Below, in pieces: positions 1 to 64,000 of a DNA stretch of 64,000 nt. The stretch comes from an uncultured bacterium (GTDB lineage Bacteria > Cyanobacteriota > Vampirovibrionia > Gastranaerophilales > Gastranaerophilaceae). Made by a program: the position numbers and the translations under genes. The notes beneath the pieces are model-generated. The model searched no databases. It was given only the letters and a program-made list of their open reading frames with translations, and was not told the origin of the DNA. Each line of letters begins with the position of its first letter. The stretch's first letter is position 1. Location: the NCBI GenBank assembly GCA_947428835.1, contig CANENE010000008.1, positions 1 to 64,000 of the forward strand, read 5' to 3'.

Positions 1-2
1 AT

Positions 3-68
3 GGCAGTTGGATTGTGGAAACGTGTGAAAAGTCGGTTGCCTTTGGCGTGCGTTGTGTGAAGGAGTAG
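3..68 (+). CDS. C-terminal fragment of a prepilin-like / Cys-rich domain protein (left-truncated)
   Basis: Only the last 21 codons are inside the window, in frame 3, ending at TAG 66-68. The final residues read FGVRCVKE. This matches the way each repeat of the large protein at 431-2677 ends (VRCV followed by D or E, or VRCVTDKVLK at its C-terminus), so I read it as the tail of a paralogue of that prepilin-like family. A strong terminator follows 53 bases later, which supports a real gene end here. The other two forward frames also hit stops nearby, so the call rests on the motif match and the terminator. The rest of the gene lies off the left edge. Confidence 0.5.
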   Translation, partial: GSWIVETCEKSVAFGVRCVKE

Positions 69-120
69 GTTTTATTTGGATAATAAAAATTTAAGTTAGT
101 TTATTTTTGTGTTAGATTAC

Positions 121-151
121 GAGGCTTTGATATATTAAAGCCTCTTTTTTT
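121..151 (+). terminator. Rho-independent terminator of the left-edge gene
   Basis: A perfect stem GAGGCTTT / AAAGCCTC (121-128 and 137-144) is closed by an 8-base loop and followed by a run of seven T. It ends the partial + strand gene at the left edge. Confidence 0.85.
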
Positions 152-157
152 ACTTTC

Positions 158-270
158 GTCATTGCGAGGAGTAAATTTTAATTTACGACGAAGCAATCCG
201 GTTCCAAGGTGTCTGCATACCCATATTTTCCCGGATTGCTGTGTTATATTAAAATATATTTTGCAATGAC
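158..270. repeat. 113-bp palindromic repeat (MITE/REP-like), complete copy
   Basis: Left arm 158-201 begins GTCATTGCGAGG and ends GCAATCCGG. The right arm 231-270 begins CCGGATTGC and ends GCAATGAC, which is its reverse complement with mismatches in the middle. The two ~40-base arms surround a 29-base spacer. No reading frame is supported inside. A related, partly decayed copy lies at 3318-3382. Repeats with GTCATTGCGAGG and GAAGCAATCC ends occur between genes in many bacterial genomes. This looks like a non-coding mobile repeat or a BIME-like element. The remainder of 271-371 shows nothing I can assign. Confidence 0.7.
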
Positions 271-371
271 AATACTTCGCATCAATTTATATAGCTGAAA
301 TAAGTTTAGCATGACGTATTGAAAAATGAATGTGTGTACAGTACTAAAACGCATTTACAATGATAAGCGGC

Positions 372-406
372 AAAAAAAGAGGCTAAGTCATATATGAATT
401 AGCCTC
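372..406 (-). terminator. Terminator of the prepilin-like gene
   Basis: On the minus strand the stem GAGGCTAA / TTAGCCTC (399-406 and 379-386) is followed by seven T (372-378). It lies 25 bases past the stop codon of the gene at 431-2677. Its stem resembles that of the convergent terminator at 121. Confidence 0.85.
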
Positions 407-430
407 ACATCTAACACAAAAATAACAAAG

Positions 431-2677
431 TTATTTTAATACCTTATCTGTTACACAACGTACAGATGCCGGAAAAGCATTAGGCTGGTTTCTAATAGTA
501 AGTTTTCCATCAGACAACAATCCGGCTACTTTTGTTTCGTCTGTTCTTGAAGCCCATATGGCATTTGGATAACAATCATTAATTGTTACATTGTCCCACC
601 AGCTTTTGCACATATTGGGTCCCCAAGAGCACCTTACTGCATTACTTGTTTCTGTGTTAGAATCGCACAATTGAAGCCCTTTATTTTTAAGGCTGAGAGT
701 GATTTTATCCAAATGATTTGCCCAACTGCTGATTTCAGTTTCTGTTGGCAGTCTCCAATAGCCTATTGTATTATTTGGCGACCAATTGCTGCAGATTCTT
801 ATAGCTGCTGCCGCTGTGCAAACAGTTCTGCCGCATCCAGGGTACACTCCCTGAAGACTATCTGTTGTGCAAATACCTGAAGTTGCACCTTTCCAACAGC
901 CTCTTCCGCTTATATCTAATTTGCTGCCTGTACTCAATAGATTTATATACATATTTCCATGATCGGAAATTTCGGGTCCGTTTGTATCACCTGCATTAAA
1001 TTTTGTTACGCAAAGATTCTTTCCTTCCGCGCCATTATATTCTTTTGGCACAAACATTGCGTTGTATGGGTTGCAATCCGCCTGACTTCTTGGTTCCCTG
1101 TATTCGAGTCCGTCATCTTTTTCATCGGGTTTTTGAACAATATTATAGCTGTTTAATCCGTCGTAGACACATCTTACAGAACCTGTATAATCGGTATTTG
1201 TATCCGGATATACTATAAACCTTGTATCACTTTCAGCATAAGCACAATATGGGTATGTTCCGGTATTTGATGTGGCTTTTAGTTCATAAGGATGGCAATT
1301 ATAGTTTGTAACATAACTTCCGGCGGCACTTATACATTTGTTGCCATATGGAGAGCAAGTATCAACATTATTTAATGAATTAGCGCTGCAAAGTTGTAAA
1401 CCGTTTTTTCCTTTGCCTGCATTTAATATTTCTATGTTGTTTCCCCAACCTTCAAGTTCGGTTGTTGTCGGAAGCCTCCAATCGCCTGCTTTCGTTCCGT
1501 TTGGCTTGTAGTTTGCACATGCGTTTTTTCCTGCGACCGTTAGGCAGACGGTTCTATTTTGCCCACTATAGCTGCTGTCACCGTTTCGTCCCGATATGTA
1601 TGCTGTGGCTGTTTGTCCTTTCCAACAACAATTACCATGAATAGTACAGGTTCCACCGGTATTAACTATCTGTGTACCTGCTGCCAAAGGCAGCCCGTTG
1701 TCCCCCATGTTCCATTTGGTAACACAAATATTATTAGTGCCATCATTCATACTTGCAGGGATGAATAATGCATTAAATTTATCACAGTCTGCCTGCGACT
1801 TTGGAGCATTATTTTTGAGTTCAAGATTGTTACTGACATTTTCTTCTATGCCATCAAGAACACATCTTATATTAACAGCAGTATCATAAGAATTTGGTTT
1901 TATAATTGCATAATTGTCGCTATCATAACACATTGTACTAGTTAAGGAATCAAATACGGTACAATGAGTATTGCATCTGTTTAATTGTCCACCATTACAA
2001 ACATTATCAGCGTAAGGACACAGCATTGCACCGGCTACGGCATCTCTTGTACATAATTGAAGGCCGTTTGTGCCCATATTGTTGTTAAGTTTGTCTAAAT
2101 TATCTGCCCATGCTATAATTTCTGCTTTCTTTGCAGTTCGCCAGGTACCTCTTAATTTATTGTTTGGCTGATAGGAAGAACAGATTTTTTCTGCAGCTCC
2201 TGTGTGGCAGACTGTTCTGTTGCAGCCTGAATAGGTGCTATCTGCGTTTCCTGCAGCTGTGCATTTAGATGTTGCAGTTTTACCACTCCAACAGCAATTA
2301 CCTAAATTTGTACAGGTTTGCCCTGCAGAAAGTTTTATAACGTCAGGCGGTAAGGGCAGACCGTTGTCCCCCATATTCCATTTTGTAGCACAGACAGGCT
2401 TTTTGCCTCCATTTAAAGAAGATGGGATATACAATGCGCCAAGTTCATCGCAATCGGCTTTTGTAACTTCACGGATTATAATATTCGAATTAGAGCCGCT
2501 ATTACTGTTGGAAAAGCTTCCAACCGTAACATCAGAGGCTTTGAGTTTCTTTGTGATAACGGGTATGAACGCTCCGATTAGAAGTGAGATGATAATTAAT
2601 GTTATCAATAGTTCAATTAAAGAAAATGCACAAAAATTTGTACAACAGCGGGCTTTAGAAAAAGCTTTGTTTTTCAT
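431..2677 (-). CDS. Large prepilin-like protein with three tandem Cys-rich domains
   Basis: 748 residues. Residues 18-40 form a class III prepilin signal: F18 at +1, E22 at +5 (AFSLIELL), then a hydrophobic helix, preceded by a short basic leader. The predicted prepilin-peptidase site is A17/F18 rather than the usual G/F. After a Ser/Asn-rich linker come three repeats of roughly 210 residues starting near 75, 293 and 515. Each has (Q/K)ADC..., KWNMGDNG or KFNAGD, a CCWKG- or CWKG-like box, RTVC, a W-R-(L/T)-P-T segment, GLQLC and a final (V/I)RCV-D. The layout resembles DUF1566 / FISUMP-type surface domains (family recollection). It is probably a surface-exposed pseudopilin or pilus-linked adhesin. 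The many paired Cys suggest disulfides. It stands alone, with its own terminator. A paralogue ends at position 68. Confidence 0.8.
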   Translation of the reverse strand: MKNKAFSKARCCTNFCAFSLIELLITLIIISLLIGAFIPVITKKLKASDVTVGSFSNSNSGSNSNIIIREVTKADCDELGALYIPSSLNGGKKPVCATKWNMGDNGLPLPPDVIKLSAGQTCTNLGNCCWSGKTATSKCTAAGNADSTYSGCNRTVCHTGAAEKICSSYQPNNKLRGTWRTAKKAEIIAWADNLDKLNNNMGTNGLQLCTRDAVAGAMLCPYADNVCNGGQLNRCNTHCTVFDSLTSTMCYDSDNYAIIKPNSYDTAVNIRCVLDGIEENVSNNLELKNNAPKSQADCDKFNALFIPASMNDGTNNICVTKWNMGDNGLPLAAGTQIVNTGGTCTIHGNCCWKGQTATAYISGRNGDSSYSGQNRTVCLTVAGKNACANYKPNGTKAGDWRLPTTTELEGWGNNIEILNAGKGKNGLQLCSANSLNNVDTCSPYGNKCISAAGSYVTNYNCHPYELKATSNTGTYPYCAYAESDTRFIVYPDTNTDYTGSVRCVYDGLNSYNIVQKPDEKDDGLEYREPRSQADCNPYNAMFVPKEYNGAEGKNLCVTKFNAGDTNGPEISDHGNMYINLLSTGSKLDISGRGCWKGATSGICTTDSLQGVYPGCGRTVCTAAAAIRICSNWSPNNTIGYWRLPTETEISSWANHLDKITLSLKNKGLQLCDSNTETSNAVRCSWGPNMCKSWWDNVTINDCYPNAIWASRTDETKVAGLLSDGKLTIRNQPNAFPASVRCVTDKVLK

Positions 2678-2807
2678 ATAATATCCTTTTTTATTCCATG
2701 TTATCGTGTCTTAAATTTTATATGATTTTAGAAGAACAATGTCAACTATAAGATAACAGTATAAAACAAATTTGTCAAATAGTATAAGGATAAATTAGAG
2801 TTAGATT

Positions 2808-3065
2808 ATGTACAATGTTAAAGAACTAATTCAGGTTTTGCTTTTAAAAAACGGCCTTTCGATGAGAAAACTTGTTGTAAAAATGAACACGGCAGGTTAT
2901 GACAAAATGACCATCGGAGGGTTTTCAAAGATGCTTAAAACTGAATCAATTAAATTTAACAAAGTCCAAGAAATTCTTGAGTTTTTAGGATATGAATTTA
3001 AAGTTGTAAGAAAAAACAACATAAGTATAAATCAAGACAAGGAATTAAATATTTTAGAAATATAA
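2808..3065 (+). CDS. Small XRE-like helix-turn-helix protein
   Basis: 85 residues. The pattern LLKNGLSMRKLVVKMN ... MTIGGFSKMLK ... FNKVQEILEFLGYEFKVV matches a minimal Cro/C1-type fold: helix 1, helices 2-3 as the DNA-reading pair, then the closing helix with the L-G-Y-E-F signature common in XRE repressors. It has no partner domain and is followed by repeat-rich intergenic DNA, so it is a monocistronic small regulator. A possible -10 (TATAAG, 2783-2788) precedes it, with no clear Shine-Dalgarno. The target is unknown. It might be a remnant of a phage or toxin-antitoxin module, but no toxin-like gene is adjacent. Confidence 0.6.
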   Translation: MYNVKELIQVLLLKNGLSMRKLVVKMNTAGYDKMTIGGFSKMLKTESIKFNKVQEILEFLGYEFKVVRKNNISINQDKELNILEI

Positions 3066-3176
3066 ATTGCTGTATTGAAGGTGTGGATGTGAGTTTGTAT
3101 ACATATTGGAGCCGGACTGCCATGATCACTATCATTCCCTCGCAGTGGCGTATGCTTAAATTAATGCACGCAATGC

Positions 3177-3290
3177 GTCATACTGAACTCGTTTCAACAT
3201 CTGATGTATTGGTATGCAGTAATGGATTTATGAATAAGTTTTTTGTGTTGCCACAAACCTGGTCAGACCCTGAAACAAGTTCAGGGTGAC
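3177..3290. repeat. Inverted pair of 27-bp repeats (GTCA..CTGAAC..GTTTCA type)
   Basis: 3177-3203 (GTCATACTGAACTCGTTTCA...) and 3264-3290 (which on the minus strand reads GTCACCCTGAACTTGTTTCA...) are inverted copies of the same 27-base unit, with 60 bases between them. The right copy contains the inner palindrome CCTGAA/TTCAGG. Together with the element at 3318 they fill the 322-base gap between 3066 and 3387, which holds no supportable gene. Confidence 0.65.
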
Positions 3291-3317
3291 AGGTTGTATA
3301 AATTATTGTGAATAACC

Positions 3318-3382
3318 GTCATTACGAGGCGCAATTTTATAAATTTGCGTCGTGGCAATCCAGTGTATTGATTATGCAATGT
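3318..3382. repeat. Second, shortened copy of the GTCATTGCGAGG repeat
   Basis: It starts GTCATTACGAGGCGC and continues to GTGGCAATCCA, matching the left arm of the repeat at 158-270. It ends with a weak right arm (ATTATGCAATG). The middle folds on itself (GGCGCAATTTTATA / TATAAATTTGCGTC). It stops six bases before the end of the gene at 3388. Confidence 0.6.
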
Positions 3383-3387
3383 TCAAA

Positions 3388-4185
3388 TTAAACTTCAATA
3401 GCATCAATTGAATCAAAATGTTCTTTCGCCATTGATTGAACAAGTTTTGCTTTTTCAAAATTATATTCGGCTTTTTCTTTAATATCTTTTGACAAGCTTT
3501 CAGACATTTTAACGCTGGCAAGAGTGCCAAGTCCGATTGAAGCCAAAGGAGAAAGCATAGATAATGTCATATTTGTATCTTTATGTCTTTGCATAAACGG
3601 GTTTAAATTGTTATCTACAAAATTTGAAAGTTTTGTAGAATTTATTTCTTTTGCAAGAGTTTTGGATTCTTTTGAAATGAAGCTTGTCAAAGGTTCAAGC
3701 TGTTTAGTTGCACCAAGTTTTTTAACACCTGCTATAGCACCAAAAATGCCTGCTGCTGCAACAAAGTAGCTGCCTATTTTTTCAATGGATTTTTTTGCTT
3801 CATTTGTATCGTTATTTTTTTGATATTTTTTGTCTATAAAATTATCAATTTTATCAAATGCCAAAGATGACATTTTAACAAGAGCTAAAAAACCCAACCC
3901 TGATGTTAATTTGCTTGATAATCTTCCGGGTTGGGTTAAACTTATACTTAGTCCTATTAAGCCTGTGGTAATTGCAGGAATTGCTTTGAAAACTTGCATT
4001 TTTCCGCTTTTTTCTATCTCTCGATGTGCACTTACTATACTTCGTACTTTTAGGACATCATCATTCATTTGCTCGAAATGCTTGTATCGCACTTTACCTT
4101 TGGGAGAATTATTTTCACTTCCGCCCGTGAAATTTTTTCTCTTTGGTTTACAACAATCTATTTGATTTGTAGAATTGATTTGCAT
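3388..4185 (-). CDS. Hypothetical membrane-associated protein with N-terminal NFTG motif
   Basis: 265 residues, no family recognised. It starts MQINSTNQID and has NFTGG at residues 18-22, the motif shared with other hypotheticals in this window. Hydrophobic or amphipathic segments follow: about 66-83 (IPAITTGLIGLSISL), 90-105, 133-150 (YFVAAAGIFGAIAG) and 207-225 (LSPLASIGLGTLASV). The loop between them is rich in D, N, E and K, and the C-terminal end is helical and charged. The string LASIGLG is also present in the 684-residue protein at 40163-42217. A Shine-Dalgarno AAAAGG precedes the start. It is flanked by repeats on the 3' side and is probably monocistronic. Function unknown. Confidence 0.7.
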   Translation of the reverse strand: MQINSTNQIDCCKPKRKNFTGGSENNSPKGKVRYKHFEQMNDDVLKVRSIVSAHREIEKSGKMQVFKAIPAITTGLIGLSISLTQPGRLSSKLTSGLGFLALVKMSSLAFDKIDNFIDKKYQKNNDTNEAKKSIEKIGSYFVAAAGIFGAIAGVKKLGATKQLEPLTSFISKESKTLAKEINSTKLSNFVDNNLNPFMQRHKDTNMTLSMLSPLASIGLGTLASVKMSESLSKDIKEKAEYNFEKAKLVQSMAKEHFDSIDAIEV

Positions 4186-4398
4186 TTGAGCCTTTTCAAA
4201 ATCTAATCTGTATAGAATTTATATAGTGTAGTTACTACAATAATTCTATTTGATATAATTCATTTTAGTATAATTTTTAAATAATGCAACCCCTTTGTAA
4301 ACTATTTGTAAATTATTTTAAAAATTGCGTTTTAGAAGGCTTTTAGCGCAATTGTTATGTTATAATTTTTTTGAACATATTTAAAAAAAGAGGTTTTA

Positions 4399-5697
4399 AT
4401 GAATTATATTAAATTTGTAGATGTTACAAATAGAGACGGAGTACAAACTTCCAGATTGGGCTTGGCTAAACTTGAAAAAACAATAATCAATATCATGCTC
4501 AATGAAATGGGAATAAATCAATCCGAATTCGGATTTCCGACCACAGGGCATGAAATAAATTACTTAAATGGAAACCTTGAGCTTGTTGAAAGAGGGGTTA
4601 TAAATAAAACAAAGCTTTCGGGCTGGATGCGGGCAATAAAAGGTGATGTTATTCAATCTTTTCAAAATGTTCCAAAACTTCAATTTGTAAATCTTTCCCA
4701 GTCAACTTCCATGCAGATGATAAGCGGTAAATATCAAGGCAAAAAGACTCCTGATGATGTAATTGCAGATTCTGTTGAAGCAGTTAAGGAAGCAGTTAGG
4801 CAAAGAGCAAAGATAATAGGGGTTAATGCGGAAGATGCTTCAAGATCTGATATTGAATATTTAATTAAGTATGCAAATGCCTGCAAAGACGCAGGTGCTA
4901 CAAGATTTCGCTACTGTGATACTTTAGGATTTGATGATCCTCAAAGTGCGTATAATAAAATTTATACAATTGCAAAAGAAACGGGCATGGAAATAGAGCT
5001 TCACTTCCACAATGACCTCGGTATGGCAACGGCATGTTCGGTTATGGGAGCTAAAGCTGCAATTGATGCTGGAGTAGATGCCTGGATTAATACCGCAATT
5101 AATGGTATGGGAGAGCGCGCGGGAAATGCGGATTTGATTTCTTGTCTGCTTGCAATTTCAAAATCAAGCGGCTTTAAGGATAAATATTTTATTGATCCTC
5201 AAATTGACCTTTCTAAAACTTGGAAACTTGCAAAATATACAAGCTACGCATTTGGTGTTGAAATCCCGATTAATCAGGTTGCGGTGGGTGCAAATGCCTT
5301 TGCCCATGAATCAGGAATTCACGCAGATGGTGCATTGAAAGACAGAAGAAACTATGAACTGTATGATTTTGAGGAACTTGGAAGAGGTGAACCCGAAATT
5401 ATTGAAACAGGTCGTATGATAACAGTTGGTGAATATGGGGGAATCAAAGGGTTCAGAAACGTTTTTCATAATTTAGAACTTGAATTCCATGATGAAAATG
5501 AAGCAAGAAACATTCTTGAACTTTGCCGTTATGCAAATGTTCACACTCAAAAACCTCTTACGGATAGCGAACTTAGATTTATTTTCTTTTATCCCGATAT
5601 TGCAGCAAAAATTATGAAAGTAGATCCATATTATATGCCATCGGGTGCTTTAAAGGAAAGAATGAATAAAGTTGTCGAAGGGGCAAAGATAATTTAA
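4399..5697 (+). CDS. Homocitrate/2-isopropylmalate synthase-family enzyme (DRE-TIM metallolyase)
   Basis: 432 residues. An acyl-CoA is condensed with a 2-oxoacid in this family. Visible signatures are VTNRDGVQT at the N-terminus (the D-x-T-x-R-D-G-x-Q motif that binds substrate and metal), ELHFHNDLGMAT (HxH metal ligands) and INGMGERAGNA. The post-barrel segment AHESGIHADG and the C-terminal GRMITVGEYGGIKGF are as in NifV/homocitrate-synthase-type members. The length is close to homocitrate synthases and lacks the long LeuA regulatory domain. No leucine, lysine or nif genes are nearby, so the exact substrate (oxoglutarate, oxoisovalerate or pyruvate) is not settled. It has a clear Shine-Dalgarno AGAGG and a TATAAT box at 4361-4366. 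miaB follows after 25 bases, so the two may be co-transcribed. Confidence 0.85.
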   Translation: MNYIKFVDVTNRDGVQTSRLGLAKLEKTIINIMLNEMGINQSEFGFPTTGHEINYLNGNLELVERGVINKTKLSGWMRAIKGDVIQSFQNVPKLQFVNLSQSTSMQMISGKYQGKKTPDDVIADSVEAVKEAVRQRAKIIGVNAEDASRSDIEYLIKYANACKDAGATRFRYCDTLGFDDPQSAYNKIYTIAKETGMEIELHFHNDLGMATACSVMGAKAAIDAGVDAWINTAINGMGERAGNADLISCLLAISKSSGFKDKYFIDPQIDLSKTWKLAKYTSYAFGVEIPINQVAVGANAFAHESGIHADGALKDRRNYELYDFEELGRGEPEIIETGRMITVGEYGGIKGFRNVFHNLELEFHDENEARNILELCRYANVHTQKPLTDSELRFIFFYPDIAAKIMKVDPYYMPSGALKERMNKVVEGAKII

Positions 5698-5722
5698 ATA
5701 TTTAAGAAAGATAGCAATTAAA

Positions 5723-7039
5723 ATGAAAAAGGTTTATATATATACTCTCGGCTGTCAGATGAATAAATCCGATACTGAAAAGATTTATGGTATGTTGGGT
5801 CATTTTGGATATGAAACAACCAAGGAAGAAAGTGATGCGGATTTATTGATAGTTAACACCTGCGCAATTCGTCAGTTATCTGTTGAAAAAGCATATTCAA
5901 AATTGGGCGTTTGGGCAAAAATCAAAAAAGCTAAAGCAAAAGAAGGAAAAAGTATTAAAATTGCACTGTGTGGTTGCGTTGCCCAATTGGAAGAAAAAGA
6001 GCTTATCAAAAAATTTCCTTATCTCGATTTAGTATTTGGGACAAGAAATATCTATGAACTTCCAAGGCTTTTAAAACAAATTGAAGAAAAAAGGCTATGT
6101 GATACCAAAGAAAAACCGATTTTTGAAAATGATTATAAAATCGAAAGAAATAAAACCACAAATGCCTGGCTTACAATTATGGAAGGATGCAACAATTTTT
6201 GTTCGTATTGCGTAGTTCCATATACCAGAGGGCGCGAGCGTTCAAGAACAATTGATGCTATTGTTAAAGAAGCAAATATAATTTTAAAAGAGGGGTTCAA
6301 AGAAATTACGCTTCTTGGACAAAATGTTGATAGCTATGGCAAAAATCTTGAAGATGGTACAAATTTTGCAAAACTTTTAAAAGCGCTTGATAATTTAGAA
6401 ACGGACAATAACTACAGAATCCGCTTTACTTCAAGCTATCCGACAGATATAACAGATGAAGTAATTGAAACTATAAAAAATTCAAAACATATCTGTGAAT
6501 GCTTCCATATTCCTATGCAAAGCGGTAATGACAGAATTTTAAAAGAAATGAACAGAAGATACAATGTAGATGAATATAGAAAAATTGTTCAAAAAATAAG
6601 AAATTCTATTCCAAACGTTACAATAACATCGGATTTTATTGCAGGATTTCCATCAGAAACTCAAGAAGAATTTTTGGATACTATAAAAGCAATAGATGAG
6701 CTTCAGCTGGATTATTCCAATACTGCCGCTTATTCACCCCGTCCTATTACAAAGGCCGGCAAAATGACAGATAAATTTATAGATGAAGAGACCAAAAAAG
6801 CAAGATTGCAAATTTTGAATGACAAAGTAAAGCAAGCGAGCCTAAAATCAAATCAAAAATATATCGGACATACTCTTGAAATACTTATTGACGAAGTTAA
6901 AGACGGTGTATTTCAAGGAAGAACAAGAAACAATAAAGTTGTTCATCTTATAGATGATGGCAAATATGAAATAGGCCAATTTGTTGATGCTAAAATTGAG
7001 CGTGCAACAACCTGGTGTATGTTTGCAAAAAGAGTTTAG
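5723..7039 (+). CDS. miaB: tRNA-2-methylthio-N6-dimethylallyladenosine synthase MiaB
   Basis: 438 residues, the usual MiaB length. It adds a methylthio group to i6A37 of tRNAs reading UNN codons. The N-terminal MTTase domain has the three cluster-binding Cys in TLGCQMN, NTCAIR and LCGCVAQ. The radical-SAM motif is GCNNFCSYCVVPYTRGRERSR-like (CxxxCxxC) near residue 156. The C-terminal TRAM domain carries the GRTRNNKVVH segment. The start ATG lies 25 bases after the preceding gene, with a weak purine-rich ribosome site. The 3' end overlaps the convergent hypothetical gene at 7036 by four bases, with no terminator between them. Confidence 0.95.
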   Translation: MKKVYIYTLGCQMNKSDTEKIYGMLGHFGYETTKEESDADLLIVNTCAIRQLSVEKAYSKLGVWAKIKKAKAKEGKSIKIALCGCVAQLEEKELIKKFPYLDLVFGTRNIYELPRLLKQIEEKRLCDTKEKPIFENDYKIERNKTTNAWLTIMEGCNNFCSYCVVPYTRGRERSRTIDAIVKEANIILKEGFKEITLLGQNVDSYGKNLEDGTNFAKLLKALDNLETDNNYRIRFTSSYPTDITDEVIETIKNSKHICECFHIPMQSGNDRILKEMNRRYNVDEYRKIVQKIRNSIPNVTITSDFIAGFPSETQEEFLDTIKAIDELQLDYSNTAAYSPRPITKAGKMTDKFIDEETKKARLQILNDKVKQASLKSNQKYIGHTLEILIDEVKDGVFQGRTRNNKVVHLIDDGKYEIGQFVDAKIERATTWCMFAKRV

Positions 7040-7623
7040 TTGTCTACTTGTTTGGTTATTGAATCTGTAATAGAGCCATCTGCATCAGTCGATATGAATT
7101 TTTCTGCAAGATCAAATTTTTGGTCTTTGCATGTTATTTCATAAGATTTGCCTGTAGTTGAACCATCAGGGTATGTTATTTTAACAGAAACAGGACCGGA
7201 CAAATTGTGTTTTTTCATTAATTTGACAATGTTGGCCATTTCTTTGTCTTCATCGCATTGTTGGTTATAGTATGTTTTTTCGACACTTCCGTTTTCTAAA
7301 CATAGCGGGTCGTATTTTTTGATTACCACTTCTTTTGGGGTTGTGCCGTCTTGTGCGTAAAATATTATAATTCTTTCCTTGTTGGAATATAGGGTTTTTA
7401 AAATTACCTTGCCCCCTTCAACAATTGTTATGAAGCCATCTTCATCTTCATAGTAATAATTTTCATTTTGCATATGTATCTGCGCCATATTATAGTTTGC
7501 AGATATTTCTGAAGAATCATAGAAATCATTATTTATTATTGTATTTTTAGAATCGAACTGCTTTACCGGTTTGGGTTTTGCTCTAAAAGACATAATATCA
7601 TTGTTGATGGCATTAATTTTCAC
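7036..7623 (-). CDS. Hypothetical protein with N-terminal MKINAI...SFRA motif
   Basis: 195 residues, no recognised domain and no signal peptide or membrane span. It begins MKINAINNDIMSFRAKPK, which fits the MKIxxI...SFx(A/G) pattern found in several hypotheticals here. The body is acidic and beta-rich (EDGFITIVEGGKVILKT, PVSVKITYPDGSTTG), like a small soluble or surface domain. An in-frame GTG at 7629 is better spaced from AAGGAG (9 bases) than the ATG at 7623, so two extra residues are possible. It is convergent with miaB, overlapping by four bases. Function unknown. Confidence 0.7.
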   Translation of the reverse strand: MKINAINNDIMSFRAKPKPVKQFDSKNTIINNDFYDSSEISANYNMAQIHMQNENYYYEDEDGFITIVEGGKVILKTLYSNKERIIIFYAQDGTTPKEVVIKKYDPLCLENGSVEKTYYNQQCDEDKEMANIVKLMKKHNLSGPVSVKITYPDGSTTGKSYEITCKDQKFDLAEKFISTDADGSITDSITKQVDN

Positions 7624-7742
7624 TTTTATTATCTCCTTGTTTTTATAGTATTATTTTAAAAAATCTAAAATTTTTTCACTCTTATTATTATTTTAATATA
7701 TAATAGTCATAGAATATTGGCAAAGGGAAAGAGGAATAGCAT

Positions 7743-8834
7743 ATGCAAGATAAGTATAAAAGAGTCTATAATTTTTCGGCAGGACCTGCAGTTTTACCTG
7801 TTGAAGTTTTAGAAACTGCAAGAGATGAAATGCTTAATTATCAAGGTTCAGGCATGAGTGTTATGGAAATGTCTCATAGATCTAAAACCTATGACAATAT
7901 AATCAAAGAAGCCGAAAAAGACTTAAGAGAATTAATTGATATTCCTCAAAATTATAAAGTATTATTCTTGCAAGGCGGTGCCCATTTACAATTTTCGGCG
8001 GTTCCTGTAAACCTTCTTAAAAATGGAGTTGCAGATTATATTGTAACAGGCCAATGGGCAAAAAAGGCATATGTTGAAGCTCAAAAATACGGAAAAATAA
8101 ATAAAGTTGCAACAAGCGAAGATAAGAATTTCTCTTATATTCCTGATTGCTCTGATTTGGATATAGATGAAAACGCTGATTATGTTTATATTTGCGAAAA
8201 TAACACCATTTACGGGACAAAATTTTGGACCCTTCCAAATACAAAAGGAAAAGTTCTTGTTTCAGACATGTCTTCTTGCTTTTTATCAGAACCTGTTGAT
8301 GTTACAAAATATGGTTTGATTTTTGCCGGTGTTCAAAAAAATGTCGGCCCTGCAGGTGTACAGATTGTAATAGTAAGAGAAGATTTGTTGTCCGATGAAC
8401 TTCCCAAATGGGCTCCGACTATGCTTAATTATAAAATTCATGCTGATAAAGATAGCCTATATAATACACCTCCTGCTTATGGAATTTATATCTGTGGACT
8501 TGTATTTAAGTGGCTTAAAAAGCTTGGCGGCTTAAAAGTTATGAAAGAAATAAATGAAAAGAAAGCCAAAATTCTTTATGATTTTCTTGATGGTTCAAAA
8601 TTATTTAAAGGAACTGTCGAAAAAAATTCCCGCTCATTGATGAATATTCCTTTTGTTACAGGAAGCGATGAAATGGATAAGAAATTTATAGAAGAAGTCA
8701 CTAAAGCAGGGCTTGTTCAATTAAAAGGACACAGAAGTGTTGGCGGCATGAGAGCATCGCTTTATAATGCAATGCCAATCGAAGGTGTTATTGCGCTTGT
8801 TGAATTTATGAAAAAATTTGAAAGTGAAAATTAA
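7743..8834 (+). CDS. serC: Phosphoserine aminotransferase SerC
   Basis: 363 residues. It converts 3-phosphohydroxypyruvate and glutamate to phosphoserine in serine synthesis (and can serve pyridoxal phosphate synthesis). The N-terminus YNFSAGPAVLP, the EMSHRSK segment, the GGAHLQF phosphate-binding turn and the PLP lysine in FAGVQKNVGPAG are all as in SerC. The C-terminus has GHRSVGGMRASLYNAMP, which is typical. It is a single gene with Shine-Dalgarno AGAGGA and an upstream TATAAT (7699-7704). Its pathway partner serA lies 20 kb away on the other strand. No serB is seen in the window. Confidence 0.95.
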   Translation: MQDKYKRVYNFSAGPAVLPVEVLETARDEMLNYQGSGMSVMEMSHRSKTYDNIIKEAEKDLRELIDIPQNYKVLFLQGGAHLQFSAVPVNLLKNGVADYIVTGQWAKKAYVEAQKYGKINKVATSEDKNFSYIPDCSDLDIDENADYVYICENNTIYGTKFWTLPNTKGKVLVSDMSSCFLSEPVDVTKYGLIFAGVQKNVGPAGVQIVIVREDLLSDELPKWAPTMLNYKIHADKDSLYNTPPAYGIYICGLVFKWLKKLGGLKVMKEINEKKAKILYDFLDGSKLFKGTVEKNSRSLMNIPFVTGSDEMDKKFIEEVTKAGLVQLKGHRSVGGMRASLYNAMPIEGVIALVEFMKKFESEN

Positions 8835-8856
8835 GAAACAAAAATAAGAAAGAAAA

Positions 8857-9486
8857 CTAAGCTCTAAAATACTGGTTAAATTTCTTTTCTTCGTTGATTG
8901 TAGTACTTGGACCGTGGCCCGGATAGACTTTTATTTTTTCATTTAATTTATACAATTTGTTTACTATACTATCTTCAAGCTCGCTGTAGCTACCTCCAAA
9001 AAGGTCGTATCTGCCAATTGAGCCTTGAAAAAGAGTGTCTCCGCAAAACATAATATCTTCTATAAGGTAGCAGTTGCCTCCTTTGGAGTGTCCCGGAGTT
9101 GTGATTATTTGAAGTTGGTTTTTGCCTAAATATAAATCATCTGTATTTTCATCTATAAATTTATCAATACTTGGAACTTTAATTTCTTCTACTCCCGCCA
9201 TTTGACACTGAAGCGGTACCTGATTTAAAAGAGGCAGGTCATTTTTATTTATCAAAACAGGAACGTTTTTAAAGGTTTCTTTGAATTTATCCAGACAATA
9301 TACGTGGTCAAAATGCCCGTGGGTAATTAGAATATATTTTAAATTTAATTTTTTTTCGGTTATAAATTCTTGAACTTCTTTTGTGCAGCATGTGCAATCA
9401 ATAATGGCGCAATCAAGAGAAGTTTCATCATAAACAATATATGTTATTGCGCCATAAATACCTTCTTCAAAAGCTTTTATAATCAT
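8857..9486 (-). CDS. Metallo-beta-lactamase-fold hydrolase (glyoxalase II-like)
   Basis: 209 residues. The di-metal motif is intact: THGHFDH (HxHxDH), TPGHSKGG, CGDTLF and the final PGHGPSTT, all in the expected order. The size and short C-terminus fit the compact YcbL/GloB-like hydrolases that act on thioesters such as S-lactoylglutathione or similar low-molecular-weight thiol conjugates. The substrate cannot be told from sequence. Its ATG abuts the stop of the upstream 83-residue gene (TAAATG), and AAAGGAAA provides the ribosome site, so the two form an operon. Confidence 0.85.
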   Translation of the reverse strand: MIIKAFEEGIYGAITYIVYDETSLDCAIIDCTCCTKEVQEFITEKKLNLKYILITHGHFDHVYCLDKFKETFKNVPVLINKNDLPLLNQVPLQCQMAGVEEIKVPSIDKFIDENTDDLYLGKNQLQIITTPGHSKGGNCYLIEDIMFCGDTLFQGSIGRYDLFGGSYSELEDSIVNKLYKLNEKIKVYPGHGPSTTINEEKKFNQYFRA

Positions 9487-9738
9487 TTAGTTTCCTTTTT
9501 TCGTCAAATTTTCCATTTTAGATTTTATCATAGCTTTTGAAATTTTGATATATCTTCTAAGTTCTTTTTTAATTTGGCTAAAAGGGCTTAAATCTTTATA
9601 GACCTGAAAAACAATATGGCGCATTTTGATGTTGGATAAATCAAAATGCCTTTGAACTTCTTTAATGTATTTTTTTATATATTCCTTAACTTTGATATCT
9701 TCAAAGCTTTGGGGTTTGTTGAAATTATAGTTAAACAT
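9487..9738 (-). CDS. Small basic hypothetical protein upstream of the MBL hydrolase
   Basis: 83 residues, rich in Lys, Ile and Tyr, predicted helical (VKEYIKKYIKEVQRHFDLSN..., ELRRYIKISKAMIKSKMENL). There is no signal peptide, membrane segment or known motif. AAGG lies about 10 bases before the ATG, and the stop codon directly abuts the next start, so translation is probably coupled. It may bind nucleic acid or a partner protein because of its strong positive charge, but this is only an inference. Confidence 0.55.
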   Translation of the reverse strand: MFNYNFNKPQSFEDIKVKEYIKKYIKEVQRHFDLSNIKMRHIVFQVYKDLSPFSQIKKELRRYIKISKAMIKSKMENLTKKGN

Positions 9739-9822
9739 AATATCATTTCCTTAATCTTATTTTAAGGAAGTTATTTTTCAATTTCATTAGAAAAAATTAT
9801 AATTTTTTCATACTTAAGGCTA

Positions 9823-9852
9823 TTGCTAATAAGAGTTAGTGTAAAGTATAAT
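9823..9852 (+). promoter_or_regulatory. Promoter giving a leaderless mRNA for the SpoIID-like gene
   Basis: TTGCTA (9823-9828), 18 bases, then a perfect TATAAT (9847-9852). The GTG start codon begins seven bases after the -10 box. Transcription would then start at or next to the first codon, and there is no Shine-Dalgarno. Confidence 0.6.
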
Positions 9853-9859
9853 TTAAATT

Positions 9860-10738
9860 GTGAAAAAGTTTATAATGATATTTCTAATATTGCTGTTCAC
9901 TATAAATCAATCCTTTGCAATCAGAATAGGGTTATTTGAAGATGTTAAAAAAACATATATAGGAAGCAGTGAAAATGCTAATTTTACCGATGGTAACACA
10001 GGTAAAATACTTTTTGTTGCAAGGTCTTTTCTATCTTATCCGATTAAAGCCTATGGAAATTCAATTGCAATCAAAATAAAAGGAAGATATTATGATTGTG
10101 CAACGAATGCCATATTTATTCAAAACCCATCAGGAAAAGGTTTTTTGGCTACAAAAAGGAGATGGTACAGGGGTGATATGGTAGTTTACAATATAAATGG
10201 CAAGCTAACCGTTGTAAATACCCTGCCTTTAGAAGAATATTTAATGGGCGTGGTTCCATCTGAAATGCCATCAAGGTGGAATATAGAAGCCCACAAAGCA
10301 CAGGCCATTGCAGCAAGAAGCTATGCTATTGCAAATTTAAATAAAAGAGGCTCCCATGGCTATGACCTTAAAGATACGCCGCAGGATCAAGCCTACGGAG
10401 GGGCAAGCAGTGAGACTCCGCAAACAACCCATGCCGTTCTTTCAACAAGGGGGGAGGTTTTAACATACAATAACAAAATAATTCCTGCATATTACCATGC
10501 CTCTTCGGGTGGTAAAACAACTTCCGCCGGGAAAGTATGGGCACATGACCTTCCTTATATAAAATCTGTTGATGGTTTTGATAAAGGCATCAGGAAAAAC
10601 GGGCATGGTGTCGGAATGAGCCAGTATGGTGCAAATAACCTTGCACAAAAGGGTTTTAGCGCTCGTCAGATTTTGAATTATTTCTATAAAGATATAAGTT
10701 TTTCTTTTCTTCGCACCAAGCCCAAACAGGTTTTATAA
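9860..10738 (+). CDS. SpoIID/LytB-domain protein (exported)
   Basis: 292 residues with a signal peptide (MKKFIMIFLILLFTINQSFA, cleavage near residue 20). The SpoIID domain is clear: LPLEEYLMGVVPSEMP, AHKAQAIAARSYA, DTPQDQAYGG, YYHASSGGKT and the C-terminal GHGVGMSQYGA. In Bacillus, SpoIID is a lytic transglycosylase acting on stripped glycan strands. Here the gene is alone and there are no sporulation genes, so a role in cell-wall remodelling during division is more likely. The start is GTG with no ribosome-binding site, seven bases from a TATAAT box. ATG at 9875 would cut into the signal peptide's basic region, so GTG is preferred. Confidence 0.85.
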   Translation: MKKFIMIFLILLFTINQSFAIRIGLFEDVKKTYIGSSENANFTDGNTGKILFVARSFLSYPIKAYGNSIAIKIKGRYYDCATNAIFIQNPSGKGFLATKRRWYRGDMVVYNINGKLTVVNTLPLEEYLMGVVPSEMPSRWNIEAHKAQAIAARSYAIANLNKRGSHGYDLKDTPQDQAYGGASSETPQTTHAVLSTRGEVLTYNNKIIPAYYHASSGGKTTSAGKVWAHDLPYIKSVDGFDKGIRKNGHGVGMSQYGANNLAQKGFSARQILNYFYKDISFSFLRTKPKQVL

Positions 10739-10777
10739 TAAAAACCATTAATATTTTTGCTAATTTTTCAAAAACTC

Positions 10778-10805
10778 TTGTCAAAACGTCATAAATATGT
10801 ATAAT
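10778..10805 (+). promoter_or_regulatory. hup promoter
   Basis: TTGTCA (10778-10783), 16 bases, TATAAT (10800-10805). The predicted start near 10812 leaves a leader of about 24 bases that contains the Shine-Dalgarno TAGGAG. Confidence 0.7.
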
Positions 10806-10835
10806 AAAAGGTGTTATAAACTATAGGAGTTAGAT

Positions 10836-11111
10836 ATGAACAAAGAAGAATTAGTAAAAGCAGTTGCAGCTTCTGCAAAAGTTTCTCAAAAAGATGCTGG
10901 CGAAGTAATTGGTGCTTTCATTGAAACAGTTGAAAAAACTGTTGCTAAAGGCAAAAAAGTTACTTTAGTTGGTTTTGGTACTTTTGAAGCAAGAAAAAGA
11001 GCTGCAAGAACAGGCAGAAACCCACAAACAGGCAAAGAAATCAAAATTGCTGCAAAAACTGTTCCAGCTTTTTCTGCAGGTAAAAAGTTCAAAGAATTAG
11101 TTAAAAAATAA
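10836..11111 (+). CDS. hup: HU-family DNA-binding protein
   Basis: 91 residues, full length. The helical base MNKEELVKAVAASAKVSQKDAG and the beta-arm signature VGFGTFEARKRAARTGRNPQTG (read with its DNA-intercalating Pro) are followed by KIAAKTVPAFSAGKKFKELV, as in bacterial HU. It is the nucleoid protein that bends DNA, present as a homodimer if this is the only copy. It has its own promoter, a good Shine-Dalgarno and a strong terminator, so it is monocistronic. Confidence 0.95.
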   Translation: MNKEELVKAVAASAKVSQKDAGEVIGAFIETVEKTVAKGKKVTLVGFGTFEARKRAARTGRNPQTGKEIKIAAKTVPAFSAGKKFKELVKK

Positions 11112-11136
11112 GTTTTAGCTGATTAAACAAAATTAA

Positions 11137-11168
11137 AACTCTTAAAAGATTTCTTTTAAGAGTTTTTT
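11137..11168 (+). terminator. hup terminator
   Basis: A 12-bp perfect stem AACTCTTAAAAG / CTTTTAAGAGTT with a four-base loop, followed by a T run. Confidence 0.9.
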
Positions 11169-11226
11169 AATTAAGATTTAAAGAGTTTATAAATAAAATT
11201 TTATTGTTTAAATTTTGAAATTTATA

Positions 11227-11523
11227 TTATATTTCAGAAATTAAATAGTCTGCCATCCAACGACATTGGGAATTTTTAAGAGCAAACTCTTTTAAAGGTG
11301 CAATAGAACTTTCGCCTATTCTGATTAAGCTCATTGCAACAACTCCCCTTTGCAAGCCTTTTAGAGTTGCAAGTTTTTCAATTAAAATATCAACAGCGCG
11401 GCTTCCAAGGGCTACAATAGAATTTTCAACTTCGTTTTTAGTAGTTGTTGTAACATCTGAAAGTAAATATTCAAGTTTGTCTTTGACTGTTTCAGTATTC
11501 ATTGCATTCATTACAGCTTGCAT
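11227..11523 (-). CDS. Small HEAT-repeat-like protein
   Basis: The frame is open from 11559, but the better start is ATG 11523, six bases after AAGGAA. This gives 98 residues, MQAVMNAM at the N-terminus. Residues 35-98 show two alpha-hairpin units of HEAT type (IVALGSRAVDILIEKLATL and GVVAMSLIRIGESSIAPLKEFAL), a protein-interaction scaffold. No catalytic motif is visible. It lies between the convergent hup terminator and the divergent ffh gene, so it is a single-gene unit. Function unknown. Confidence 0.6.
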   Translation of the reverse strand: MQAVMNAMNTETVKDKLEYLLSDVTTTTKNEVENSIVALGSRAVDILIEKLATLKGLQRGVVAMSLIRIGESSIAPLKEFALKNSQCRWMADYLISEI

Positions 11524-11632
11524 TTTTTGTTCCTTTATTAATATTAATATTCCAATCAATTTCTTAAATTATACACAATAAAAAAGAAAAAACAGTTTTC
11601 CTTATACAATCTTTATATCGATGTAAAGATTT

Positions 11633-11661
11633 TTCATAGAAAAAGTTGTTTGTAGTAAAAT
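11633..11661 (+). promoter_or_regulatory. ffh promoter, leaderless start
   Basis: TTCATA (11633-11638), 17 bases, TAAAAT (11656-11661), then six bases to the ffh ATG at 11668. No Shine-Dalgarno lies in between. The mRNA would begin at the start codon. Confidence 0.5.
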
Positions 11662-11667
11662 TATCTT

Positions 11668-13023
11668 ATGTTTGATAATTTATCCGAAAAGCTCAAATCA
11701 ATTTTTATAAATATAAAAGGTAATGCCAAACTAACCGAAGACAATATGGCGGAAACCTTAAGAGAAATCAGACGTGCTCTTTTAGCTTCTGACGTTTCTT
11801 TAAATGTTGTTAAATCTTTTATTGCTTCAATTAAAGAAAAAGCAGAAGGCGAAAAAGTCATAGAAAGCACTGACCCTTCGCAGACGTTAATTAAGCTTGT
11901 TAATGATGAAATAACAGAAACTTTAGGAAGCCAAAATGAGCCGTTGAAGCTTGGAACAAATCCTTCTATTATAATGATGCTTGGGCTTCAAGGTTCGGGT
12001 AAAACTACAGCTTCGGCTAAACTTGCTCTTACATTAAAAAACGAAGGCAAATCACCATTGCTTGTAGCACTTGATGTTCAAAGACCTGCTGCAATTTTGC
12101 AATTAAGAACTCTTGCCAAAGATAATAATATTGATATTTGCTATGATGAAAACGAAAAAGATGTTGTAAAAATTGCAAAAAATGCTATTGAGCAGGCAAA
12201 AGAAAACAATAATACGGTTTTAATATTTGATACAGCCGGAAGATTACAGATAGATTCTGATATGATGGCAGAATTAATGCTTTTGGATAACAACTTTTCA
12301 ATTAATGAAAAACTGCTTGTGGTTGATTCTATGATTGGGCAAGGTGCTGTTGAAGTTGCGGCGAATTTTGATGTTCAAATAGGAATCACAGGTACAATTT
12401 TAACTAAAATCGACGGCGATTCTAAAGGCGGCTGTGCTTTAAGTATAGTAAAGACTACAAATAAGCCGATTAAGTTTATTTCAAACGGTGAAAATATAGC
12501 CCCTCTGGAAAAATTTTACCCGGATAGAATGGCATCTCGTATTCTTGGCATGGGCGATATTGTCTCTCTCGTTGAAAAGGCACAGAAAAATATCGACATC
12601 AAAGAAGCAAAAGCTCTTGAAGAAAAGATGCTAAAAAATGAATTTAGTTTTGATGACTTTTTAAAAATTCAAAAGCAAATCAAAGCATTGGGGTCTTTTG
12701 GAGGGATACTTTCTATGCTTCCTCTTGGTATTTCAAAAGATGATACGGATAAAATCTCAATCGAAGGTGAAAAACAATTCAAAAAATTTGAAGTATTAAT
12801 TTCATCTATGACAAAAGAAGAAAGAAAAAACCCAAATCTTTTAAATGCTTCCAGAAAAAGGAGAATTGCAAAAGGTGCAGGTTGTGATATAAGTGAATTA
12901 AATATGTTTGTTTCCCAATTTGATTCTATGAAAAATATGATGAAAGGTTTAAATAATTTTAAAGGATTTTTTAAGGGAAATAAAAAAGGCAAAGGAAAGA
13001 CGCCAACCGGATTTCCTTTTTAA
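11668..13023 (+). CDS. ffh: Signal recognition particle protein Ffh
   Basis: 451 residues. The GTPase of the signal recognition particle, which binds 4.5S RNA and signal sequences and targets nascent chains to FtsY. N domain at 1-85, G domain with P-loop GLQGSGKTTASAK near 105, DTAGRLQ, TKIDGDSKGG and GMGDI. The M domain from about 300 has the RNA-binding segment (SRKRRIAKGAG) and Met-rich helices (SMKNMMKGL). The C-terminus ends in a Lys/Gly-rich tail. The start codon lies six bases after a -10 box, so it may be translated from a leaderless mRNA. trkA follows 15 bases later. Confidence 0.95.
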   Translation: MFDNLSEKLKSIFINIKGNAKLTEDNMAETLREIRRALLASDVSLNVVKSFIASIKEKAEGEKVIESTDPSQTLIKLVNDEITETLGSQNEPLKLGTNPSIIMMLGLQGSGKTTASAKLALTLKNEGKSPLLVALDVQRPAAILQLRTLAKDNNIDICYDENEKDVVKIAKNAIEQAKENNNTVLIFDTAGRLQIDSDMMAELMLLDNNFSINEKLLVVDSMIGQGAVEVAANFDVQIGITGTILTKIDGDSKGGCALSIVKTTNKPIKFISNGENIAPLEKFYPDRMASRILGMGDIVSLVEKAQKNIDIKEAKALEEKMLKNEFSFDDFLKIQKQIKALGSFGGILSMLPLGISKDDTDKISIEGEKQFKKFEVLISSMTKEERKNPNLLNASRKRRIAKGAGCDISELNMFVSQFDSMKNMMKGLNNFKGFFKGNKKGKGKTPTGFPF

Positions 13024-13038
13024 AGACAGGTAAAATTT

Positions 13039-14376
13039 ATGAAAATTATTATATATGGTGCAAATGAAATAGCTTCTTGTTTGGCAGTCGAATTTTTTGA
13101 AGACCATGATGTAATTATAATAGATTCCAACAAAAAAGAACTTGAAATATTTGAAAGACTTGATGTAGGGGTTATTCAAGCCGATGCTTTTGATATTAAA
13201 ATTTTAAAAGATGCGGATATATCAGATGCTGATGTATTTGTTGCCTGTTCTAATAATGATGAAGCAAATATAATAGCTTGCCTTATGGCAAAAGAAATTA
13301 CAAACACGCAGACAATTTGTTTCGTTCAAAAACAAGAAACAATGGATTCGCTAAATACTTTAAAAGATACTTATAAAGCAAGTTGGGTACAGGCAATTGA
13401 AAATGTTATTTGGCCTCAAAAGTTTCTTGTGCAGGAAATTTTTAGAATTATTACAATTCCAAGAGCAGTTGATGTTGAAAATTTTGCCCATGGCAGAGCC
13501 AAACTTCTTGAATATAGAATTGACGAAGAAAGTGAACTTTTAAATAAACAGGTAAAAGACTGCAACTTCAACCCGGAAGTTCTTGTAGCAGGTATTGTAA
13601 GGGATGATGAACTTTTTATTCCGACCGGAAACAGTGAATTTTTGCTTAATGATAAAGCAATTTTAATCGGGACTCCGGTTGGGCTTGATATTATGGCAAG
13701 TTCTTTGTATGACAAAAAAGGCAAGGTTAAGAAAGTGACCATTATAGGAGGCGGCCTGGTCGGATATGAACTTGCAAAAAATTTAGAACAAACTTCAATG
13801 AAGGTTAAATTAATTGAAAATAATTATGAAAGATGTGAAATGCTTTCTCAAAATCTTAAAAAAACCCTTGTTTTAAATGGATCAGGGACCAGCCTTGAAT
13901 TATTACAGGAAGAGGATACTTCAAGAAGCGATGTGGTTGTAGCTGTTACAAATAATGATGAAAAAAATCTTCTTTGTTCGCTTTTATCAAAGCAGCTTGG
14001 GGCAACCAAAGTTTTAACAAGAGTAAGTCAGAATACAACAGCAAATCTTTTTGAAAAAGTAGGTGTAGATGTTGCTTTATCTCAAACAGAAGCTTGCGTA
14101 AATGAAATTAAAAACAGAATTATTGATTCGCGCTCGGGGGTTATTGCAACGGTTGAAAGAGGAAAAGGGGAAGTAATAAGAATTGAACTTAATAAAAAGT
14201 TTGAAGCAAAAAAACTTATGGAAATCAAAACTCCTGCCCCTTGTGTTATTGCAATTATTCAAAGGGGTTCAAAAGTGATTATTCCAAAAGGACAGACTAT
14301 GATTAAACCTTTGGATAAACTGCTTGTATTTACAAAAGCTGATGATATTTTTAAAATCAGGGAGTGTTTTAATTAA
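13039..14376 (+). CDS. trkA: Trk potassium uptake regulatory subunit TrkA
   Basis: 445 residues, full length for a double-RCK TrkA. Two nucleotide-binding RCK_N halves are visible: one at 1-120 (IIYGANEIASCLAVEFF ... IIDSNKKELE) and one at about 232-350 (VTIIGGGLVGYELAKNLE ... LIENNYERCE). Each is followed by an RCK_C (TrkA-C) lobe. The second GGGLVG is the canonical NAD-binding loop; the first is degenerate (GANEIA). It controls gating of TrkH at the inner membrane in response to nucleotides. The stop overlaps the trkH start (TAATG), so the two are translationally coupled. Confidence 0.93.
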   Translation: MKIIIYGANEIASCLAVEFFEDHDVIIIDSNKKELEIFERLDVGVIQADAFDIKILKDADISDADVFVACSNNDEANIIACLMAKEITNTQTICFVQKQETMDSLNTLKDTYKASWVQAIENVIWPQKFLVQEIFRIITIPRAVDVENFAHGRAKLLEYRIDEESELLNKQVKDCNFNPEVLVAGIVRDDELFIPTGNSEFLLNDKAILIGTPVGLDIMASSLYDKKGKVKKVTIIGGGLVGYELAKNLEQTSMKVKLIENNYERCEMLSQNLKKTLVLNGSGTSLELLQEEDTSRSDVVVAVTNNDEKNLLCSLLSKQLGATKVLTRVSQNTTANLFEKVGVDVALSQTEACVNEIKNRIIDSRSGVIATVERGKGEVIRIELNKKFEAKKLMEIKTPAPCVIAIIQRGSKVIIPKGQTMIKPLDKLLVFTKADDIFKIRECFN

Positions 14377-15824
14377 TGCGATTTAATGTATTTTTAGATA
14401 TGCTCGGGCTTATTTTAAAATATATCGGAGTTATGTTTATAATCCCGATTATTGCAACAATATTTTTAAAAGAATATACAATTATCCCTTATTTTTTAAC
14501 AGGATTTATAGCAATTGCTTTAGGGTTTTTATTTAGCTGCAATAAAGCTTGTCAAGATGATATCGATAATATCAAAAAATCCGAATCTTTAGCTGTTGTT
14601 TTTATTGCGTGGGTTTTATTCGGACTAATCTGTACTATTCCCTATTTGTTTTATAGTTTAAGTTTTACCGATGCGGTTTTTGAAGCCTTTGCAGGAGTAA
14701 CCACAACAGGCGGAACAATATTAAAAAATTTTTCCTTGTATCCAAAAACGCTTTTTTTCTATCGCTCTTTGACACAATGGTTTGGCGGAATGGGAATTGT
14801 GGTATTATTTATTGCAATTTTACCTAAAATTTCGGTTGCAGGAAGACAGATGTTTTTTGCTGAAGCTCCTACTCCGACAGAACAGAAAGCAACACCTAGA
14901 ATAAGATACACAGCAAGCTGGCTTTGGAGTATATATCTTGCTTTGACCCTACTTGAAGCTGTTATTTTAAAATTTATGGGGCTTGGTTTTTATGATTCGC
15001 TTGTAACATCACTTTCTACAATATCAACGGGCGGGTTTTCTTCTCTTGCAAACAGTATTGTTGATTTCAACAGCACAAAAGTTGCCGTTTGTGTTTTGAT
15101 TTTTATGTTTATGGCAGGTGTTAATTATATTTTGATTTATAGAAGTCTTCAAAAAAAGACGTTTGCCCCGCTTTTTAAAAGCGAAGAATTCAGATGGTAT
15201 ATGATAATTACGGTTTTTATAAGCTTATTTTTGGCTTTGAGCTTGTATATTAATTCTAATTATCCGGTTTTAAAAGCACTTTTGGCTTCAACTTTTGAAA
15301 CTGTTGCAACTATGACAACAGCAGGTTTTGCAATAGATAACTATATAAATTGGGATGCGACAAGCAAGGTAATTTTATTTGTGTTGTTTTTTATCGGAGG
15401 ATGCGCAACTTCAACATCGGGCGGAGTCAAAATAGTTCGTTGGATTTTTATTTTTAAATACTTGAAGCGCGAATTAAACAAAGTAATTCATCCGCAAGGA
15501 GTCTATCCTATAAGGCTTGAAGGAAGCGTTTTGGATAATGATATAATATCTCAGATGATTGTATTTATTATATTTTATATTGTAATATTTGGACTCGGCG
15601 CATTTTTATTAATGCTCATTGAAAATAATACAACACTTGCTTTTTCTGCTTCTGCTGCAGCCATAAGCAATATCGGCCCCGGTTTTGGAAGTATTGGTCC
15701 TATGGGTAATTTTGAACATCTTCATATGGTTTCTAAATGGATTATAATTTTGCTTATGTTAATAGGCCGTCTTGAAATAATACCTTTTTTGGCAATATTA
15801 AATAAAGATTTATGGAAAAAATAG
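14376..15824 (+). CDS. trkH: Trk potassium transporter TrkH
   Basis: 482 residues, hydrophobic throughout, with the four pore-loop repeats of the SKT superfamily. The selectivity-filter regions are seen as AGVTTTGGT, STISTGGFSS, TMTTAGFA and ISNIGPGFG. It is the potassium-conducting membrane subunit and works with the TrkA encoded one base upstream. The ATG overlaps the trkA stop. Its 3' end overlaps the first possible start of the formyltransferase gene, so the operon continues. Confidence 0.93.
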   Translation: MRFNVFLDMLGLILKYIGVMFIIPIIATIFLKEYTIIPYFLTGFIAIALGFLFSCNKACQDDIDNIKKSESLAVVFIAWVLFGLICTIPYLFYSLSFTDAVFEAFAGVTTTGGTILKNFSLYPKTLFFYRSLTQWFGGMGIVVLFIAILPKISVAGRQMFFAEAPTPTEQKATPRIRYTASWLWSIYLALTLLEAVILKFMGLGFYDSLVTSLSTISTGGFSSLANSIVDFNSTKVAVCVLIFMFMAGVNYILIYRSLQKKTFAPLFKSEEFRWYMIITVFISLFLALSLYINSNYPVLKALLASTFETVATMTTAGFAIDNYINWDATSKVILFVLFFIGGCATSTSGGVKIVRWIFIFKYLKRELNKVIHPQGVYPIRLEGSVLDNDIISQMIVFIIFYIVIFGLGAFLLMLIENNTTLAFSASAAAISNIGPGFGSIGPMGNFEHLHMVSKWIIILLMLIGRLEIIPFLAILNKDLWKK

Positions 15825-16753
15825 GTATGGATAAAAAATTAAAAGTTATATTTGTCGGTACTCCTGATATGGCTTTAGTTTGTTTATCTAACTTAATTGA
15901 AGCAAAATTTGATATAGCGGCCGTTATTCCGCCTCTAAAAGATAATGAAACCTATAGCTACTTTAAAAATTATGTTATATCTAAAAAATTAAATTTAGTT
16001 GAATTTGATAAAACCCCAAATGAAAAAGAATATATTGAAAAATTAAAAGAAATAAAAGCAGATATTGGTGTAGTTTGTTCTTATAATGTAAAATTGTCCA
16101 AAGATTTTTTAAATACAACAAAAATGGGTTATATAAATTGTCACCCTTCGCTCTTGCCCGAATATAGAGGGGCTGCTCCTTATTTTCATATTGTAAAAAA
16201 CGGTGAAAAAGTTTCAGGCGTGACTTTGCATTATATGGATGAAAATTTTGATACAGGAGATATTATTTATCAGGAAAGCTTTAATTTAATTCCAAATGAA
16301 ACATCAGGAACAATCTTTAACAGAACAAATTATATGCTCTCAGACGCTTTGGTTAAAACATTAAAAATAATTGAACAAAAAGGAAATATCGAAAAAATTT
16401 CTCAGCCAAAAAATTGCTATAAAGAAGCAATTAGAGTGAATGGTAATTTCAAAATCAATTTTGAAAAAGATGTATATGAAACAGAATGTTTAATTAGAGC
16501 GTGCAATCCTTTTTATAATGCAAGAACTATATTCAGACAGACATCAATGAAAATAATTGATGCTAGAGCAATTATTCAAAACCATAGTTTTGCGTTTGGT
16601 GAAATTGTACAAGCTCAAGATAATCAGCTTTTAGTTGCAGCTAAAAATGGTTTTCTATCTATAAATATACTAAGCATCGGAACTTGGGGAGTATTTAGCG
16701 CGTATGATTTTAACTATATATTTTCTCCAAAGACCGGAGAAAAACTGGGCTAA
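15812..16753 (+). CDS. Formyltransferase, methionyl-tRNA formyltransferase-like
   Basis: 313 residues, the length of Fmt. The N-terminal half has the 10-formyl-tetrahydrofolate site of the family: INCHPSLLPEYRGAAP (catalytic Asn and His) and MDENFDTGDI (catalytic Asp). The C-terminal half aligns by eye with the Fmt C-terminal tRNA-binding domain (FKINFEKDV, IRACNPFYNART, GEI). The first strand GTPDMAL and the following region are divergent from typical Fmt (PDRPAGRG is missing), so a sugar formyltransferase of the ArnA/FdtF type remains possible. It is coupled to trkH. An alternative start at ATG 15827 follows the trkH stop. No def gene is adjacent. Confidence 0.7.
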   Translation: MEKIGMDKKLKVIFVGTPDMALVCLSNLIEAKFDIAAVIPPLKDNETYSYFKNYVISKKLNLVEFDKTPNEKEYIEKLKEIKADIGVVCSYNVKLSKDFLNTTKMGYINCHPSLLPEYRGAAPYFHIVKNGEKVSGVTLHYMDENFDTGDIIYQESFNLIPNETSGTIFNRTNYMLSDALVKTLKIIEQKGNIEKISQPKNCYKEAIRVNGNFKINFEKDVYETECLIRACNPFYNARTIFRQTSMKIIDARAIIQNHSFAFGEIVQAQDNQLLVAAKNGFLSINILSIGTWGVFSAYDFNYIFSPKTGEKLG

Positions 16754-16771
16754 ATTTTAAAGGAGCAGATA

Positions 16772-17599
16772 ATGAAAATAAAAATGGATAAATTAAACTT
16801 TTTAACAGCCGGAATTCCATCCGTTGCAAAAGATTACTCAAATGCTTTTGACAAGCTTGAAGAATTAAACCTTGATGGCCTGGAAGTCGAATTTGTCCAC
16901 GGTGTAAGGTATTCTGATAATACAAGAAATGCTATTTTAAATAGAAAAAACAAAATAATCACACACCACGGCCCTTACTATATTAACCTTAATGCTAAAG
17001 AAGAAGATAAGATTCAGGCAAGTATTAAAAGAGTGCTTGATACGGCGCGTGCCGCCGATGATTTAGGGGCTTATTCTATCACATACCATGCTGCTTTTTA
17101 CCTTGGAGGCGATAGCCAAACAGTTACAAAAATAATGAAAGAAAGACATAAAATTATAACAGATACCCTAAAACAAGAAAATATAGATGTTTGGATAAGA
17201 CCTGAAACTACGGGCAAAAGAAGCCAGTGGGGAACGCTTGATGAAATAATTGAACTTTCAAAAGAATTTGAAAACGTATTGCCTTGTGTGGATTTTGCAC
17301 ACATTCATGCCCGCCAAGGCGGTAAATTCAATACCTATGATGAATTTTCAGGGATTTTAGAAAAAATAGGAAAAGAGCTGGGCGATATTGCTTTAAATAA
17401 TTTCCACGCTCACGTTGCAGGAATTGATTACGGCGATAAAGGCGAAAAAAAGCATCTTATATTTGAAGAAGCTGATTTTAACTATAAAGACTTACTCAAA
17501 GCATTTAAAGCATTTGATATAAAAGGTGCGCTTGTGTGCGAAAGCCCTAATATTGAAGTTGATGCTAAGATTCTTAAAGATTACTATTTTTCACTTTGA
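16772..17599 (+). CDS. Endonuclease IV-family (AP endonuclease 2) TIM-barrel protein
   Basis: 275 residues. The zinc ligands of the Nfo fold are all visible in order: HHGPYYINL, TYHAAFYLG, RPETTGK, CVDFAHIHAR, NNFHAHVAG with GDKGEKKHL, and VCESPN. The SQWGTLDEI segment is also family-like. Such enzymes cut DNA at abasic sites, but the group also includes sugar isomerase-like relatives. The RPET and QWGT motifs favour the endonuclease branch. It starts at ATG 16772 with AGGAG five bases before. Its 3' end overlaps the convergent gene at 17584 by 16 bases. Confidence 0.8.
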   Translation: MKIKMDKLNFLTAGIPSVAKDYSNAFDKLEELNLDGLEVEFVHGVRYSDNTRNAILNRKNKIITHHGPYYINLNAKEEDKIQASIKRVLDTARAADDLGAYSITYHAAFYLGGDSQTVTKIMKERHKIITDTLKQENIDVWIRPETTGKRSQWGTLDEIIELSKEFENVLPCVDFAHIHARQGGKFNTYDEFSGILEKIGKELGDIALNNFHAHVAGIDYGDKGEKKHLIFEEADFNYKDLLKAFKAFDIKGALVCESPNIEVDAKILKDYYFSL

Positions 17600-18240
17600 T
17601 TTTCGCTATAGTCTCCTTTGGAGCCTGCTCTTGCGCCGCAGTAGATATAGATAAAGGGAAGTATTTTATCTACAGGGACGTAATCAAGAATTTTTCTAAA
17701 ACCTAATGAAATTGTTGCAATTACGTCATCAAAATTTGCAATAGAATCTTTTATGGTATATTTTCTTGCAGGTTCATTTTTTTCTCTGCTTAAATTAGTG
17801 ATTTTTGTTGCACTAAAGGCTCCAAGTGCCATAGCGGCAAATGAACCTATAATTTTAGCCGGTTTATTATTTAAAGCTTTCACTCTTTCGCAGGTTCCAA
17901 GAACAGCAGTTACCATAAGCATTGGAATTGTTGTATTCATCATTTGAAAACCGGCTTCTTTTGCTTTTGCAATTTTTTGGTCTTTGTTTTTACCAATGGA
18001 ACCTAAAGCAACCGCACCTATATTTGCACTTCCTGCCATAATGAGCATTTTTGCAACTTCATTTATTTTATTATTTGGCTTGCCTTTAAAAGCTTTTGCA
18101 TTTGCAATGCATGCTAAACCAACGCCTGCTGTTGCTCCTATAACAGGTTTGATGTTGATTTTCTCTTTTTTATTTTTTATTGTGTTTATTTTTGTTTTGG
18201 AAATTTTAAAATCCGAAAATAGTTCATTTCTTATAATCAT
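17584..18240 (-). CDS. Hypothetical multi-span membrane protein
   Basis: 218 residues, no family recognised. Hydrophobic segments of 18-20 residues are seen near 34-50 (VIGATAGVGLACIANA), 66-84 (MLIMAGSANIGAVALG), 102-118 (TIPMLMVTAVLG), 130-148 (IGSFAAMALGAFSA) and 195-210. The loop between the second and third, KNKDQKIAKAKEAG, resembles loops in the proteins at 3388 and 40163 (charged, K/D/A-rich, next to a membrane segment), so these may be distant relatives. It has no visible Shine-Dalgarno. The 3' end overlaps the endonuclease gene by 16 bases. Function unknown. Confidence 0.6.
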   Translation of the reverse strand: MIIRNELFSDFKISKTKINTIKNKKEKINIKPVIGATAGVGLACIANAKAFKGKPNNKINEVAKMLIMAGSANIGAVALGSIGKNKDQKIAKAKEAGFQMMNTTIPMLMVTAVLGTCERVKALNNKPAKIIGSFAAMALGAFSATKITNLSREKNEPARKYTIKDSIANFDDVIATISLGFRKILDYVPVDKILPFIYIYCGARAGSKGDYSENQSEK

Positions 18241-18300
18241 AATTATTTACCATTTTGTATAAAACTCGTCAAAATTTTTTTTTGCCTTTAAAAATATAAC

Positions 18301-19029
18301 TTAAAAACGTAGTTTTGCAACCGCGCTATGGCGTAAAAAGGTTTTATTTTCTTTTCTATATGAAAAGAATTTGTCATTATCTTCTATTGTACAAAAAGGA
18401 CATGTATCTATCTTTTTGACCCCAAATTCCATTAGCTGTCTTTTGTTTATTCCTTTTAAATCGGCATGGTCTGAAGTGAATAATCCATCACAATTTTCAA
18501 GAGTTTCTTTTAAGCAGTTGATAATTTTATCGCTTGTTTCAAAATGTTTAAAAGAAATGCCCGGGCCAATTACAGCTATGATGTCAGTTGGTTTTGTGCT
18601 GTATAGTTTTTGCATTTTTGAAATTGTTTTAACTGCTAATTTAGCCGCTGTCCCTCTCCAGCCGCAATGCACAACTGCAGCTATATTATTTTTGATGTCA
18701 TACAAAATAACAGGGATGCAATCTGCAAAATTTAAATATATTGCAATATCTTTTTTATCTAAAATTAAGCTGTCGCAATCAGGATAGTCTTTTTTGTCGT
18801 ATTGAACAATTTCAATATTGCTTGAATGTGTTTGAATTGGATGAATTAAATTTTCTTTGTCGATATTAAGATAATTGCATATTAAATCGGTATTTTCTTT
18901 TACAGTAATTTCTCTTGATGTAAAAAAATGCTCAACAAAATCATCCAACAAAGTTGAATAATATATTCTTTTATTTTCAATTTTTTTAAAATTTATCAAG
19001 GTTAAGAATCTTATCCAGGAAATTGTCAC
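18301..19029 (-). CDS. pgeF: PgeF/YfiH-family (laccase-domain) protein
   Basis: 242 residues. The metal-binding signature of the family is intact: LNFADCIPVILYD, VVHCGWRGT and GPGISFKHFE, with the C-terminal CTIEDNDKFFSYRK (the usual ...D..FFSYR). Members are peptidoglycan-editing or purine nucleoside phosphorylase enzymes (PgeF, also called FAMIN-like or laccase-domain); the exact activity is not shown by sequence. The start at GTG 19029 overlaps the 3' end of the upstream gene by 44 bases and has a weak AAAGG. The start is uncertain; a shorter version from a TTG near 18999 is possible. Confidence 0.75.
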   Translation of the reverse strand: MTISWIRFLTLINFKKIENKRIYYSTLLDDFVEHFFTSREITVKENTDLICNYLNIDKENLIHPIQTHSSNIEIVQYDKKDYPDCDSLILDKKDIAIYLNFADCIPVILYDIKNNIAAVVHCGWRGTAAKLAVKTISKMQKLYSTKPTDIIAVIGPGISFKHFETSDKIINCLKETLENCDGLFTSDHADLKGINKRQLMEFGVKKIDTCPFCTIEDNDKFFSYRKENKTFLRHSAVAKLRF

Positions 19030-20308
19030 CTTTGGCTCTTGCCATAATTATTTGGTTTCCGCTGTTATTGTCTTTTTGAATTAATTCTATTGCCCTCATA
19101 CAAGCATTTGCTTCTTGTGTTTGTTCAAGCTTATTATATATTACAGAAAGCCTTTTGAACAAGTCTATAACTTGTTCAATATCTTTATATATTATTGATT
19201 CTTCTTTATAGTGGCTGCTTGGCACTTTTGGAGCTATAGGTTCCTGACTGATAAGTTTGGTAATAATACTCATATTATCATATGATCTTTTTTCTCTTAC
19301 ATATTCTTGTTCCCATTGCAGCGTATGTGTGTATTTTTCTGCACCTTCATGTAGTGTTTTTAAGCTTCTTTGAGGGTCTTTTGAAATATATTTTTTTACA
19401 ACACCTTTGCAATATTCATTTATGGCTTTATTGAAATCTTTTTTAGCGGCTTCATAGTCTTGCAGGATATAGTCAAGTTTGCCTAAAAGAGCATAAGGAT
19501 GTCCGGCCGCTATACTATAAGTACTTGCCATATCTATAGCTTCAATACAATAATCAATTAAATCGTTATCATATCTGCCTTTTTTTGCATCTTCGGCTTT
19601 AATCATTAATGTATCTATTTTGCTTTGGGCATCTTTTTTGCTTTTTGCATCAACATTTGCAAGGTCAAATAAATTGAAATTGCGAATGCATTTCATTCTT
19701 TCCATTTTTACCGCGTGGTCTATTCTTGCTTTTTTATCTTCATTTTTTGGAAGGTCCACGGTGATATATAGTGCATATCCGCTATCTTTTAGTCTGTTTA
19801 TTTCCTGTATCGCAGGATATGCCCATTCAATTCCTTGTCCGATAGGGTCCATAGATTGAATGTTTTTAGCGTATTGTCGGGGATTTTCATATAATATTTT
19901 TAAAAAGTTTAGAACTTTTTCTTTATTTTTTTGCATTATTGCTGCAATCGTATAGCGGTTATCAATCAGCTTAATAGTATCGGGCATGATTTCATTATAG
20001 TTTTGTTCAATAAGTTCTACAGGTATATTGCAGTATGCTTCAATTTCCGAGTATTTATTTTCGCCTTCTTTTTGGGATGGAACTTTTTTTAATTTCAGAT
20101 AATAATCTTGTACAATTTTTTTGCCATCAATAAGAAAATCATTAGGGTCGGCGCCTGCAAAACTTGGAATATAATGGGACATTTGAGCTAAAATATCAGC
20201 CGAATTGTTTAGATTAGTATCTGAGACACTATTTGTTTTTTGATTTTTTATAGTGTTCTGTTTGTGTAAATTAGAAAAATTTACTAAATTTATCGGTGCT
20301 ATCTTCAT
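18986..20308 (-). CDS. Hypothetical TPR-like helical protein with MKIAPI...SFAG N-terminus
   Basis: 440 residues. It starts MKIAPINLVNF, and residues 49-52 read SFAG, matching the motif of other proteins in this window. The body is alpha-helical. Residues about 280-310 (HPYALLGKLDYILQDYEAAKKDFNKAINEY) have the TPR pattern, and the region to 400 continues as paired helices. No catalytic site is seen. Its 3' end overlaps the PgeF-like gene by 44 bases, so the two are likely co-transcribed. The start ATG has AAGG nine bases upstream. Function unknown; a scaffold is plausible. Confidence 0.65.
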   Translation of the reverse strand: MKIAPINLVNFSNLHKQNTIKNQKTNSVSDTNLNNSADILAQMSHYIPSFAGADPNDFLIDGKKIVQDYYLKLKKVPSQKEGENKYSEIEAYCNIPVELIEQNYNEIMPDTIKLIDNRYTIAAIMQKNKEKVLNFLKILYENPRQYAKNIQSMDPIGQGIEWAYPAIQEINRLKDSGYALYITVDLPKNEDKKARIDHAVKMERMKCIRNFNLFDLANVDAKSKKDAQSKIDTLMIKAEDAKKGRYDNDLIDYCIEAIDMASTYSIAAGHPYALLGKLDYILQDYEAAKKDFNKAINEYCKGVVKKYISKDPQRSLKTLHEGAEKYTHTLQWEQEYVREKRSYDNMSIITKLISQEPIAPKVPSSHYKEESIIYKDIEQVIDLFKRLSVIYNKLEQTQEANACMRAIELIQKDNNSGNQIIMARAKGDNFLDKILNLDKF

Positions 20309-20494
20309 GAAAAATATCCTTCTGTTTGGTTAAAACCCGAAAAAAATTTTTTTTGTTAGTAAAAAAATTATTATATTAAAAATTATTTACTTTTCAAATA
20401 TAAACATTAAATAATTAAAATACTTAAAAAAATAAAATCTTTTCCCAAAATATTTATTTTATAACTACTTTAAATGGACGATATTTTGAAAATT

Positions 20495-20504
20495 CACTTA
20501 AGTG
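20495..20504. promoter_or_regulatory. 10-bp perfect palindrome upstream of the flagellar operon
   Basis: CACTTAAGTG lies 52 bases before the first flagellar gene and is followed by GCCGAAATAT, which partly resembles a sigma-28 -10 element (GCCGATAA), but I find no matching -35. It may be an operator. The gap 20309-20556 is otherwise AT-rich and shows nothing else I can support. Confidence 0.25.
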
Positions 20505-20556
20505 CCGAAATATCTTATCCGTTAAAAGAATTAAAGGAAGAGGTAAAATTTTAAAC

Positions 20557-21255
20557 ATGTTTAGTCCTAAAATTCAAAGTTATATTAATTCATCTTCGCA
20601 GGCAAGTGCATATAACAGAGTAAATGAGCTCAACCGTTATATTAATTCTGTTTATCCTGCCAATCAAACACAGCAGGCTCCTCAAATCAGTTCTTTTGAA
20701 AAAATATTAGCTGAATCAAAAATAGAAAACAGAAATAATAGCGTATTTCAAACAGAAGAACTCGACCTTCCTTCAAATATAGTTGCAAAAAAAGAAGAAA
20801 TTAAACCCCTGCCTTTTGGTTCTTTGACAAAAAATATTAAAGTTTTAGATGTTTCAAAAACTCCAAAAGTAGCAAAAACAAAAGAAGCAATTCTTGCTTA
20901 TGTTAAAGAAATCAGCAATAAATATGGTGTTGAAGAGAAGCTTGTAAAAGCATTAATCAAGCAAGAATCAGGTTTTAATCCAAATGCTGTATCTAAAGTC
21001 GGAGCTAAGGGCTTGATGCAATTGATGCCTGCAACTGCTAAATCATTAGGGGTTAAAGATGTGTTTAACCCTAAAGAAAATATAGAAGGCGGCGTTAAGT
21101 ATCTAAAGCAAATGCTTGACAGATACCACGGAAATAAAATCTTAGCGCTTGCTGCTTATAACGCGGGTCCGGGCGCTGTTGATAAATATAATGGAATTCC
21201 TCCATATAAAGAAACTCAAAATTACGTGGCAGCAATTTTAAGAAATTATTTATAA
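20557..21255 (+). CDS. Lytic transglycosylase (SLT domain) heading the flagellar operon
   Basis: 232 residues. The SLT fold fills residues about 105-232: [22 protein letters not shown] (catalytic Glu in KQESG), [31 protein letters not shown] and [15 protein letters not shown]. The first 100 residues are Ser/Asn/Gln-rich, without a signal peptide. It probably opens peptidoglycan for the flagellar rod, the job of FlgJ in other bacteria. Export may be through the flagellar secretion system, because no Sec signal is present. fliE follows 25 bases downstream. Confidence 0.85.
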
Positions 21256-21279
21256 AAATTTTAAAGGACGAAATACAAG

Positions 21280-21588
21280 ATGAATAGAATCAATCAGGTA
21301 AATTTTTTTCAAACCAACCATATAGAGCCTATGAAGGCAAATATTTCCATTAGCGCAGATGATACAAATGTCAAAAGCTTTAAAGATGTGTTTTGTGATA
21401 TGATGGTTGAATTGAATGATGTTACAAACAAACCAAACGAAATGACGCAAGCTGCAATGCAAGGACAGGCAGATATCCATGATGTTATGACTGCTTTTGC
21501 CCAAAGCGAAATGACAGTTCAGATGGCAACAACAGTCACCGGTAAGATACTGCAAACGTATGAGAAAATAATGCAAATACAGATTTAG
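21280..21588 (+). CDS. fliE: Flagellar hook-basal body protein FliE
   Basis: 102 residues. FliE joins the MS ring to the rod. The C-terminal half matches the family: DIHDVMTAFAQSEMTVQMATTV and KILQTYEKIMQIQI (usual D-x-H-x-V-x-x-A-x-x-K/S-A-x-x-A-...-K-x-x-x-A-Y-x-E-I/M-M). The N-terminus, MNRINQVNFF, is short and variable, as is usual. It is preceded by the SLT gene and followed by fliF, the normal order. AAAGGACG precedes the start. Confidence 0.85.
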   Translation: MNRINQVNFFQTNHIEPMKANISISADDTNVKSFKDVFCDMMVELNDVTNKPNEMTQAAMQGQADIHDVMTAFAQSEMTVQMATTVTGKILQTYEKIMQIQI

Positions 21589-21633
21589 TCTTAACTTAAA
21601 CTCATTATAATAGTATAATTTAAGTGTTAAACT

Positions 21634-23355
21634 ATGGAAAACTTTGATTTTAAAAAATTATATGAAAATAAGCCATTATTCTACACAATCGTTGGAACGA
21701 TTGCTGTGGTATTGGTTATGTTTATTGTCATGATTTCTGTCTTGATTAATGTATCGCAATCAAAACCTGCAACAAGTGATGGTGTAACACAAAAGGATAT
21801 AAAAAAAGCAGAAAAAATAATCAAAAATGACCCTGTAACATTGTTTACAACGGATAACGCGGGAAAAGCCCTTGAAGTACAAGCACTTTTAGCTAGAGAG
21901 CAAATTGTCGCACAAAAAGTCGATAGCGGCTCTAAAGTGAGTATCATATTAAAAGAATATACTGCAGACCAAAGAGACAGAGCCTTGCTTGCAATAGTTA
22001 AAAGCGGACTTTTAGATGAACACACAGGTCTTGAAATATTTGATAAAGGTGATTTTACATCAACCAAAGACGATAAAAAAATCAGATTAGTAAGAGCAAT
22101 CAATGGTGAATTATCAAGATTAATCAGAAAAATTCCGCCTATTGAAAATGCGCAGGTATTTATTTCAATTCCTGATCAATCATCATTTTTTGCAAAAGAC
22201 CAAAAACCAATTACTGCAACTGTTCAAATAACCATGCCATCAGGCGAAAGATTAGACAATATGAAAGTAAAAGCAATTTCAAATCTTTTGCTTGGAGCAG
22301 TCCATGGTTTAGAATCCGAAAATATTTCAATAACAGATACAAACGGAACTGTATATAATTCAATAATAGGTGCATCTGATGATGCTATAGCAAAAATTGA
22401 AGAAAATGATAAATATATGCAATCTAAAGTTAATGCCCAATTAGATAAATTAATCGGTAAAGGCAACTACATTGCAACGGTTTCAACATTTTTAACACAA
22501 GCTCCGATTGAAACATCGAGCATACTTTATAATCCTGAACAAAAAACATCTGTGACCGAACAACAATTTAAAGAAAATCTTGGAGATAACCACAATAATT
22601 CATCTTCAACAGGTATAAATCCTGTTAGTGTTTATGTTCCAAACGGGGTTAATACTTCTGTTTCCAATGGCTCAACAAGTGATGATAGAAGATATTCAAG
22701 GTCTGCAACAGAAGTGCAATACGGTGTTTCAAAAACACAAATAAATGAATTTACAGATGCCGGAACTATTGAAAAAATCTCAATAGCAGTTTCTATAGAG
22801 GAAAGTGCGATTCCAACCAATATGGGCTTAATGGAACTTAAAACATTGATTGCAAATGCGGCAAGTCCAAAGGTTGATCCTGAAAATGTTTCAATTGCTT
22901 TTGTTGAATCAAACAGTCTTCTTTTGGCTCCTGATAAGGAAAATGAATTGCCCCATGTGGAAGAATCAGGAAATCCCTGGTGGTTAGTTGGTTCGATGCT
23001 TTTAATAGGTCTTATTTTAGGACTTTTCCATATAGGTAAAAAAGTAAGAACCGAAGCAAAAAAACAAGAAGAAGAGCTTGAATACTTAAGACAAATTGCA
23101 GCAAATCAAGAGCAGCAATTAAAAGATGTGAGTGCTCAAGCAAGCAATTTAATTGCACAGCAAGAACAAATGACTCAAAACTTTATTGAGCAAAAAAACC
23201 AATACGCTCTTGCTCTTGAACAGGCAAAATCAATGGCACAGCAAGCTCCCAAGACAGAACTTGGTGATGCAATAGTTGAGCTTGAATCTGATTTTAATTC
23301 GATAGATGAAAATGAAGCAATAGAAAAACTCAAAAATTGGATTGAAAACGCTTAA
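21634..23355 (+). CDS. fliF: Flagellar MS-ring protein FliF
   Basis: 573 residues, normal length. Membrane spans at about 17-40 and 447-468 flank the periplasmic YscJ/FliF region (VTLFTTDNAGKALEVQALLAREQ ... ARAVIS-type VRAINGELSRLIRKIPPIENAQVFISIP). The cytoplasmic C-terminal 105 residues begin as a long coiled coil (to about 540) and end in an acidic FliG-binding-like helix (DENEAIEKLKNWIENA). It forms the base on which the rotor and export gate are built. A TATAAT (21614-21619) 14 bases before the ATG could give a second promoter inside the operon. Confidence 0.92.
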   Translation: MENFDFKKLYENKPLFYTIVGTIAVVLVMFIVMISVLINVSQSKPATSDGVTQKDIKKAEKIIKNDPVTLFTTDNAGKALEVQALLAREQIVAQKVDSGSKVSIILKEYTADQRDRALLAIVKSGLLDEHTGLEIFDKGDFTSTKDDKKIRLVRAINGELSRLIRKIPPIENAQVFISIPDQSSFFAKDQKPITATVQITMPSGERLDNMKVKAISNLLLGAVHGLESENISITDTNGTVYNSIIGASDDAIAKIEENDKYMQSKVNAQLDKLIGKGNYIATVSTFLTQAPIETSSILYNPEQKTSVTEQQFKENLGDNHNNSSSTGINPVSVYVPNGVNTSVSNGSTSDDRRYSRSATEVQYGVSKTQINEFTDAGTIEKISIAVSIEESAIPTNMGLMELKTLIANAASPKVDPENVSIAFVESNSLLLAPDKENELPHVEESGNPWWLVGSMLLIGLILGLFHIGKKVRTEAKKQEEELEYLRQIAANQEQQLKDVSAQASNLIAQQEQMTQNFIEQKNQYALALEQAKSMAQQAPKTELGDAIVELESDFNSIDENEAIEKLKNWIENA

Positions 23356-23377
23356 AAAAGAATAGGGGTAGGAAATT

Positions 23378-24331
23378 TTGAGCGATGATAGCGTAAAAAC
23401 ATTTGATTATAAGGCATTTGCAACAGACCTGGCAGGTCAGGCAAGTGAAGTTGTGCCTGAAGATATTTCAACAGAAGATAAAGATTTTGTAATTGACATT
23501 ATCTTTCGTTTTTGTGCAATGGCAGGAGATGCTCTTGTTAAAGAAGAAAATTCAAAATTATCGGCATCGGGTGCAAGTCTTATTTGTCAATTTATAGGCG
23601 AGTGGATTTTCCATAAATCAATTGATATTATAAGAGCAAAAATCGATCCTCAATATAGAGAAGGCATTTTGCAAAAAGTTGCTTTTACTGTTTTTGATAT
23701 TGCAAAAAAAGCAGTTGAAAAAGAAATCCCGCAGGATCAAATTATTGTAATTGTTGAAACACAGGTTAAAAAATGCTTTACTGCCGCAATGGAAGATTTA
23801 GCGGGCAGAGGGATATTAGATGAAGAGGTAGCTAAAGACGCACTTAGCCAATCTAATATTGATGCTATGGCAAATCAGCAGGTTCAAGAAGAAGTTGAAC
23901 ATGATATTGCTTCTATGAGTGATGCAAAAATAATCAAGCTCGCCTCTCTTGCAGTTTTGATGAGGAATTTTTCAAGCGAAAAATTAAAAAAAGTATTGCA
24001 GGGTTTTAATAAACCCGAAAGAGAAGTTTTAATAAAATATTTAAAAATGTCTGATTTGGAAGAAAAACTCGACATGAGGGCCACTTTAAGATGTTTTGAA
24101 GAAATAAAAAATACATTACCGGAGGCTGTTGTTGTGAGTTTTGATAAAGCATATAAAAAAATGTATAAAATTGTAAAAAATTCGGAAAAAAATGAAATTT
24201 TGAATATTATAGATAATGAAAGACCTGCTGTCAAAGAATTTGTTTTGTCATGTTATAACAACAAAAGAAAGCAGCTGCCTGCATATGTTGCAGACGTTAT
24301 CTCTAAATATTTAGAAGAAAATGTTTCATGA
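23378..24331 (+). CDS. FliG-position protein (divergent, possible rotor protein)
   Basis: 317 residues, directly between fliF and the fliH-like gene, where fliG normally sits. The sequence is all-helical. I cannot see the usual FliG landmarks (EHPQT-like motif, charged torque helix with conserved R/D residues, SxRAxxxLxEDxE). The middle (about 170-230) has helical hairpins that may match the FliG armadillo region. It may be a very divergent FliG or a protein replacing it. It starts at TTG, with GGGGTAGG as ribosome site. Its stop overlaps the next ATG. Confidence 0.55.
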   Translation: MSDDSVKTFDYKAFATDLAGQASEVVPEDISTEDKDFVIDIIFRFCAMAGDALVKEENSKLSASGASLICQFIGEWIFHKSIDIIRAKIDPQYREGILQKVAFTVFDIAKKAVEKEIPQDQIIVIVETQVKKCFTAAMEDLAGRGILDEEVAKDALSQSNIDAMANQQVQEEVEHDIASMSDAKIIKLASLAVLMRNFSSEKLKKVLQGFNKPEREVLIKYLKMSDLEEKLDMRATLRCFEEIKNTLPEAVVVSFDKAYKKMYKIVKNSEKNEILNIIDNERPAVKEFVLSCYNNKRKQLPAYVADVISKYLEENVS

Positions 24332-25137
24332 TAATTAGAAAAAACAGCCCTAAAAAACAAGAAACCAAAAGTGCTTCTTTAAAATCTTCAAAGAAGTCTA
24401 GAAGTCGTGTAATTAAAAAAGAAGATATTATTTTAAATGTTGAAGAAGCCAAAAATACAAACGAAGGCGAATTACTTAACAGTCAGGATATTAATATATC
24501 CAAAAAAGATAAGCTTGAAGAATTTGAAAAAATCGATATTACGAGTATAGAATTCAAAGAGCGAGTTGAAAGAAGAAGAGGCGAAAGAAGAAGAGGCTAT
24601 AGAAGAATAGATGAAAGGTCTCTTGTATCCCGTGCACAGCAAGAAGCTCATACTATAAAAGAGCTTGCAGCGCGTGAAGGATATCAAAACGGAATTAAAA
24701 AAGCTCAAAGTGAAATTGAAAAAATAAAAGAATCATTGGAAGAATTTCTAACTTCAAAAGAAGAAATGTATCAGGAATTTTATCCCCATGTTCTTGAAAT
24801 TTCACTTGAAATTGCAAAAAAAATTATTAAACGGGAAGTAGAAACTTCAAACGATATTTTAAAAGATATTATCATGGAAACATTGGAACAGTTGAATACT
24901 GATACCCAAAAAGTTGAAATAAAAGTAAATTCGGCAGATGTTGAATTTGCGCGTGCATCGTTGCCTGAAATTATGCAGGCAAGAAACAATGAAATGCGAA
25001 TGATTGTGTCGCCTGATGACACAATAGATATAGGAAGCTGTGTTGTTGTTGCAAATAATGGTGTAATTGATGCAAATTTTAAAACACAGCTAAATGTCTT
25101 ACAAAGTGCTTTTGGAATATACCAAGGAGGGCTATAA
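24328..25137 (+). CDS. fliH: FliH-like export ATPase regulator
   Basis: 269 residues. Residues 1-85 are charged and disordered with an Arg-rich patch (RRRGERRRGYRR near 83-94). From 105 the FliH/SctL pattern appears: AAREGYQNGIKKAQSEIEKIKE (a Gly-x-x-x-A-type helix), then HVLEISLEIAKKIIKREVE and IMETLEQL. The C-terminal fold ends VSPDDTIDIGSCVVVANNGVIDANFKTQLNVL, the family's hallmark (DxxIxxGGCxxExxxGxIDA). It would anchor the FliI ATPase, but no fliI is in this operon. The start overlaps the preceding gene by four bases. Confidence 0.75.
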   Translation: MIIRKNSPKKQETKSASLKSSKKSRSRVIKKEDIILNVEEAKNTNEGELLNSQDINISKKDKLEEFEKIDITSIEFKERVERRRGERRRGYRRIDERSLVSRAQQEAHTIKELAAREGYQNGIKKAQSEIEKIKESLEEFLTSKEEMYQEFYPHVLEISLEIAKKIIKREVETSNDILKDIIMETLEQLNTDTQKVEIKVNSADVEFARASLPEIMQARNNEMRMIVSPDDTIDIGSCVVVANNGVIDANFKTQLNVLQSAFGIYQGGL

Positions 25138-25140
25138 TAT

Positions 25141-27225
25141 ATGGCAGCTCCAGCTAGACAATCAAATCCTATAAGTGAAATTGCTCTTGCAGGTTTTGTT
25201 ATAATTTTGATTTTAATTTTGCTTTTAGAGATGCCAAATTGGGTTATTAATTTTTCAATAAGCTTCAATATAACGCTTGGTATTGTTCTTTTGATGATAT
25301 CTTTATATGTTAACAAACCCCTTGAGCTTGCAGCATTTCCTTCAATTCTGCTTTTAGGAACAGTGTTTAGACTTGTTTTATCAATAGCATCTACCCGTCT
25401 TATTTTAGCTAAAGGAGACGCAGGTCAGGTTGTAGAAGCTTTTGGTCAATTCGTCACAGGCGGAAATATGGTAGTAGGAGGTGTAATCTTTTTAATTATC
25501 ACGGTTGTTCAATTTATGGTAATTACAAAAGGTGCTGAGCGTATAGCGGAAGTTTCTGCCAGATTTGCGCTGGATGCAATGCCCGGTAAGCAAATGACAA
25601 TTGATGCCGATTTTAATGCAGGACTTATTTCTCCCGAAGAAGCGGTCAAAAGAAGAGAAGATTTACAAAGAGAATCAAGCTTATACGGGTCAATGGACGG
25701 TGCGATGAAATTTGTAAAAGGTGATACTATAGCAGGTATCATCATTACATTGATTAACATTATAGGCGGCTTAATTATAGGTATTTTATTAAACGGTATG
25801 AGCGCTGAAGATGCCGTAAGCAGATATACAACTCTTACAATTGGTGATGGATTGGCATCTCAAGTGCCGTCACTATTAATGTCAATATCATCAGGTATAG
25901 TGATGACCCGTGCAACAGGAGGCGGTGTTGCTTTGGGGTCTGATTTGGCAGTTCAAATTTTATCTAAACCAACAAGTTTATTTTTAGCTGCGGGATTTCT
26001 TATATTAATTGCGGTGACAGCACCTGTTACAGGGCTTCCCTGGTTTCCTTTTGTTGTTTTTGCAACAGTTCTTATAGTGGGTGGCTTATCAGTTTTAGTA
26101 AATCAAGATGTTCAGCAGCAATTGGGACAATTGGATGCTGTTAAACAAAATATGCAGGATTTGGTTAATCCAAACAAAATGTATGAAAGATTGGGTGTTG
26201 ATGTTTTATCTTTGCAAGTCGGGGCAGGTTTGCTTGTTATAGCAGACCCTGAACAAGACGGGCAATTGCTTGCAAAAATTGCAGCTTTAAGACAAAGAGT
26301 AACGGATGATTTAGGCTACATTATTCCAAATATAAGAATCATGGATTCAAGTGCTATAGGTGATAACGAGTATTTGATTTCAATTAGAGGAAACCCTGTT
26401 GCAACAGGTTCTGTATACCCGGGTAAGCTTATGGTAATATCTGATCAATATGAAGCATTAGGAAAACAATTGCCTGAAAATGCGATTGTATCTGTTGAAC
26501 CTACTTTCCAATCGCAATGTTATTGGCTCAACCCGCAGGCTATAGGTAAAAACGATAAAATCCAGGCGGTGGATGCAGTTGACGTTATTGTAACTCATCT
26601 TCAAGAGTGTGTGAGAAAATACGTTGATGAAGTTATGACAAAAACTGACGTTTTAAAACTTATGGAACTTGTTAAATCACAAGACCCCACACTTGTTAAT
26701 GACCTTGTTCCGACAATTATTTCGACATCTGATTTAAGAAAGATATTTGTAAATTTAATAAGAGAAAAAGTTTCAATCAAAGATATTATCTTTATTTTTG
26801 AAAGACTTTGCGATTATGCAAGATTTTCAAAAGAACCTGATATATTATCGGAGCGCTTAAGGGCTGCTTTGGGACGTCAAATATGTTTGTCTAACGCAAA
26901 TAAAGAAAAAGTTTTGTACGCTCTGACACTTTCTTCTGATTGGGAAAAAACTCTTGATGATTCCTGTCAAAGAACCGAACTTGGAACAATGTTTCTGCTT
27001 AATCCTATGCAGGTTCAAGAACTTATCGAATCTACTGCAAATACTCTAATGCGCGCACAAAGTGCAATCGGAGTCCAGCCTGTAATATTATGCTCACCAA
27101 GAATCAGGCTTCCTTTGTATCAGATGCTTGAAAGACACATTCCAACCATTGTTGTCATAAGCTATTCCGAATTAATTACGGATATTAGAGTTGAAGCTAT
27201 TGATACAATCGGTGAAGAATATTAA
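25141..27225 (+). CDS. flhA: Flagellar export gate protein FlhA
   Basis: 694 residues. The N-terminal half has eight hydrophobic spans. The FHIPEP signature (ERIAEVSARFALDAMPGKQMTID) is intact near residues 138-158, with GAMKFVKGD next to it. The cytoplasmic half from about 340 has the ring-forming domains (LGVDVLSLQVG, AALRQRVTDDLGYIIP, HLQECVRKY). It is the ring of the type III export gate. Its ATG follows the fliH-like gene by three bases. The neighbours flhB, fliI and fliP are not in the window. A conserved pre-FlhA order is therefore only partly kept. Confidence 0.95.
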   Translation: MAAPARQSNPISEIALAGFVIILILILLLEMPNWVINFSISFNITLGIVLLMISLYVNKPLELAAFPSILLLGTVFRLVLSIASTRLILAKGDAGQVVEAFGQFVTGGNMVVGGVIFLIITVVQFMVITKGAERIAEVSARFALDAMPGKQMTIDADFNAGLISPEEAVKRREDLQRESSLYGSMDGAMKFVKGDTIAGIIITLINIIGGLIIGILLNGMSAEDAVSRYTTLTIGDGLASQVPSLLMSISSGIVMTRATGGGVALGSDLAVQILSKPTSLFLAAGFLILIAVTAPVTGLPWFPFVVFATVLIVGGLSVLVNQDVQQQLGQLDAVKQNMQDLVNPNKMYERLGVDVLSLQVGAGLLVIADPEQDGQLLAKIAALRQRVTDDLGYIIPNIRIMDSSAIGDNEYLISIRGNPVATGSVYPGKLMVISDQYEALGKQLPENAIVSVEPTFQSQCYWLNPQAIGKNDKIQAVDAVDVIVTHLQECVRKYVDEVMTKTDVLKLMELVKSQDPTLVNDLVPTIISTSDLRKIFVNLIREKVSIKDIIFIFERLCDYARFSKEPDILSERLRAALGRQICLSNANKEKVLYALTLSSDWEKTLDDSCQRTELGTMFLLNPMQVQELIESTANTLMRAQSAIGVQPVILCSPRIRLPLYQMLERHIPTIVVISYSELITDIRVEAIDTIGEEY

Positions 27226-27300
27226 GAAGTGTTAAAATTGTAGCAATAAAAATTTTGTTGACGTTTCTATGTAGTTGTAGCATACAAAAGGTTTAATAAA

Positions 27301-27846
27301 ATGGATATAGCAATAAGCAGAAGTGATATTTTTGGTTATACTTCAGATAACGAAAAACCTATAAAAGCAGAATTACCTGTCAATGCTCATGCAGTTGATA
27401 ATAAATTAACTGCGGCTGCAGATGTGTTTGATAAATCAGGCGGCGTAGAAATTATCGGAAATTTGTTTGAAGATAAAGAACTCCCGCTTCCTGAAGAAAA
27501 AATAATAAAGCTTGTAGAAGAATGCGGGGACAGATACAGAACTGATATTTTGGTTAGACCCAAAAATGCTCCGGCAGAGGTTTTAGAACAACCACTTGAA
27601 CAAGCCGTAAAAGAAGGAATACAGCCTCCTTGTGAAGAAGTTAAAGAAACTATAAATAAAGATATGCCTGAAACTGTTGAAAAATTGGGTCAGGAAGCAA
27701 AAAAGGCAGGCGAAAGTACTGCAAGAACTTTAAAATCAATGTCTAAAACAACAAAAGGACTTTTGGCGGCACTTGGAACTATTTTAGTTGCGGCAGGCGG
27801 TATATTTATATATAATAAACATGGCAAAAAAGAAAATGTGCGATAA
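27301..27846 (+). CDS. Tail-anchored protein A (paralogue set downstream of flhA)
   Basis: 181 residues, no known domain. A single C-terminal membrane span (about 153-171, LLAALGTILVAAGGIFIY) follows the segment SMSKTTKG and leaves a ten-residue basic tail (NKHGKKENVR). There is no signal peptide, so the long N-terminal part should lie in the cytoplasm. The C-terminal block (xxKGLSKxxKG + Ala/Gly/Val-rich span + K/N-K) is shared with the next two genes. AAAAGG precedes the ATG. It lies 75 bases after flhA. Function unknown; a partner of the export gate is an inference from position. Confidence 0.65.
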   Translation: MDIAISRSDIFGYTSDNEKPIKAELPVNAHAVDNKLTAAADVFDKSGGVEIIGNLFEDKELPLPEEKIIKLVEECGDRYRTDILVRPKNAPAEVLEQPLEQAVKEGIQPPCEEVKETINKDMPETVEKLGQEAKKAGESTARTLKSMSKTTKGLLAALGTILVAAGGIFIYNKHGKKENVR

Positions 27847-27864
27847 GATTTGGGGGAAATAACT

Positions 27865-28233
27865 ATGAAAACAGGCGCAATTAGAACAAGAGAAATACAA
27901 CAAAATCATAATAGAGGTGGCAAATTTAAGCCCGAAGGTTTAAAAAGCACATCTTCCAATACCCTCCCCTCTTTAGTTACGGTATCTGAAATTCAAAAGC
28001 ATGTTAATCAAGGAGGTGCTCTTAAACCTCAGCCTTCTGTTGATACATTTGCTCTTGCTCCAAAACAAAAACCGTTAAATATAGACGAAGCCGGTAAAGA
28101 AGTTCAAAAAGCTGCAAAAGGCCTATCTAAAAAAGCTAAAATTATAGTTGGTATTGTGATGGCAGCAATTGTTGCAGCAGGTGCTGTATTTGCTGTTAAT
28201 AAGAGTAAAGAAAATCAAGAATACCGTGATTAA
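27865..28233 (+). CDS. Tail-anchored protein B with an internal EIQ..N.GG..KP repeat
   Basis: The frame opens at TTG 27850, but the GGGGG at 27852-27857 sits eight bases before ATG 27865, so the shorter start is preferred (122 residues). The N-terminal part contains two copies of a short motif, EIQQNHNRGGKFKP (about 10-23) and EIQKHVNQGGALKP (about 42-55). The C-terminal half has AAKGLSKKAKI and a membrane span (about 92-111, IVGIVMAAIVAAGAVFA), then NKSKENQEYRD. It shares this tail with the genes before and after. The gap from the previous gene is 18 bases, so they are one operon. Function unknown. Confidence 0.65.
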   Translation: MKTGAIRTREIQQNHNRGGKFKPEGLKSTSSNTLPSLVTVSEIQKHVNQGGALKPQPSVDTFALAPKQKPLNIDEAGKEVQKAAKGLSKKAKIIVGIVMAAIVAAGAVFAVNKSKENQEYRD

Positions 28234-28354
28234 TAATAATTTGCGGTAAAATTGCAAAAAGTTATTTCCTTTTTTCTGATGTTTTTATTTCTGCTTGGCA
28301 ATAAAAATTATGTTTAGGTTTTAATATATTGTGCAATAAATAAAGGTTATAAAA

Positions 28355-28978
28355 ATGAACATAGCAAATATTAAAGAAGGTTTCAGGCAACATAGAATTG
28401 CAAATGCCAAAAAAGCAAGACCTTATATCAAACAAATAGATGCAAAAGCAGCTGAAACGGCGAAAGTTGTTGACAGTTTTATTTCTTCCGCAGTTAACAA
28501 AGCAAAACCGACTGTTGAATCTGCAACAAAGAAAGCAATGGAAATTATTGACTCAGGTAAACAAAGGATTGGCATTGACAATAAAACAACTGCAAACAGC
28601 GATGTCTTTGAAAGCCCGTTGTCAAGATTTGCAAGACGCAATTCCGTTGATATGGCAGAAACTCCTAAATATGAAAAAAATGGTTCAACAGGGCTGATTT
28701 TTAAAGAAGTACCGGCTATAGCAGATGAAAGCGAACAAATTCTAAAAGAAACCGGTGTATCTGTAGTCGAAGCTAAACCTGTTTCAGATGCACTTAATAA
28801 TTTAGATGAAGCTGCGAAAGAATTAGGTGATGATGCAGCAAATGCTGCAAAAGGTTTATCTAAGAGCACGAAAGGAATTTTAGCTGTGGCAGCTGCTTTA
28901 GTTGTGGCACTTGGTGGTTTCTTTGCTTATAAAAAACACAGCCAAACCGATGCTGAACAAAAACAAGACAATAAATAG
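28355..28978 (+). CDS. Tail-anchored protein C (paralogue of the two preceding genes)
   Basis: 207 residues, no recognised domain. Helical, Ala/Lys-rich N-terminal part, then NAAKGLSKSTKG and a membrane span (about 171-191, ILAVAAALVVALGGFFAY), with a tail KKHSQTDAEQKQDNK. The AAKGLSK + span + basic tail is nearly the same as in the preceding two proteins, while the N-terminal regions differ. It follows a 121-base gap and may have its own promoter. A bidirectional terminator follows 23 bases after the stop. Function unknown. Confidence 0.65.
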   Translation: MNIANIKEGFRQHRIANAKKARPYIKQIDAKAAETAKVVDSFISSAVNKAKPTVESATKKAMEIIDSGKQRIGIDNKTTANSDVFESPLSRFARRNSVDMAETPKYEKNGSTGLIFKEVPAIADESEQILKETGVSVVEAKPVSDALNNLDEAAKELGDDAANAAKGLSKSTKGILAVAAALVVALGGFFAYKKHSQTDAEQKQDNK

Positions 28979-29000
28979 TTTATTATAAAAATTTAAATAG

Positions 29001-29041
29001 AAATAAGGTCTTTGAGATTTAAAATTCCAAAGACCTTATTT
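29001..29041. terminator. Bidirectional terminator-like hairpin between the flagellar operon and serA
   Basis: A 14-bp perfect stem AAATAAGGTCTTTG / CAAAGACCTTATTT with a 13-base loop lies between two convergent genes. T runs are weak on both sides, but the stem itself ends in T/A tracts. Confidence 0.7.
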
Positions 29042-29060
29042 GTTTAATTCCGTTTAAAAT

Positions 29061-30638
29061 CTACAAATTTATGCATTTTGCGCCGATTACGCCATCAATT
29101 TTTGTAATTTTTTCTAAAATTTCATTATTTAAAGCTTCATCAACATTAATAATCATGTTTGAAACGCATTTATTTTCAAAGTTTTGTACAACCTGCATAC
29201 CTGAAATATTAACGTTATTTGCCCCAACTACAGTAGAAACCAAAGCCACCATATTGGGTTTATTTGTATGAGGGACTAAAAGCATATGTTCTTTTGGTTC
29301 AATACTTGTAATATATTTGTCAATTTTTGTAATTCTTTTTATGCCTTTAGCAATTAAAGTGCCCTCAACTTCAATACAGTTGTTGTCTGTCACTATTTTT
29401 ACCATTATGTTGTCGTTTGGATTATTGGTTTTAGTGCTTTTTACTTCAATTCCTCTTTCTTTTGCAATGATTGGGGTGTTAACGTAATTAACACCTGTTA
29501 CATTTGTGCTTAAGACTCCTTTTAAAATAGCAATTTCAAGAGGGGTGATATCTAAAGAAGCTAATTTTCCCGAAAAATCAATTGCTATTTGTTTAATTGA
29601 GCCTTCTGTGATTTGCGCTGCAATTTGAGCGATATTTTCGCACAATTCCATATAATCTTTAACGGGTTCTAATTTGCCGGGTTTGAGTGCCGGAATATTA
29701 ATAGCACTTGTTGCATCTTTGCCTGATAGCACGTCTGCTACTTGGCTTGCAACATCTACTGCAACATTAATTTGAGCTTCTGATGTACTTGCTCCAAGAT
29801 GAGGAGTTAAAATTGCTTTGTTTCCGAGTGTTAAAAGAGGTGAATTTGCAACATTTTTTTCATCTTCGAAAACATCAATTGCGCATCCTGCAACAAGACC
29901 TTCTTTTATTGCTTCACAAAGGTCATTTTCATTAACGATTCCGCCTCTTGCACAATTTATTATTCTTACACCTTTTTTCATTTTAACAATTGTATCTTTA
30001 TTGATTAAATTAGTTGTATCATTTGTTTTTGGTGTATGAATTGTAATATAATCACAAACAGGCCAAAAATCATCAAGGTTTTCAATATAGGTTGCTCTTG
30101 ATTTTTCAACAATTTCTTTATTTGAAAATGGGTCATATACAAATACTTTCATTCCCAAAGCCATTGCAACATTTGCAACGTGGTGGCCAATTTTTCCAAA
30201 GCCGATTACACCAAGATTTTTATTAAAAACTTCAACTCCAGTGAATTTAGATCTTTCCCAAAGCCCTTGTTTAATTGATGCATCTGCAACAGGGATATTT
30301 CTTGATACTGCCATCATCATTGCAATTGTGTGCTCTGCTGCGGCGTGAGTGTTGCCATCTGGTGAATTTACAACGATAATACCTTTTTTTGTTGCAGCAT
30401 TTACATCTATATTATCAACCCCTACACCTGCTCTAGCAATAATTTTGATGTTTTTTGCAGCATCTATAACTTTGCTTGTGATTTTGGTTTGCGAACGTAT
30501 TAAAATCGCATCATAGTTTCCTATTATTTCGCACAATTTGTCTTCATCCATTGTAGCCAAATTATCGACATCTGCGACTTTAGATACGATATTAACAGCT
30601 AAATCATTGATTTTATCAGTAATTAGCACATGCGCCAT
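29061..30638 (-). CDS. serA: D-3-phosphoglycerate dehydrogenase SerA
   Basis: 525 residues, the long (type I) form. It oxidises 3-phosphoglycerate, the first step of serine synthesis. Catalytic and nucleotide motifs are in order: [11 protein letters not shown]-like segment ([12 protein letters not shown]), [14 protein letters not shown] (NAD), [11 protein letters not shown] and [13 protein letters not shown]. After an extra intervening (ASB-like) domain at about 320-450, an ACT domain fills the last 75 residues ([25 protein letters not shown]), suggesting feedback by serine. The ribosome site GGAGGAG lies at an optimal distance. serC is at 7743, so the pathway is split. Confidence 0.95.
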
Positions 30639-30671
30639 TATTCATTCTCCTCCGGTTTTATTTATTAGCTA

Positions 30672-31646
30672 TCAGCCTTTTAAAAGATAAGCCTGCGGGT
30701 ATTTATATGAAAGCTTGAAACCTGCAGATTCATACATTTTAAATGCGCTTTGCAGATTTAAATCAAGACTTGCATTTAATTCTTTAAGCTCAACAATTCC
30801 GCCTTGATGTAATTTAATTATATCTGCCACAGCAGCCCTTACAAGAGGTGTTGAAAGCTTTTGCCCTCTGTTTTCTTCAAGCAAACCTATCAAAGGAAGA
30901 TTACAGATGCCGTCTGTTGTGACATTTGCAAGGCAGAAGCCGGCAATTTTATTTTCATACAATAAAATTTTGCTTGCCTGTGGAAGAAATCTTCCATATA
31001 TTGACGTTGTAATTTTGTGTGTTATATCTTTACAACCTTCAAGAGTGGCAAATCTGTTATCAAAATTGACATCTGATGAAAATTTGAATGAATTGTGGAT
31101 ACAAGAAGCCAGTTCATCAAAATAAATATCTCTATACGGGGTCAATTTGTAGCCGATTGGAAGGTCGGCAGGGTTGAATTCCAACAGCCCTTTTAAGAAT
31201 TCTTTGTTTTGAACATCAAAAACCATAACGCCTGTGTCTACAAAATTGAAACCAAAGTTTTGAACATCATTTCTAAAGCTTTCTTGAACACCAAGCATTG
31301 CATAGCTAACAATTGAATGTTTTCTTAAAGAGCGGGTTTGTTCCATAAATTTTTCAAAAAGACATTTTCTTCTTTCGTTGATATCAATATCTCCAAGACA
31401 ATGAACAACAAAAACTTCAATGACATCTTTTGGAACTGTAGTATAAGCTAAAAATCCTGTAGGAATTGAATCTTCAAGCAAAATGATGCAGCTTATAAGA
31501 TTTTTTTGAAAAGAGTCTAAAAAATCTTCATAATTTAAAGGTTCTATTTCAAACTTATAATCGCTTCGGGCGCGATTTTTAAAATCATTATATGCGCCTT
31601 GAAATATTCTGAAATACTTTTCTTCTAATATGGCTGTTTCATACAT
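30672..31646 (-). CDS. Double GNAT-domain acetyltransferase-like protein
   Basis: Open from 31703, but MYETAIL at 31646 is preceded by GAGG about 11 bases upstream and is the better start (324 residues). Two GNAT-like halves are visible. The first (about 30-140) has ISCIILLEDSIPTGFLAY. The second, at about 240-324, has NKIAGFCLANVTT, the acetyl-CoA-type loop LLEENRGQKLSTPLVRAA (Q/R-x-x-G-x-G/A degenerate) and NLQSAFKMYESAGF. The substrate is unknown. It lies 33 bases upstream of serA on the same strand, so co-transcription is possible. Confidence 0.65.
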   Translation of the reverse strand: MYETAILEEKYFRIFQGAYNDFKNRARSDYKFEIEPLNYEDFLDSFQKNLISCIILLEDSIPTGFLAYTTVPKDVIEVFVVHCLGDIDINERRKCLFEKFMEQTRSLRKHSIVSYAMLGVQESFRNDVQNFGFNFVDTGVMVFDVQNKEFLKGLLEFNPADLPIGYKLTPYRDIYFDELASCIHNSFKFSSDVNFDNRFATLEGCKDITHKITTSIYGRFLPQASKILLYENKIAGFCLANVTTDGICNLPLIGLLEENRGQKLSTPLVRAAVADIIKLHQGGIVELKELNASLDLNLQSAFKMYESAGFKLSYKYPQAYLLKG

Positions 31647-31807
31647 AACAACTGTTTCCTCGGATACTTTTCTTAAGTGTACCACAAATAATGCGGTTTT
31701 CAAAATTTTATGTATAGTTTTGTGAAATAAATACTATTATTGTATTTGTTATTTTATTTTGTTTAGGTTATTATATACCTCGAAGTATAACGAAAAAAGG
31801 AAAAATT

Positions 31808-32077
31808 ATGTCAATTAACTTGAAAAACAAAAAAGAAATTATTGCTAAATTTGGCAAAAACGAAAAAGATTCAGGCAACATTGAAGTTCAAATTGCAATG
31901 TTATCTCAAAAAATTTCTGAATTAACAGAGCACCTAAAATCTAACAAGAAAGATTTTCAGGCAAAAAGAGGTCTTCTTGTTATGGTAGGCAGAAGAAAAG
32001 GAATGTTAACTTATCTAAAAAGCGTGGATTTGGAAAAATACCGTGCGTTAATTAAAAAACTTAACATAAGAGGTTAA
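31808..32077 (+). CDS. rpsO: 30S ribosomal protein S15
   Basis: 89 residues, full length. The family signature is visible: FGKNEKDSGNIEVQIAMLSQKISELTEHLK, then KDFQAKRGLLVMVGRRKGMLTYL. It binds 16S rRNA at the central junction early in assembly. It has a Shine-Dalgarno AAAAGG, its own strong terminator and no coupled neighbour. Confidence 0.95.
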   Translation: MSINLKNKKEIIAKFGKNEKDSGNIEVQIAMLSQKISELTEHLKSNKKDFQAKRGLLVMVGRRKGMLTYLKSVDLEKYRALIKKLNIRG

Positions 32078-32106
32078 TCTTTTAGTTTAATAAATAATTT
32101 CAAGTT

Positions 32107-32140
32107 AAATACCACAGGAGTTATACCCTGTGGTATTTTT
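32107..32140 (+). terminator. rpsO terminator
   Basis: Stem AATACCACAGG / CCTGTGGTATT (11 bp) with an 8-base loop and a T run at 32136-32140. It overlaps the first codons of the longest possible frame of the permease gene, which argues that the permease starts later. Confidence 0.9.
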
Positions 32141-32149
32141 AATTGTTTA

Positions 32150-32158
32150 TGTTAATAT
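32150..32158 (+). promoter_or_regulatory. Extended -10 promoter of the permease, leaderless start
   Basis: TG-T-TAATAT is an extended -10 (TGn) box. It is followed by seven bases and the ATG at 32166. No convincing -35 or Shine-Dalgarno is seen. Confidence 0.45.
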
Positions 32159-32165
32159 AGCTTGT

Positions 32166-33533
32166 ATGTCTGAACTTAAAAGAACCCTATCTTTAAAAGA
32201 TGCAATTTCAATTGTTGCAGGCTCTATGATTGGAAGCGGCATTTTTATAGTTTCTTCTTATATAGCGAAAAGTACAAATTCAAGCATACTTTTAATTCTA
32301 ACCTGGATTTTGGCAGGGATAGTGACATTGCTTGGAGCACTTTGCTATGGGGAATTATCTTCAACATTGCCTGATGAAGGCGGGCAATATATATATTTAA
32401 AGAAAATATATTCTAAAAAAATTGCATTTATTTACGGTTGGACACTGTTTCTTGTTATTCAGACAGGAACGCTTGCGGCAGTTAATATTGCATTTGCAAA
32501 ATTTATAGGAATCCTTGTTCCTTCTATTTCAGCAGCTAATCTTCTTATACATATAGGAAATTACTCTTTTTCAACCGAACAATTATTTGCAATGTTTAGT
32601 GTTTTGTTTATAACATTTATAAATTCAAGAGGAATAAAAGCCGGAATAATAACCCAAAATATTTTTACATTTACAAAAATAGCTTCAATGATTTTAATAA
32701 TTTTAACAGGATTATTTTTCGGGTTTAATTTTGACACTTTAATAAGTAATTTTTCCTTTGCAAACAATGACATAGCATTTAACTATGAAACCATAAAAAC
32801 CCTTATAATAAGCGTAGTTGGAGCTTTATTTGCCTCAATCACCTGGAACAATGTAACATTTGTAACTTCTGAAATAAAACATCCCGAAAAAAATATTAAA
32901 AAAGCTCTTATAATAGGCGCAGGGCTTGTAATTGCCATATATTTTATGTTGAATATTATTTATTTATCCTCGCTTGATTTTGAGTTAATTAAACAATCGC
33001 CTGATGGCATTGTTGTTGCACAATTAATGAATATGATTTTAGGCAAGAAAGCACTTTTAATAATTGCTGTTGTTATTTCGATTTCTGCTTTTGGCTGTGC
33101 AAACGGAATGATTTTAACAGGCTCGAGAATATACTATAAAATGGCAAAAGACAGGGTATTTTTTAGAAGGCTTGCTTTTATAGATAGACGTACAAAAGTC
33201 CCTGTTAATTCATTGTGGCTGCAATGTTTTTGGATATGTGTTTTAGTTGCATGGGGAAATTATATGCAGTTGTTGGATTATGTTATATATTCTTCAATAA
33301 TTTTTTATGCAGTTACAATTTTTGGTATTTTCAAAATGAGAAGAAAATATACAAATAATTTTGGTAAATTTAGAGTTCCAAATATTACGATAGTGTCATT
33401 TTTGATATTAGTTTTTTTAATTATTGCATTTCTTACAATATACAAACCAATTTATACGGTACCCGGTCTAATTGTAAGTTTTCTCGGCATACCTGTGTAT
33501 AATTTTTGGAATTTTAGGAAAAATAAGATATAA
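32166..33533 (+). CDS. APC-superfamily amino-acid permease
   Basis: 455 residues from ATG 32166. The upstream GTG at 32130 would place the start inside the rpsO terminator, so the later ATG is used. About twelve membrane spans. The N-terminus has the APC substrate-binding turn SIVAGSMIGSGIF and the LCYGELSSTLPDEGGQYIYL segment typical of the LAT/APA group. A mid-span has TWNNVTFVTSEIKHPEKNIKKA, which is also characteristic. Substrate is not determined. It lies upstream of the WYL-like regulator pair by seven bases. Confidence 0.85.
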   Translation: MSELKRTLSLKDAISIVAGSMIGSGIFIVSSYIAKSTNSSILLILTWILAGIVTLLGALCYGELSSTLPDEGGQYIYLKKIYSKKIAFIYGWTLFLVIQTGTLAAVNIAFAKFIGILVPSISAANLLIHIGNYSFSTEQLFAMFSVLFITFINSRGIKAGIITQNIFTFTKIASMILIILTGLFFGFNFDTLISNFSFANNDIAFNYETIKTLIISVVGALFASITWNNVTFVTSEIKHPEKNIKKALIIGAGLVIAIYFMLNIIYLSSLDFELIKQSPDGIVVAQLMNMILGKKALLIIAVVISISAFGCANGMILTGSRIYYKMAKDRVFFRRLAFIDRRTKVPVNSLWLQCFWICVLVAWGNYMQLLDYVIYSSIIFYAVTIFGIFKMRRKYTNNFGKFRVPNITIVSFLILVFLIIAFLTIYKPIYTVPGLIVSFLGIPVYNFWNFRKNKI

Positions 33534-33534
33534 T
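33506..33534 (+). promoter_or_regulatory. Promoter of the WYL-like pair, leaderless start
   Basis: TTGGAA (33506-33511), 17 bases, perfect TATAAT (33529-33534), then six bases to ATG 33541. The promoter lies inside the 3' end of the permease gene. No Shine-Dalgarno is present. Confidence 0.6.
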
Positions 33535-33540
33535 TAACAT

Positions 33541-34470
33541 ATGAAAAAGTATGTGGCGGATGATTCCATCTTTGAACTTTTGTTTGTATATAGATTATTG
33601 TTCGAAGGTGCTCATACAATTGAAGATATTCAAGATGAGTTTTTGCATGAAAGTCAAACAATCAGTGCAGAAAAGATTTTAAGCTGCATTAAAGCCTTAA
33701 AAAAATATGGTGTTAAAGTTGAAGCTTTTAAGCTTGATACAACAGTTTCGTATAGGGTATCAAGGCAAGGGTATAGTGAAATTAAATTTTCAAAAGAAGA
33801 ACTTAGAATTCTAAGCGATGTAAAAAAACTTCTTGTTGCAAGAAAAAACTACGATAGTATCCAAAGTGCAATAAAATTTTTATATAAAGTAGCATTTTTT
33901 GTAAAAGATACAGATAAAAGGCAAGATGTAACGGATTTTGGATATTTTTCCACTTTGAATTGGTTTATGATTACCAAATTAAAAGAACATTGTAAAAATA
34001 AAGATATAATTGTGCTGGATTATATAACTCCTGAAGGAAAAGGAAGATATATAACTTTTCATGCTGACAATCTTGAGCTTAATCCTAAGTCTAACAGATT
34101 ATATTTAAATGGTGTATACAAAGAAAAATCTGAATATTTGCTTGCAAGTTTGCCTGTAGATAGAATTTTCATGATAAAAAAAGTTATTAAAAAGCAGACT
34201 CCTTTTGATATTAGAATGAAGGTTATAACATATAAAATTTCAAAGAAAATGTATGAAAGTATAAAACTTGAAAAAGAAGAAAGAGTACTGCAAGTACAAA
34301 AAAAATTCGTAACCATACAAAGAATTGTAGAAAATGAATTTAAAACTGTACAAAAATTGCTTACGTATTGCCCTCAGCTTTATTATGTAAGTGATGACAA
34401 GATAAGAAATATTCTGATTGAAAAATTAGAAATTCTAAAGGAAAATTATGAGAAAACGCAGTACAATTGA
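33541..34470 (+). CDS. WYL-like transcriptional regulator, first of a tandem pair
   Basis: 309 residues. The N-terminus (FELLFVYRLLFEG ... IEDIQDEFLHE ... CIKALKKYGVKVEAF) is a winged-helix DNA-binding domain, followed by a central helical part. Residues about 155-240 carry the WYL-like fold (IIVLDYITPEGKGRYITFHADNLELNPKSNRLYLNG). The family's W-Y-L is changed to a YLNG-type sequence. The order matches PafB/PafC-like pairs. The next gene overlaps by 23 bases. Members often sense nucleic acids or ligands. The regulated target is unknown. Confidence 0.65.
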   Translation: MKKYVADDSIFELLFVYRLLFEGAHTIEDIQDEFLHESQTISAEKILSCIKALKKYGVKVEAFKLDTTVSYRVSRQGYSEIKFSKEELRILSDVKKLLVARKNYDSIQSAIKFLYKVAFFVKDTDKRQDVTDFGYFSTLNWFMITKLKEHCKNKDIIVLDYITPEGKGRYITFHADNLELNPKSNRLYLNGVYKEKSEYLLASLPVDRIFMIKKVIKKQTPFDIRMKVITYKISKKMYESIKLEKEERVLQVQKKFVTIQRIVENEFKTVQKLLTYCPQLYYVSDDKIRNILIEKLEILKENYEKTQYN

Positions 34471-35326
34471 AGATAAATATGCAATAAAAATTGTGTCAAA
34501 ATTGCTCGAAAAACCAATAAGTTCCGGCGAATTTGATAAATATTTGGACTACAACACAAGAAAAGCGCACAATTTATTGCAAGATATAAAAAGAGCCGGA
34601 TTTGAAGTTGTAAGAAAAAATCATTATCTTGAAATTAAAAAAATAGAAACAAAGCTTGATATAGAGGAAAAAGAGGCAAGTATCCTTGCATATTTTTTAA
34701 TGTTATCTTCTTTTTTACTTCCTCAATATAAAACGGAAGTTTTATGCAGAGTATTGGAAAAAATTCTTATCATATCAAACAGGACAGAATTGATTAATAT
34801 CTTCAATAAATTTGATTATTTTAAAATGGCAAATTTCAATGCAGATTATCAGGAAAAATTAAAGGCAATTCAGGATTATATTGCAAATAAACAACAGCTT
34901 AGGGTGATTTTAAAAACAAAGGAAGAAATGAAGTTAAAACCCATTGAATTTGAATGGGAAGATGAAACAATTATGATTAAATTTATGGATGAAAGAAAAA
35001 AAGACATAATAAAAATTGCTATTCAAGATATTGTAAAAATAATTCCAAAAGGAAAAAGAAAATACACGCCTGCCACAAAAGAAACCTTTTTTGAATTAAA
35101 GGGAAAGCTTGCACTATCATACCTTTTGAAAGATGAAGAAAGAATGGTAGACAGTCTTGAAGATTCTATTATTGTTGCAAACAGTTCGGGAAATAAAACA
35201 GAACTATTTAAAAGACTCTTAAAATATGGTGAATTTTGTGAAATAATTCTCCCGAAAACCCAAAAAGAGGAATTTGAAGATATAATTTGTGCTTCTTTAA
35301 AAAATCTAAAAGCAAATAATGCATAA
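34448..35326 (+). CDS. WYL-like transcriptional regulator, second of a tandem pair
   Basis: 292 residues. An N-terminal winged helix (EDKYAIKIVSKLLEKP ... FDKYLDYNTRKAHNLLQDIKRAGFEVVRKNHYLEI) is followed by a helical core. A beta-rich WYL-like half occupies about 150-215 (LRVILKTKEEMKLKPIEFEWEDETIMIKFMDERKKDIIKIAI). The C-terminal third is helical. It overlaps the previous gene by 23 bases, so translation is coupled and the products probably form a heterodimer as PafB/PafC do. This is by analogy only. The Mla-like operon starts 65 bases later. Confidence 0.6.
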   Translation: MRKRSTIEDKYAIKIVSKLLEKPISSGEFDKYLDYNTRKAHNLLQDIKRAGFEVVRKNHYLEIKKIETKLDIEEKEASILAYFLMLSSFLLPQYKTEVLCRVLEKILIISNRTELINIFNKFDYFKMANFNADYQEKLKAIQDYIANKQQLRVILKTKEEMKLKPIEFEWEDETIMIKFMDERKKDIIKIAIQDIVKIIPKGKRKYTPATKETFFELKGKLALSYLLKDEERMVDSLEDSIIVANSSGNKTELFKRLLKYGEFCEIILPKTQKEEFEDIICASLKNLKANNA

Positions 35327-35391
35327 ATAAGCCTAAATATCATATATTCATATGTAATCATTAATAGATTTTTTATATAGAATTATAAGGT

Positions 35392-36189
35392 ATGTTCGAA
35401 CTAGAAAAAACTCTAACCTATAGAGCCTTTTTGCTTTTGCTTGGTTTAAGCAGAGAGTTTCTTATAACGCTTGGAAACATTGGACGCGATTTTTCGCATG
35501 TTTTGGCGTATATTTTGAGTTTAAAAATTAACGTGCGAGAAACTATAGAGCAGGCAAAAAGATTTGCTTTTGATAGTTTGCCTATCAGTTTAACTATTGT
35601 CGGAATGACATCGGCTATTATTGCAATGCAATTAGCTCCGGAACTTGCAAAGCAAGGGGCCGCTGACTATACAGGGATGCTATCTGCAATTGTTATGATA
35701 AGAGAGCTTGCTGTTGTTATGAGCGGCTTTGCAATTATTTCGATGGTAGGATCATCTTTTGCATCTGAAATTGCTTCAATGTCAGTGACACAGCAGATTA
35801 ATGCAATGAAAGTTTTAAAAGTTGATCCTGTTGAATATTTGATAGTTCCAAGATTTGCAGCGGGTGTGTTGTTTATGCCTGTTGTTTTTGTTGTGGCTGC
35901 AACATTCGGGCTTTTTTGCGCAGGATTAGTTTCGCATTATTGTGCGGATTTGAGTATTTTAAACTACATAACATCTTTATGGCGCGGGCTTGTAGTTAAA
36001 GATATAATGATTGCAATATTAAAATCATCCTTCTTTGGAGGGACGATAGCTCTCATTAGCTGCTCAATGGGCTTTTCAACCAGAGGCGGAGCGAAAGAAG
36101 TCGGAATTGCAACAACAAAAGCAGTTGTTTGGTCGTTTTTGGCAATTGCTATTTGGGATTTTATTTTTGCATCGATATTTTATCTATAA
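35392..36189 (+). CDS. mlaE: MlaE-family ABC transporter permease
   Basis: 265 residues, five to six hydrophobic spans. The MlaE (Ycf63, TGD1) signature is present: AIIAMQLAPELAKQGAADYTG, MIRELAVVMSGFAII, EIASMSVTQQINAMKVLKVDPVEYLIVPRF and the C-terminal ISCSMGFSTRGGAKEVGIATTKAVV. It is the inner-membrane permease of the phospholipid trafficking system. mlaF and an MCE gene follow at once in the same order as in cyanobacteria. The ATG lacks a well-placed Shine-Dalgarno; AAGG sits only one base away. Confidence 0.9.
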   Translation: MFELEKTLTYRAFLLLLGLSREFLITLGNIGRDFSHVLAYILSLKINVRETIEQAKRFAFDSLPISLTIVGMTSAIIAMQLAPELAKQGAADYTGMLSAIVMIRELAVVMSGFAIISMVGSSFASEIASMSVTQQINAMKVLKVDPVEYLIVPRFAAGVLFMPVVFVVAATFGLFCAGLVSHYCADLSILNYITSLWRGLVVKDIMIAILKSSFFGGTIALISCSMGFSTRGGAKEVGIATTKAVVWSFLAIAIWDFIFASIFYL

Positions 36190-36201
36190 TAAAGAGGAAA
36201 A

Positions 36202-36927
36202 ATGAGCTTAGAAGTTAAAAATTTAATTAAAGTATTTGATAATAAACGTGTTTTAAATAATATCTCTTTTAAGGTAGAAGATGGGCAAACACTCGGAGTG
36301 GTTGGGTTTTCCGGTTCAGGTAAATCTACACTTTTAAAAATAATTTCGGGTATTTTATATGAAGATGAAGGGCAAATAATATATCCCGATGATGCTGAAA
36401 TTGCAATGTCTTTTCAATATTCAGCCCTTTTTGATTTTTTAAACGTCTATGATAATATTTCATTTCCTCTTGTAGAAAGAAAGGAATTCAGAGACAAATA
36501 CACAAAAGAACAAATTGATGAAATTGTAAATGAAAAACTTCAAATGGTTGGTCTACAAGGCATTGAAGATAAATTTCCATCAGAATTATCAGGTGGTATG
36601 CAAAAAAGGGTGGCATTTGCCAGAGCCATCGTCACAAATCCTAAAATAATTTTATATGATGAACCTACAGCAGGGCTTGATCCTGTTACATCCACCATAA
36701 TTGAAGATTATATAGTACAATTAAAAAAAGAATTAAATGCCTCTTGTGTTGTAGTAACGCACCAGCTTTCGACAATTAAAAGGGCGGTAGATAGAGTAAT
36801 TATGCTCTATCAGGGAAATATTGTTTTTGAAGGAAATGTCGAAGAACTTTTATCAGGAACAAATGAATATGCAAAACAATTTGTAAATGCAACAGTAGAA
36901 GGACCTATGAATATAGCCCAAAAATAA
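36202..36927 (+). CDS. mlaF: MlaF-family ABC transporter ATPase
   Basis: 241 residues. All ABC motifs are intact: Walker A GFSGSGKST, Q-loop region FQYSALFDFLNVYDNISFPL (a LFDFL-containing segment typical of MlaF), signature LSGGMQKRVAFARAI, Walker B IILYDEPTAGLDP and H-loop VVVTHQLSTI. It drives lipid transport between the two membranes together with MlaE and the MCE protein. It has AGAGGA upstream and sits 12 bases after mlaE. Confidence 0.92.
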   Translation: MSLEVKNLIKVFDNKRVLNNISFKVEDGQTLGVVGFSGSGKSTLLKIISGILYEDEGQIIYPDDAEIAMSFQYSALFDFLNVYDNISFPLVERKEFRDKYTKEQIDEIVNEKLQMVGLQGIEDKFPSELSGGMQKRVAFARAIVTNPKIILYDEPTAGLDPVTSTIIEDYIVQLKKELNASCVVVTHQLSTIKRAVDRVIMLYQGNIVFEGNVEELLSGTNEYAKQFVNATVEGPMNIAQK

Positions 36928-36949
36928 AAATAATTTAAAGGAAAACAAA

Positions 36950-38332
36950 ATGGATATTAATAGCAAAACGGATAAAAAATTTAAACATACATCTGCACTT
37001 AAGGTTGGTGTTTTAACTCTTAGTGCGATTTTGATTTTAATTTTTACGGTGCTTTGGATTAAAGGAAGAAGCTTATCGGGCGGCGAAAGAATAGATTTGA
37101 TATTTAAAGATGTCAACGGTATGCGTGCAGGTTCTGCCGTCCAGATGATGGGGCTTAGAATCGGCCAGGTTGAAGATATCTCTCCTGTAATAAATGGCAA
37201 AGACAGCTTCGTTAAATTGCGTTTTGTGGTAACCGAAAAAGGGGTTAAAATTCCATATGCTTCGATTATTTCTATACAACAATCCGGAATTATAGGCGAA
37301 CAGTTTCTTGAAGTTACTCCACCCAAGGTTTTTCATATATATAGCGAATTTCCAAACAGCAGATTTTCAATCAAAAAAAATGATGATATCTATATGGAAT
37401 TATCCCAGGGTTTAAGCAAAGTCGGAAAAGTTGAAGATTATGAACTTGTTAAAAGAGCTCAGATTCCTTTTGAGCTTAGAGAAAAAATCAAAACAACAAA
37501 TGTATTAAGACTTGATTATACCCTAAATCTTCCGGGGCTTATTTTAGATAATCAAATGTTAAAATTAAAAATCAAAAATGGTGATTTACTAATATATTTA
37601 GAAGACGGCGAAATTCCATCCACTCCAAAAGAAGGCTTAAAATATACAGTAATTGAGCCTATGAGATTGTCTGATTTTATGGATTTACAATTCAGAGCGG
37701 CTAAATCTCTTGCTCAAACAAATGATAAGATAAATGAAATTCTATCGGATGAATTTGTAGACGGCTTAAAAACCTCTGTTGATAATATAAGAATACTTAC
37801 ACAAAATGCAAATACAACTCTTGATAAAGCAAGTGCTTTAATTGATTCAAGCAAAGCTGAAATTGAAAGCATGATAAGCCAGTCAGAAGATTTGATAACA
37901 AGTTTAACAAAATTATCAAATAACTTAAATGTATTGGTTTCTGATGAAACTCTTAAAAATGATGTAGTTGGAAGCCTTAAATCAATTGGAAAAATGTCAT
38001 CAAATATAAATAAAATCTTAGAAACAAAAGAAACACAAGAAATTATATGTAATATTGATGAAACAATGAAAAATTTATCTGAAATTACAAATTATGTAAA
38101 TGAGTATACAAAAGATGATAAATTAAAAGAAGACATTAAAAATACAGTTACAAATCTTTCAAATATAACCCAAAACATATCTAAGATTATGTCTGATTAC
38201 AATAAACTTGAAGATAATGAAAAATTAAAATTGAAACAAACTATAAAAGATGTTACTGTAATTACAAACAATCTTAAAAAATTCTCGGAAAAATTAAATA
38301 AAAGGTTTTTACTATTCAGGTTGATGTTCTAA
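36950..38332 (+). CDS. mlaD: MCE-domain substrate-binding protein (MlaD-like)
   Basis: 460 residues. A membrane anchor (about 18-38) is followed by a single MCE domain (DLIFKDVNGMRAGSAVQMMGLRIGQVEDI ... IISIQQSGIIGEQFLEVTPP) in residues 45-125. The last 220 residues are a long coiled coil with many Asn and Ser (DKINEILSDEFVDGLKTSVDNIRILTQNANT...), which may bridge the periplasm as in PqiB or YebT-type needles. It is the lipid-binding partner of MlaE/MlaF. lpxK starts at the last base of its stop codon. Confidence 0.88.
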   Translation: MDINSKTDKKFKHTSALKVGVLTLSAILILIFTVLWIKGRSLSGGERIDLIFKDVNGMRAGSAVQMMGLRIGQVEDISPVINGKDSFVKLRFVVTEKGVKIPYASIISIQQSGIIGEQFLEVTPPKVFHIYSEFPNSRFSIKKNDDIYMELSQGLSKVGKVEDYELVKRAQIPFELREKIKTTNVLRLDYTLNLPGLILDNQMLKLKIKNGDLLIYLEDGEIPSTPKEGLKYTVIEPMRLSDFMDLQFRAAKSLAQTNDKINEILSDEFVDGLKTSVDNIRILTQNANTTLDKASALIDSSKAEIESMISQSEDLITSLTKLSNNLNVLVSDETLKNDVVGSLKSIGKMSSNINKILETKETQEIICNIDETMKNLSEITNYVNEYTKDDKLKEDIKNTVTNLSNITQNISKIMSDYNKLEDNEKLKLKQTIKDVTVITNNLKKFSEKLNKRFLLFRLMF

Positions 38333-39408
38333 TGGATAAAAAATATTTTCAAGATATACACTACAAAAGAAGAAAACCAAATTATTTTTTAGATTTGGCT
38401 TTGTCTACAGCAGAATTTTTCTATAAATCGGCAATTAATTTTAAAAATAAGCTTTATGAAGAATATATTTTAAAAGAGCAAAAAATGCCTTGTGAAGTAA
38501 TTTGTGTGGGCAATCTCACAACCGGAGGTGTCGGCAAAACTCCTATTGTATCTTATTTTGCAAATGAATTATCAAAAAATGCCAAAGTTGCAATTGTTTC
38601 TCGCGGATATAAATCCAAGCTTGATACTAAAGATCCAATTGTAATAAAAGATAAAATCGGTTTGTGCTTTTTTGATGGTACCATCTGCGGCGATGAGCCA
38701 TTTGAACATGCAAAAAACACAAATGATGATGTTATAGTAATTGTCTGCAGCGACAGAAAAAAAGCCCTTGATTATCTAAATAAAAACTATAGAATTGACA
38801 TTGCGATTTTAGATGACGGTTTTTCAAATAGAACAATTAAAAAAAACAAATCAATTGTTGTTGTAGATTCCAAGATGCGCTTTGGAAACGGTTTTCTTCT
38901 TCCAAAAGGGCCATTGAGAGAACCTGTAGCCGAACTTAAAAGAGCAGATGAAATAATTCTTGTTGATAAAAACGATGAAAATATAGATGAAGCAATGATT
39001 TGGGCAGAAACTTTATGCGATAGGTATAATTTGAAGTTATCGCTTGCAAAAATTGAACCTGATGGAATTTATAATATTTCAAATGAACAAATAGTTGATA
39101 CCGCGCAAAAAACAGATGCTATTGCATTTTGTGCCATTGGTCAGCCTGGTCAATTCTTTGATTTTGCAAGGAATTATTATAATTTGAAAGATACAATTTC
39201 TTTTGAAGACCATTATGACTATAGTGTTTCAGATATCAAAAACATAATTACGAAAGCTGATGAATTTAAAATTAATACATTTATCACAACCAAAAAAGAT
39301 GAAACAAAAATCATTCCTTTACTAAAAGAGATTGAAAATATTGAAAATTATTCCTTTAATACTCTTAAATTAAAAGTGGATATAAAAGATATCGAGCTTC
39401 AAAAATAG
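38332..39408 (+). CDS. lpxK: Tetraacyldisaccharide 4'-kinase LpxK
   Basis: 358 residues, usual length. It phosphorylates the 4' position of the lipid A disaccharide on the inner face of the inner membrane. The P-loop GNLTTGGVGKTP is preceded by CEVICV, and the LpxK-specific segments IVSRGYKSK, GDEPFEHA, CSDRKKALD, LDDGFSNR and LPKGPLREP follow. Its presence shows that the organism makes lipid A. The start ATG overlaps the stop of the MCE gene, making it the last gene of the operon. Its link with lipid transport is functional (outer-membrane assembly). Confidence 0.95.
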   Translation: MDKKYFQDIHYKRRKPNYFLDLALSTAEFFYKSAINFKNKLYEEYILKEQKMPCEVICVGNLTTGGVGKTPIVSYFANELSKNAKVAIVSRGYKSKLDTKDPIVIKDKIGLCFFDGTICGDEPFEHAKNTNDDVIVIVCSDRKKALDYLNKNYRIDIAILDDGFSNRTIKKNKSIVVVDSKMRFGNGFLLPKGPLREPVAELKRADEIILVDKNDENIDEAMIWAETLCDRYNLKLSLAKIEPDGIYNISNEQIVDTAQKTDAIAFCAIGQPGQFFDFARNYYNLKDTISFEDHYDYSVSDIKNIITKADEFKINTFITTKKDETKIIPLLKEIENIENYSFNTLKLKVDIKDIELQK

Positions 39409-39502
39409 TACCTTTGATTTGTATTTGTTATAATAGCAAATTATTTTCTTTTCATGTATTATACAAGGACCACTACTTAACCACTTTTTAAAGAGGATAA
39501 TA

Positions 39503-40051
39503 ATGAGAATAACACCAATAAGAGCTTATAGCTCCAATTTAATGACCAGAAATATACAAAAGAATATTTCCTTTGGAATATATGATAGTCCAAAAACTGA
39601 AAAATTGATGGCAGAAAATGTTTTGGATATGGATGACGAAGATACCGGCGATTTAGATAGGGAAGTATTTGAATTTTATAAAACTACCCCGTTTGTTATT
39701 GTAAAAAGCACAAAAGACGGTAAAGGCAAAGATATAGTATATGCTGTATTAAATAAAGAAGAAACAGATAAACATCCAAATAAAGCCAGGTTTGATAAAC
39801 TGTTTGAAAATACAGAACTAATAAGAGAAGTCCAAAGCGAAAAAATTGAAATCAAAGAAGCAAACGATCCAAATTATTTGGTGATGTTTGAAGATTATAG
39901 AGATGCATATATGTTGCAAGAAGAAATTTGGGAAGCAGAAGTTGATTATAAATCTGATGATGAACCTGATAATAAACCAAGCATTCTGGAACCTGAATAT
40001 GAAGAAGATCCATATTGGAAAGCACGCGATTTATATGGATATTGGTTGTAA
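39503..40051 (+). CDS. Hypothetical acidic protein with MRITPI...SFG N-terminus
   Basis: 182 residues, no recognised domain. It begins MRITPIRAYSSNLMTRNIQKNISFGIYD, so it has the MxIxPI start and SFG at 23-25 that recur among hypotheticals of this window. The body is acidic (DMDDEDTGDLDREVF, EPEYEEDPYW). Cytosolic or secreted is undecided. It has its own TATAAT box (39429-39434) and a Shine-Dalgarno AGAGGA. Function unknown. Confidence 0.65.
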   Translation: MRITPIRAYSSNLMTRNIQKNISFGIYDSPKTEKLMAENVLDMDDEDTGDLDREVFEFYKTTPFVIVKSTKDGKGKDIVYAVLNKEETDKHPNKARFDKLFENTELIREVQSEKIEIKEANDPNYLVMFEDYRDAYMLQEEIWEAEVDYKSDDEPDNKPSILEPEYEEDPYWKARDLYGYWL

Positions 40052-40162
40052 ACTTTTGTTTCAAATATTAATTATTTTTTAAAATTTTAGGCAATTATGG
40101 CTATTCATCCGTGTTGATTTTGCTAACAGCAGCAATAATACTTTGAAAGTATAGTCAACGGA

Positions 40163-42217
40163 ATGGTTAGTAATTTTAAAGGTGCAAGTTTTGCTTTTCC
40201 CCATAAAAATAATACCAAAATTAGCTTCACGGGTTTTGATGCAGGAAAAGTAGTCCATCTAAAAACAATTCAAAAATTATCAAACTGTCAGCTTGATGAC
40301 TTGTATAAGAGTCTTCAAAAAAATGTTGCGCCTGATTTTTTCCAAAATATAGGAGATAGTCTTTCTTATAAAAAAACAAATTTTATTGCTGATGCTATAA
40401 AATTTCCTTTTGTTGATATGCCAAAAGAATTTCTCAATTTTATTGCAAAGAAATTCAACATTCAAAGCCTGCAAAATTCTAAATTGTTGACCGATTTTCA
40501 AAACGAGAAAGAGAAAAAAGCCTATGAAAGAGCGATGAGAGGATTACTGCAAAATGGCGATGCCATTATCGATAAGGTTGCAAGCGACTTAGGGATTGAC
40601 CCTAAAAATATAGATGAATTTTTATGCAAAAATAGATGTAACCCTGAATTTAAAAAACTTTGCGAAAAAATAACAGATGAATTTAATAAGATTTTTGATG
40701 AAAATTTATCTAAAACAAAAGCACACTATAATACCACCCATGAAAGAACAATAGTAAGATTTGCAACCGGAATAACTGCTGCAATCATTTTAGGAAATGA
40801 TTTTTATAATAAAGCTATTTTAAATGGAAAAGACGATAAAGAAGCCAAAATTTCACAAAAGAAAAAAAGAACGCAAGAACTTATTGAAACTGTTCAAGAA
40901 GCACTTGCGCAATATTTTATGTTGAGTGCGTTAACGAGCACCGTAAATAATTCTAATATCGCAGCCCCCATTATTAATACTGCTTTGAGTTTATTATTCA
41001 GGATTACTTCAAGACTTTCAACAGGCAGACCTATTATCAGAATAAAAGTTCCAAATAAAATAGATTATGCTGCGCCAACTATAGATGAATTTAAAGAATC
41101 TCCAATGGAGCAAAGCTTAAAAATAAAACCACAAGCAAAACAAGAGAACAAAAAACATCTATTAAGTCCTAAAAATATAATTATTGCGTGTTTGGCAAGC
41201 ATTGGTTTAGGTTTTGCCGGCCGTGGTATTAAATCTACCAAGGGTTTTGAGCAATTAAAAGAAGCTATATGTAATACAAGTATCATTAAAAGCCTGAAAG
41301 AAAAATATATAAATGCAACTATTGGCGAAGTTTGGGCAAGTAAGGATGAAATTAATACTTTCCTTAAAACACAACGAAAATGTGATTTTGAGAAAAACTC
41401 AATGTATTTTAGAAAAAAATTAATCACCGAAGCCTTTAGCGATAAAAATAAAGTAAAAGATGGAAAACTATTAATTGGTGAATATGAAAAAATAACACAT
41501 ATCCCATTTACTAAAATCCAAGTATCTAAAAAAGAACTTTTGCAGCTTCCCCTATCGCCATTTAAACTTATATATGAGCTTGCAAGTTATCCATATAGAT
41601 TAGTAAAGAAAATACTTGAAGCAGGGGGCAAAATTGCAAAAAATCCACCGCAGAAGCTTAAAAATGAATACAATATAGTTAATACTTATATTGACTACAA
41701 AGAAAAATTGCAGGCAAATCGCGGTATTATTGATGATAATTTTATAGAAAAATATTCTAAACATTTAAAAGACAATAGAATTTCAGCCTTAAACAAAGAA
41801 ACACAATCATCAATCAATAATTCAGCTATTGGTCAAACTACCCAAACTATGGGAACTTTTGCTTCATTATATTTTGCAATGGCAGATGATTATAATGAAA
41901 CTGCAAAACAAACAGGTGACAAAGAAAAAGCGCAAAAAGATGCAAGATTGAGAGGGGTAAACAAGATAATCAGGATGTCAACACAAACAATATGTCTGCA
42001 ATTGAATAATATATTTAAAGTATCTTATGCAAAGAGTCTTTTAGGAGCAGGAATAATTTCTGTTTTCTGCACTCTTTTGACTGATAATATTTCAAGGAAA
42101 TTATCCGGTATGCCAAATAAAAAAATGAACAAAGAACAGCTTGAACAATATAATAACGATAAGAAAAATGGGGTGCTAAAAGGTTATTATAATGCTTTAG
42201 ATAAATTAACGGACTAA
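40163..42217 (+). CDS. Large hypothetical membrane-rich protein with NFKG / SFTG motifs
   Basis: 684 residues, no family recognised. The N-terminus MVSNFKGASFAFPHKNNTKISFTGF holds two F-x-G motifs (NFKG 4-7, SFTG 21-24). Hydrophobic segments occur at about 195-212 (RFATGITAAIILGND), 243-285, 332-348 (IIIACLASIGLGFAGRG) and 635-653 (LLGAGIISVFCTLLTD). Loops next to them are charged (GKDDKEAKISQKKKR, TGDKEKAQKDARLRG). LASIGLG recurs in the protein at 3388. A TATAGT (40150-40155) lies seven bases before the ATG. It ends two bases before the convergent yifB gene. Function unknown. Confidence 0.65.
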   Translation: MVSNFKGASFAFPHKNNTKISFTGFDAGKVVHLKTIQKLSNCQLDDLYKSLQKNVAPDFFQNIGDSLSYKKTNFIADAIKFPFVDMPKEFLNFIAKKFNIQSLQNSKLLTDFQNEKEKKAYERAMRGLLQNGDAIIDKVASDLGIDPKNIDEFLCKNRCNPEFKKLCEKITDEFNKIFDENLSKTKAHYNTTHERTIVRFATGITAAIILGNDFYNKAILNGKDDKEAKISQKKKRTQELIETVQEALAQYFMLSALTSTVNNSNIAAPIINTALSLLFRITSRLSTGRPIIRIKVPNKIDYAAPTIDEFKESPMEQSLKIKPQAKQENKKHLLSPKNIIIACLASIGLGFAGRGIKSTKGFEQLKEAICNTSIIKSLKEKYINATIGEVWASKDEINTFLKTQRKCDFEKNSMYFRKKLITEAFSDKNKVKDGKLLIGEYEKITHIPFTKIQVSKKELLQLPLSPFKLIYELASYPYRLVKKILEAGGKIAKNPPQKLKNEYNIVNTYIDYKEKLQANRGIIDDNFIEKYSKHLKDNRISALNKETQSSINNSAIGQTTQTMGTFASLYFAMADDYNETAKQTGDKEKAQKDARLRGVNKIIRMSTQTICLQLNNIFKVSYAKSLLGAGIISVFCTLLTDNISRKLSGMPNKKMNKEQLEQYNNDKKNGVLKGYYNALDKLTD

Positions 42218-42218
42218 T

Positions 42219-43733
42219 TTAATAGCTTCTCAATTGAATTGCCTGGGCAATATGAGAAATTTCAATATCTTTTTTGTTTTCTAAATCTGCAATTGTTCTT
42301 GAGATTTTAAGAAGCCTGTCGTAGGCTCTTGCGGATAAATTAAATTTATTTATTGCATTTTTTAGAAAGTCTTTTGCTTCTTTGTCGAGCTTGCAGTATT
42401 TTTTGATTAATTTTGCATTTAATTCGGAATTCGTTAAAATCCCTTCGTCTTTGTATCTTTCAGCTTGGATTTTTCTTGCGGCAATGACTCTTTTTCTGAT
42501 ATCGCTTGATTTTTCGCTTGTTGTGTCAGAGGTTAGTTCGTTTTCATCGAGTCTTTCAATCTTTAATTGAATATCAATTCTATCCAGCAATGGCCCTGAT
42601 AACCTTCCTTTGTATCTGTTTATTTGAAATTCGCTACAGGAACACTGCTTTCTTTTATCCCCTAAAAACCCGCAAGGACATGGGTTCATCGCGCCAATTA
42701 AAATAAAATTAGCAGGATATTGTATGCTCATTTGTGCTCTTGAAATAGTAACCACATTATCTTCAAGAGGCTGCCTTAAGACTTCCAGTGTCTGCCTTGG
42801 AAATTCAACCATTTCATCTAAAAATAAGACTCCTCTGTGGGCAAGAGTGATTTCCCCCGGGCGCGGATTTGAGCCGCCTCCAATGATGCCGACAGGGCTT
42901 GCGCTATGATGAGGCGAGCGAAAAGGTCTTTTTGTAATTAGTGGTTTTTTTCTATCCAAAAGTCCCGATACTGAATAAATTTTGGTAAGCTCTATTGCTT
43001 CTTTTTTGCTCAAAGGAGGTAAAATCGATGTAAATGCTTTAGCAAGCATTGTCTTACCTGAGCCGGGGCTTCCTGACATCAAAACATTATGTGCGCCGCT
43101 TGCCGCAATTTCAAGGGCTCTTTTTGCCATCATCTGCCCTTTTATGAATGAAAAATCCGTTTGGAAAGTTTCATCTTCATCAAGAAAATCTTCAACATTT
43201 TGTTTAAGCCCTTTAAGTTCCATTTCACCATTTAAATATGAAACAACTTCTGTTAGGCTTTTTGCACCAAGAGTTTCAATATTATCTATAAAACTTGCTT
43301 CTTCAAGATTTTCGTATGGAAGAATAACTTTTTTAAAACCAAGGTCATAGAGTCCAAAAACAATAGGCAAAATCCCATTTACCGCTCTAAGTGTTCCATC
43401 TAAAGAAAGTTCTCCCAAAAAAGCGGTTGATTGATTATCGAAATCTTTAATTATTCCTTCTTTTAATAAAATGCCGACTGCCATAGCAAGGTCATAGCTT
43501 GAACCTTCCTTTTTGATATCGGCAGGCGCAAGGTTTATAACAACTTTTGTCTGCGGGAAAGAAAATCCTGAATTTTTAATTGCAAGGCGGAGCCTTTCTT
43601 TGGCTTCTGAAATAGCGGTATCCCCAAGTCCTATTATAGCAACACTTGGAATAGAATTGACGCTATCTACTTCTACATTAACTTCATATACATCCAAACC
43701 TGTTGTAAGTGCGCTTTTTGTAGTTACTGCCAA
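42219..43733 (-). CDS. comM: ComM/YifB-family AAA+ helicase (Mg-chelatase-like)
   Basis: 504 residues, full length. The N-terminal ChlI-like domain (IIGLGDTAISEAKERLRLAIKNSG ... LAPADIKKEGSSYDLAMAVGIL) and AAA+ core are clear: Walker A SGSPGSGKTMLAKAF, ARRPFRSPHHSAS-like (TKRPFRSPHHSAS), GEITLAHRGVLFLDEM (Walker B), NPCPCGFLGD (zinc-finger like) and RLSGPLLDRID. In Vibrio and Haemophilus ComM is a branch-migration helicase for integrating transformed DNA. The start is TTG at 43733 with AGAGGA upstream. It is co-transcribed with the TPR and HD-GYP genes upstream. The gene ends two bases from the convergent gene. Confidence 0.9.
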   Translation of the reverse strand: MAVTTKSALTTGLDVYEVNVEVDSVNSIPSVAIIGLGDTAISEAKERLRLAIKNSGFSFPQTKVVINLAPADIKKEGSSYDLAMAVGILLKEGIIKDFDNQSTAFLGELSLDGTLRAVNGILPIVFGLYDLGFKKVILPYENLEEASFIDNIETLGAKSLTEVVSYLNGEMELKGLKQNVEDFLDEDETFQTDFSFIKGQMMAKRALEIAASGAHNVLMSGSPGSGKTMLAKAFTSILPPLSKKEAIELTKIYSVSGLLDRKKPLITKRPFRSPHHSASPVGIIGGGSNPRPGEITLAHRGVLFLDEMVEFPRQTLEVLRQPLEDNVVTISRAQMSIQYPANFILIGAMNPCPCGFLGDKRKQCSCSEFQINRYKGRLSGPLLDRIDIQLKIERLDENELTSDTTSEKSSDIRKRVIAARKIQAERYKDEGILTNSELNAKLIKKYCKLDKEAKDFLKNAINKFNLSARAYDRLLKISRTIADLENKKDIEISHIAQAIQLRSY

Positions 43734-43735
43734 AA

Positions 43736-45379
43736 TTATATATCCTCTTTTAATCTATCGGGGATTAGTTTTAGCATTTTAATGTTTGCTGCTTCAAAAG
43801 AAGGATTTAAACTTAGAGATGTTTTATAAAAGCTTATTGCATCGGCTTTTTGGTTTTTGGCTTCATTGTATAGAGCACATAGATAATAGTAATAATAATT
43901 TTTTTCAAGAGTGAACGCCATTGTATAAATCAAACCTTTAGCCAGATAGAAATTTTTCTTTTTAAGATAGAGGTTTGTAAGTTCTCCTATGGCGTTTTCA
44001 TAGTTTGGATTGATAGTAAGTGCTTGTTTTAGAAAATCTTCTTTTAAAACATCATTATTTTGCGCAATTGAAATTGCACTTCTGTAATATCCAAGATAGT
44101 TATTTTTAGGCATTTTATCAAGCAGGGCTTCATATTTAGATAGTTCCTTTTGTTTTCTTCCATATTGTCTTAAAGATGTTGTCAATTTTAGAAGAATTTC
44201 AAAGTCGTTTTTGTTTTCATTGTATGCTTTTTTGTATAGTTTTGTCGCGTTTTTAAAATCGCCATGAAGATATTTTATATCTGCAAGACCAACTATGGTT
44301 TCTAAGTTATTTTTTTGCAATTTGTATGAATTTACATAGTAGCTGTTTGCTTTATCTATATTTCCCGTTGCAAGCTCGTTTTTAGCATATAAAGATAAAA
44401 TATAGGAATTATCTTTGTCGAAATTTAAGACATTTGCACAGTCTTTTTTGCTTTTTTCAAAGTTGCCTTCAAGAAAGTTTTTATTTATTATATGGAATTT
44501 TTTTTCTTTTTCGCCTTTGGTTGTATTTGCAAGAGCTATTTCTTTTTTGATTTGAATTTTATCTGCAAAATATATAGTTTTTGTTAATTCAAGTTTTTTG
44601 ATTAAATTTAGAGCATCTTTGTATTTTTTATTTGCAATAAGAGCATCTATTTTAAAGACCTGATAGTTGATATTTTCAGGGTTTAGAGAAATTGATTTAT
44701 TAATATTATTTATTGCGTCATTGTATTTTTTGAGTTCAAAATTAGCAATAGCGATAAGATAGAAGTAGTAATCATTTTTTTGAAGTTCTCTTGCTTCTAT
44801 TTTTTCGCCTTTAAGCTGTGCTTTTTTTTGAATTAATTCATCAAGGGCTTCTTTTGCGGAATTATCAAAATATATTGAGCTATATATTTTTGCATAAAAA
44901 ATCTCATCTTCTTTTTTAATGTATGCTTTTGGCTCATAGCTTTTTTTGAGGTCTTCTATATTATCTGCAAATTGATTTACGTTGGTTATTCTTGTCTGTG
45001 CTTCTTTTGCAAGCGAAAAGAATCCTGATTCGTATAAAGCCTTAGTTAAAGCAAGCATTGATTGGTCGTTTTCAATATTATCAATTAATTTTGAATATTC
45101 ATCTAATGATGCTACGATATTTCCCTGATTAAATTTGGTTGCAGCCTGGATAAAGCTTTTTCTGGCGTTTGCCCTTGTTGTTTGGATATCTTCTTTTTCC
45201 AGTATTGGTTCAATATCATCTTCCTGGGCAATAAAGCTATCTACGAAATTAGTTAAGTTGAAGCGGTTTTCTTTTTCATTAGATTGAGGAAGATTTTGCA
45301 CTTCAGCGAAAGAAATCTGATTAAACAGGCTAATCAAGATAAACAAAAATATAGTAGTATTTTTTTTGTATGTTTTCAT
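43736..45379 (-). CDS. Exported TPR-repeat protein
   Basis: 547 residues with a signal peptide (MKTYKKNTTIFLFILISLFNQISFA, cleavage near 25). The mature protein is a long array of TPR-like hairpins: examples are SLDEYSKLIDNI, YYFYLIAIANFELKKYNDAINNINKSISLNPENI, NDNSYILSLYAKNELATGNIDKAN, LETIVGLADIKYLHGDFKNATKLYKKAYNENKND, and YLCALYNEAKNQKADAISFYKTSLSLNPSFEAAN. It is probably a periplasmic scaffold. It is followed by comM after two bases and preceded by the HD-GYP gene with one base between, so they form one operon. Confidence 0.8.
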   Translation of the reverse strand: MKTYKKNTTIFLFILISLFNQISFAEVQNLPQSNEKENRFNLTNFVDSFIAQEDDIEPILEKEDIQTTRANARKSFIQAATKFNQGNIVASLDEYSKLIDNIENDQSMLALTKALYESGFFSLAKEAQTRITNVNQFADNIEDLKKSYEPKAYIKKEDEIFYAKIYSSIYFDNSAKEALDELIQKKAQLKGEKIEARELQKNDYYFYLIAIANFELKKYNDAINNINKSISLNPENINYQVFKIDALIANKKYKDALNLIKKLELTKTIYFADKIQIKKEIALANTTKGEKEKKFHIINKNFLEGNFEKSKKDCANVLNFDKDNSYILSLYAKNELATGNIDKANSYYVNSYKLQKNNLETIVGLADIKYLHGDFKNATKLYKKAYNENKNDFEILLKLTTSLRQYGRKQKELSKYEALLDKMPKNNYLGYYRSAISIAQNNDVLKEDFLKQALTINPNYENAIGELTNLYLKKKNFYLAKGLIYTMAFTLEKNYYYYYLCALYNEAKNQKADAISFYKTSLSLNPSFEAANIKMLKLIPDRLKEDI

Positions 45380-45380
45380 T

Positions 45381-47144
45381 TTATGCTTTCAAACCGTGGT
45401 GATAATATTTGTCAAAAACTTTGGATAAATTTAATTTTTCTTCGTCTTTGATTTTGTCTTTATTGATTAAAATTTCGTATAAATCTGCTAAACAGTGCTG
45501 TTTTAGATAATTTTCATCTTCGCTGAATTGGATTTCAATGTCGCTTGTAAGGACTTTTAAGATATCATATAGACTTACCGACATAAAGGCATTTACGATT
45601 TTTTCATCAAAATGCTTGTTTTTGCCTTCTATAATTATTTTAAGAGCATCAATGATTTCCATTTTGTTACGATAGTGTCTTTTAGATGTAATTGCATCAA
45701 ATACGTCGGATACTGCAAGGATTCTTCCTCCTACAGGAATTTGCTCACCTTTCAGACCTTTGAAGTAGCCGGTTCCATCGTATTTTTCGTGGTGCGAACT
45801 TGCAATTTTGGTTACTTCTTTAAAGTTTTTTGAAATTTTAATTTTACCTAAGATTTTATCTGTCAGAGCAACGTGTTCTTTGATGTGTTCGTATTCGTCT
45901 GAAGTCAGTTTTCCTTCTTTTTGTAAAATGGAATCTTTTATTCCGATTTTACCGATATCATGAAGTAAGGCTGCATTTCTTATGGTTTCTTGCATTTGCT
46001 CGCTTATTTTGCATTTTTGGCAAATTAAAGAAGAATACATCATAACACGCTTTGAATGACCGGATGTGATTTTGTCTCTGGCATCAATTGAGGCAGCTAA
46101 TGTATCAATAAAACCTAAAAATAACATTCTTTGCTCTTCAATCATCTTTTTTTGTTTATTGAAAAGATTAGCGTTTTCAAGAGCAATGCCTGCGGAAGAA
46201 CCTATTGCTACAAGCAGATCTTCATCTTTTTGGGTAAAATCGCCATTGTTTTTGTTCAAGACCTGAAATACACCTACTATCTGATGCGATAGGTTACGAA
46301 TTGGCATACACAGAATGTTTTTCGTTTTGTAGCCTGTTTCTAAATCGATATCTTTATTAAAATATTCGCTTTCATAGGCATTTTTTATATTTACAGTCTC
46401 GCCTGTAGTTGCAACGTGACCTGCCAGTCCTTTATTTGCTTTAAATCTTATTTCTCTGCTTTCAAGCCCTAAAGCTACTTTGCTCCAAAGTTCATTTGTT
46501 TCATCATCAAGCAAAAATACAGTGCATCTGTCCGCGTCAAGCGCTTGTTGGATTTGTTTTGCAATTATTGTTAAAAGATTATCTATATCTGTTTCAACAG
46601 CAATTGTTCTTCCGACTTGCAAAAGTGCCAAAAATGCATCATCTTTGATTTCGCTTGGAATAAAAGAAGGCGGAACGGATGAAATTGATTTACCCTCTTT
46701 TTCGTTTTCGATTTTTGAGCGATAGTCGATAATGGCTTCATCGTAGTTTTCTTCTTTAACTTTTAAATAAAGACTTGCTTTCATAAGATTAAGCGCAACA
46801 TCTATATTTTTTTCAAAATATTCAATTAAACTTGAGCAGAAAAGATTTATTTTTTGCGCAAGCAGATTATTTGAAGAATTTGCAAGATATTTTGCATCAT
46901 TTAAAAGATTAAGTGTTTGATAGTATGTAGCGCCTTGCTTGTAGTTATTTATAGCAAGATAAGACATAGATAATGAAACCAAATCAAAACTTTTTGATGC
47001 GACAGACATTTTATAAATGTCATCAATATTTTTGTTTTTAATCGGTTTGTTTTCTATGATATTTTTAAAGAAGAAACCTTCAAGCTCCTGCTTCATTTTA
47101 TCATAATCTATATTTTTTTTATTTTTGACTAAAAGCATTGACAT
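45381..47144 (-). CDS. GAF - HD-GYP domain phosphodiesterase (cyclic-di-GMP type)
   Basis: 587 residues. Residues about 1-165 are helical (TPR-like). A GAF sensor fills roughly 175-330 (DDAFLALLQVGRTIAVETDIDNLLTIIAKQIQQALDADRCTVFLLDDE ... NKGLAGHVATTGE ... GVFQVLNK). The HD-GYP domain follows: HSKRVMMYS, ALLHDIGKIGIKD, HHEKYDGTGY and PVGGRILAVSDVFDAITSKRHYR. The GYP triad reads GYF here, which is unusual. It should degrade cyclic di-GMP. It has its own strong promoter (47163-47191) and heads the operon with the TPR gene and comM. Confidence 0.85.
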   Translation of the reverse strand: MSMLLVKNKKNIDYDKMKQELEGFFFKNIIENKPIKNKNIDDIYKMSVASKSFDLVSLSMSYLAINNYKQGATYYQTLNLLNDAKYLANSSNNLLAQKINLFCSSLIEYFEKNIDVALNLMKASLYLKVKEENYDEAIIDYRSKIENEKEGKSISSVPPSFIPSEIKDDAFLALLQVGRTIAVETDIDNLLTIIAKQIQQALDADRCTVFLLDDETNELWSKVALGLESREIRFKANKGLAGHVATTGETVNIKNAYESEYFNKDIDLETGYKTKNILCMPIRNLSHQIVGVFQVLNKNNGDFTQKDEDLLVAIGSSAGIALENANLFNKQKKMIEEQRMLFLGFIDTLAASIDARDKITSGHSKRVMMYSSLICQKCKISEQMQETIRNAALLHDIGKIGIKDSILQKEGKLTSDEYEHIKEHVALTDKILGKIKISKNFKEVTKIASSHHEKYDGTGYFKGLKGEQIPVGGRILAVSDVFDAITSKRHYRNKMEIIDALKIIIEGKNKHFDEKIVNAFMSVSLYDILKVLTSDIEIQFSEDENYLKQHCLADLYEILINKDKIKDEEKLNLSKVFDKYYHHGLKA

Positions 47145-47162
47145 AATTCTATCTTAACTATT

Positions 47163-47191
47163 ATTTTAGGGCTTTTATCGCGCATTGTCAA
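47163..47191 (-). promoter_or_regulatory. Promoter of the GAF-HD-GYP operon
   Basis: On the minus strand: perfect TTGACA (47191-47186), 17 bases, TAAAAT (47168-47163), then 18 bases to the ATG. The start would leave a leader of about 11 bases with no Shine-Dalgarno. Confidence 0.75.
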
Positions 47192-47212
47192 ATCGTTTAA
47201 GTGTCTGATTAT

Positions 47213-48187
47213 TTAAAATTTGACAAGGATTTTTAGAGAATCTTTCTTTTTATTTTCTTCAAAAGCTTCAATAAAATCTTCACTATTGAAAACTTTAGAA
47301 ATCAGAGGTTTCGGGTTGATTTTATTTTTTTCAAAAAGTCTTAAAATCGGCTTGAATTGTCCGCATCTTGACCCTATAATTGTAATTTCATTTATTACAA
47401 CTCCTGCAAGATTTAGCCCTTCTTTTGCTGCTATTGTGCTTTTTAAAACCAATACTCCTCTTGGTTTAACAAGGCTTAAGCTTGTTTCAAAGCCGCCAAG
47501 GGACCCTGTTGCTTCAATTACAATATCAAAAGACATTGTATCTTTTTCTCTTAATTCATCCAATAGCATAGTTTTAGAGCCAAAACCTTTTGATATTTCA
47601 AGTTTTTGGCTGTGTTTTCCAATATGAACCAAATCGACATTATAAGCGTTTAAAATCAAAGAAATACAAAGACCAAGCTTGCCATCTCCAACAAGGGCGA
47701 CTTTTTGATTGGGTTCAATTTTAACCTGTTCAAGAATTTCAGCTGCAGCGGCCAACGGTTCAACAAAAACAGCTGTTTCATCACTGACATTATCAGGTAT
47801 TTCAAGAATGTTTTCTTTTGGCAAAGTAAAATATTCACTAAAACACCCGTCTTTTTTAAATATTCCCAAAGTGCTTCTGTTGGGGCAATGTCTTTGAAGA
47901 CCTCTTGCGCAGTATGAACAATTGTTGCAGGCAAGATTAATTTCGCCCGTTACTCTTTTTCCGATTAGTTCTTTAGAAACATTATTTCCAACTTCTACAA
48001 CCGTTCCTATAAATTCGTGTCCAAGGACACCATTATAGTCCATATAGCCTTTTGTGATTTCATAATCAGTGTTGCATATTCCGACTATAGAAGTTTTAAT
48101 TAAGACTTCGTTATCTTTTGGAATTGGTTTTTTATAATCTTCAACTAATTTTAATCCTTTTTCATCGCTATATACTAACGCTTTCAT
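47213..48187 (-). CDS. Zinc-dependent medium-chain dehydrogenase
   Basis: The frame opens at 48208, but MKALVYS at 48187 has AAGG five bases upstream and is preferred (324 residues). The MDR fold is intact. The catalytic zinc region is VGICNTDYEITKGY ... GVLGHEFIGTVVEVG. The structural zinc Cys are CNNCSYCARGLQRHCPNRS. The nucleotide-binding turn is VALVGDGKLGLCISL, then FDIVIEATGSLGG. It is probably a sorbitol/threonine-type alcohol dehydrogenase; the substrate cannot be told. It overlaps the trxB 3' end by 20 bases, so the two are co-transcribed. Confidence 0.85.
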   Translation of the reverse strand: MKALVYSDEKGLKLVEDYKKPIPKDNEVLIKTSIVGICNTDYEITKGYMDYNGVLGHEFIGTVVEVGNNVSKELIGKRVTGEINLACNNCSYCARGLQRHCPNRSTLGIFKKDGCFSEYFTLPKENILEIPDNVSDETAVFVEPLAAAAEILEQVKIEPNQKVALVGDGKLGLCISLILNAYNVDLVHIGKHSQKLEISKGFGSKTMLLDELREKDTMSFDIVIEATGSLGGFETSLSLVKPRGVLVLKSTIAAKEGLNLAGVVINEITIIGSRCGQFKPILRLFEKNKINPKPLISKVFNSEDFIEAFEENKKKDSLKILVKF

Positions 48188-49130
48188 ATGCCTTTTTGCC
48201 TCCGTCATTAATAGTTTCTAAATATTTACTTGCTTCAATTGCAGCAACAGCGCCATCTGATACTGCAGTTATCACCTGTCTTAAAGGAGTATTTCTGATG
48301 TCACCTGCAGCATACACTCCTTTAATATTTGTTTCCATATTGCAGCTTGTTTCAATAAAACCATACTTATCAAGCTTTAATTGATGAACAAACATTTCAG
48401 TGTTTGGTTTTAAACCTATATAAGGAAAAACCCCGTCAAGTTCTATAGTTTGAATTTCGTCATTTACGGTATTTTGAATTTTTAAACCCTCAACTCTTGT
48501 GGCTGCCATAATTTCAACCGGAACAGAATTTGTAATAATTTTGATTTTGTCGTTTTGTTTCAATCTCTGTTGAATTATTTTATCCGCTCTAAAGCTTTCC
48601 CTTCTGTGTATCAGATAAACGGTTTTTGCAAATTTAGTCAGATACATAGCTTCTTCAAGGGCTGAATTTCCGCCTCCGATTACTGCAACAATTTTATCTT
48701 TATAAAAGGCTCCATCGCAAACAGCACAGTAGCTTACACCTTTACCTATGTTTTCTTCTTCTCCTTTAATGCCAAGTTTTTTGTTTTGTGCCCCCATTGC
48801 AATGATAACAGATTTTGCAAAAAACTTGTTTTCAAGAGTTTCGACGGTTTTAGTATCTGAAATTAAATCTATGTTTTGAATTTCTTCAAAAGGATATTTT
48901 TGAATTTTAAATTCATCAATGTGCTGTTCGAACTTATCACATAATTCGCAGCCTTGAATTTTTGAAAAACCAAGGTAGTTTTCAATTTCTGTATAATTAG
49001 ACGGAGTTCCTCCGGGAGCTGATTTATCAACAAGCGCACAATTTAAACCGGAGCGCTTGGCGTAAAGTGCTGCAGATAATCCGGCAGGACCTGCTCCTAA
49101 TATTAAACAATCAACATATCTTTCTTGCAT
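48168..49130 (-). CDS. trxB: Thioredoxin reductase
   Basis: 320 residues. The FAD motif LILGAGPAGLSAALYAKR is at the N-terminus. The redox motif is CAVCDGAFYKDK (CxxC; the usual is CATCDG), with the NADPH loop VIGGGNSALEEAMYLTKF. The C-terminal FAD segment is GVYAAGDIRNTPLRQVITAVSDGAVAA. It transfers NADPH electrons to thioredoxin. With the flavodiiron gene at 51814 it suggests oxidative-stress defence, but they are separate units. It has GAGGG upstream of the ATG. The dehydrogenase gene overlaps its end by 20 bases. Confidence 0.93.
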   Translation of the reverse strand: MQERYVDCLILGAGPAGLSAALYAKRSGLNCALVDKSAPGGTPSNYTEIENYLGFSKIQGCELCDKFEQHIDEFKIQKYPFEEIQNIDLISDTKTVETLENKFFAKSVIIAMGAQNKKLGIKGEEENIGKGVSYCAVCDGAFYKDKIVAVIGGGNSALEEAMYLTKFAKTVYLIHRRESFRADKIIQQRLKQNDKIKIITNSVPVEIMAATRVEGLKIQNTVNDEIQTIELDGVFPYIGLKPNTEMFVHQLKLDKYGFIETSCNMETNIKGVYAAGDIRNTPLRQVITAVSDGAVAAIEASKYLETINDGGKKAYESVSI

Positions 49131-49211
49131 GATTTTTTAAACCCTCAACTTCTCTCATTTTACCATAAAGACGAAAAAAGCTTTTGAAAAGTTCCTTAAA
49201 AAATAACTTTT

Positions 49212-49240
49212 TTGTAAAAAAAACTCCTTTATACTATAAT
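49212..49240 (+). promoter_or_regulatory. gyrB promoter
   Basis: TTGTAA (49212-49217), 17 bases, perfect TATAAT (49235-49240). The predicted start near 49247 leaves a 37-base leader with the Shine-Dalgarno AAAGGGGAG. Confidence 0.75.
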
Positions 49241-49262
49241 GTTGTTAAACAGATTGATTTAA

Positions 49263-51734
<2,472 letters not shown>

Positions 51735-51755
51735 TTGAAATTCTAAAATAAAATT

Positions 51756-51790
51756 ATTCCTCCTTTATTTAATTTAGAGGAGGAATTTTT
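51756..51790 (+). terminator. gyrB terminator
   Basis: Stem ATTCCTCCT / AGGAGGAAT (9 bp) with a 13-base loop, followed by six T (51785-51790). Confidence 0.85.
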
Positions 51791-51813
51791 TAATATTAAT
51801 AATAAATATAAAA

Positions 51814-53016
51814 CTAACGATTTAAATCCTCAAATATTTTAGTTGCTAAAAGTTTAAGCTCGCCTGATTGATTTGATTTAAGTGCTGATTTTATTAAAAT
51901 ATTAGAATCAATATAATGAATTTCTTTTAATTTTGAAAGTTTTTCTTGTATAACTTCTGATGCTCTGCACATCCAAGAGCCGTTTTCTATGATTGCAACG
52001 GTTCTGTGCTGTAAATTGTGGTTAACTACATCAAGCAAAAGTTTTTCCATATTTACAAATATTCCGTTGTTGTATGTAGTTGAAGCTAAAACTATATGAG
52101 AATATTTAAAAATATCAGATAAAATATAAGAACTGTGTGTTTTTGAAACATCATATAATTTAATATTTTTAACTCCCAATTGTGCAAGGTTGTTTGCCAA
52201 AACCTCTGCTGCGTTTTGAGTTGAGCCATATACGCTTGCATAAGCAACCATCACAGAAGAAAGTTCAGGCTGATAATTTGCCCAAAGAACGTATTTATCC
52301 CAAAGCATTTCGATATTTTCTTTTAAAATAAGCCCGTGAAGAGGACAAATCATTTTAAATTCAAGAGTTTTCGTTTTATTTAAAAGGTTATTTACCTGAA
52401 TACCATATTTTCCAACTATATTTGTATAATATCTTCTGTATTCATCTATATCAAGTTCTGTTTCATCATCAAACAAGTTGCCGTTTATTGCTCCAAAAGA
52501 GCCAAATGCATCTGCCGAAAAAAGAATTTTTTCCGTTATGTCATATGTCATCATAACTTCCGGCCAATGTACCATAGGTGCCATAACAAAAGTGAATTCG
52601 TGGTGGCCTGTATTTAAAATGTCGCCTTCTTTGACAATTTTAAAATTATTTTCAATATCAAAATCAAATTCAAAAAACTGATAAAGCATAACTTTGATTT
52701 TTTGGTTGCATACAATTTGGACATTTGGAAATTTAACAATAATGTCTTTAATTAATGCACTGTGGTCGGGCTCTAAGTGATTGATTACTAAATAATCAAG
52801 ATTTTTGCCGTTTAGAACGCCATCAATATTTTCAAAAAATTGCGTTTTGGCATTTTTATCGACAGTATCAAAAAGAACTGTTTTATCATCATCTAATAAA
52901 TATGAATTATAGCTGACGCCATTTGGCACAGGATATACATTTTCAAATAATTCAATTCTTCTATCCGAACAGCCGACATAATATAAATTTTTTGCGATAT
53001 TTCTAATATTTTGCAT
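51814..53016 (-). CDS. Flavodiiron protein (FprA/ROO type)
   Basis: 400 residues from ATG 53016, which has GGAGG eight bases upstream (the frame opens at 53037). The metallo-beta-lactamase half keeps the di-iron ligands: NHLEPDH (H-x-E-x-D-H), MVHWPE, SADAFG and CPLHG. The C-terminal flavodoxin half has VAYASVYGSTQNAAEVLA (FMN phosphate loop) and STTYNNGIF. It reduces oxygen or nitric oxide to water or N2O, protecting anaerobes. No rubredoxin gene is near. It is a single gene, convergent with gyrB. Confidence 0.93.
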   Translation of the reverse strand: MQNIRNIAKNLYYVGCSDRRIELFENVYPVPNGVSYNSYLLDDDKTVLFDTVDKNAKTQFFENIDGVLNGKNLDYLVINHLEPDHSALIKDIIVKFPNVQIVCNQKIKVMLYQFFEFDFDIENNFKIVKEGDILNTGHHEFTFVMAPMVHWPEVMMTYDITEKILFSADAFGSFGAINGNLFDDETELDIDEYRRYYTNIVGKYGIQVNNLLNKTKTLEFKMICPLHGLILKENIEMLWDKYVLWANYQPELSSVMVAYASVYGSTQNAAEVLANNLAQLGVKNIKLYDVSKTHSSYILSDIFKYSHIVLASTTYNNGIFVNMEKLLLDVVNHNLQHRTVAIIENGSWMCRASEVIQEKLSKLKEIHYIDSNILIKSALKSNQSGELKLLATKIFEDLNR

Positions 53017-53072
53017 TATTTTATCCTCCAAACACAAGATATTTTATCATAAAGAAAATTTTTATAACAAGT

Positions 53073-53624
53073 TTATAGAATACGGCCGTTGAATTTTGTT
53101 TGTGTTTTTTCAAAACCTTCTTTGACCCAGTAGTCAACAAGGTTGATAGCAGCTTTTCCTATTTTTAATATTTTTTCAAGCTCTTCTTTTGAAAAATTGC
53201 TTAGAACATAATTATCTATTGGAATATTTCCAATCGGCCCCACTCCTATTTTTAATCTGTCAAATGCATTGGTTCCAATGCAATTTATAATGGATTTTAT
53301 TCCGTTGTGCCCTCCAAAAGAGCCTTTTGAACGCATTCTTATAATTCCAAGGTCAATAGTTGCATCATCATAAATTACTAAAATATCTTTATTTGTAAGT
53401 TTATAAAAGTTCATAAGTTCAATAACGGCGCGGCCTGAAAGATTCATATATGTTTTTGGAAGAAGGTATAAGATATCATTTTCTTTTGCAAAAAACGAAT
53501 TAAATTTATCGCAAAGAGTTATATTTTTTGCTTTTAAAATTTCATCCATTACAAGAAAACCTGTGTTATGACGGGTTAATCGATATTTAACTTCAGGATT
53601 TCCAAGTCCGATTATTGCTTTCAT
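53073..53624 (-). CDS. pth: Peptidyl-tRNA hydrolase
   Basis: 183 residues, the normal length. Family motifs: IGLGNPEVKYRLTRHNTGFLVMDEI (catalytic His in RHN), LLPKTYMNLSGRAV, YDDATIDLG (catalytic Asp) and GSFGGHNGIKSI. It frees tRNA from drop-off peptidyl-tRNA and is essential. It lies 57 bases upstream of the flavodiiron gene on the same strand. Confidence 0.95.
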   Translation of the reverse strand: MKAIIGLGNPEVKYRLTRHNTGFLVMDEILKAKNITLCDKFNSFFAKENDILYLLPKTYMNLSGRAVIELMNFYKLTNKDILVIYDDATIDLGIIRMRSKGSFGGHNGIKSIINCIGTNAFDRLKIGVGPIGNIPIDNYVLSNFSKEELEKILKIGKAAINLVDYWVKEGFEKTQTKFNGRIL

Positions 53625-53768
53625 TTTATTATTTTTAACCTTATTCTTTTAATTGACATTTGAATTAATCAAATTTATTTATCTTTTTTGGCAATTAAAA
53701 AATAAATAAAAAAGGTTATTTGTATTATAGCATAATGGCGTAAAAATTTGTTAAAACGGAGAATAATT

Positions 53769-54329
53769 TTGAAAAATAATGCAATGAAGAAAAGTTCAAA
53801 ACTTGTAGCTGACTTTTTACAAAAAAATAAGCTTCATAAAAAAGAATTTGCCCAAATGATAGGTGTTACTCTTTCTTATGTTTATAATTTGATTGATGAA
53901 AATGTACCTTTTTCGACAAGATCAACAACGCTTGAGCGAATTGCTGTTGTAATGGATATTAATCCTGAAGATTTTATAGAATATCAAATTCCATCTGAAG
54001 TTGAAAGTTACGGTGAAAATCTTCTTATGTTAAAGGATTTAATCAAATCAAATAAGCTTTCAACCGTTGAATTCTTAAAGATGTTTGAAAGAAAAAAGAG
54101 GCTTGAGCTGGTTGATATTTTAAGAGGCGCAAAACCAATTCAGATAGATTACAGCGAACTTAAAAATATAGCAGTTGCTCTTAATATGTCTAATGAAGAG
54201 TTATTTGAAATGTGGAAAAAAAGAATGATAGAATATCTTGAACAAGGCGGTTTCAATATCGAAAAAAATAAAAAGCTGCTAACATCAATGTTTGATTGCG
54301 CATATGAAACGATGAAATCCGATAAGTAA
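53769..54329 (+). CDS. XRE-family helix-turn-helix regulator
   Basis: The frame is open from TTG 53748, but the TTG at 53769 has CGGAGA six bases upstream and is preferred (186 residues). Residues about 12-65 form an XRE HTH (LVADFLQKNKLHKKEFAQMIGVTLSYVYNLIDENVPFSTRSTTLERIAVVMDINPEDFIEY). A second HTH-like half follows (about 78-140: LKDLIKSNKLSTVEFLKMFERKKRLELVDILRG ... LKNIAVALNMSNEELFEMW), so this may be a duplicated fold. Ligand-binding parts are absent. Target unknown. A LysM gene follows in the same direction. Confidence 0.75.
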   Translation: MKNNAMKKSSKLVADFLQKNKLHKKEFAQMIGVTLSYVYNLIDENVPFSTRSTTLERIAVVMDINPEDFIEYQIPSEVESYGENLLMLKDLIKSNKLSTVEFLKMFERKKRLELVDILRGAKPIQIDYSELKNIAVALNMSNEELFEMWKKRMIEYLEQGGFNIEKNKKLLTSMFDCAYETMKSDK

Positions 54330-54357
54330 TAATTCTTCATAAAAAACGCGTTTTGCC

Positions 54358-54386
54358 TTGACTTTGCCCCATCTCCTTTATAACAT
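54358..54386 (+). promoter_or_regulatory. Probable promoter of the LysM gene
   Basis: TTGACT (54358-54363), 17 bases, TAACAT (54381-54386). It lies between the XRE gene and the LysM gene (ATG 54417), leaving room for the Shine-Dalgarno AAAGGTG. A second TATAAT at 54399 is too close to keep that site. Confidence 0.45.
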
Positions 54387-54416
54387 GATGGTAAATATTA
54401 TAATAAAGGTGATTAA

Positions 54417-54992
54417 ATGAAGGGTTCATCGATACATAGAGCCGGATTAACAAAAGAAAAAATGGGCATTTTGCTTGGTTTAACACAAAGTGAAAGCAAA
54501 AAACAAAATACAAGAGCACAGTTAAACCAGCATTATAAAACAGCTAAAACCCAAGAATTAGATATTCTTTGGGGCGGTGTTCAAAAAGGAATTCAAAAGG
54601 TCTACAATGTTAACAAAACAGGTGTTCAAAAATCTCCTGCTTCATTTCTGATTATCGGTTTTATTTTAGGTGTTGTGTTTATGTCATTGATTACTTTTAT
54701 TGTATCAATTTCAACAATGGCGCCAAAAACAGTTATTAAAGAAAAAGCTCCGTCTGCCAAAACTTCTGTTGTTTCTAATGAAAATCAGCAAAATGAAGCA
54801 AATGAAGGCAACTATGTTCAAGAGAAATACGTTGTTAAAAAGGGTGACACCATAAATGGAATTGCATTTCGTTTCTATGGAAAATACGATGAAGCAAAAA
54901 TAGAAGAAATTTTAAAAGTTAATAATATTTACAATCCGGGCTCCATCCAAATAGGTCAGGAACTGGTTATTCCTGTTATTCAGGAAAGATAA
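54417..54992 (+). CDS. LysM-domain membrane protein
   Basis: 191 residues. The first 74 are cytosolic and charged. A membrane span follows at about 75-98 (ASFLIIGFILGVVFMSLITFIVSI). After a linker, a single LysM domain fills 138-190 (YVVKKGDTINGIAFRFYGKYDEAKIEEILKVNNI-type sequence, ending IGQELVIPVI). It would hold the envelope by binding peptidoglycan GlcNAc while anchored in the inner membrane. The span has no cleavage site, so it is type II. The upstream gene is the XRE regulator. Downstream is a carboxypeptidase-regulatory-like gene. Confidence 0.8.
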   Translation: MKGSSIHRAGLTKEKMGILLGLTQSESKKQNTRAQLNQHYKTAKTQELDILWGGVQKGIQKVYNVNKTGVQKSPASFLIIGFILGVVFMSLITFIVSISTMAPKTVIKEKAPSAKTSVVSNENQQNEANEGNYVQEKYVVKKGDTINGIAFRFYGKYDEAKIEEILKVNNIYNPGSIQIGQELVIPVIQER

Positions 54993-55097
54993 CTAAGTCA
55001 GGTTAATATACTTTTATATAGTTGGGTATTATATCAATTAATATTGTTTGTTTTTCTTAAATCGTTTAAACCTATAAAAAAAGAGGTTTAATTTGAG

Positions 55098-55898
55098 ATG
55101 AAAAAAATAATATATCTTGTGATATCTTCATTTTTGTTTTTATATCCTGTGCAGGCAGGCGTAATTTCGGGTAAAATTGACCATAATGATATGAACTACA
55201 AAAATAAAATTATAGATTCAAAAACAAAAAAACCCTTAAGTAATGCCAAAATTACAATTCCCGGTGCAGATTATACTACCTATAGTGATAAAGACGGAAC
55301 TTTTAAATTAAATGCTGATATTAATAGCCAAACCGTCCTTTTTGTGGAAAAAGAAGGCTACAAGGTATTTTCTTTAACTGTAGATAATACAGTTTTAAAT
55401 GGTCCATTGAAGCTTGGAATAGAACAATCAAGTCCGTTTGATATGCAAATAACCCATGGTGTTATCCATCTTGGCGATAACCAGTATTCCAACAACTCTG
55501 CAAACAGTATGGAATTTAGAGGGAGTGCTACAAGCCATTTTATGACTAAAACCTTTGCTCGCCCTAAAGCTGCTCAAAATCAGGATGTCGTTGTAAAAAT
55601 AGGTTCGCTTATCGGCTTGGATACTAAAAAAGCAAAAGAACAAGGTCAAAACAGGATTGCAAAAGTATACTCGTCTCCTGCTGAAGTTATTGTTAATGGA
55701 AGGCGTATTGCTTCAATTGAGCTAAATGGTGATAATTTGGAATTCGTTATTCCAAAAAATATTTTAAGGGACACAAATGAACTTATAATTAAAACAGGTA
55801 AAAACCTTTTTCAAACCCAGTATACAGACTATGATGATATAGAGCTTGCAAATGTCAGAATAGAAACCAAAGACAGAAGCTTTTTTGCTCGACACTAG
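55098..55898 (+). CDS. Exported protein with a carboxypeptidase regulatory-like domain
   Basis: 266 residues with a signal peptide (MKKIIYLVISSFLFLYPVQAG, cleavage near 20). Residues 30-105 are a beta-sandwich of the CarboxypepD_reg type (NKIIDSKTKKPLSNAKITIPGADYTTYSDKDGTFKLNADI ... EKEGYKVFSLTVDN). The C-terminal half, with AEVIVNGRRIASIELNGDNLEFVIPKN, is beta-rich, like a second sandwich. It is probably an envelope or adhesion protein. AGAGG lies 14 bases before the ATG. A promoter for the next gene is embedded in its last codons. Confidence 0.75.
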   Translation: MKKIIYLVISSFLFLYPVQAGVISGKIDHNDMNYKNKIIDSKTKKPLSNAKITIPGADYTTYSDKDGTFKLNADINSQTVLFVEKEGYKVFSLTVDNTVLNGPLKLGIEQSSPFDMQITHGVIHLGDNQYSNNSANSMEFRGSATSHFMTKTFARPKAAQNQDVVVKIGSLIGLDTKKAKEQGQNRIAKVYSSPAEVIVNGRRIASIELNGDNLEFVIPKNILRDTNELIIKTGKNLFQTQYTDYDDIELANVRIETKDRSFFARH

Positions 55899-55917
55899 AT
55901 GGATTGTATAGTATAAT
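55889..55917 (+). promoter_or_regulatory. Promoter of the hisC-HAD gene, leaderless start
   Basis: TCGACA (55889-55894), 17 bases, perfect TATAAT (55912-55917), then seven bases to ATG 55925. The -35 lies in the last codons of the upstream gene. No Shine-Dalgarno is present. Confidence 0.65.
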
Positions 55918-55924
55918 CCATTAT

Positions 55925-57670
55925 ATGATTAAGCCCAAAAATTCACTTAAAGATATTGTATGTTATAAAACAGATGAATATAGGTTAGATATTAAATATA
56001 AATTGGATTCTAACGAAAATATATATGGATGCCAAGACTATGTATTTAATATTTTGAAAAATCTAAATAAAGAAGAAATTTCCCTATACCCTTGTTATGG
56101 AAAGCTTTTAGATAAATTAGCTCAAAAATATTCAACAAAAGATATTCTTCTTACAAATGGCTGTGACGAAGCTTTGAGCGTAATTATTAATGCTTATTTA
56201 GATGAAAATGATGAAATTTTATCATATAGCCCAAGTTTTTCGATGCCGCATCTTTATGCAAAAGCAGTTGGTGCCAAAACAAGAACAATAGAATATTCAG
56301 AAAAATATGTTTTTGATAAAAATGATTTTGAAAAAAATATTTCAGCAGCTACAAAAATCATCTATATTGCAGCTCCAAACAATCCTACGGGAGAAATTGC
56401 CGAGGCTTGCGACATTAATTGCCTTGCTCAAAGTCATAAAGATATTCTTTTTGTTGTTGATTGTACTTATATTAATTTTTCTTGTGTGGCTTGTTTTGAA
56501 GATTATATTGAATTGATCAAAACAAACGATAATATAGCTGTTGTTAAATCCTTTTCTAAAGATTTTGCGCTTGCAGGACTTCGCCTTGGTTTTGTTATTT
56601 CAAACAGTGGAATTATAAGTAACTTGAAAAAAATAGCATCTCCATATAATGTTAATTCAATTGCCGTTAATTGCGCGCTTGGAGTTTTGGATAATGAAGA
56701 TGCATTTGGTGAGGTTAAACAAAAAATAAATATTGCAAAGCAAAGGCTTTTTGAAGGTCTTTTAGAATTAGGATATGAGCCTTATGAAAGCGAAGCTAAT
56801 TTTATACTTTGCGATTTTAAGGAGCATTTGGATTTTGTTTTTGAAAAATTAAAAAAACAAGGGATAATCACAAGGAAATATGCTAAAAACACAAATCTTG
56901 AAACGTGCTTGAGAATAACTGTTCCAACAATTGATGCTGTTGATGAAATTCTTGAAATATTAAAACCAAGGCCGATATTTGTTTTTGATATGGATGGTGT
57001 TATTTTCGATGTAAGCCAATCATATAGAAAAGCTATAATAAAGACTTTTGAACATTTTACGGGTTTTTCCTGCTCAAGTGATGATATACAAATGGTAAAA
57101 AATGCAGGCGGTATGTCTAATGATTGGAAAGTTACTCATTATCTGATAAGTAAAGCAGGAAAAGAAGTTTCTTATCAAGAAGTTATTGATGTTTTTCAAG
57201 GATTGTTTTTCAATCCCCTCGCTCCAATGGGGCAAAAAGGGCTGATTGATTGTGAAAAAACAGTTTTAGATAAAGATTTTTTTGAAAAATTATCTCAAAA
57301 CTTTGACCTTGCAATATTTACTTCAAGAGATAATATAGAAGCCTTTTATTCGCTTGAAAAAGCCGGAATTAAAAAGTATTTTTCATATTTTATAACAGCC
57401 GAAAGTGTTGGCGAATTTGTAAAGCCAAGCGGTTACGGGCTAAATTTAATAAAACAAAATTGCAGCAATAGCGAAATATATTATTTTGGAGACACAATAG
57501 ATGATATAAAAGCAGGGCTTGAAGCAGGTGCAAAAGTCTTTGGTGTGATTCCTCCAAACGCCTCTAAAATCGATGAAACCATAAAAAGCCTAAAAGATTC
57601 GGGCGCATATGGCATTATAAAAAATAAAAATGATATATTAAATCTGAAGAAGGATAAAATATGCTTGTAA
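55925..57670 (+). CDS. hisC: Fusion: histidinol-phosphate aminotransferase-like (HisC) + HAD phosphatase
   Basis: 581 residues from ATG 55925 (the frame opens at TTG 55904, inside the promoter). Residues 1-345 are a class I/II aminotransferase with SNENIYGC, NGCDEALSVI, AAPNNPTGE and the PLP lysine in KSFSKDFALAGLRLGF, as in HisC. Residues about 350-580 are a HAD hydrolase: FVFDMDGVIFD (motif I), IFTSRD (II), VKPSGYGL (III) and YFGDTIDDIKAGLEAG (IV), all intact. HisC plus a histidinol-phosphatase-like HAD, next to hisB, suggests a bifunctional histidine enzyme, but the phosphatase role is inferred. The stop overlaps the hisB start by ten bases. Confidence 0.85.
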   Translation: MIKPKNSLKDIVCYKTDEYRLDIKYKLDSNENIYGCQDYVFNILKNLNKEEISLYPCYGKLLDKLAQKYSTKDILLTNGCDEALSVIINAYLDENDEILSYSPSFSMPHLYAKAVGAKTRTIEYSEKYVFDKNDFEKNISAATKIIYIAAPNNPTGEIAEACDINCLAQSHKDILFVVDCTYINFSCVACFEDYIELIKTNDNIAVVKSFSKDFALAGLRLGFVISNSGIISNLKKIASPYNVNSIAVNCALGVLDNEDAFGEVKQKINIAKQRLFEGLLELGYEPYESEANFILCDFKEHLDFVFEKLKKQGIITRKYAKNTNLETCLRITVPTIDAVDEILEILKPRPIFVFDMDGVIFDVSQSYRKAIIKTFEHFTGFSCSSDDIQMVKNAGGMSNDWKVTHYLISKAGKEVSYQEVIDVFQGLFFNPLAPMGQKGLIDCEKTVLDKDFFEKLSQNFDLAIFTSRDNIEAFYSLEKAGIKKYFSYFITAESVGEFVKPSGYGLNLIKQNCSNSEIYYFGDTIDDIKAGLEAGAKVFGVIPPNASKIDETIKSLKDSGAYGIIKNKNDILNLKKDKICL

Positions 57671-58224
57671 GAAATACAAAAGAAACTGAAATTTCTCTTG
57701 ATTTAAATATAAGAGGCAATGGAAACAGTTCCATCGAAAGTCCGAATTTGTTTTTTAATCATATGCTGAGAGAATTTGCCCACCATGGAAATTTCGATAT
57801 AACTTTGAATGCTAAATCATTGGATAGCAATTTTCATCATCTTGTTGAAGACTGCGCAATTGTTTTAGGTAGCGCTTTTAAAGAAGCGCTTGGCGAAAAA
57901 CGCGGAATAAAAAGATATTCAAGTATAATTCTTCCTATGGATGACGCTTTAGTTATGTGCGCGCTAGATATTTCAAATCGTCCTTATTTTAAGCTTGATT
58001 GTAAAATGAGTGAACAAAAAACCGAAGATTTTGAAACTGTTCTTTTTTATCATTTCTTTAATTCTTTTGCAATGAATCTCGGACTTTGTTTGCATATAAA
58101 AGTATTAGACGGAATTGATGCCCATCATATTATAGAAGCAGCTTTTAAGGCCGTTGCAAGGTGTCTCAAAGAATCTGTAACAATAGAAAACGATAGGTTG
58201 CCTAGCACAAAAGGGCAATTATAA
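57661..58224 (+). CDS. hisB: Imidazoleglycerol-phosphate dehydratase HisB
   Basis: 187 residues, the single-domain form without the N-terminal phosphatase of E. coli HisB. Metal-binding motifs: FFNHMLREFAHHG, NFHHLVEDCAIVLGSAF and DAHHIIEAAFKAVARCLKE. The substrate site IKRYSSIILPMDDALVMCALDISNRPYF is family-typical (usual PMDE reads PMDD). It catalyses the sixth step of histidine synthesis. The start ATG lies within the last ten bases of the HisC-HAD gene, so translation is coupled. The other his genes are not in the window. Confidence 0.9.
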   Translation: MLVRNTKETEISLDLNIRGNGNSSIESPNLFFNHMLREFAHHGNFDITLNAKSLDSNFHHLVEDCAIVLGSAFKEALGEKRGIKRYSSIILPMDDALVMCALDISNRPYFKLDCKMSEQKTEDFETVLFYHFFNSFAMNLGLCLHIKVLDGIDAHHIIEAAFKAVARCLKESVTIENDRLPSTKGQL

Positions 58225-58276
58225 AAAGTTAGAAAATGTTGTATTGTGTGTTGGATGACTAAAAAAGGAGAAAGTA

Positions 58277-58585
58277 ATGAGCTCAGATTTCGAAAAAAGA
58301 GAAGAATGCTTCTGCAAATCTAAATGTTTTAAAAAGTTTTTAACAATTGCCTTGGGCAGTTTTGTTGGTATGTATTGTGCTTTGGCTTTATTTTGTGCAC
58401 TTCACAGACCCCCAATGATGCATCCTATGATGCCAATGCCATATTATGGTGCTATGATGCCTCATAATGCAATGAACTGCAATTGCCCGTGCCATAAGAT
58501 GATGATGAAAAAAATGATGAAACATCATATGTTTGATAAAAACAGACCAAACATGGAAGATAAAAAACCTGAAATTGATGATTAA
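58277..58585 (+). CDS. Small Met/His/Cys-rich membrane protein
   Basis: 102 residues, no known domain. The N-terminus has Cys at 11, 13 and 17 (ECFCKSKCFKKF). One membrane span covers about 21-42 (FLTIALGSFVGMYCALALFC). The remaining 60 residues are rich in Met (14), His (6) and Cys (3), as in PMMHPMMPMP, CNCPCHKMMMKKMMKHHMF, and end acidic. Such composition often binds Cu(I) or other soft metals, so a copper-handling role is plausible but only inferred. Strong Shine-Dalgarno AAGGAG. A terminator follows 17 bases after the stop, so it is a single-gene unit. Confidence 0.65.
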   Translation: MSSDFEKREECFCKSKCFKKFLTIALGSFVGMYCALALFCALHRPPMMHPMMPMPYYGAMMPHNAMNCNCPCHKMMMKKMMKHHMFDKNRPNMEDKKPEIDD

Positions 58586-58602
58586 TATTAAGTGTGTATA
58601 GG

Positions 58603-58639
58603 AATTTGGCTGTGGTATAAAAATCACAGCCAAATTTTA
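58603..58639 (+). terminator. Terminator after the Met/His-rich gene
   Basis: A 12-bp perfect stem AATTTGGCTGTG / CACAGCCAAATT with a nine-base loop and a short T run (TTTT). Confidence 0.8.
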
Positions 58640-58738
58640 TGCAAAATTTGCTTGAATTTTGGATTTGTTTATGGGATGATGATTTTGACTTTATGGTTGG
58701 GTAAGCTCACTGAGTGGCATTGGCTGCGAATTAAAGAC

Positions 58739-58754
58739 CTAGAGCCTGCTCTAG
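58739..58754. repeat. 16-bp palindrome CTAGAGC-CT-GCTCTAG
   Basis: Seven-base arms with two bases between lie 30 bases before the partial tRNA. GGCTAGAGC also occurs in the D-arm of the tRNA-Met. It may be a protein-binding site or a tRNA-derived remnant. The segment 58640-58783 has no other feature. Confidence 0.35.
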
Positions 58755-58783
58755 CCAAAAAATTGAATAATTAGAAACCTTAT

Positions 58784-58836
58784 GGCTGGGTAGCTCAGCT
58801 GGCTAGAGCGTACGGCTCATACCCGTAGTGTCAACT
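58784..58836 (+). pseudogene. Partial tRNA-Met (CAT): 5' half only
   Basis: 58784-58831 matches the intact tRNA-Met at 58971 from the first base through the variable loop: acceptor 5' strand GGCTGGG, D-arm and the anticodon arm with CTCATAC. The anticodon stem is TACGG/CCGTA, fully paired, while the intact gene has TTCGG/CCGAG, so the 28-42 pair has a compensated change. After the variable loop the sequence leaves the tRNA; no T-arm or acceptor 3' strand can be found. 44 bases (58782-58825) are a direct repeat of 58969-59012 with one mismatch. It looks like a tRNA cut at the T-arm, probably by a past integration or a partial duplication. Confidence 0.7.
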
Positions 58837-58970
58837 ACCAAAGCCGAAGCCGAATAACTTGATATAAGTGAGTTACAAGGCTAAACCAAAATTAAATATC
58901 TCAAATTGTTTCAAAATTGTTTCAATTAAGATAAAACCAAGTTGAAAATTAAATAAAAAAGTAATAGCAT

Positions 58971-59044
58971 GGCTGGGTAGCTCAGCTGGCTAGAGCGTTC
59001 GGCTCATACCCGAGAGGTCGAGAGTTCAAGTCTCTCCCCAGCTA
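58971..59044 (+). tRNA. tRNA-Met (CAT)
   Basis: Complete cloverleaf: acceptor GGCTGGG/CCCAGCT (first pair G-U), D-stem GCTC/GAGC, anticodon stem TTCGG/CCGAG, loop CTCATAC (anticodon CAT), T-arm GAGAG-TTCAAGT-CTCTC and discriminator A. CCA is not encoded. The anticodon stem lacks the three G-C pairs of initiator tRNA, so it is an elongator (or a tRNA-Ile2 precursor). The gene borders an integrase-bearing element on its 3' side and is the likely attachment site. Confidence 0.9.
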
Positions 59045-59051
59045 TTATAAC

Positions 59052-59084
59052 AAAAGAGTTTCGAGATTAACGAAACTCTTTTTT
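59052..59084 (+). terminator. Terminator after tRNA-Met
   Basis: A 12-bp perfect stem AAAAGAGTTTCG / CGAAACTCTTTT with a seven-base loop and a T run. It also sits downstream of the convergent OLD gene and could stop transcription from it. Confidence 0.85.
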
Positions 59085-59110
59085 AATGCTTTTGTTTCAG
59101 TTTGTTTCAA

Positions 59111-60970
59111 TTATTCTTCTGTTAAAGCTGCTTTAAATTTGTTAATTAACTCATTCAATAATGGAAAATCAGAAGATAGATTATTTTTTGTAATTTTTCC
59201 ACAAATTAAATCTGCCAACTCATATTTAAGATTGTTGCATCTGTCTTTATCTCTTTTTAAGCTAGAGTCTTGATTAAGTATTTGAGCTAACACAGGGGCT
59301 TGATTATTTAAATTAAAATCTTTTTCACATTTTTCATCAAAAAAGGTTTTTACTAAGTTTAAAGGATATAAATCTTCTAATGTAAATTTATCATATTCTT
59401 TGTTTACCAAGTCTTTTAATGTAAAAACTCTATTTCGATAGCAATTTCTCTTTATAATTTCGCTTTTATTCTTTCGACCTTCTTGGTCATCATCTACTAT
59501 AAAGTATGGATATACTTTTTCACCACAAAACATAGTAGCTAAATTTATCATGTGTGAAGCTCCACCAGATGATTTTATAGCGTAGTGATCTTTAGTATTG
59601 GTTACTTTAAATAATTTTTCAAATATTTGTTTATCGTCATTTCCCTCAACTATAATAATTTTTTGAGGTAATAGCTCTCTGAAAATATTTAACCCAAAAG
59701 CTGAATTCAAAACTTTATTGTCCCACATTGATATACTATCACTTATCTGTGTTGCAAATGTTTTAATACCATTTTTCTCAATTTTCCAATGTCTTTCAGA
59801 ACATTCTCTGTCAATCATAAATGGGGAATGTGTGGATATAAACACATAATTATTTTCACCAATCTTTAAAAGTTCTCTTTTCATATCCTCTATACTTTCA
59901 GGATAGAGATGAGTTTCAGGTTCGTCAATTAAAATTAAAGTATCAGATAATTTCTTTACGCTATTTTCTGCAGATAAACTTAGAATTAGTGATATAAATT
60001 GTTTAAAACCATCACTTTTAAACTTCATATCAAAATATCGGCTTGAAGTATCTTCAATTTGGATTGTACATTTTCCAGTATCACTTATTCTAACCGATAT
60101 TTTAACATTTTGATTAGCCCAAACTTTTGAAATATATTCAGTTGTTTTTGTACTGAGTTCAGATTCTAATTCAGACCTTGAGTCAACATCTTCAAGAGCA
60201 TTATTTATGGCATTTGCTAATGTTGTTTCATTATATCCAGCTATTAAAAACATATTTTTTAATGGCACCAAGCTATCAGGATTATTAACGAAATTATTAA
60301 GTTGCAAGTTTGGATTATCATTAAAAATTAAATGCTTGTCATCTGATTTCCAAGTGATAAGTTGTGGTATATATTTGTTTAGTTCTTTGTCAATTTTATC
60401 TTTTAAATATTTTTCTATTAAATCTTTTGTGAGCTCTTTTCCATTTTCTGGTATTTCTGTACCAAGTAATCCTGCTCGTCCTTTTACTTCTATTGACGTA
60501 ATCGAATTTTCATTATTCAATACTGCATAATAATTTTTGGACTTTTCAGATAATTGCACATTAAAAGTTAACAAACTTTCAACACTTGTCATATCTTTAC
60601 GTGCATACAAATTTTTTGTTACATTTAGAATTTTAAGTGTAGATAAAAAATTCTCAGGAAAAATATTCATTTCCTTTATAGTGTTTAAAATTTCTTTATT
60701 ATTTAAAACTTTAAATTCATAATAAATATCAATGTATTTATTATCTTCATTTTTATAATCTCTGTGGCAAACATTAGTATATTTAATTGGTTTGCCTTCT
60801 TCACATAAAAAGGCAAGCGCCTTTAATAAATTTGTTTTACCGCTATCATTTTTCCCAACAAAAATTGTTGTATATGAATTTCCATACTTTTGAACTGGGA
60901 TAGCAACTTCATCTCTTATGCTTAAAAAATTTTCAACCCTAATTTCTGTTAATTCTAAAATCTTTGTCAT
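59111..60970 (-). CDS. OLD-family ATP-dependent nuclease (ABC ATPase + TOPRIM)
   Basis: 619 residues. ATPase half: Walker A GKNDSGKT (39-46), a coiled-coil-like middle, Walker B LILIDEP (345-351) with ETHLYPES, and the H-loop STHSPF (379-384). TOPRIM half: IIIVEGNDD (438-446, catalytic Glu) and the acidic cluster DDDQEGR (493-499). This is the OLD/GajA arrangement, but no UvrD-type helicase (GajB) follows, so it looks like a class 1 stand-alone OLD. Several OLD proteins cut DNA and protect against phages; that role is inferred here. It sits between the integrase and the tRNA attachment site, a cargo position. Confidence 0.85.
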   Translation of the reverse strand: MTKILELTEIRVENFLSIRDEVAIPVQKYGNSYTTIFVGKNDSGKTNLLKALAFLCEEGKPIKYTNVCHRDYKNEDNKYIDIYYEFKVLNNKEILNTIKEMNIFPENFLSTLKILNVTKNLYARKDMTSVESLLTFNVQLSEKSKNYYAVLNNENSITSIEVKGRAGLLGTEIPENGKELTKDLIEKYLKDKIDKELNKYIPQLITWKSDDKHLIFNDNPNLQLNNFVNNPDSLVPLKNMFLIAGYNETTLANAINNALEDVDSRSELESELSTKTTEYISKVWANQNVKISVRISDTGKCTIQIEDTSSRYFDMKFKSDGFKQFISLILSLSAENSVKKLSDTLILIDEPETHLYPESIEDMKRELLKIGENNYVFISTHSPFMIDRECSERHWKIEKNGIKTFATQISDSISMWDNKVLNSAFGLNIFRELLPQKIIIVEGNDDKQIFEKLFKVTNTKDHYAIKSSGGASHMINLATMFCGEKVYPYFIVDDDQEGRKNKSEIIKRNCYRNRVFTLKDLVNKEYDKFTLEDLYPLNLVKTFFDEKCEKDFNLNNQAPVLAQILNQDSSLKRDKDRCNNLKYELADLICGKITKNNLSSDFPLLNELINKFKAALTEE

Positions 60971-61009
60971 ACCATACCTGCCTTGTTAAGACATGTTATA
61001 GTATAAACA

Positions 61010-62101
61010 TTAGAAAATCACAACATCATTCAACGCATTAGCGCCAATCTCGTACAATTCGGGCATTAAGTGGCCGTATTTATCTAGCGTTACTTGAATT
61101 GAGCTATGGCCCATTTGTTGCTGAATAAATTTAATAGGCATTTTCTTTGCTATCATTAAACTTGCGTAAGTATGCCTTAAATCGTGAAATCTAATATCTC
61201 TTATGCCTGCTTTGGCTAAACAAGGTTTAAAATAGCGTTTTACCATATTATTAGGGTCTAAATATGTTCCTATGCTATTACAAAATATGACATTACCTTT
61301 CGGCGCTTTTCTTTTCCATTCTTTAAGTACCGTTATTAAATTTTCAGGAATACAAACATTACGGATAGAGTGCTTTGTTTTTGTCTCCTCAACTCTACCA
61401 TGGTTAAGGCTTTTATTAACTCTTATCAGTTTTCTATCAAAACCTACATCATTCCAAGTTAAAGCCAAAAGTTCACCCCTTCTCATACCGGTTGCTATTG
61501 CAGTTTGCAATAATGGGTAAAAGGTTGGATATTCTGCTTTTGCAGTCTGTAATAATGTCTTAATATCAAAAGTGTCTAAAAACTCCATTTCTAAATGTGG
61601 AAGTCTTAAACGTTTTATTGATGTTACGGGGTTATAATTTACAACACCATTCTCTATTGCTTTATTAAAAATACCGCTCAACAGATTTATAGTATGGTTT
61701 ATGGTTTTATTCTTATAACCCTTATCTTGCATAATCTTAATATACTCTCTTATTACATTTGGAGTAATTTCATTTGCCTTAAACCTTTCAAAATAAGGTA
61801 ATAAGTGGTTTTTAAGATACCCTTTATAACCCAAAATCGTGTTTAGCTTACAGTATGACTCTGCATAATTATTCATAAAACTATCAACAATGGCTGTAAA
61901 CATTAGTTGTTTGTTTTTATGAATTAAAGTACCCTTATCAAGTTCTATTCTGATTTGAGCCAAGTAGCTTTCAGCATCCGCTTTGGTTTTAAAGCCGCTT
62001 TTCATAACTCTTTTACCTAGATTGTCGATATAATCGACAGTCCAAGCTGTGCCTTTTGAGCCATCCTTATTTGTCCATGTTCTTTTCTTTACTTTTGCCA
62101 T
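61010..62101 (-). CDS. int: Tyrosine-type integrase
   Basis: 363 residues. An N-terminal arm-binding domain (KKRTWTNKDGSKGTAWTVDYID ... KTKADAESYLAQI) and a SAM-like core-binding domain (about 65-165) precede the catalytic half. Active-site residues: R207 or R208 (ATGMRRGE), H306-x-x-R309 (HDLRHTYASL), H332 (MGHSS) and Y342 (LDKYGHL). It catalyses site-specific insertion and excision, probably at the tRNA-Met next to it. It lies 39 bases upstream of the OLD gene. The excisionase-like gene lies immediately upstream with a 3-base gap, so they form an operon. Confidence 0.95.
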   Translation of the reverse strand: MAKVKKRTWTNKDGSKGTAWTVDYIDNLGKRVMKSGFKTKADAESYLAQIRIELDKGTLIHKNKQLMFTAIVDSFMNNYAESYCKLNTILGYKGYLKNHLLPYFERFKANEITPNVIREYIKIMQDKGYKNKTINHTINLLSGIFNKAIENGVVNYNPVTSIKRLRLPHLEMEFLDTFDIKTLLQTAKAEYPTFYPLLQTAIATGMRRGELLALTWNDVGFDRKLIRVNKSLNHGRVEETKTKHSIRNVCIPENLITVLKEWKRKAPKGNVIFCNSIGTYLDPNNMVKRYFKPCLAKAGIRDIRFHDLRHTYASLMIAKKMPIKFIQQQMGHSSIQVTLDKYGHLMPELYEIGANALNDVVIF

Positions 62102-62104
62102 GAA

Positions 62105-62293
62105 TTAATAACTACCTTGTTGAGTATGATTATTGATATAATTTTGTAGTGTTTCGGGGTTAAAACGTAATAATTTACCAATTTTGATGTGTTCAATTTT
62201 CTTTTTATACACCCAATCATAAATCGTTGAAATTTCTACACCTAAAATTTCTGCAACTTCTTTTGCGCTTAATAATTTTTTCATAAGATACAT
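62105..62293 (-). CDS. xis: Excisionase-like small helix-turn-helix protein
   Basis: 62 residues from ATG 62293; ATG 62284 (MKKLLSAKEVAE) is an alternative start, 11 bases after AGAGG. The sequence LLSAKEVAEILGVEISTIYDWVYKKKIEHIKIGKLLRFNPETLQNYI is a typical MerR-like / helix-turn-helix_17 excisionase fold, with the K-I-G-K-x-x-R-F wing. It should direct integrase to excise the element. It is separated from int by three bases and is the first gene of that operon. Confidence 0.85.
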   Translation of the reverse strand: MYLMKKLLSAKEVAEILGVEISTIYDWVYKKKIEHIKIGKLLRFNPETLQNYINNHTQQGSY

Positions 62294-62349
62294 TTCCTCT
62301 TTTAAAATTGCTTACATGTACCTATACGAATTTTTTGATTGAGCAAAAA

Positions 62350-63168
62350 CTATTGCGATATTTTTAGATAATTTACGGCAGTTGTCGCTGATTTAACGGC
62401 TTTAAAGATATAATTCTTATCATTATGTAGTGCTTTAAGCCAACTTGCTACATAACTGCTTGTATTGGTGATATTCGGTGTAATACCAAATTCAGCACAA
62501 AGAAAGCTTGCGCCAATTTCTGCGACTAATTCCTCAAAAGCTCTGTCGCTTTCTTTATTAATTTCTAGTCGATTGAGCCTATTTTTATGCCCTGTCCAAT
62601 GTACCAGTTCATGAAGTAATGTTGAATAATATCCCTCTGTATCTTCAAACTTAGATTTCAAAGGCATATTTATATAATCTTGACTAGGCTTATAAAAAGC
62701 TCTCTCGCCTTGGTGTTTAAGATTGACTTTTGTATTTTTGATTAACTCTTCAATACCATCAACGCTAATAATTTTCTCGTTTTCTGTGTCAATTTTAATA
62801 CCTTCAATTTGATCCAAGTTAAAAACGTATTCAGTCCTAAAAAAATGGGTAATGACATTTTCCATATCATTACCCTCGTCTTTTGTTTCTTTTTTCTTTG
62901 TTATGCAAGCTATAATTCTTGTTGCTTTCTCGCCCTTTTTAACATTACCCTTTAATTGCTTTGCTTGTCCAAAACCTAACCAATAATGACTTGTATAGCC
63001 ATGTTTTAAATTACCGAGCCATAACATCAATGTATTCATTCCGTTATAAGCCTGCCCTGTCTTAAAGTTTGTTGGCAAAGAACACCTTTTAAAAGGACAA
63101 TGCCAAGGAACGATACCATCTTCAAGAGCTTTAATTATCTGGTTAGTAATATCATCATACAAACTCAT
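62350..63168 (-). CDS. ardC: ArdC-like antirestriction protein
   Basis: 272 residues from ATG 63168, five bases after GGGGG (a GTG at 63171 is also in frame). The N-terminal ssDNA-binding domain (about 1-110) has IIKALEDGIVPWHCPF, GQAYNGMNTLMLW, YWLGFGQAKQLKGNVKKGEKA. The C-terminal zinc-metalloprotease-like domain has YYSTLLHELVHWTGHKNRLNR (HELVH) and a downstream EEL segment (FEELVAEIGASFL) as in ArdC. On conjugative plasmids ArdC counters host restriction during entry. Its start overlaps the stop of the upstream gene. This supports transfer capacity of the element. Confidence 0.9.
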   Translation of the reverse strand: MSLYDDITNQIIKALEDGIVPWHCPFKRCSLPTNFKTGQAYNGMNTLMLWLGNLKHGYTSHYWLGFGQAKQLKGNVKKGEKATRIIACITKKKETKDEGNDMENVITHFFRTEYVFNLDQIEGIKIDTENEKIISVDGIEELIKNTKVNLKHQGERAFYKPSQDYINMPLKSKFEDTEGYYSTLLHELVHWTGHKNRLNRLEINKESDRAFEELVAEIGASFLCAEFGITPNITNTSSYVASWLKALHNDKNYIFKAVKSATTAVNYLKISQ

Positions 63169-63170
63169 CA

Positions 63171-63581
63171 CTACCCCCTTATTGATTGAAGAAATACGGT
63201 TGTAGTAATCGCTCTTATGCTATCTTCAGATTTATAGCCTGTGATAGAAGCTCGAACCATTTTGTCGCATTCTTCATAATGTTTGGCGAGCCATTGAGTT
63301 TTGTTTAACAAAGTATTCTTAACGGTTTCATTAACTGATTCTTTTGTTAGCATCTGCTCTGTTATACCCTCATTAATAGGTATAACAATGATTTTATTGC
63401 CCTCTTTATCAAGCGTAACTTTTTGATTGCGCTTAAGAGTTGGCATAAATCTGTCGCTTGCCATACCCCATTTAGTAATCTGTTCTCCGCTGTCTGTTTG
63501 AAAGACTACGGTTAAACGTTTACCGAACTTTGTAGTTACCTCTTTACAAGGGTACTTTACGACTGCATTCATTTTAGTCAT
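63171..63581 (-). CDS. Hypothetical protein of the integrated element
   Basis: The frame is open from 63605, but ATG 63581 (MTKMNAVVKYP) has AAGGAG seven bases upstream and is preferred (136 residues). No known domain is seen. The N-terminal 65 residues are beta-rich (KEVTTKFGKRLTVVFQTDSGEQITKWG ... KRNQKVTLDKEGNKIIVIP), like a small OB or single-strand-binding fold, which would fit a neighbour of ArdC. The rest is helical. The stop overlaps the ArdC start, so they are co-transcribed. Function unknown. Confidence 0.65.
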   Translation of the reverse strand: MTKMNAVVKYPCKEVTTKFGKRLTVVFQTDSGEQITKWGMASDRFMPTLKRNQKVTLDKEGNKIIVIPINEGITEQMLTKESVNETVKNTLLNKTQWLAKHYEECDKMVRASITGYKSEDSIRAITTTVFLQSIRG

Positions 63582-63605
63582 TTGCTGACTCCTTTCTATT
63601 ATCAC

Positions 63606-63656
63606 TAAGGATATAAATACACTAAAAGCCTTTAATAATAGGCTTAAACATCCTTA
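63606..63656. promoter_or_regulatory. Nested inverted repeats upstream of the element operon
   Basis: Outer arms TAAGGAT (63606-63612) and ATCCTTA (63650-63656) enclose inner arms AAGCCT (63626-63631) and AGGCTT (63640-63645). Both could pair in the minus-strand leader just upstream of the gene at 63171-63581. It could be an operator or a leader hairpin. Confidence 0.4.
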
Positions 63657-63683
63657 TAACAATAATAGAACACTACTAAAAAT

Positions 63684-63840
63684 ATGGTGTCAACTTTTCT
63701 ATTTAATTATAATTTCATCTTCTATTATATTATCTTTTTTAATTTTAAATTTATTTTTATTTTTTATATTATTTATTTTTTTACTTTTTTTATTATTAAT
63801 TATATTATTATTTTTTTTCTTCTTCTTCATCTCTTTAATT
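63684..63840. other. Extremely T-rich low-complexity stretch
   Basis: About 150 bases made almost only of T and A on the + strand, T dominant, with repeated TTATTATT- and TTTTTATT-like units. Any frame here is a Phe/Ile/Leu run and is not a gene. With 63606-63683 it makes up most of the last gap; no coding region is supported between 63582 and 63944. Confidence 0.75.
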
Positions 63841-63944
63841 ATTTATACGAAAATATGGTTGTAGCAATTACTACAAAAACACTATTTTTTTGAAAAATAG
63901 CCATTTTGGTTCAAAAGTTATATCGCGCTTGCATTATAGAAATT

Positions 63945-64000
63945 TTATTCTATTTCTTCCTTGATAATTTTATCAATGGGCATATATAAATTTTCAGATA
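63945..64000 (-). CDS. C-terminal fragment of an unknown gene at the right edge
   Basis: An open minus-strand frame reads ...SENLYMPIDKIIKEEIE and stops at TAA 63945-63947. It continues off the window. It is only about 18 codons, so this is a weak call, supported by sense composition and by the hairpin CTATTTTT-TTG-AAAAATAG (63883-63901) beyond its stop. Confidence 0.3.
   Translation of the reverse strand, partial: SENLYMPIDKIIKEEIE

Follow-up and report, generated by a model that had tools for sequence, protein, structure and literature searches.

Three tandem tail-anchored paralogues beside flhA in a Gastranaerophilaceae genome, nearly unique to one species

Three consecutive open reading frames (ORFs), here called A, B and C, follow flhA in the genome of an uncultured bacterium of the Gastranaerophilaceae. 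On balance, we favour the reading that they form a tandem family of tail-anchored inner-membrane proteins restricted to one species, a family that has its own leader, serves as a set of tethers for variable cytosolic arms and is a neighbour of flhA only by chance. The work described here covers a 64,000-nucleotide stretch of contig CANENE010000008.1 (the window), together with searches of the source genome, its congeners, the wider family and several public profile collections. It corrects a reading based on guilt by neighbourhood with flhA: the signal lies in a taxon-restricted, duplicating tail-anchored set and in the spacer between serA and mlaE.

Three coding genes between flhA and serA

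The preliminary description placed three ORFs directly 3' of flhA on the + strand, and all three are present there. The upstream neighbour, flhA (25141..27225, + strand), encodes 694 aa and matches TIGR01398 with 686 bits; its junction with ORF A is seen in one contig of one draft genome. ORF A (27301..27846, + strand) encodes a tail-anchored protein of 181 aa. ORF B (27865..28233, + strand) encodes one of 122 aa, counted from the ATG at 27865, which stands behind GGGGGA and is preferred over a TTG at 27850 that is also open. ORF C (28355..28978, + strand) encodes a third, of 207 aa, and ends 83 bp from the 3' end of the convergent gene serA (phosphoglycerate dehydrogenase; 29061..30638, - strand).

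A, B and C are real coding genes. With codon usage scored by a measure trained on the genome's own long ORFs, the given frames of A, B and C reach 0.373, 0.340 and 0.396 per codon, respectively, against a long-gene mean of 0.236. The remaining two forward frames of each ORF score strongly negative, and the reverse frames reach at most 0.08. It is because of this codon-usage signal in the given frame that we regard the three as coding.

A shared C-terminal membrane anchor

Each of the three proteins has a single hydrophobic segment, which is C-terminal, and none has a signal-like transmembrane (TM) segment at its N-terminus. The tail modules, each with a basic pre-TM helix, the TM segment and a short basic tail, are encoded at 27658..27843 (A), 28063..28230 (B) and 28775..28963 (C), all on the + strand. 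The common C-terminal pattern reported earlier, (A)xKGLSKxxKG followed by an Ala/Val/Gly-rich span and a short basic tail, was borne out by two controls. When the tails were shuffled within 12-residue blocks, which keeps the TM/hydrophobic layout, the observed score was reached by 2 of 2000 shuffles for A-B and by none of 2000 for either A-C or B-C. The second control drew on 441 kb of the source genome (the window plus 377 kb of other stretches), which yielded 320 other TM segments. The best unrelated segment scored 56 and the pairs A-B, A-C and B-C scored 75, 116 and 92, so the tails resemble one another more closely than unrelated TM segments do. The pre-TM stretch by itself is also significantly similar among the tails.

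A profile built from the three tails recovers A, B and C from their own genome at E-values of 1e-25 to 1e-34 (5.2e-34 for A), values that are partly due to construction because the profile was made from these same tails. It finds nothing else convincing in that genome, the next match (5e-4) being a TM segment near the N-terminus of another protein. With C as the only query, the E-values are 1e-8 for A and 1e-4 for B. ORFs with a single C-terminal TM segment are rare in a hydropathy scan of the genome (6 of 398 sampled ORFs), and A, B and C account for three of them. The comparison of the tails supports the view that A, B and C are divergent paralogues with a common C-terminal membrane anchor.

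A leader duplicated with the gene

About 85 nt of leader DNA is common to A and C. The leader of A, a candidate promoter/leader together with the first codons, occupies 27243..27313 (+ strand), and a copy of it precedes C at 28298..28367 (+ strand). The shared DNA lies in two blocks: 27243-27273 versus 28298-28328, identical at 81% of 31 nt with a spacing of 1055 nt, and 27293-27313 versus 28347-28367, identical at 81% of 21 nt with a spacing of 1054 nt. Local alignment of the two leaders scores 57, compared with 20 +/- 3 for shuffles, none of 500 of which reached the observed score. The shared DNA shows that the tandem duplication included the upstream leader, and this argues for A and C having upstream signals of their own. 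The hexamer TAGCAA was considered as a promoter motif of all tail-anchored leaders and rejected in that role; it occurs in 4 of 10 leaders, between -80 and -35, compared with 3% of ORFs, and because it was picked after the fact we treat it as a lead.

The cytosolic arms

The N-terminal parts had been described as dissimilar. This stands for most of the comparison, no similarity being found elsewhere, but fails for A and C, whose arms both contain DNKxTAxxDVF (p ~0.01). The arm of B carries two 15-aa repeats, EIQxxxNxGGxxKP, with a repeat score of 45 versus 15 +/- 3.4. Net arm charge is about -12 in A, which is acidic, +6 in B and +1 in C; given these differences, the three proteins need not bind one common partner. 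The AlphaFold model of A contains a long helix at residues 112-145 and another at 149-173, where the TM segment lies (~149-173), with a pLDDT of ~70-77 around the tail. Overall pLDDT is 45 for A and 50 for C, and the arms are modelled at low confidence, too poorly for a fold search. An N-terminal helix spanning residues ~3-71 is predicted in the low-confidence model of C.

Restriction to the source species

Whole-genome searches of congeners returned nothing recognisable as homologous to A, B or C, and 333-383 genomes of the family yielded no full-length homologue, the weak matches being mostly to the tails. These searches began with a loose first look and missed one gene, in congener G002, that was revealed by synteny alone; for this reason, 'absent' is used here to mean without a sequence-recognisable homologue. 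GTDB contigs and IMG/VR, from which records near the source genome may be excluded, gave no confirmed homologue for the queries A2 and C. A phage origin was considered and rejected, there being no viral match. Profile searches of Pfam, NCBIfam, PHROGs, PADLOC and PDB assigned A, B and C to no credible family. In the genomes searched, the three are nearly unique to the source species, and they are fast-diverging.

Decayed or newly born orphans could look much the same, lacking a stable function in an A+T-rich lineage where TM ORFs would arise easily and turn over fast. The species restriction, the fast-diverging arms and the variable tail-anchored genes found at several congener loci are what such turnover would leave behind. 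Codon usage above the genome mean, intact frames and a tail and leader that were both kept after duplication are not, and because these three features imply selection on A, B and C, we regard the orphan explanation as unlikely, if still to be taken seriously.

Candidate roles at the membrane

In the favoured reading of A, B and C as a tail-anchored family, one gene was duplicated together with its leader, as the DNA of A and C shows, and the membrane module stayed recognisable while the cytosolic arms diverged or were replaced. The proteins may be inserted post-translationally through the C-terminal helix, with the N-terminus probably inside. The Lys/Ala-rich amphipathic pre-TM helix would then run along the membrane surface, and a TM face of small residues (AGG/ALGG) might permit pairing between paralogues. 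The differing flexible arms would be displayed at the inner membrane as tethers or scaffolds, in the manner of Escherichia coli ElaB, YqjD and YgaM; this scaffold role is something we infer.

These E. coli proteins are described examples of the tail-anchored form, so the preliminary description went too far in treating the form as one without a described family (PMC6389858, PMC5525287). YqjD binds ribosomes through its N-terminal part (PMC6389858, PMC5525287), and together with the helical N-terminus modelled for C this raises the idea that A, B and C are functional analogues of the ElaB group, acting in a stress phase, tethering ribosomes or guarding membrane integrity by means of their arms. 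Such an analogy seems rather improbable to us. The strongly acidic arm of A is unlike a ribosome binder, and no sequence homology was found: pairwise scores against the E. coli K-12 sequences of ElaB and YqjD are at shuffle level (p 0.05-0.55), compared with 220 versus 45 +/- 11 for the ElaB-YqjD control. Membership of DUF883, the family of ElaB, YqjD and YgaM, was likewise rejected, as A, B and C have no match to its Pfam models at E <= 1.

C-terminal-TM genes elsewhere in the genus

The other tail-anchored genes of congeners are found mainly between serA and mlaE, and also next to pfkA/typA or a dctA-like gene. In six congeners (G002, G011, G016, G018, G019 and G021), a C-terminal-TM gene is convergent with serA and lies less than ~100 bp from the serA end. 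In three others (G004, G013 and G020), the serA-mlaE spacer encodes a C-terminal-TM protein of 327-336 aa in the serA direction, and in G009 it holds one convergent C-terminal-TM gene and one in the serA direction. Because the spacer genes of G016, G018 and G021 show a second, N-terminal segment in the hydropathy scan, the serA-mlaE genes are only partly strict tail anchors. As a site, the spacer is variable, with one or two C-terminal-TM genes in ~10 of 24 congeners (L148, L153-L156, L159-L161, L164 and L166). The family of 327-336 aa spacer proteins carries FSQENRxRNT...

Judged by sequence, any homology of the congener serA-side genes to A, B and C is weak. The gene of G002, which encodes 87 aa from its likely start and lies in the same position as C, gives the A/B/C profile its best tail-anchored match after A, B and C themselves (E 0.014 among ~540 local ORFs), with block-shuffle p-values of 0.03-0.07. 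It is a possible positional counterpart of C, with orthology unproven.

A VSFxG/INFKS-like motif was observed within the first 45 residues of 9 of 522 proteins, compared with 3.8 +/- 1.6 expected (L110:17159, L115:14098, window position 40163, L179, L194 and others). It could possibly be a sorting signal, albeit a weak candidate.

The neighbourhood of flhA

The proposed link to the export gate did not survive comparison with congeners. All congeners searched contain a match to FlhA, in nearly all of them a full-length copy of 90-95% identity, and these genomes have no recognisable A, B or C. The gene 3' of flhA varies among them, being rluD-like, a purine phosphorylase gene, pnp, a PSP1-type gene or a permease gene; in two other genera it is fliI. 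The link to flhA is therefore a property of one genome, and such homologues as exist are never linked to flhA. Given also that A and C are preceded by a leader of their own and that tail-anchored genes of the genus occupy varying loci, we judge the adjacency to be incidental. Read-through co-transcription from flhA into A is possible, because the two lie on the same strand with a gap of 75 bp between the flhA stop (27225) and the start of A. The same arrangement is what speaks for A, B and C as FlhA-linked adaptors that sit at the export gate or the cell pole and place or regulate the gate, a role made very improbable by the conserved FlhA of congeners without recognisable homologues, the changing downstream gene and the duplicated leader.

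An incomplete set of flagellar genes is described for many Gastranaerophilales (PMC4040986). A second FlhA/SctV-like protein, of ~39% identity, is present in most congeners, frequently accompanied by a third, partial one; the source genome (G000) has only two matches. Within the window, a 317-aa ORF at 23378-24331 sits between fliF and fliH, in the position of fliG, and has no Pfam or NCBIfam match. In congener G010 (L024), a sequence resembling signal-recognition-particle RNA was noticed by eye ~560-740 after flhA, with an apparent transposase remnant nearby.

Comparison with known systems

ElaB and YqjD, both of 101 aa, are 42% identical to each other along their length, and the C-terminus of each is a Gly-rich TM segment with RR, whereas A, B and C, at 122-207 aa, have only the tail in common and lack sequence similarity to either.

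Closer to home, a small genus-restricted family of tail-anchored proteins of ~134-154 aa, marked by the N-terminal motif FHxQ...GYxxIPxxTLxP, occurs in G010, G013, G017 and G023 (L142, L143, L144 and L146). Like A, B and C, its members combine a variable arm with an Ala/Lys-rich tail anchor; their loci are pfkA/typA, a dctA-like gene or, in one genome, mlaE. ORF B matches the G017 member at E 0.006 (reciprocal 0.003), with the similarity lying outside the FHxQ motif. Membership of A, B and C in this family was rejected, as they lack the motif and the source genome has no match to the A3 profile at E <= 0.01.

Very similar tails are also found on glycogen-synthase-like proteins of the GT5 type in a sister genus (G059, G131 and G156), which carry the tail EAA...GMSKGAKIALGAGAALVALGGAYFAMNK and match the A/B/C tail profile at E 2.5e-10. 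They differ from A, B and C in their open frames of >1100 aa and in their soluble part, and the likeness of the tails could reflect either descent or convergence. Long glycogen-synthase-like proteins with the PSRFAPCELTDLE motif and an A/B/C-like tail were observed in G059, G031, G131, G156 and G104 (L039, L040, L069, L071 and L072). It is conceivable, if quite unlikely, that a swappable tail-anchor module (an Ala/Lys helix, GxSKxxK, a small-residue TM segment and an NK/KKH end) is used across the family on unrelated soluble parts ranging from disordered arms to GT5-like enzymes. Were this true, a fast-changing pool of proteins would share a docking site on the membrane or a route of insertion.

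To our knowledge, tail-anchored proteins of bacteria are poorly studied, and a lineage rich in them would be a natural place to ask about their insertion and rapid turnover. A survey in Streptomyces coelicolor found the tails to be sufficient for membrane targeting (PMC3087755). Like the proteins surveyed there, A, B and C have a single C-terminal TM segment and no signal sequence. What unites bacterial tail-anchored proteins is topology and not sequence (PMC3087755), and A, B and C are not known members of this class; by hydropathy scan, A, B and C have the topology of the class, with one TM segment in the last ~55 residues and none earlier. A, B and C are new sequences, but the kind of protein that they represent, the tail-anchored protein, is a known one.
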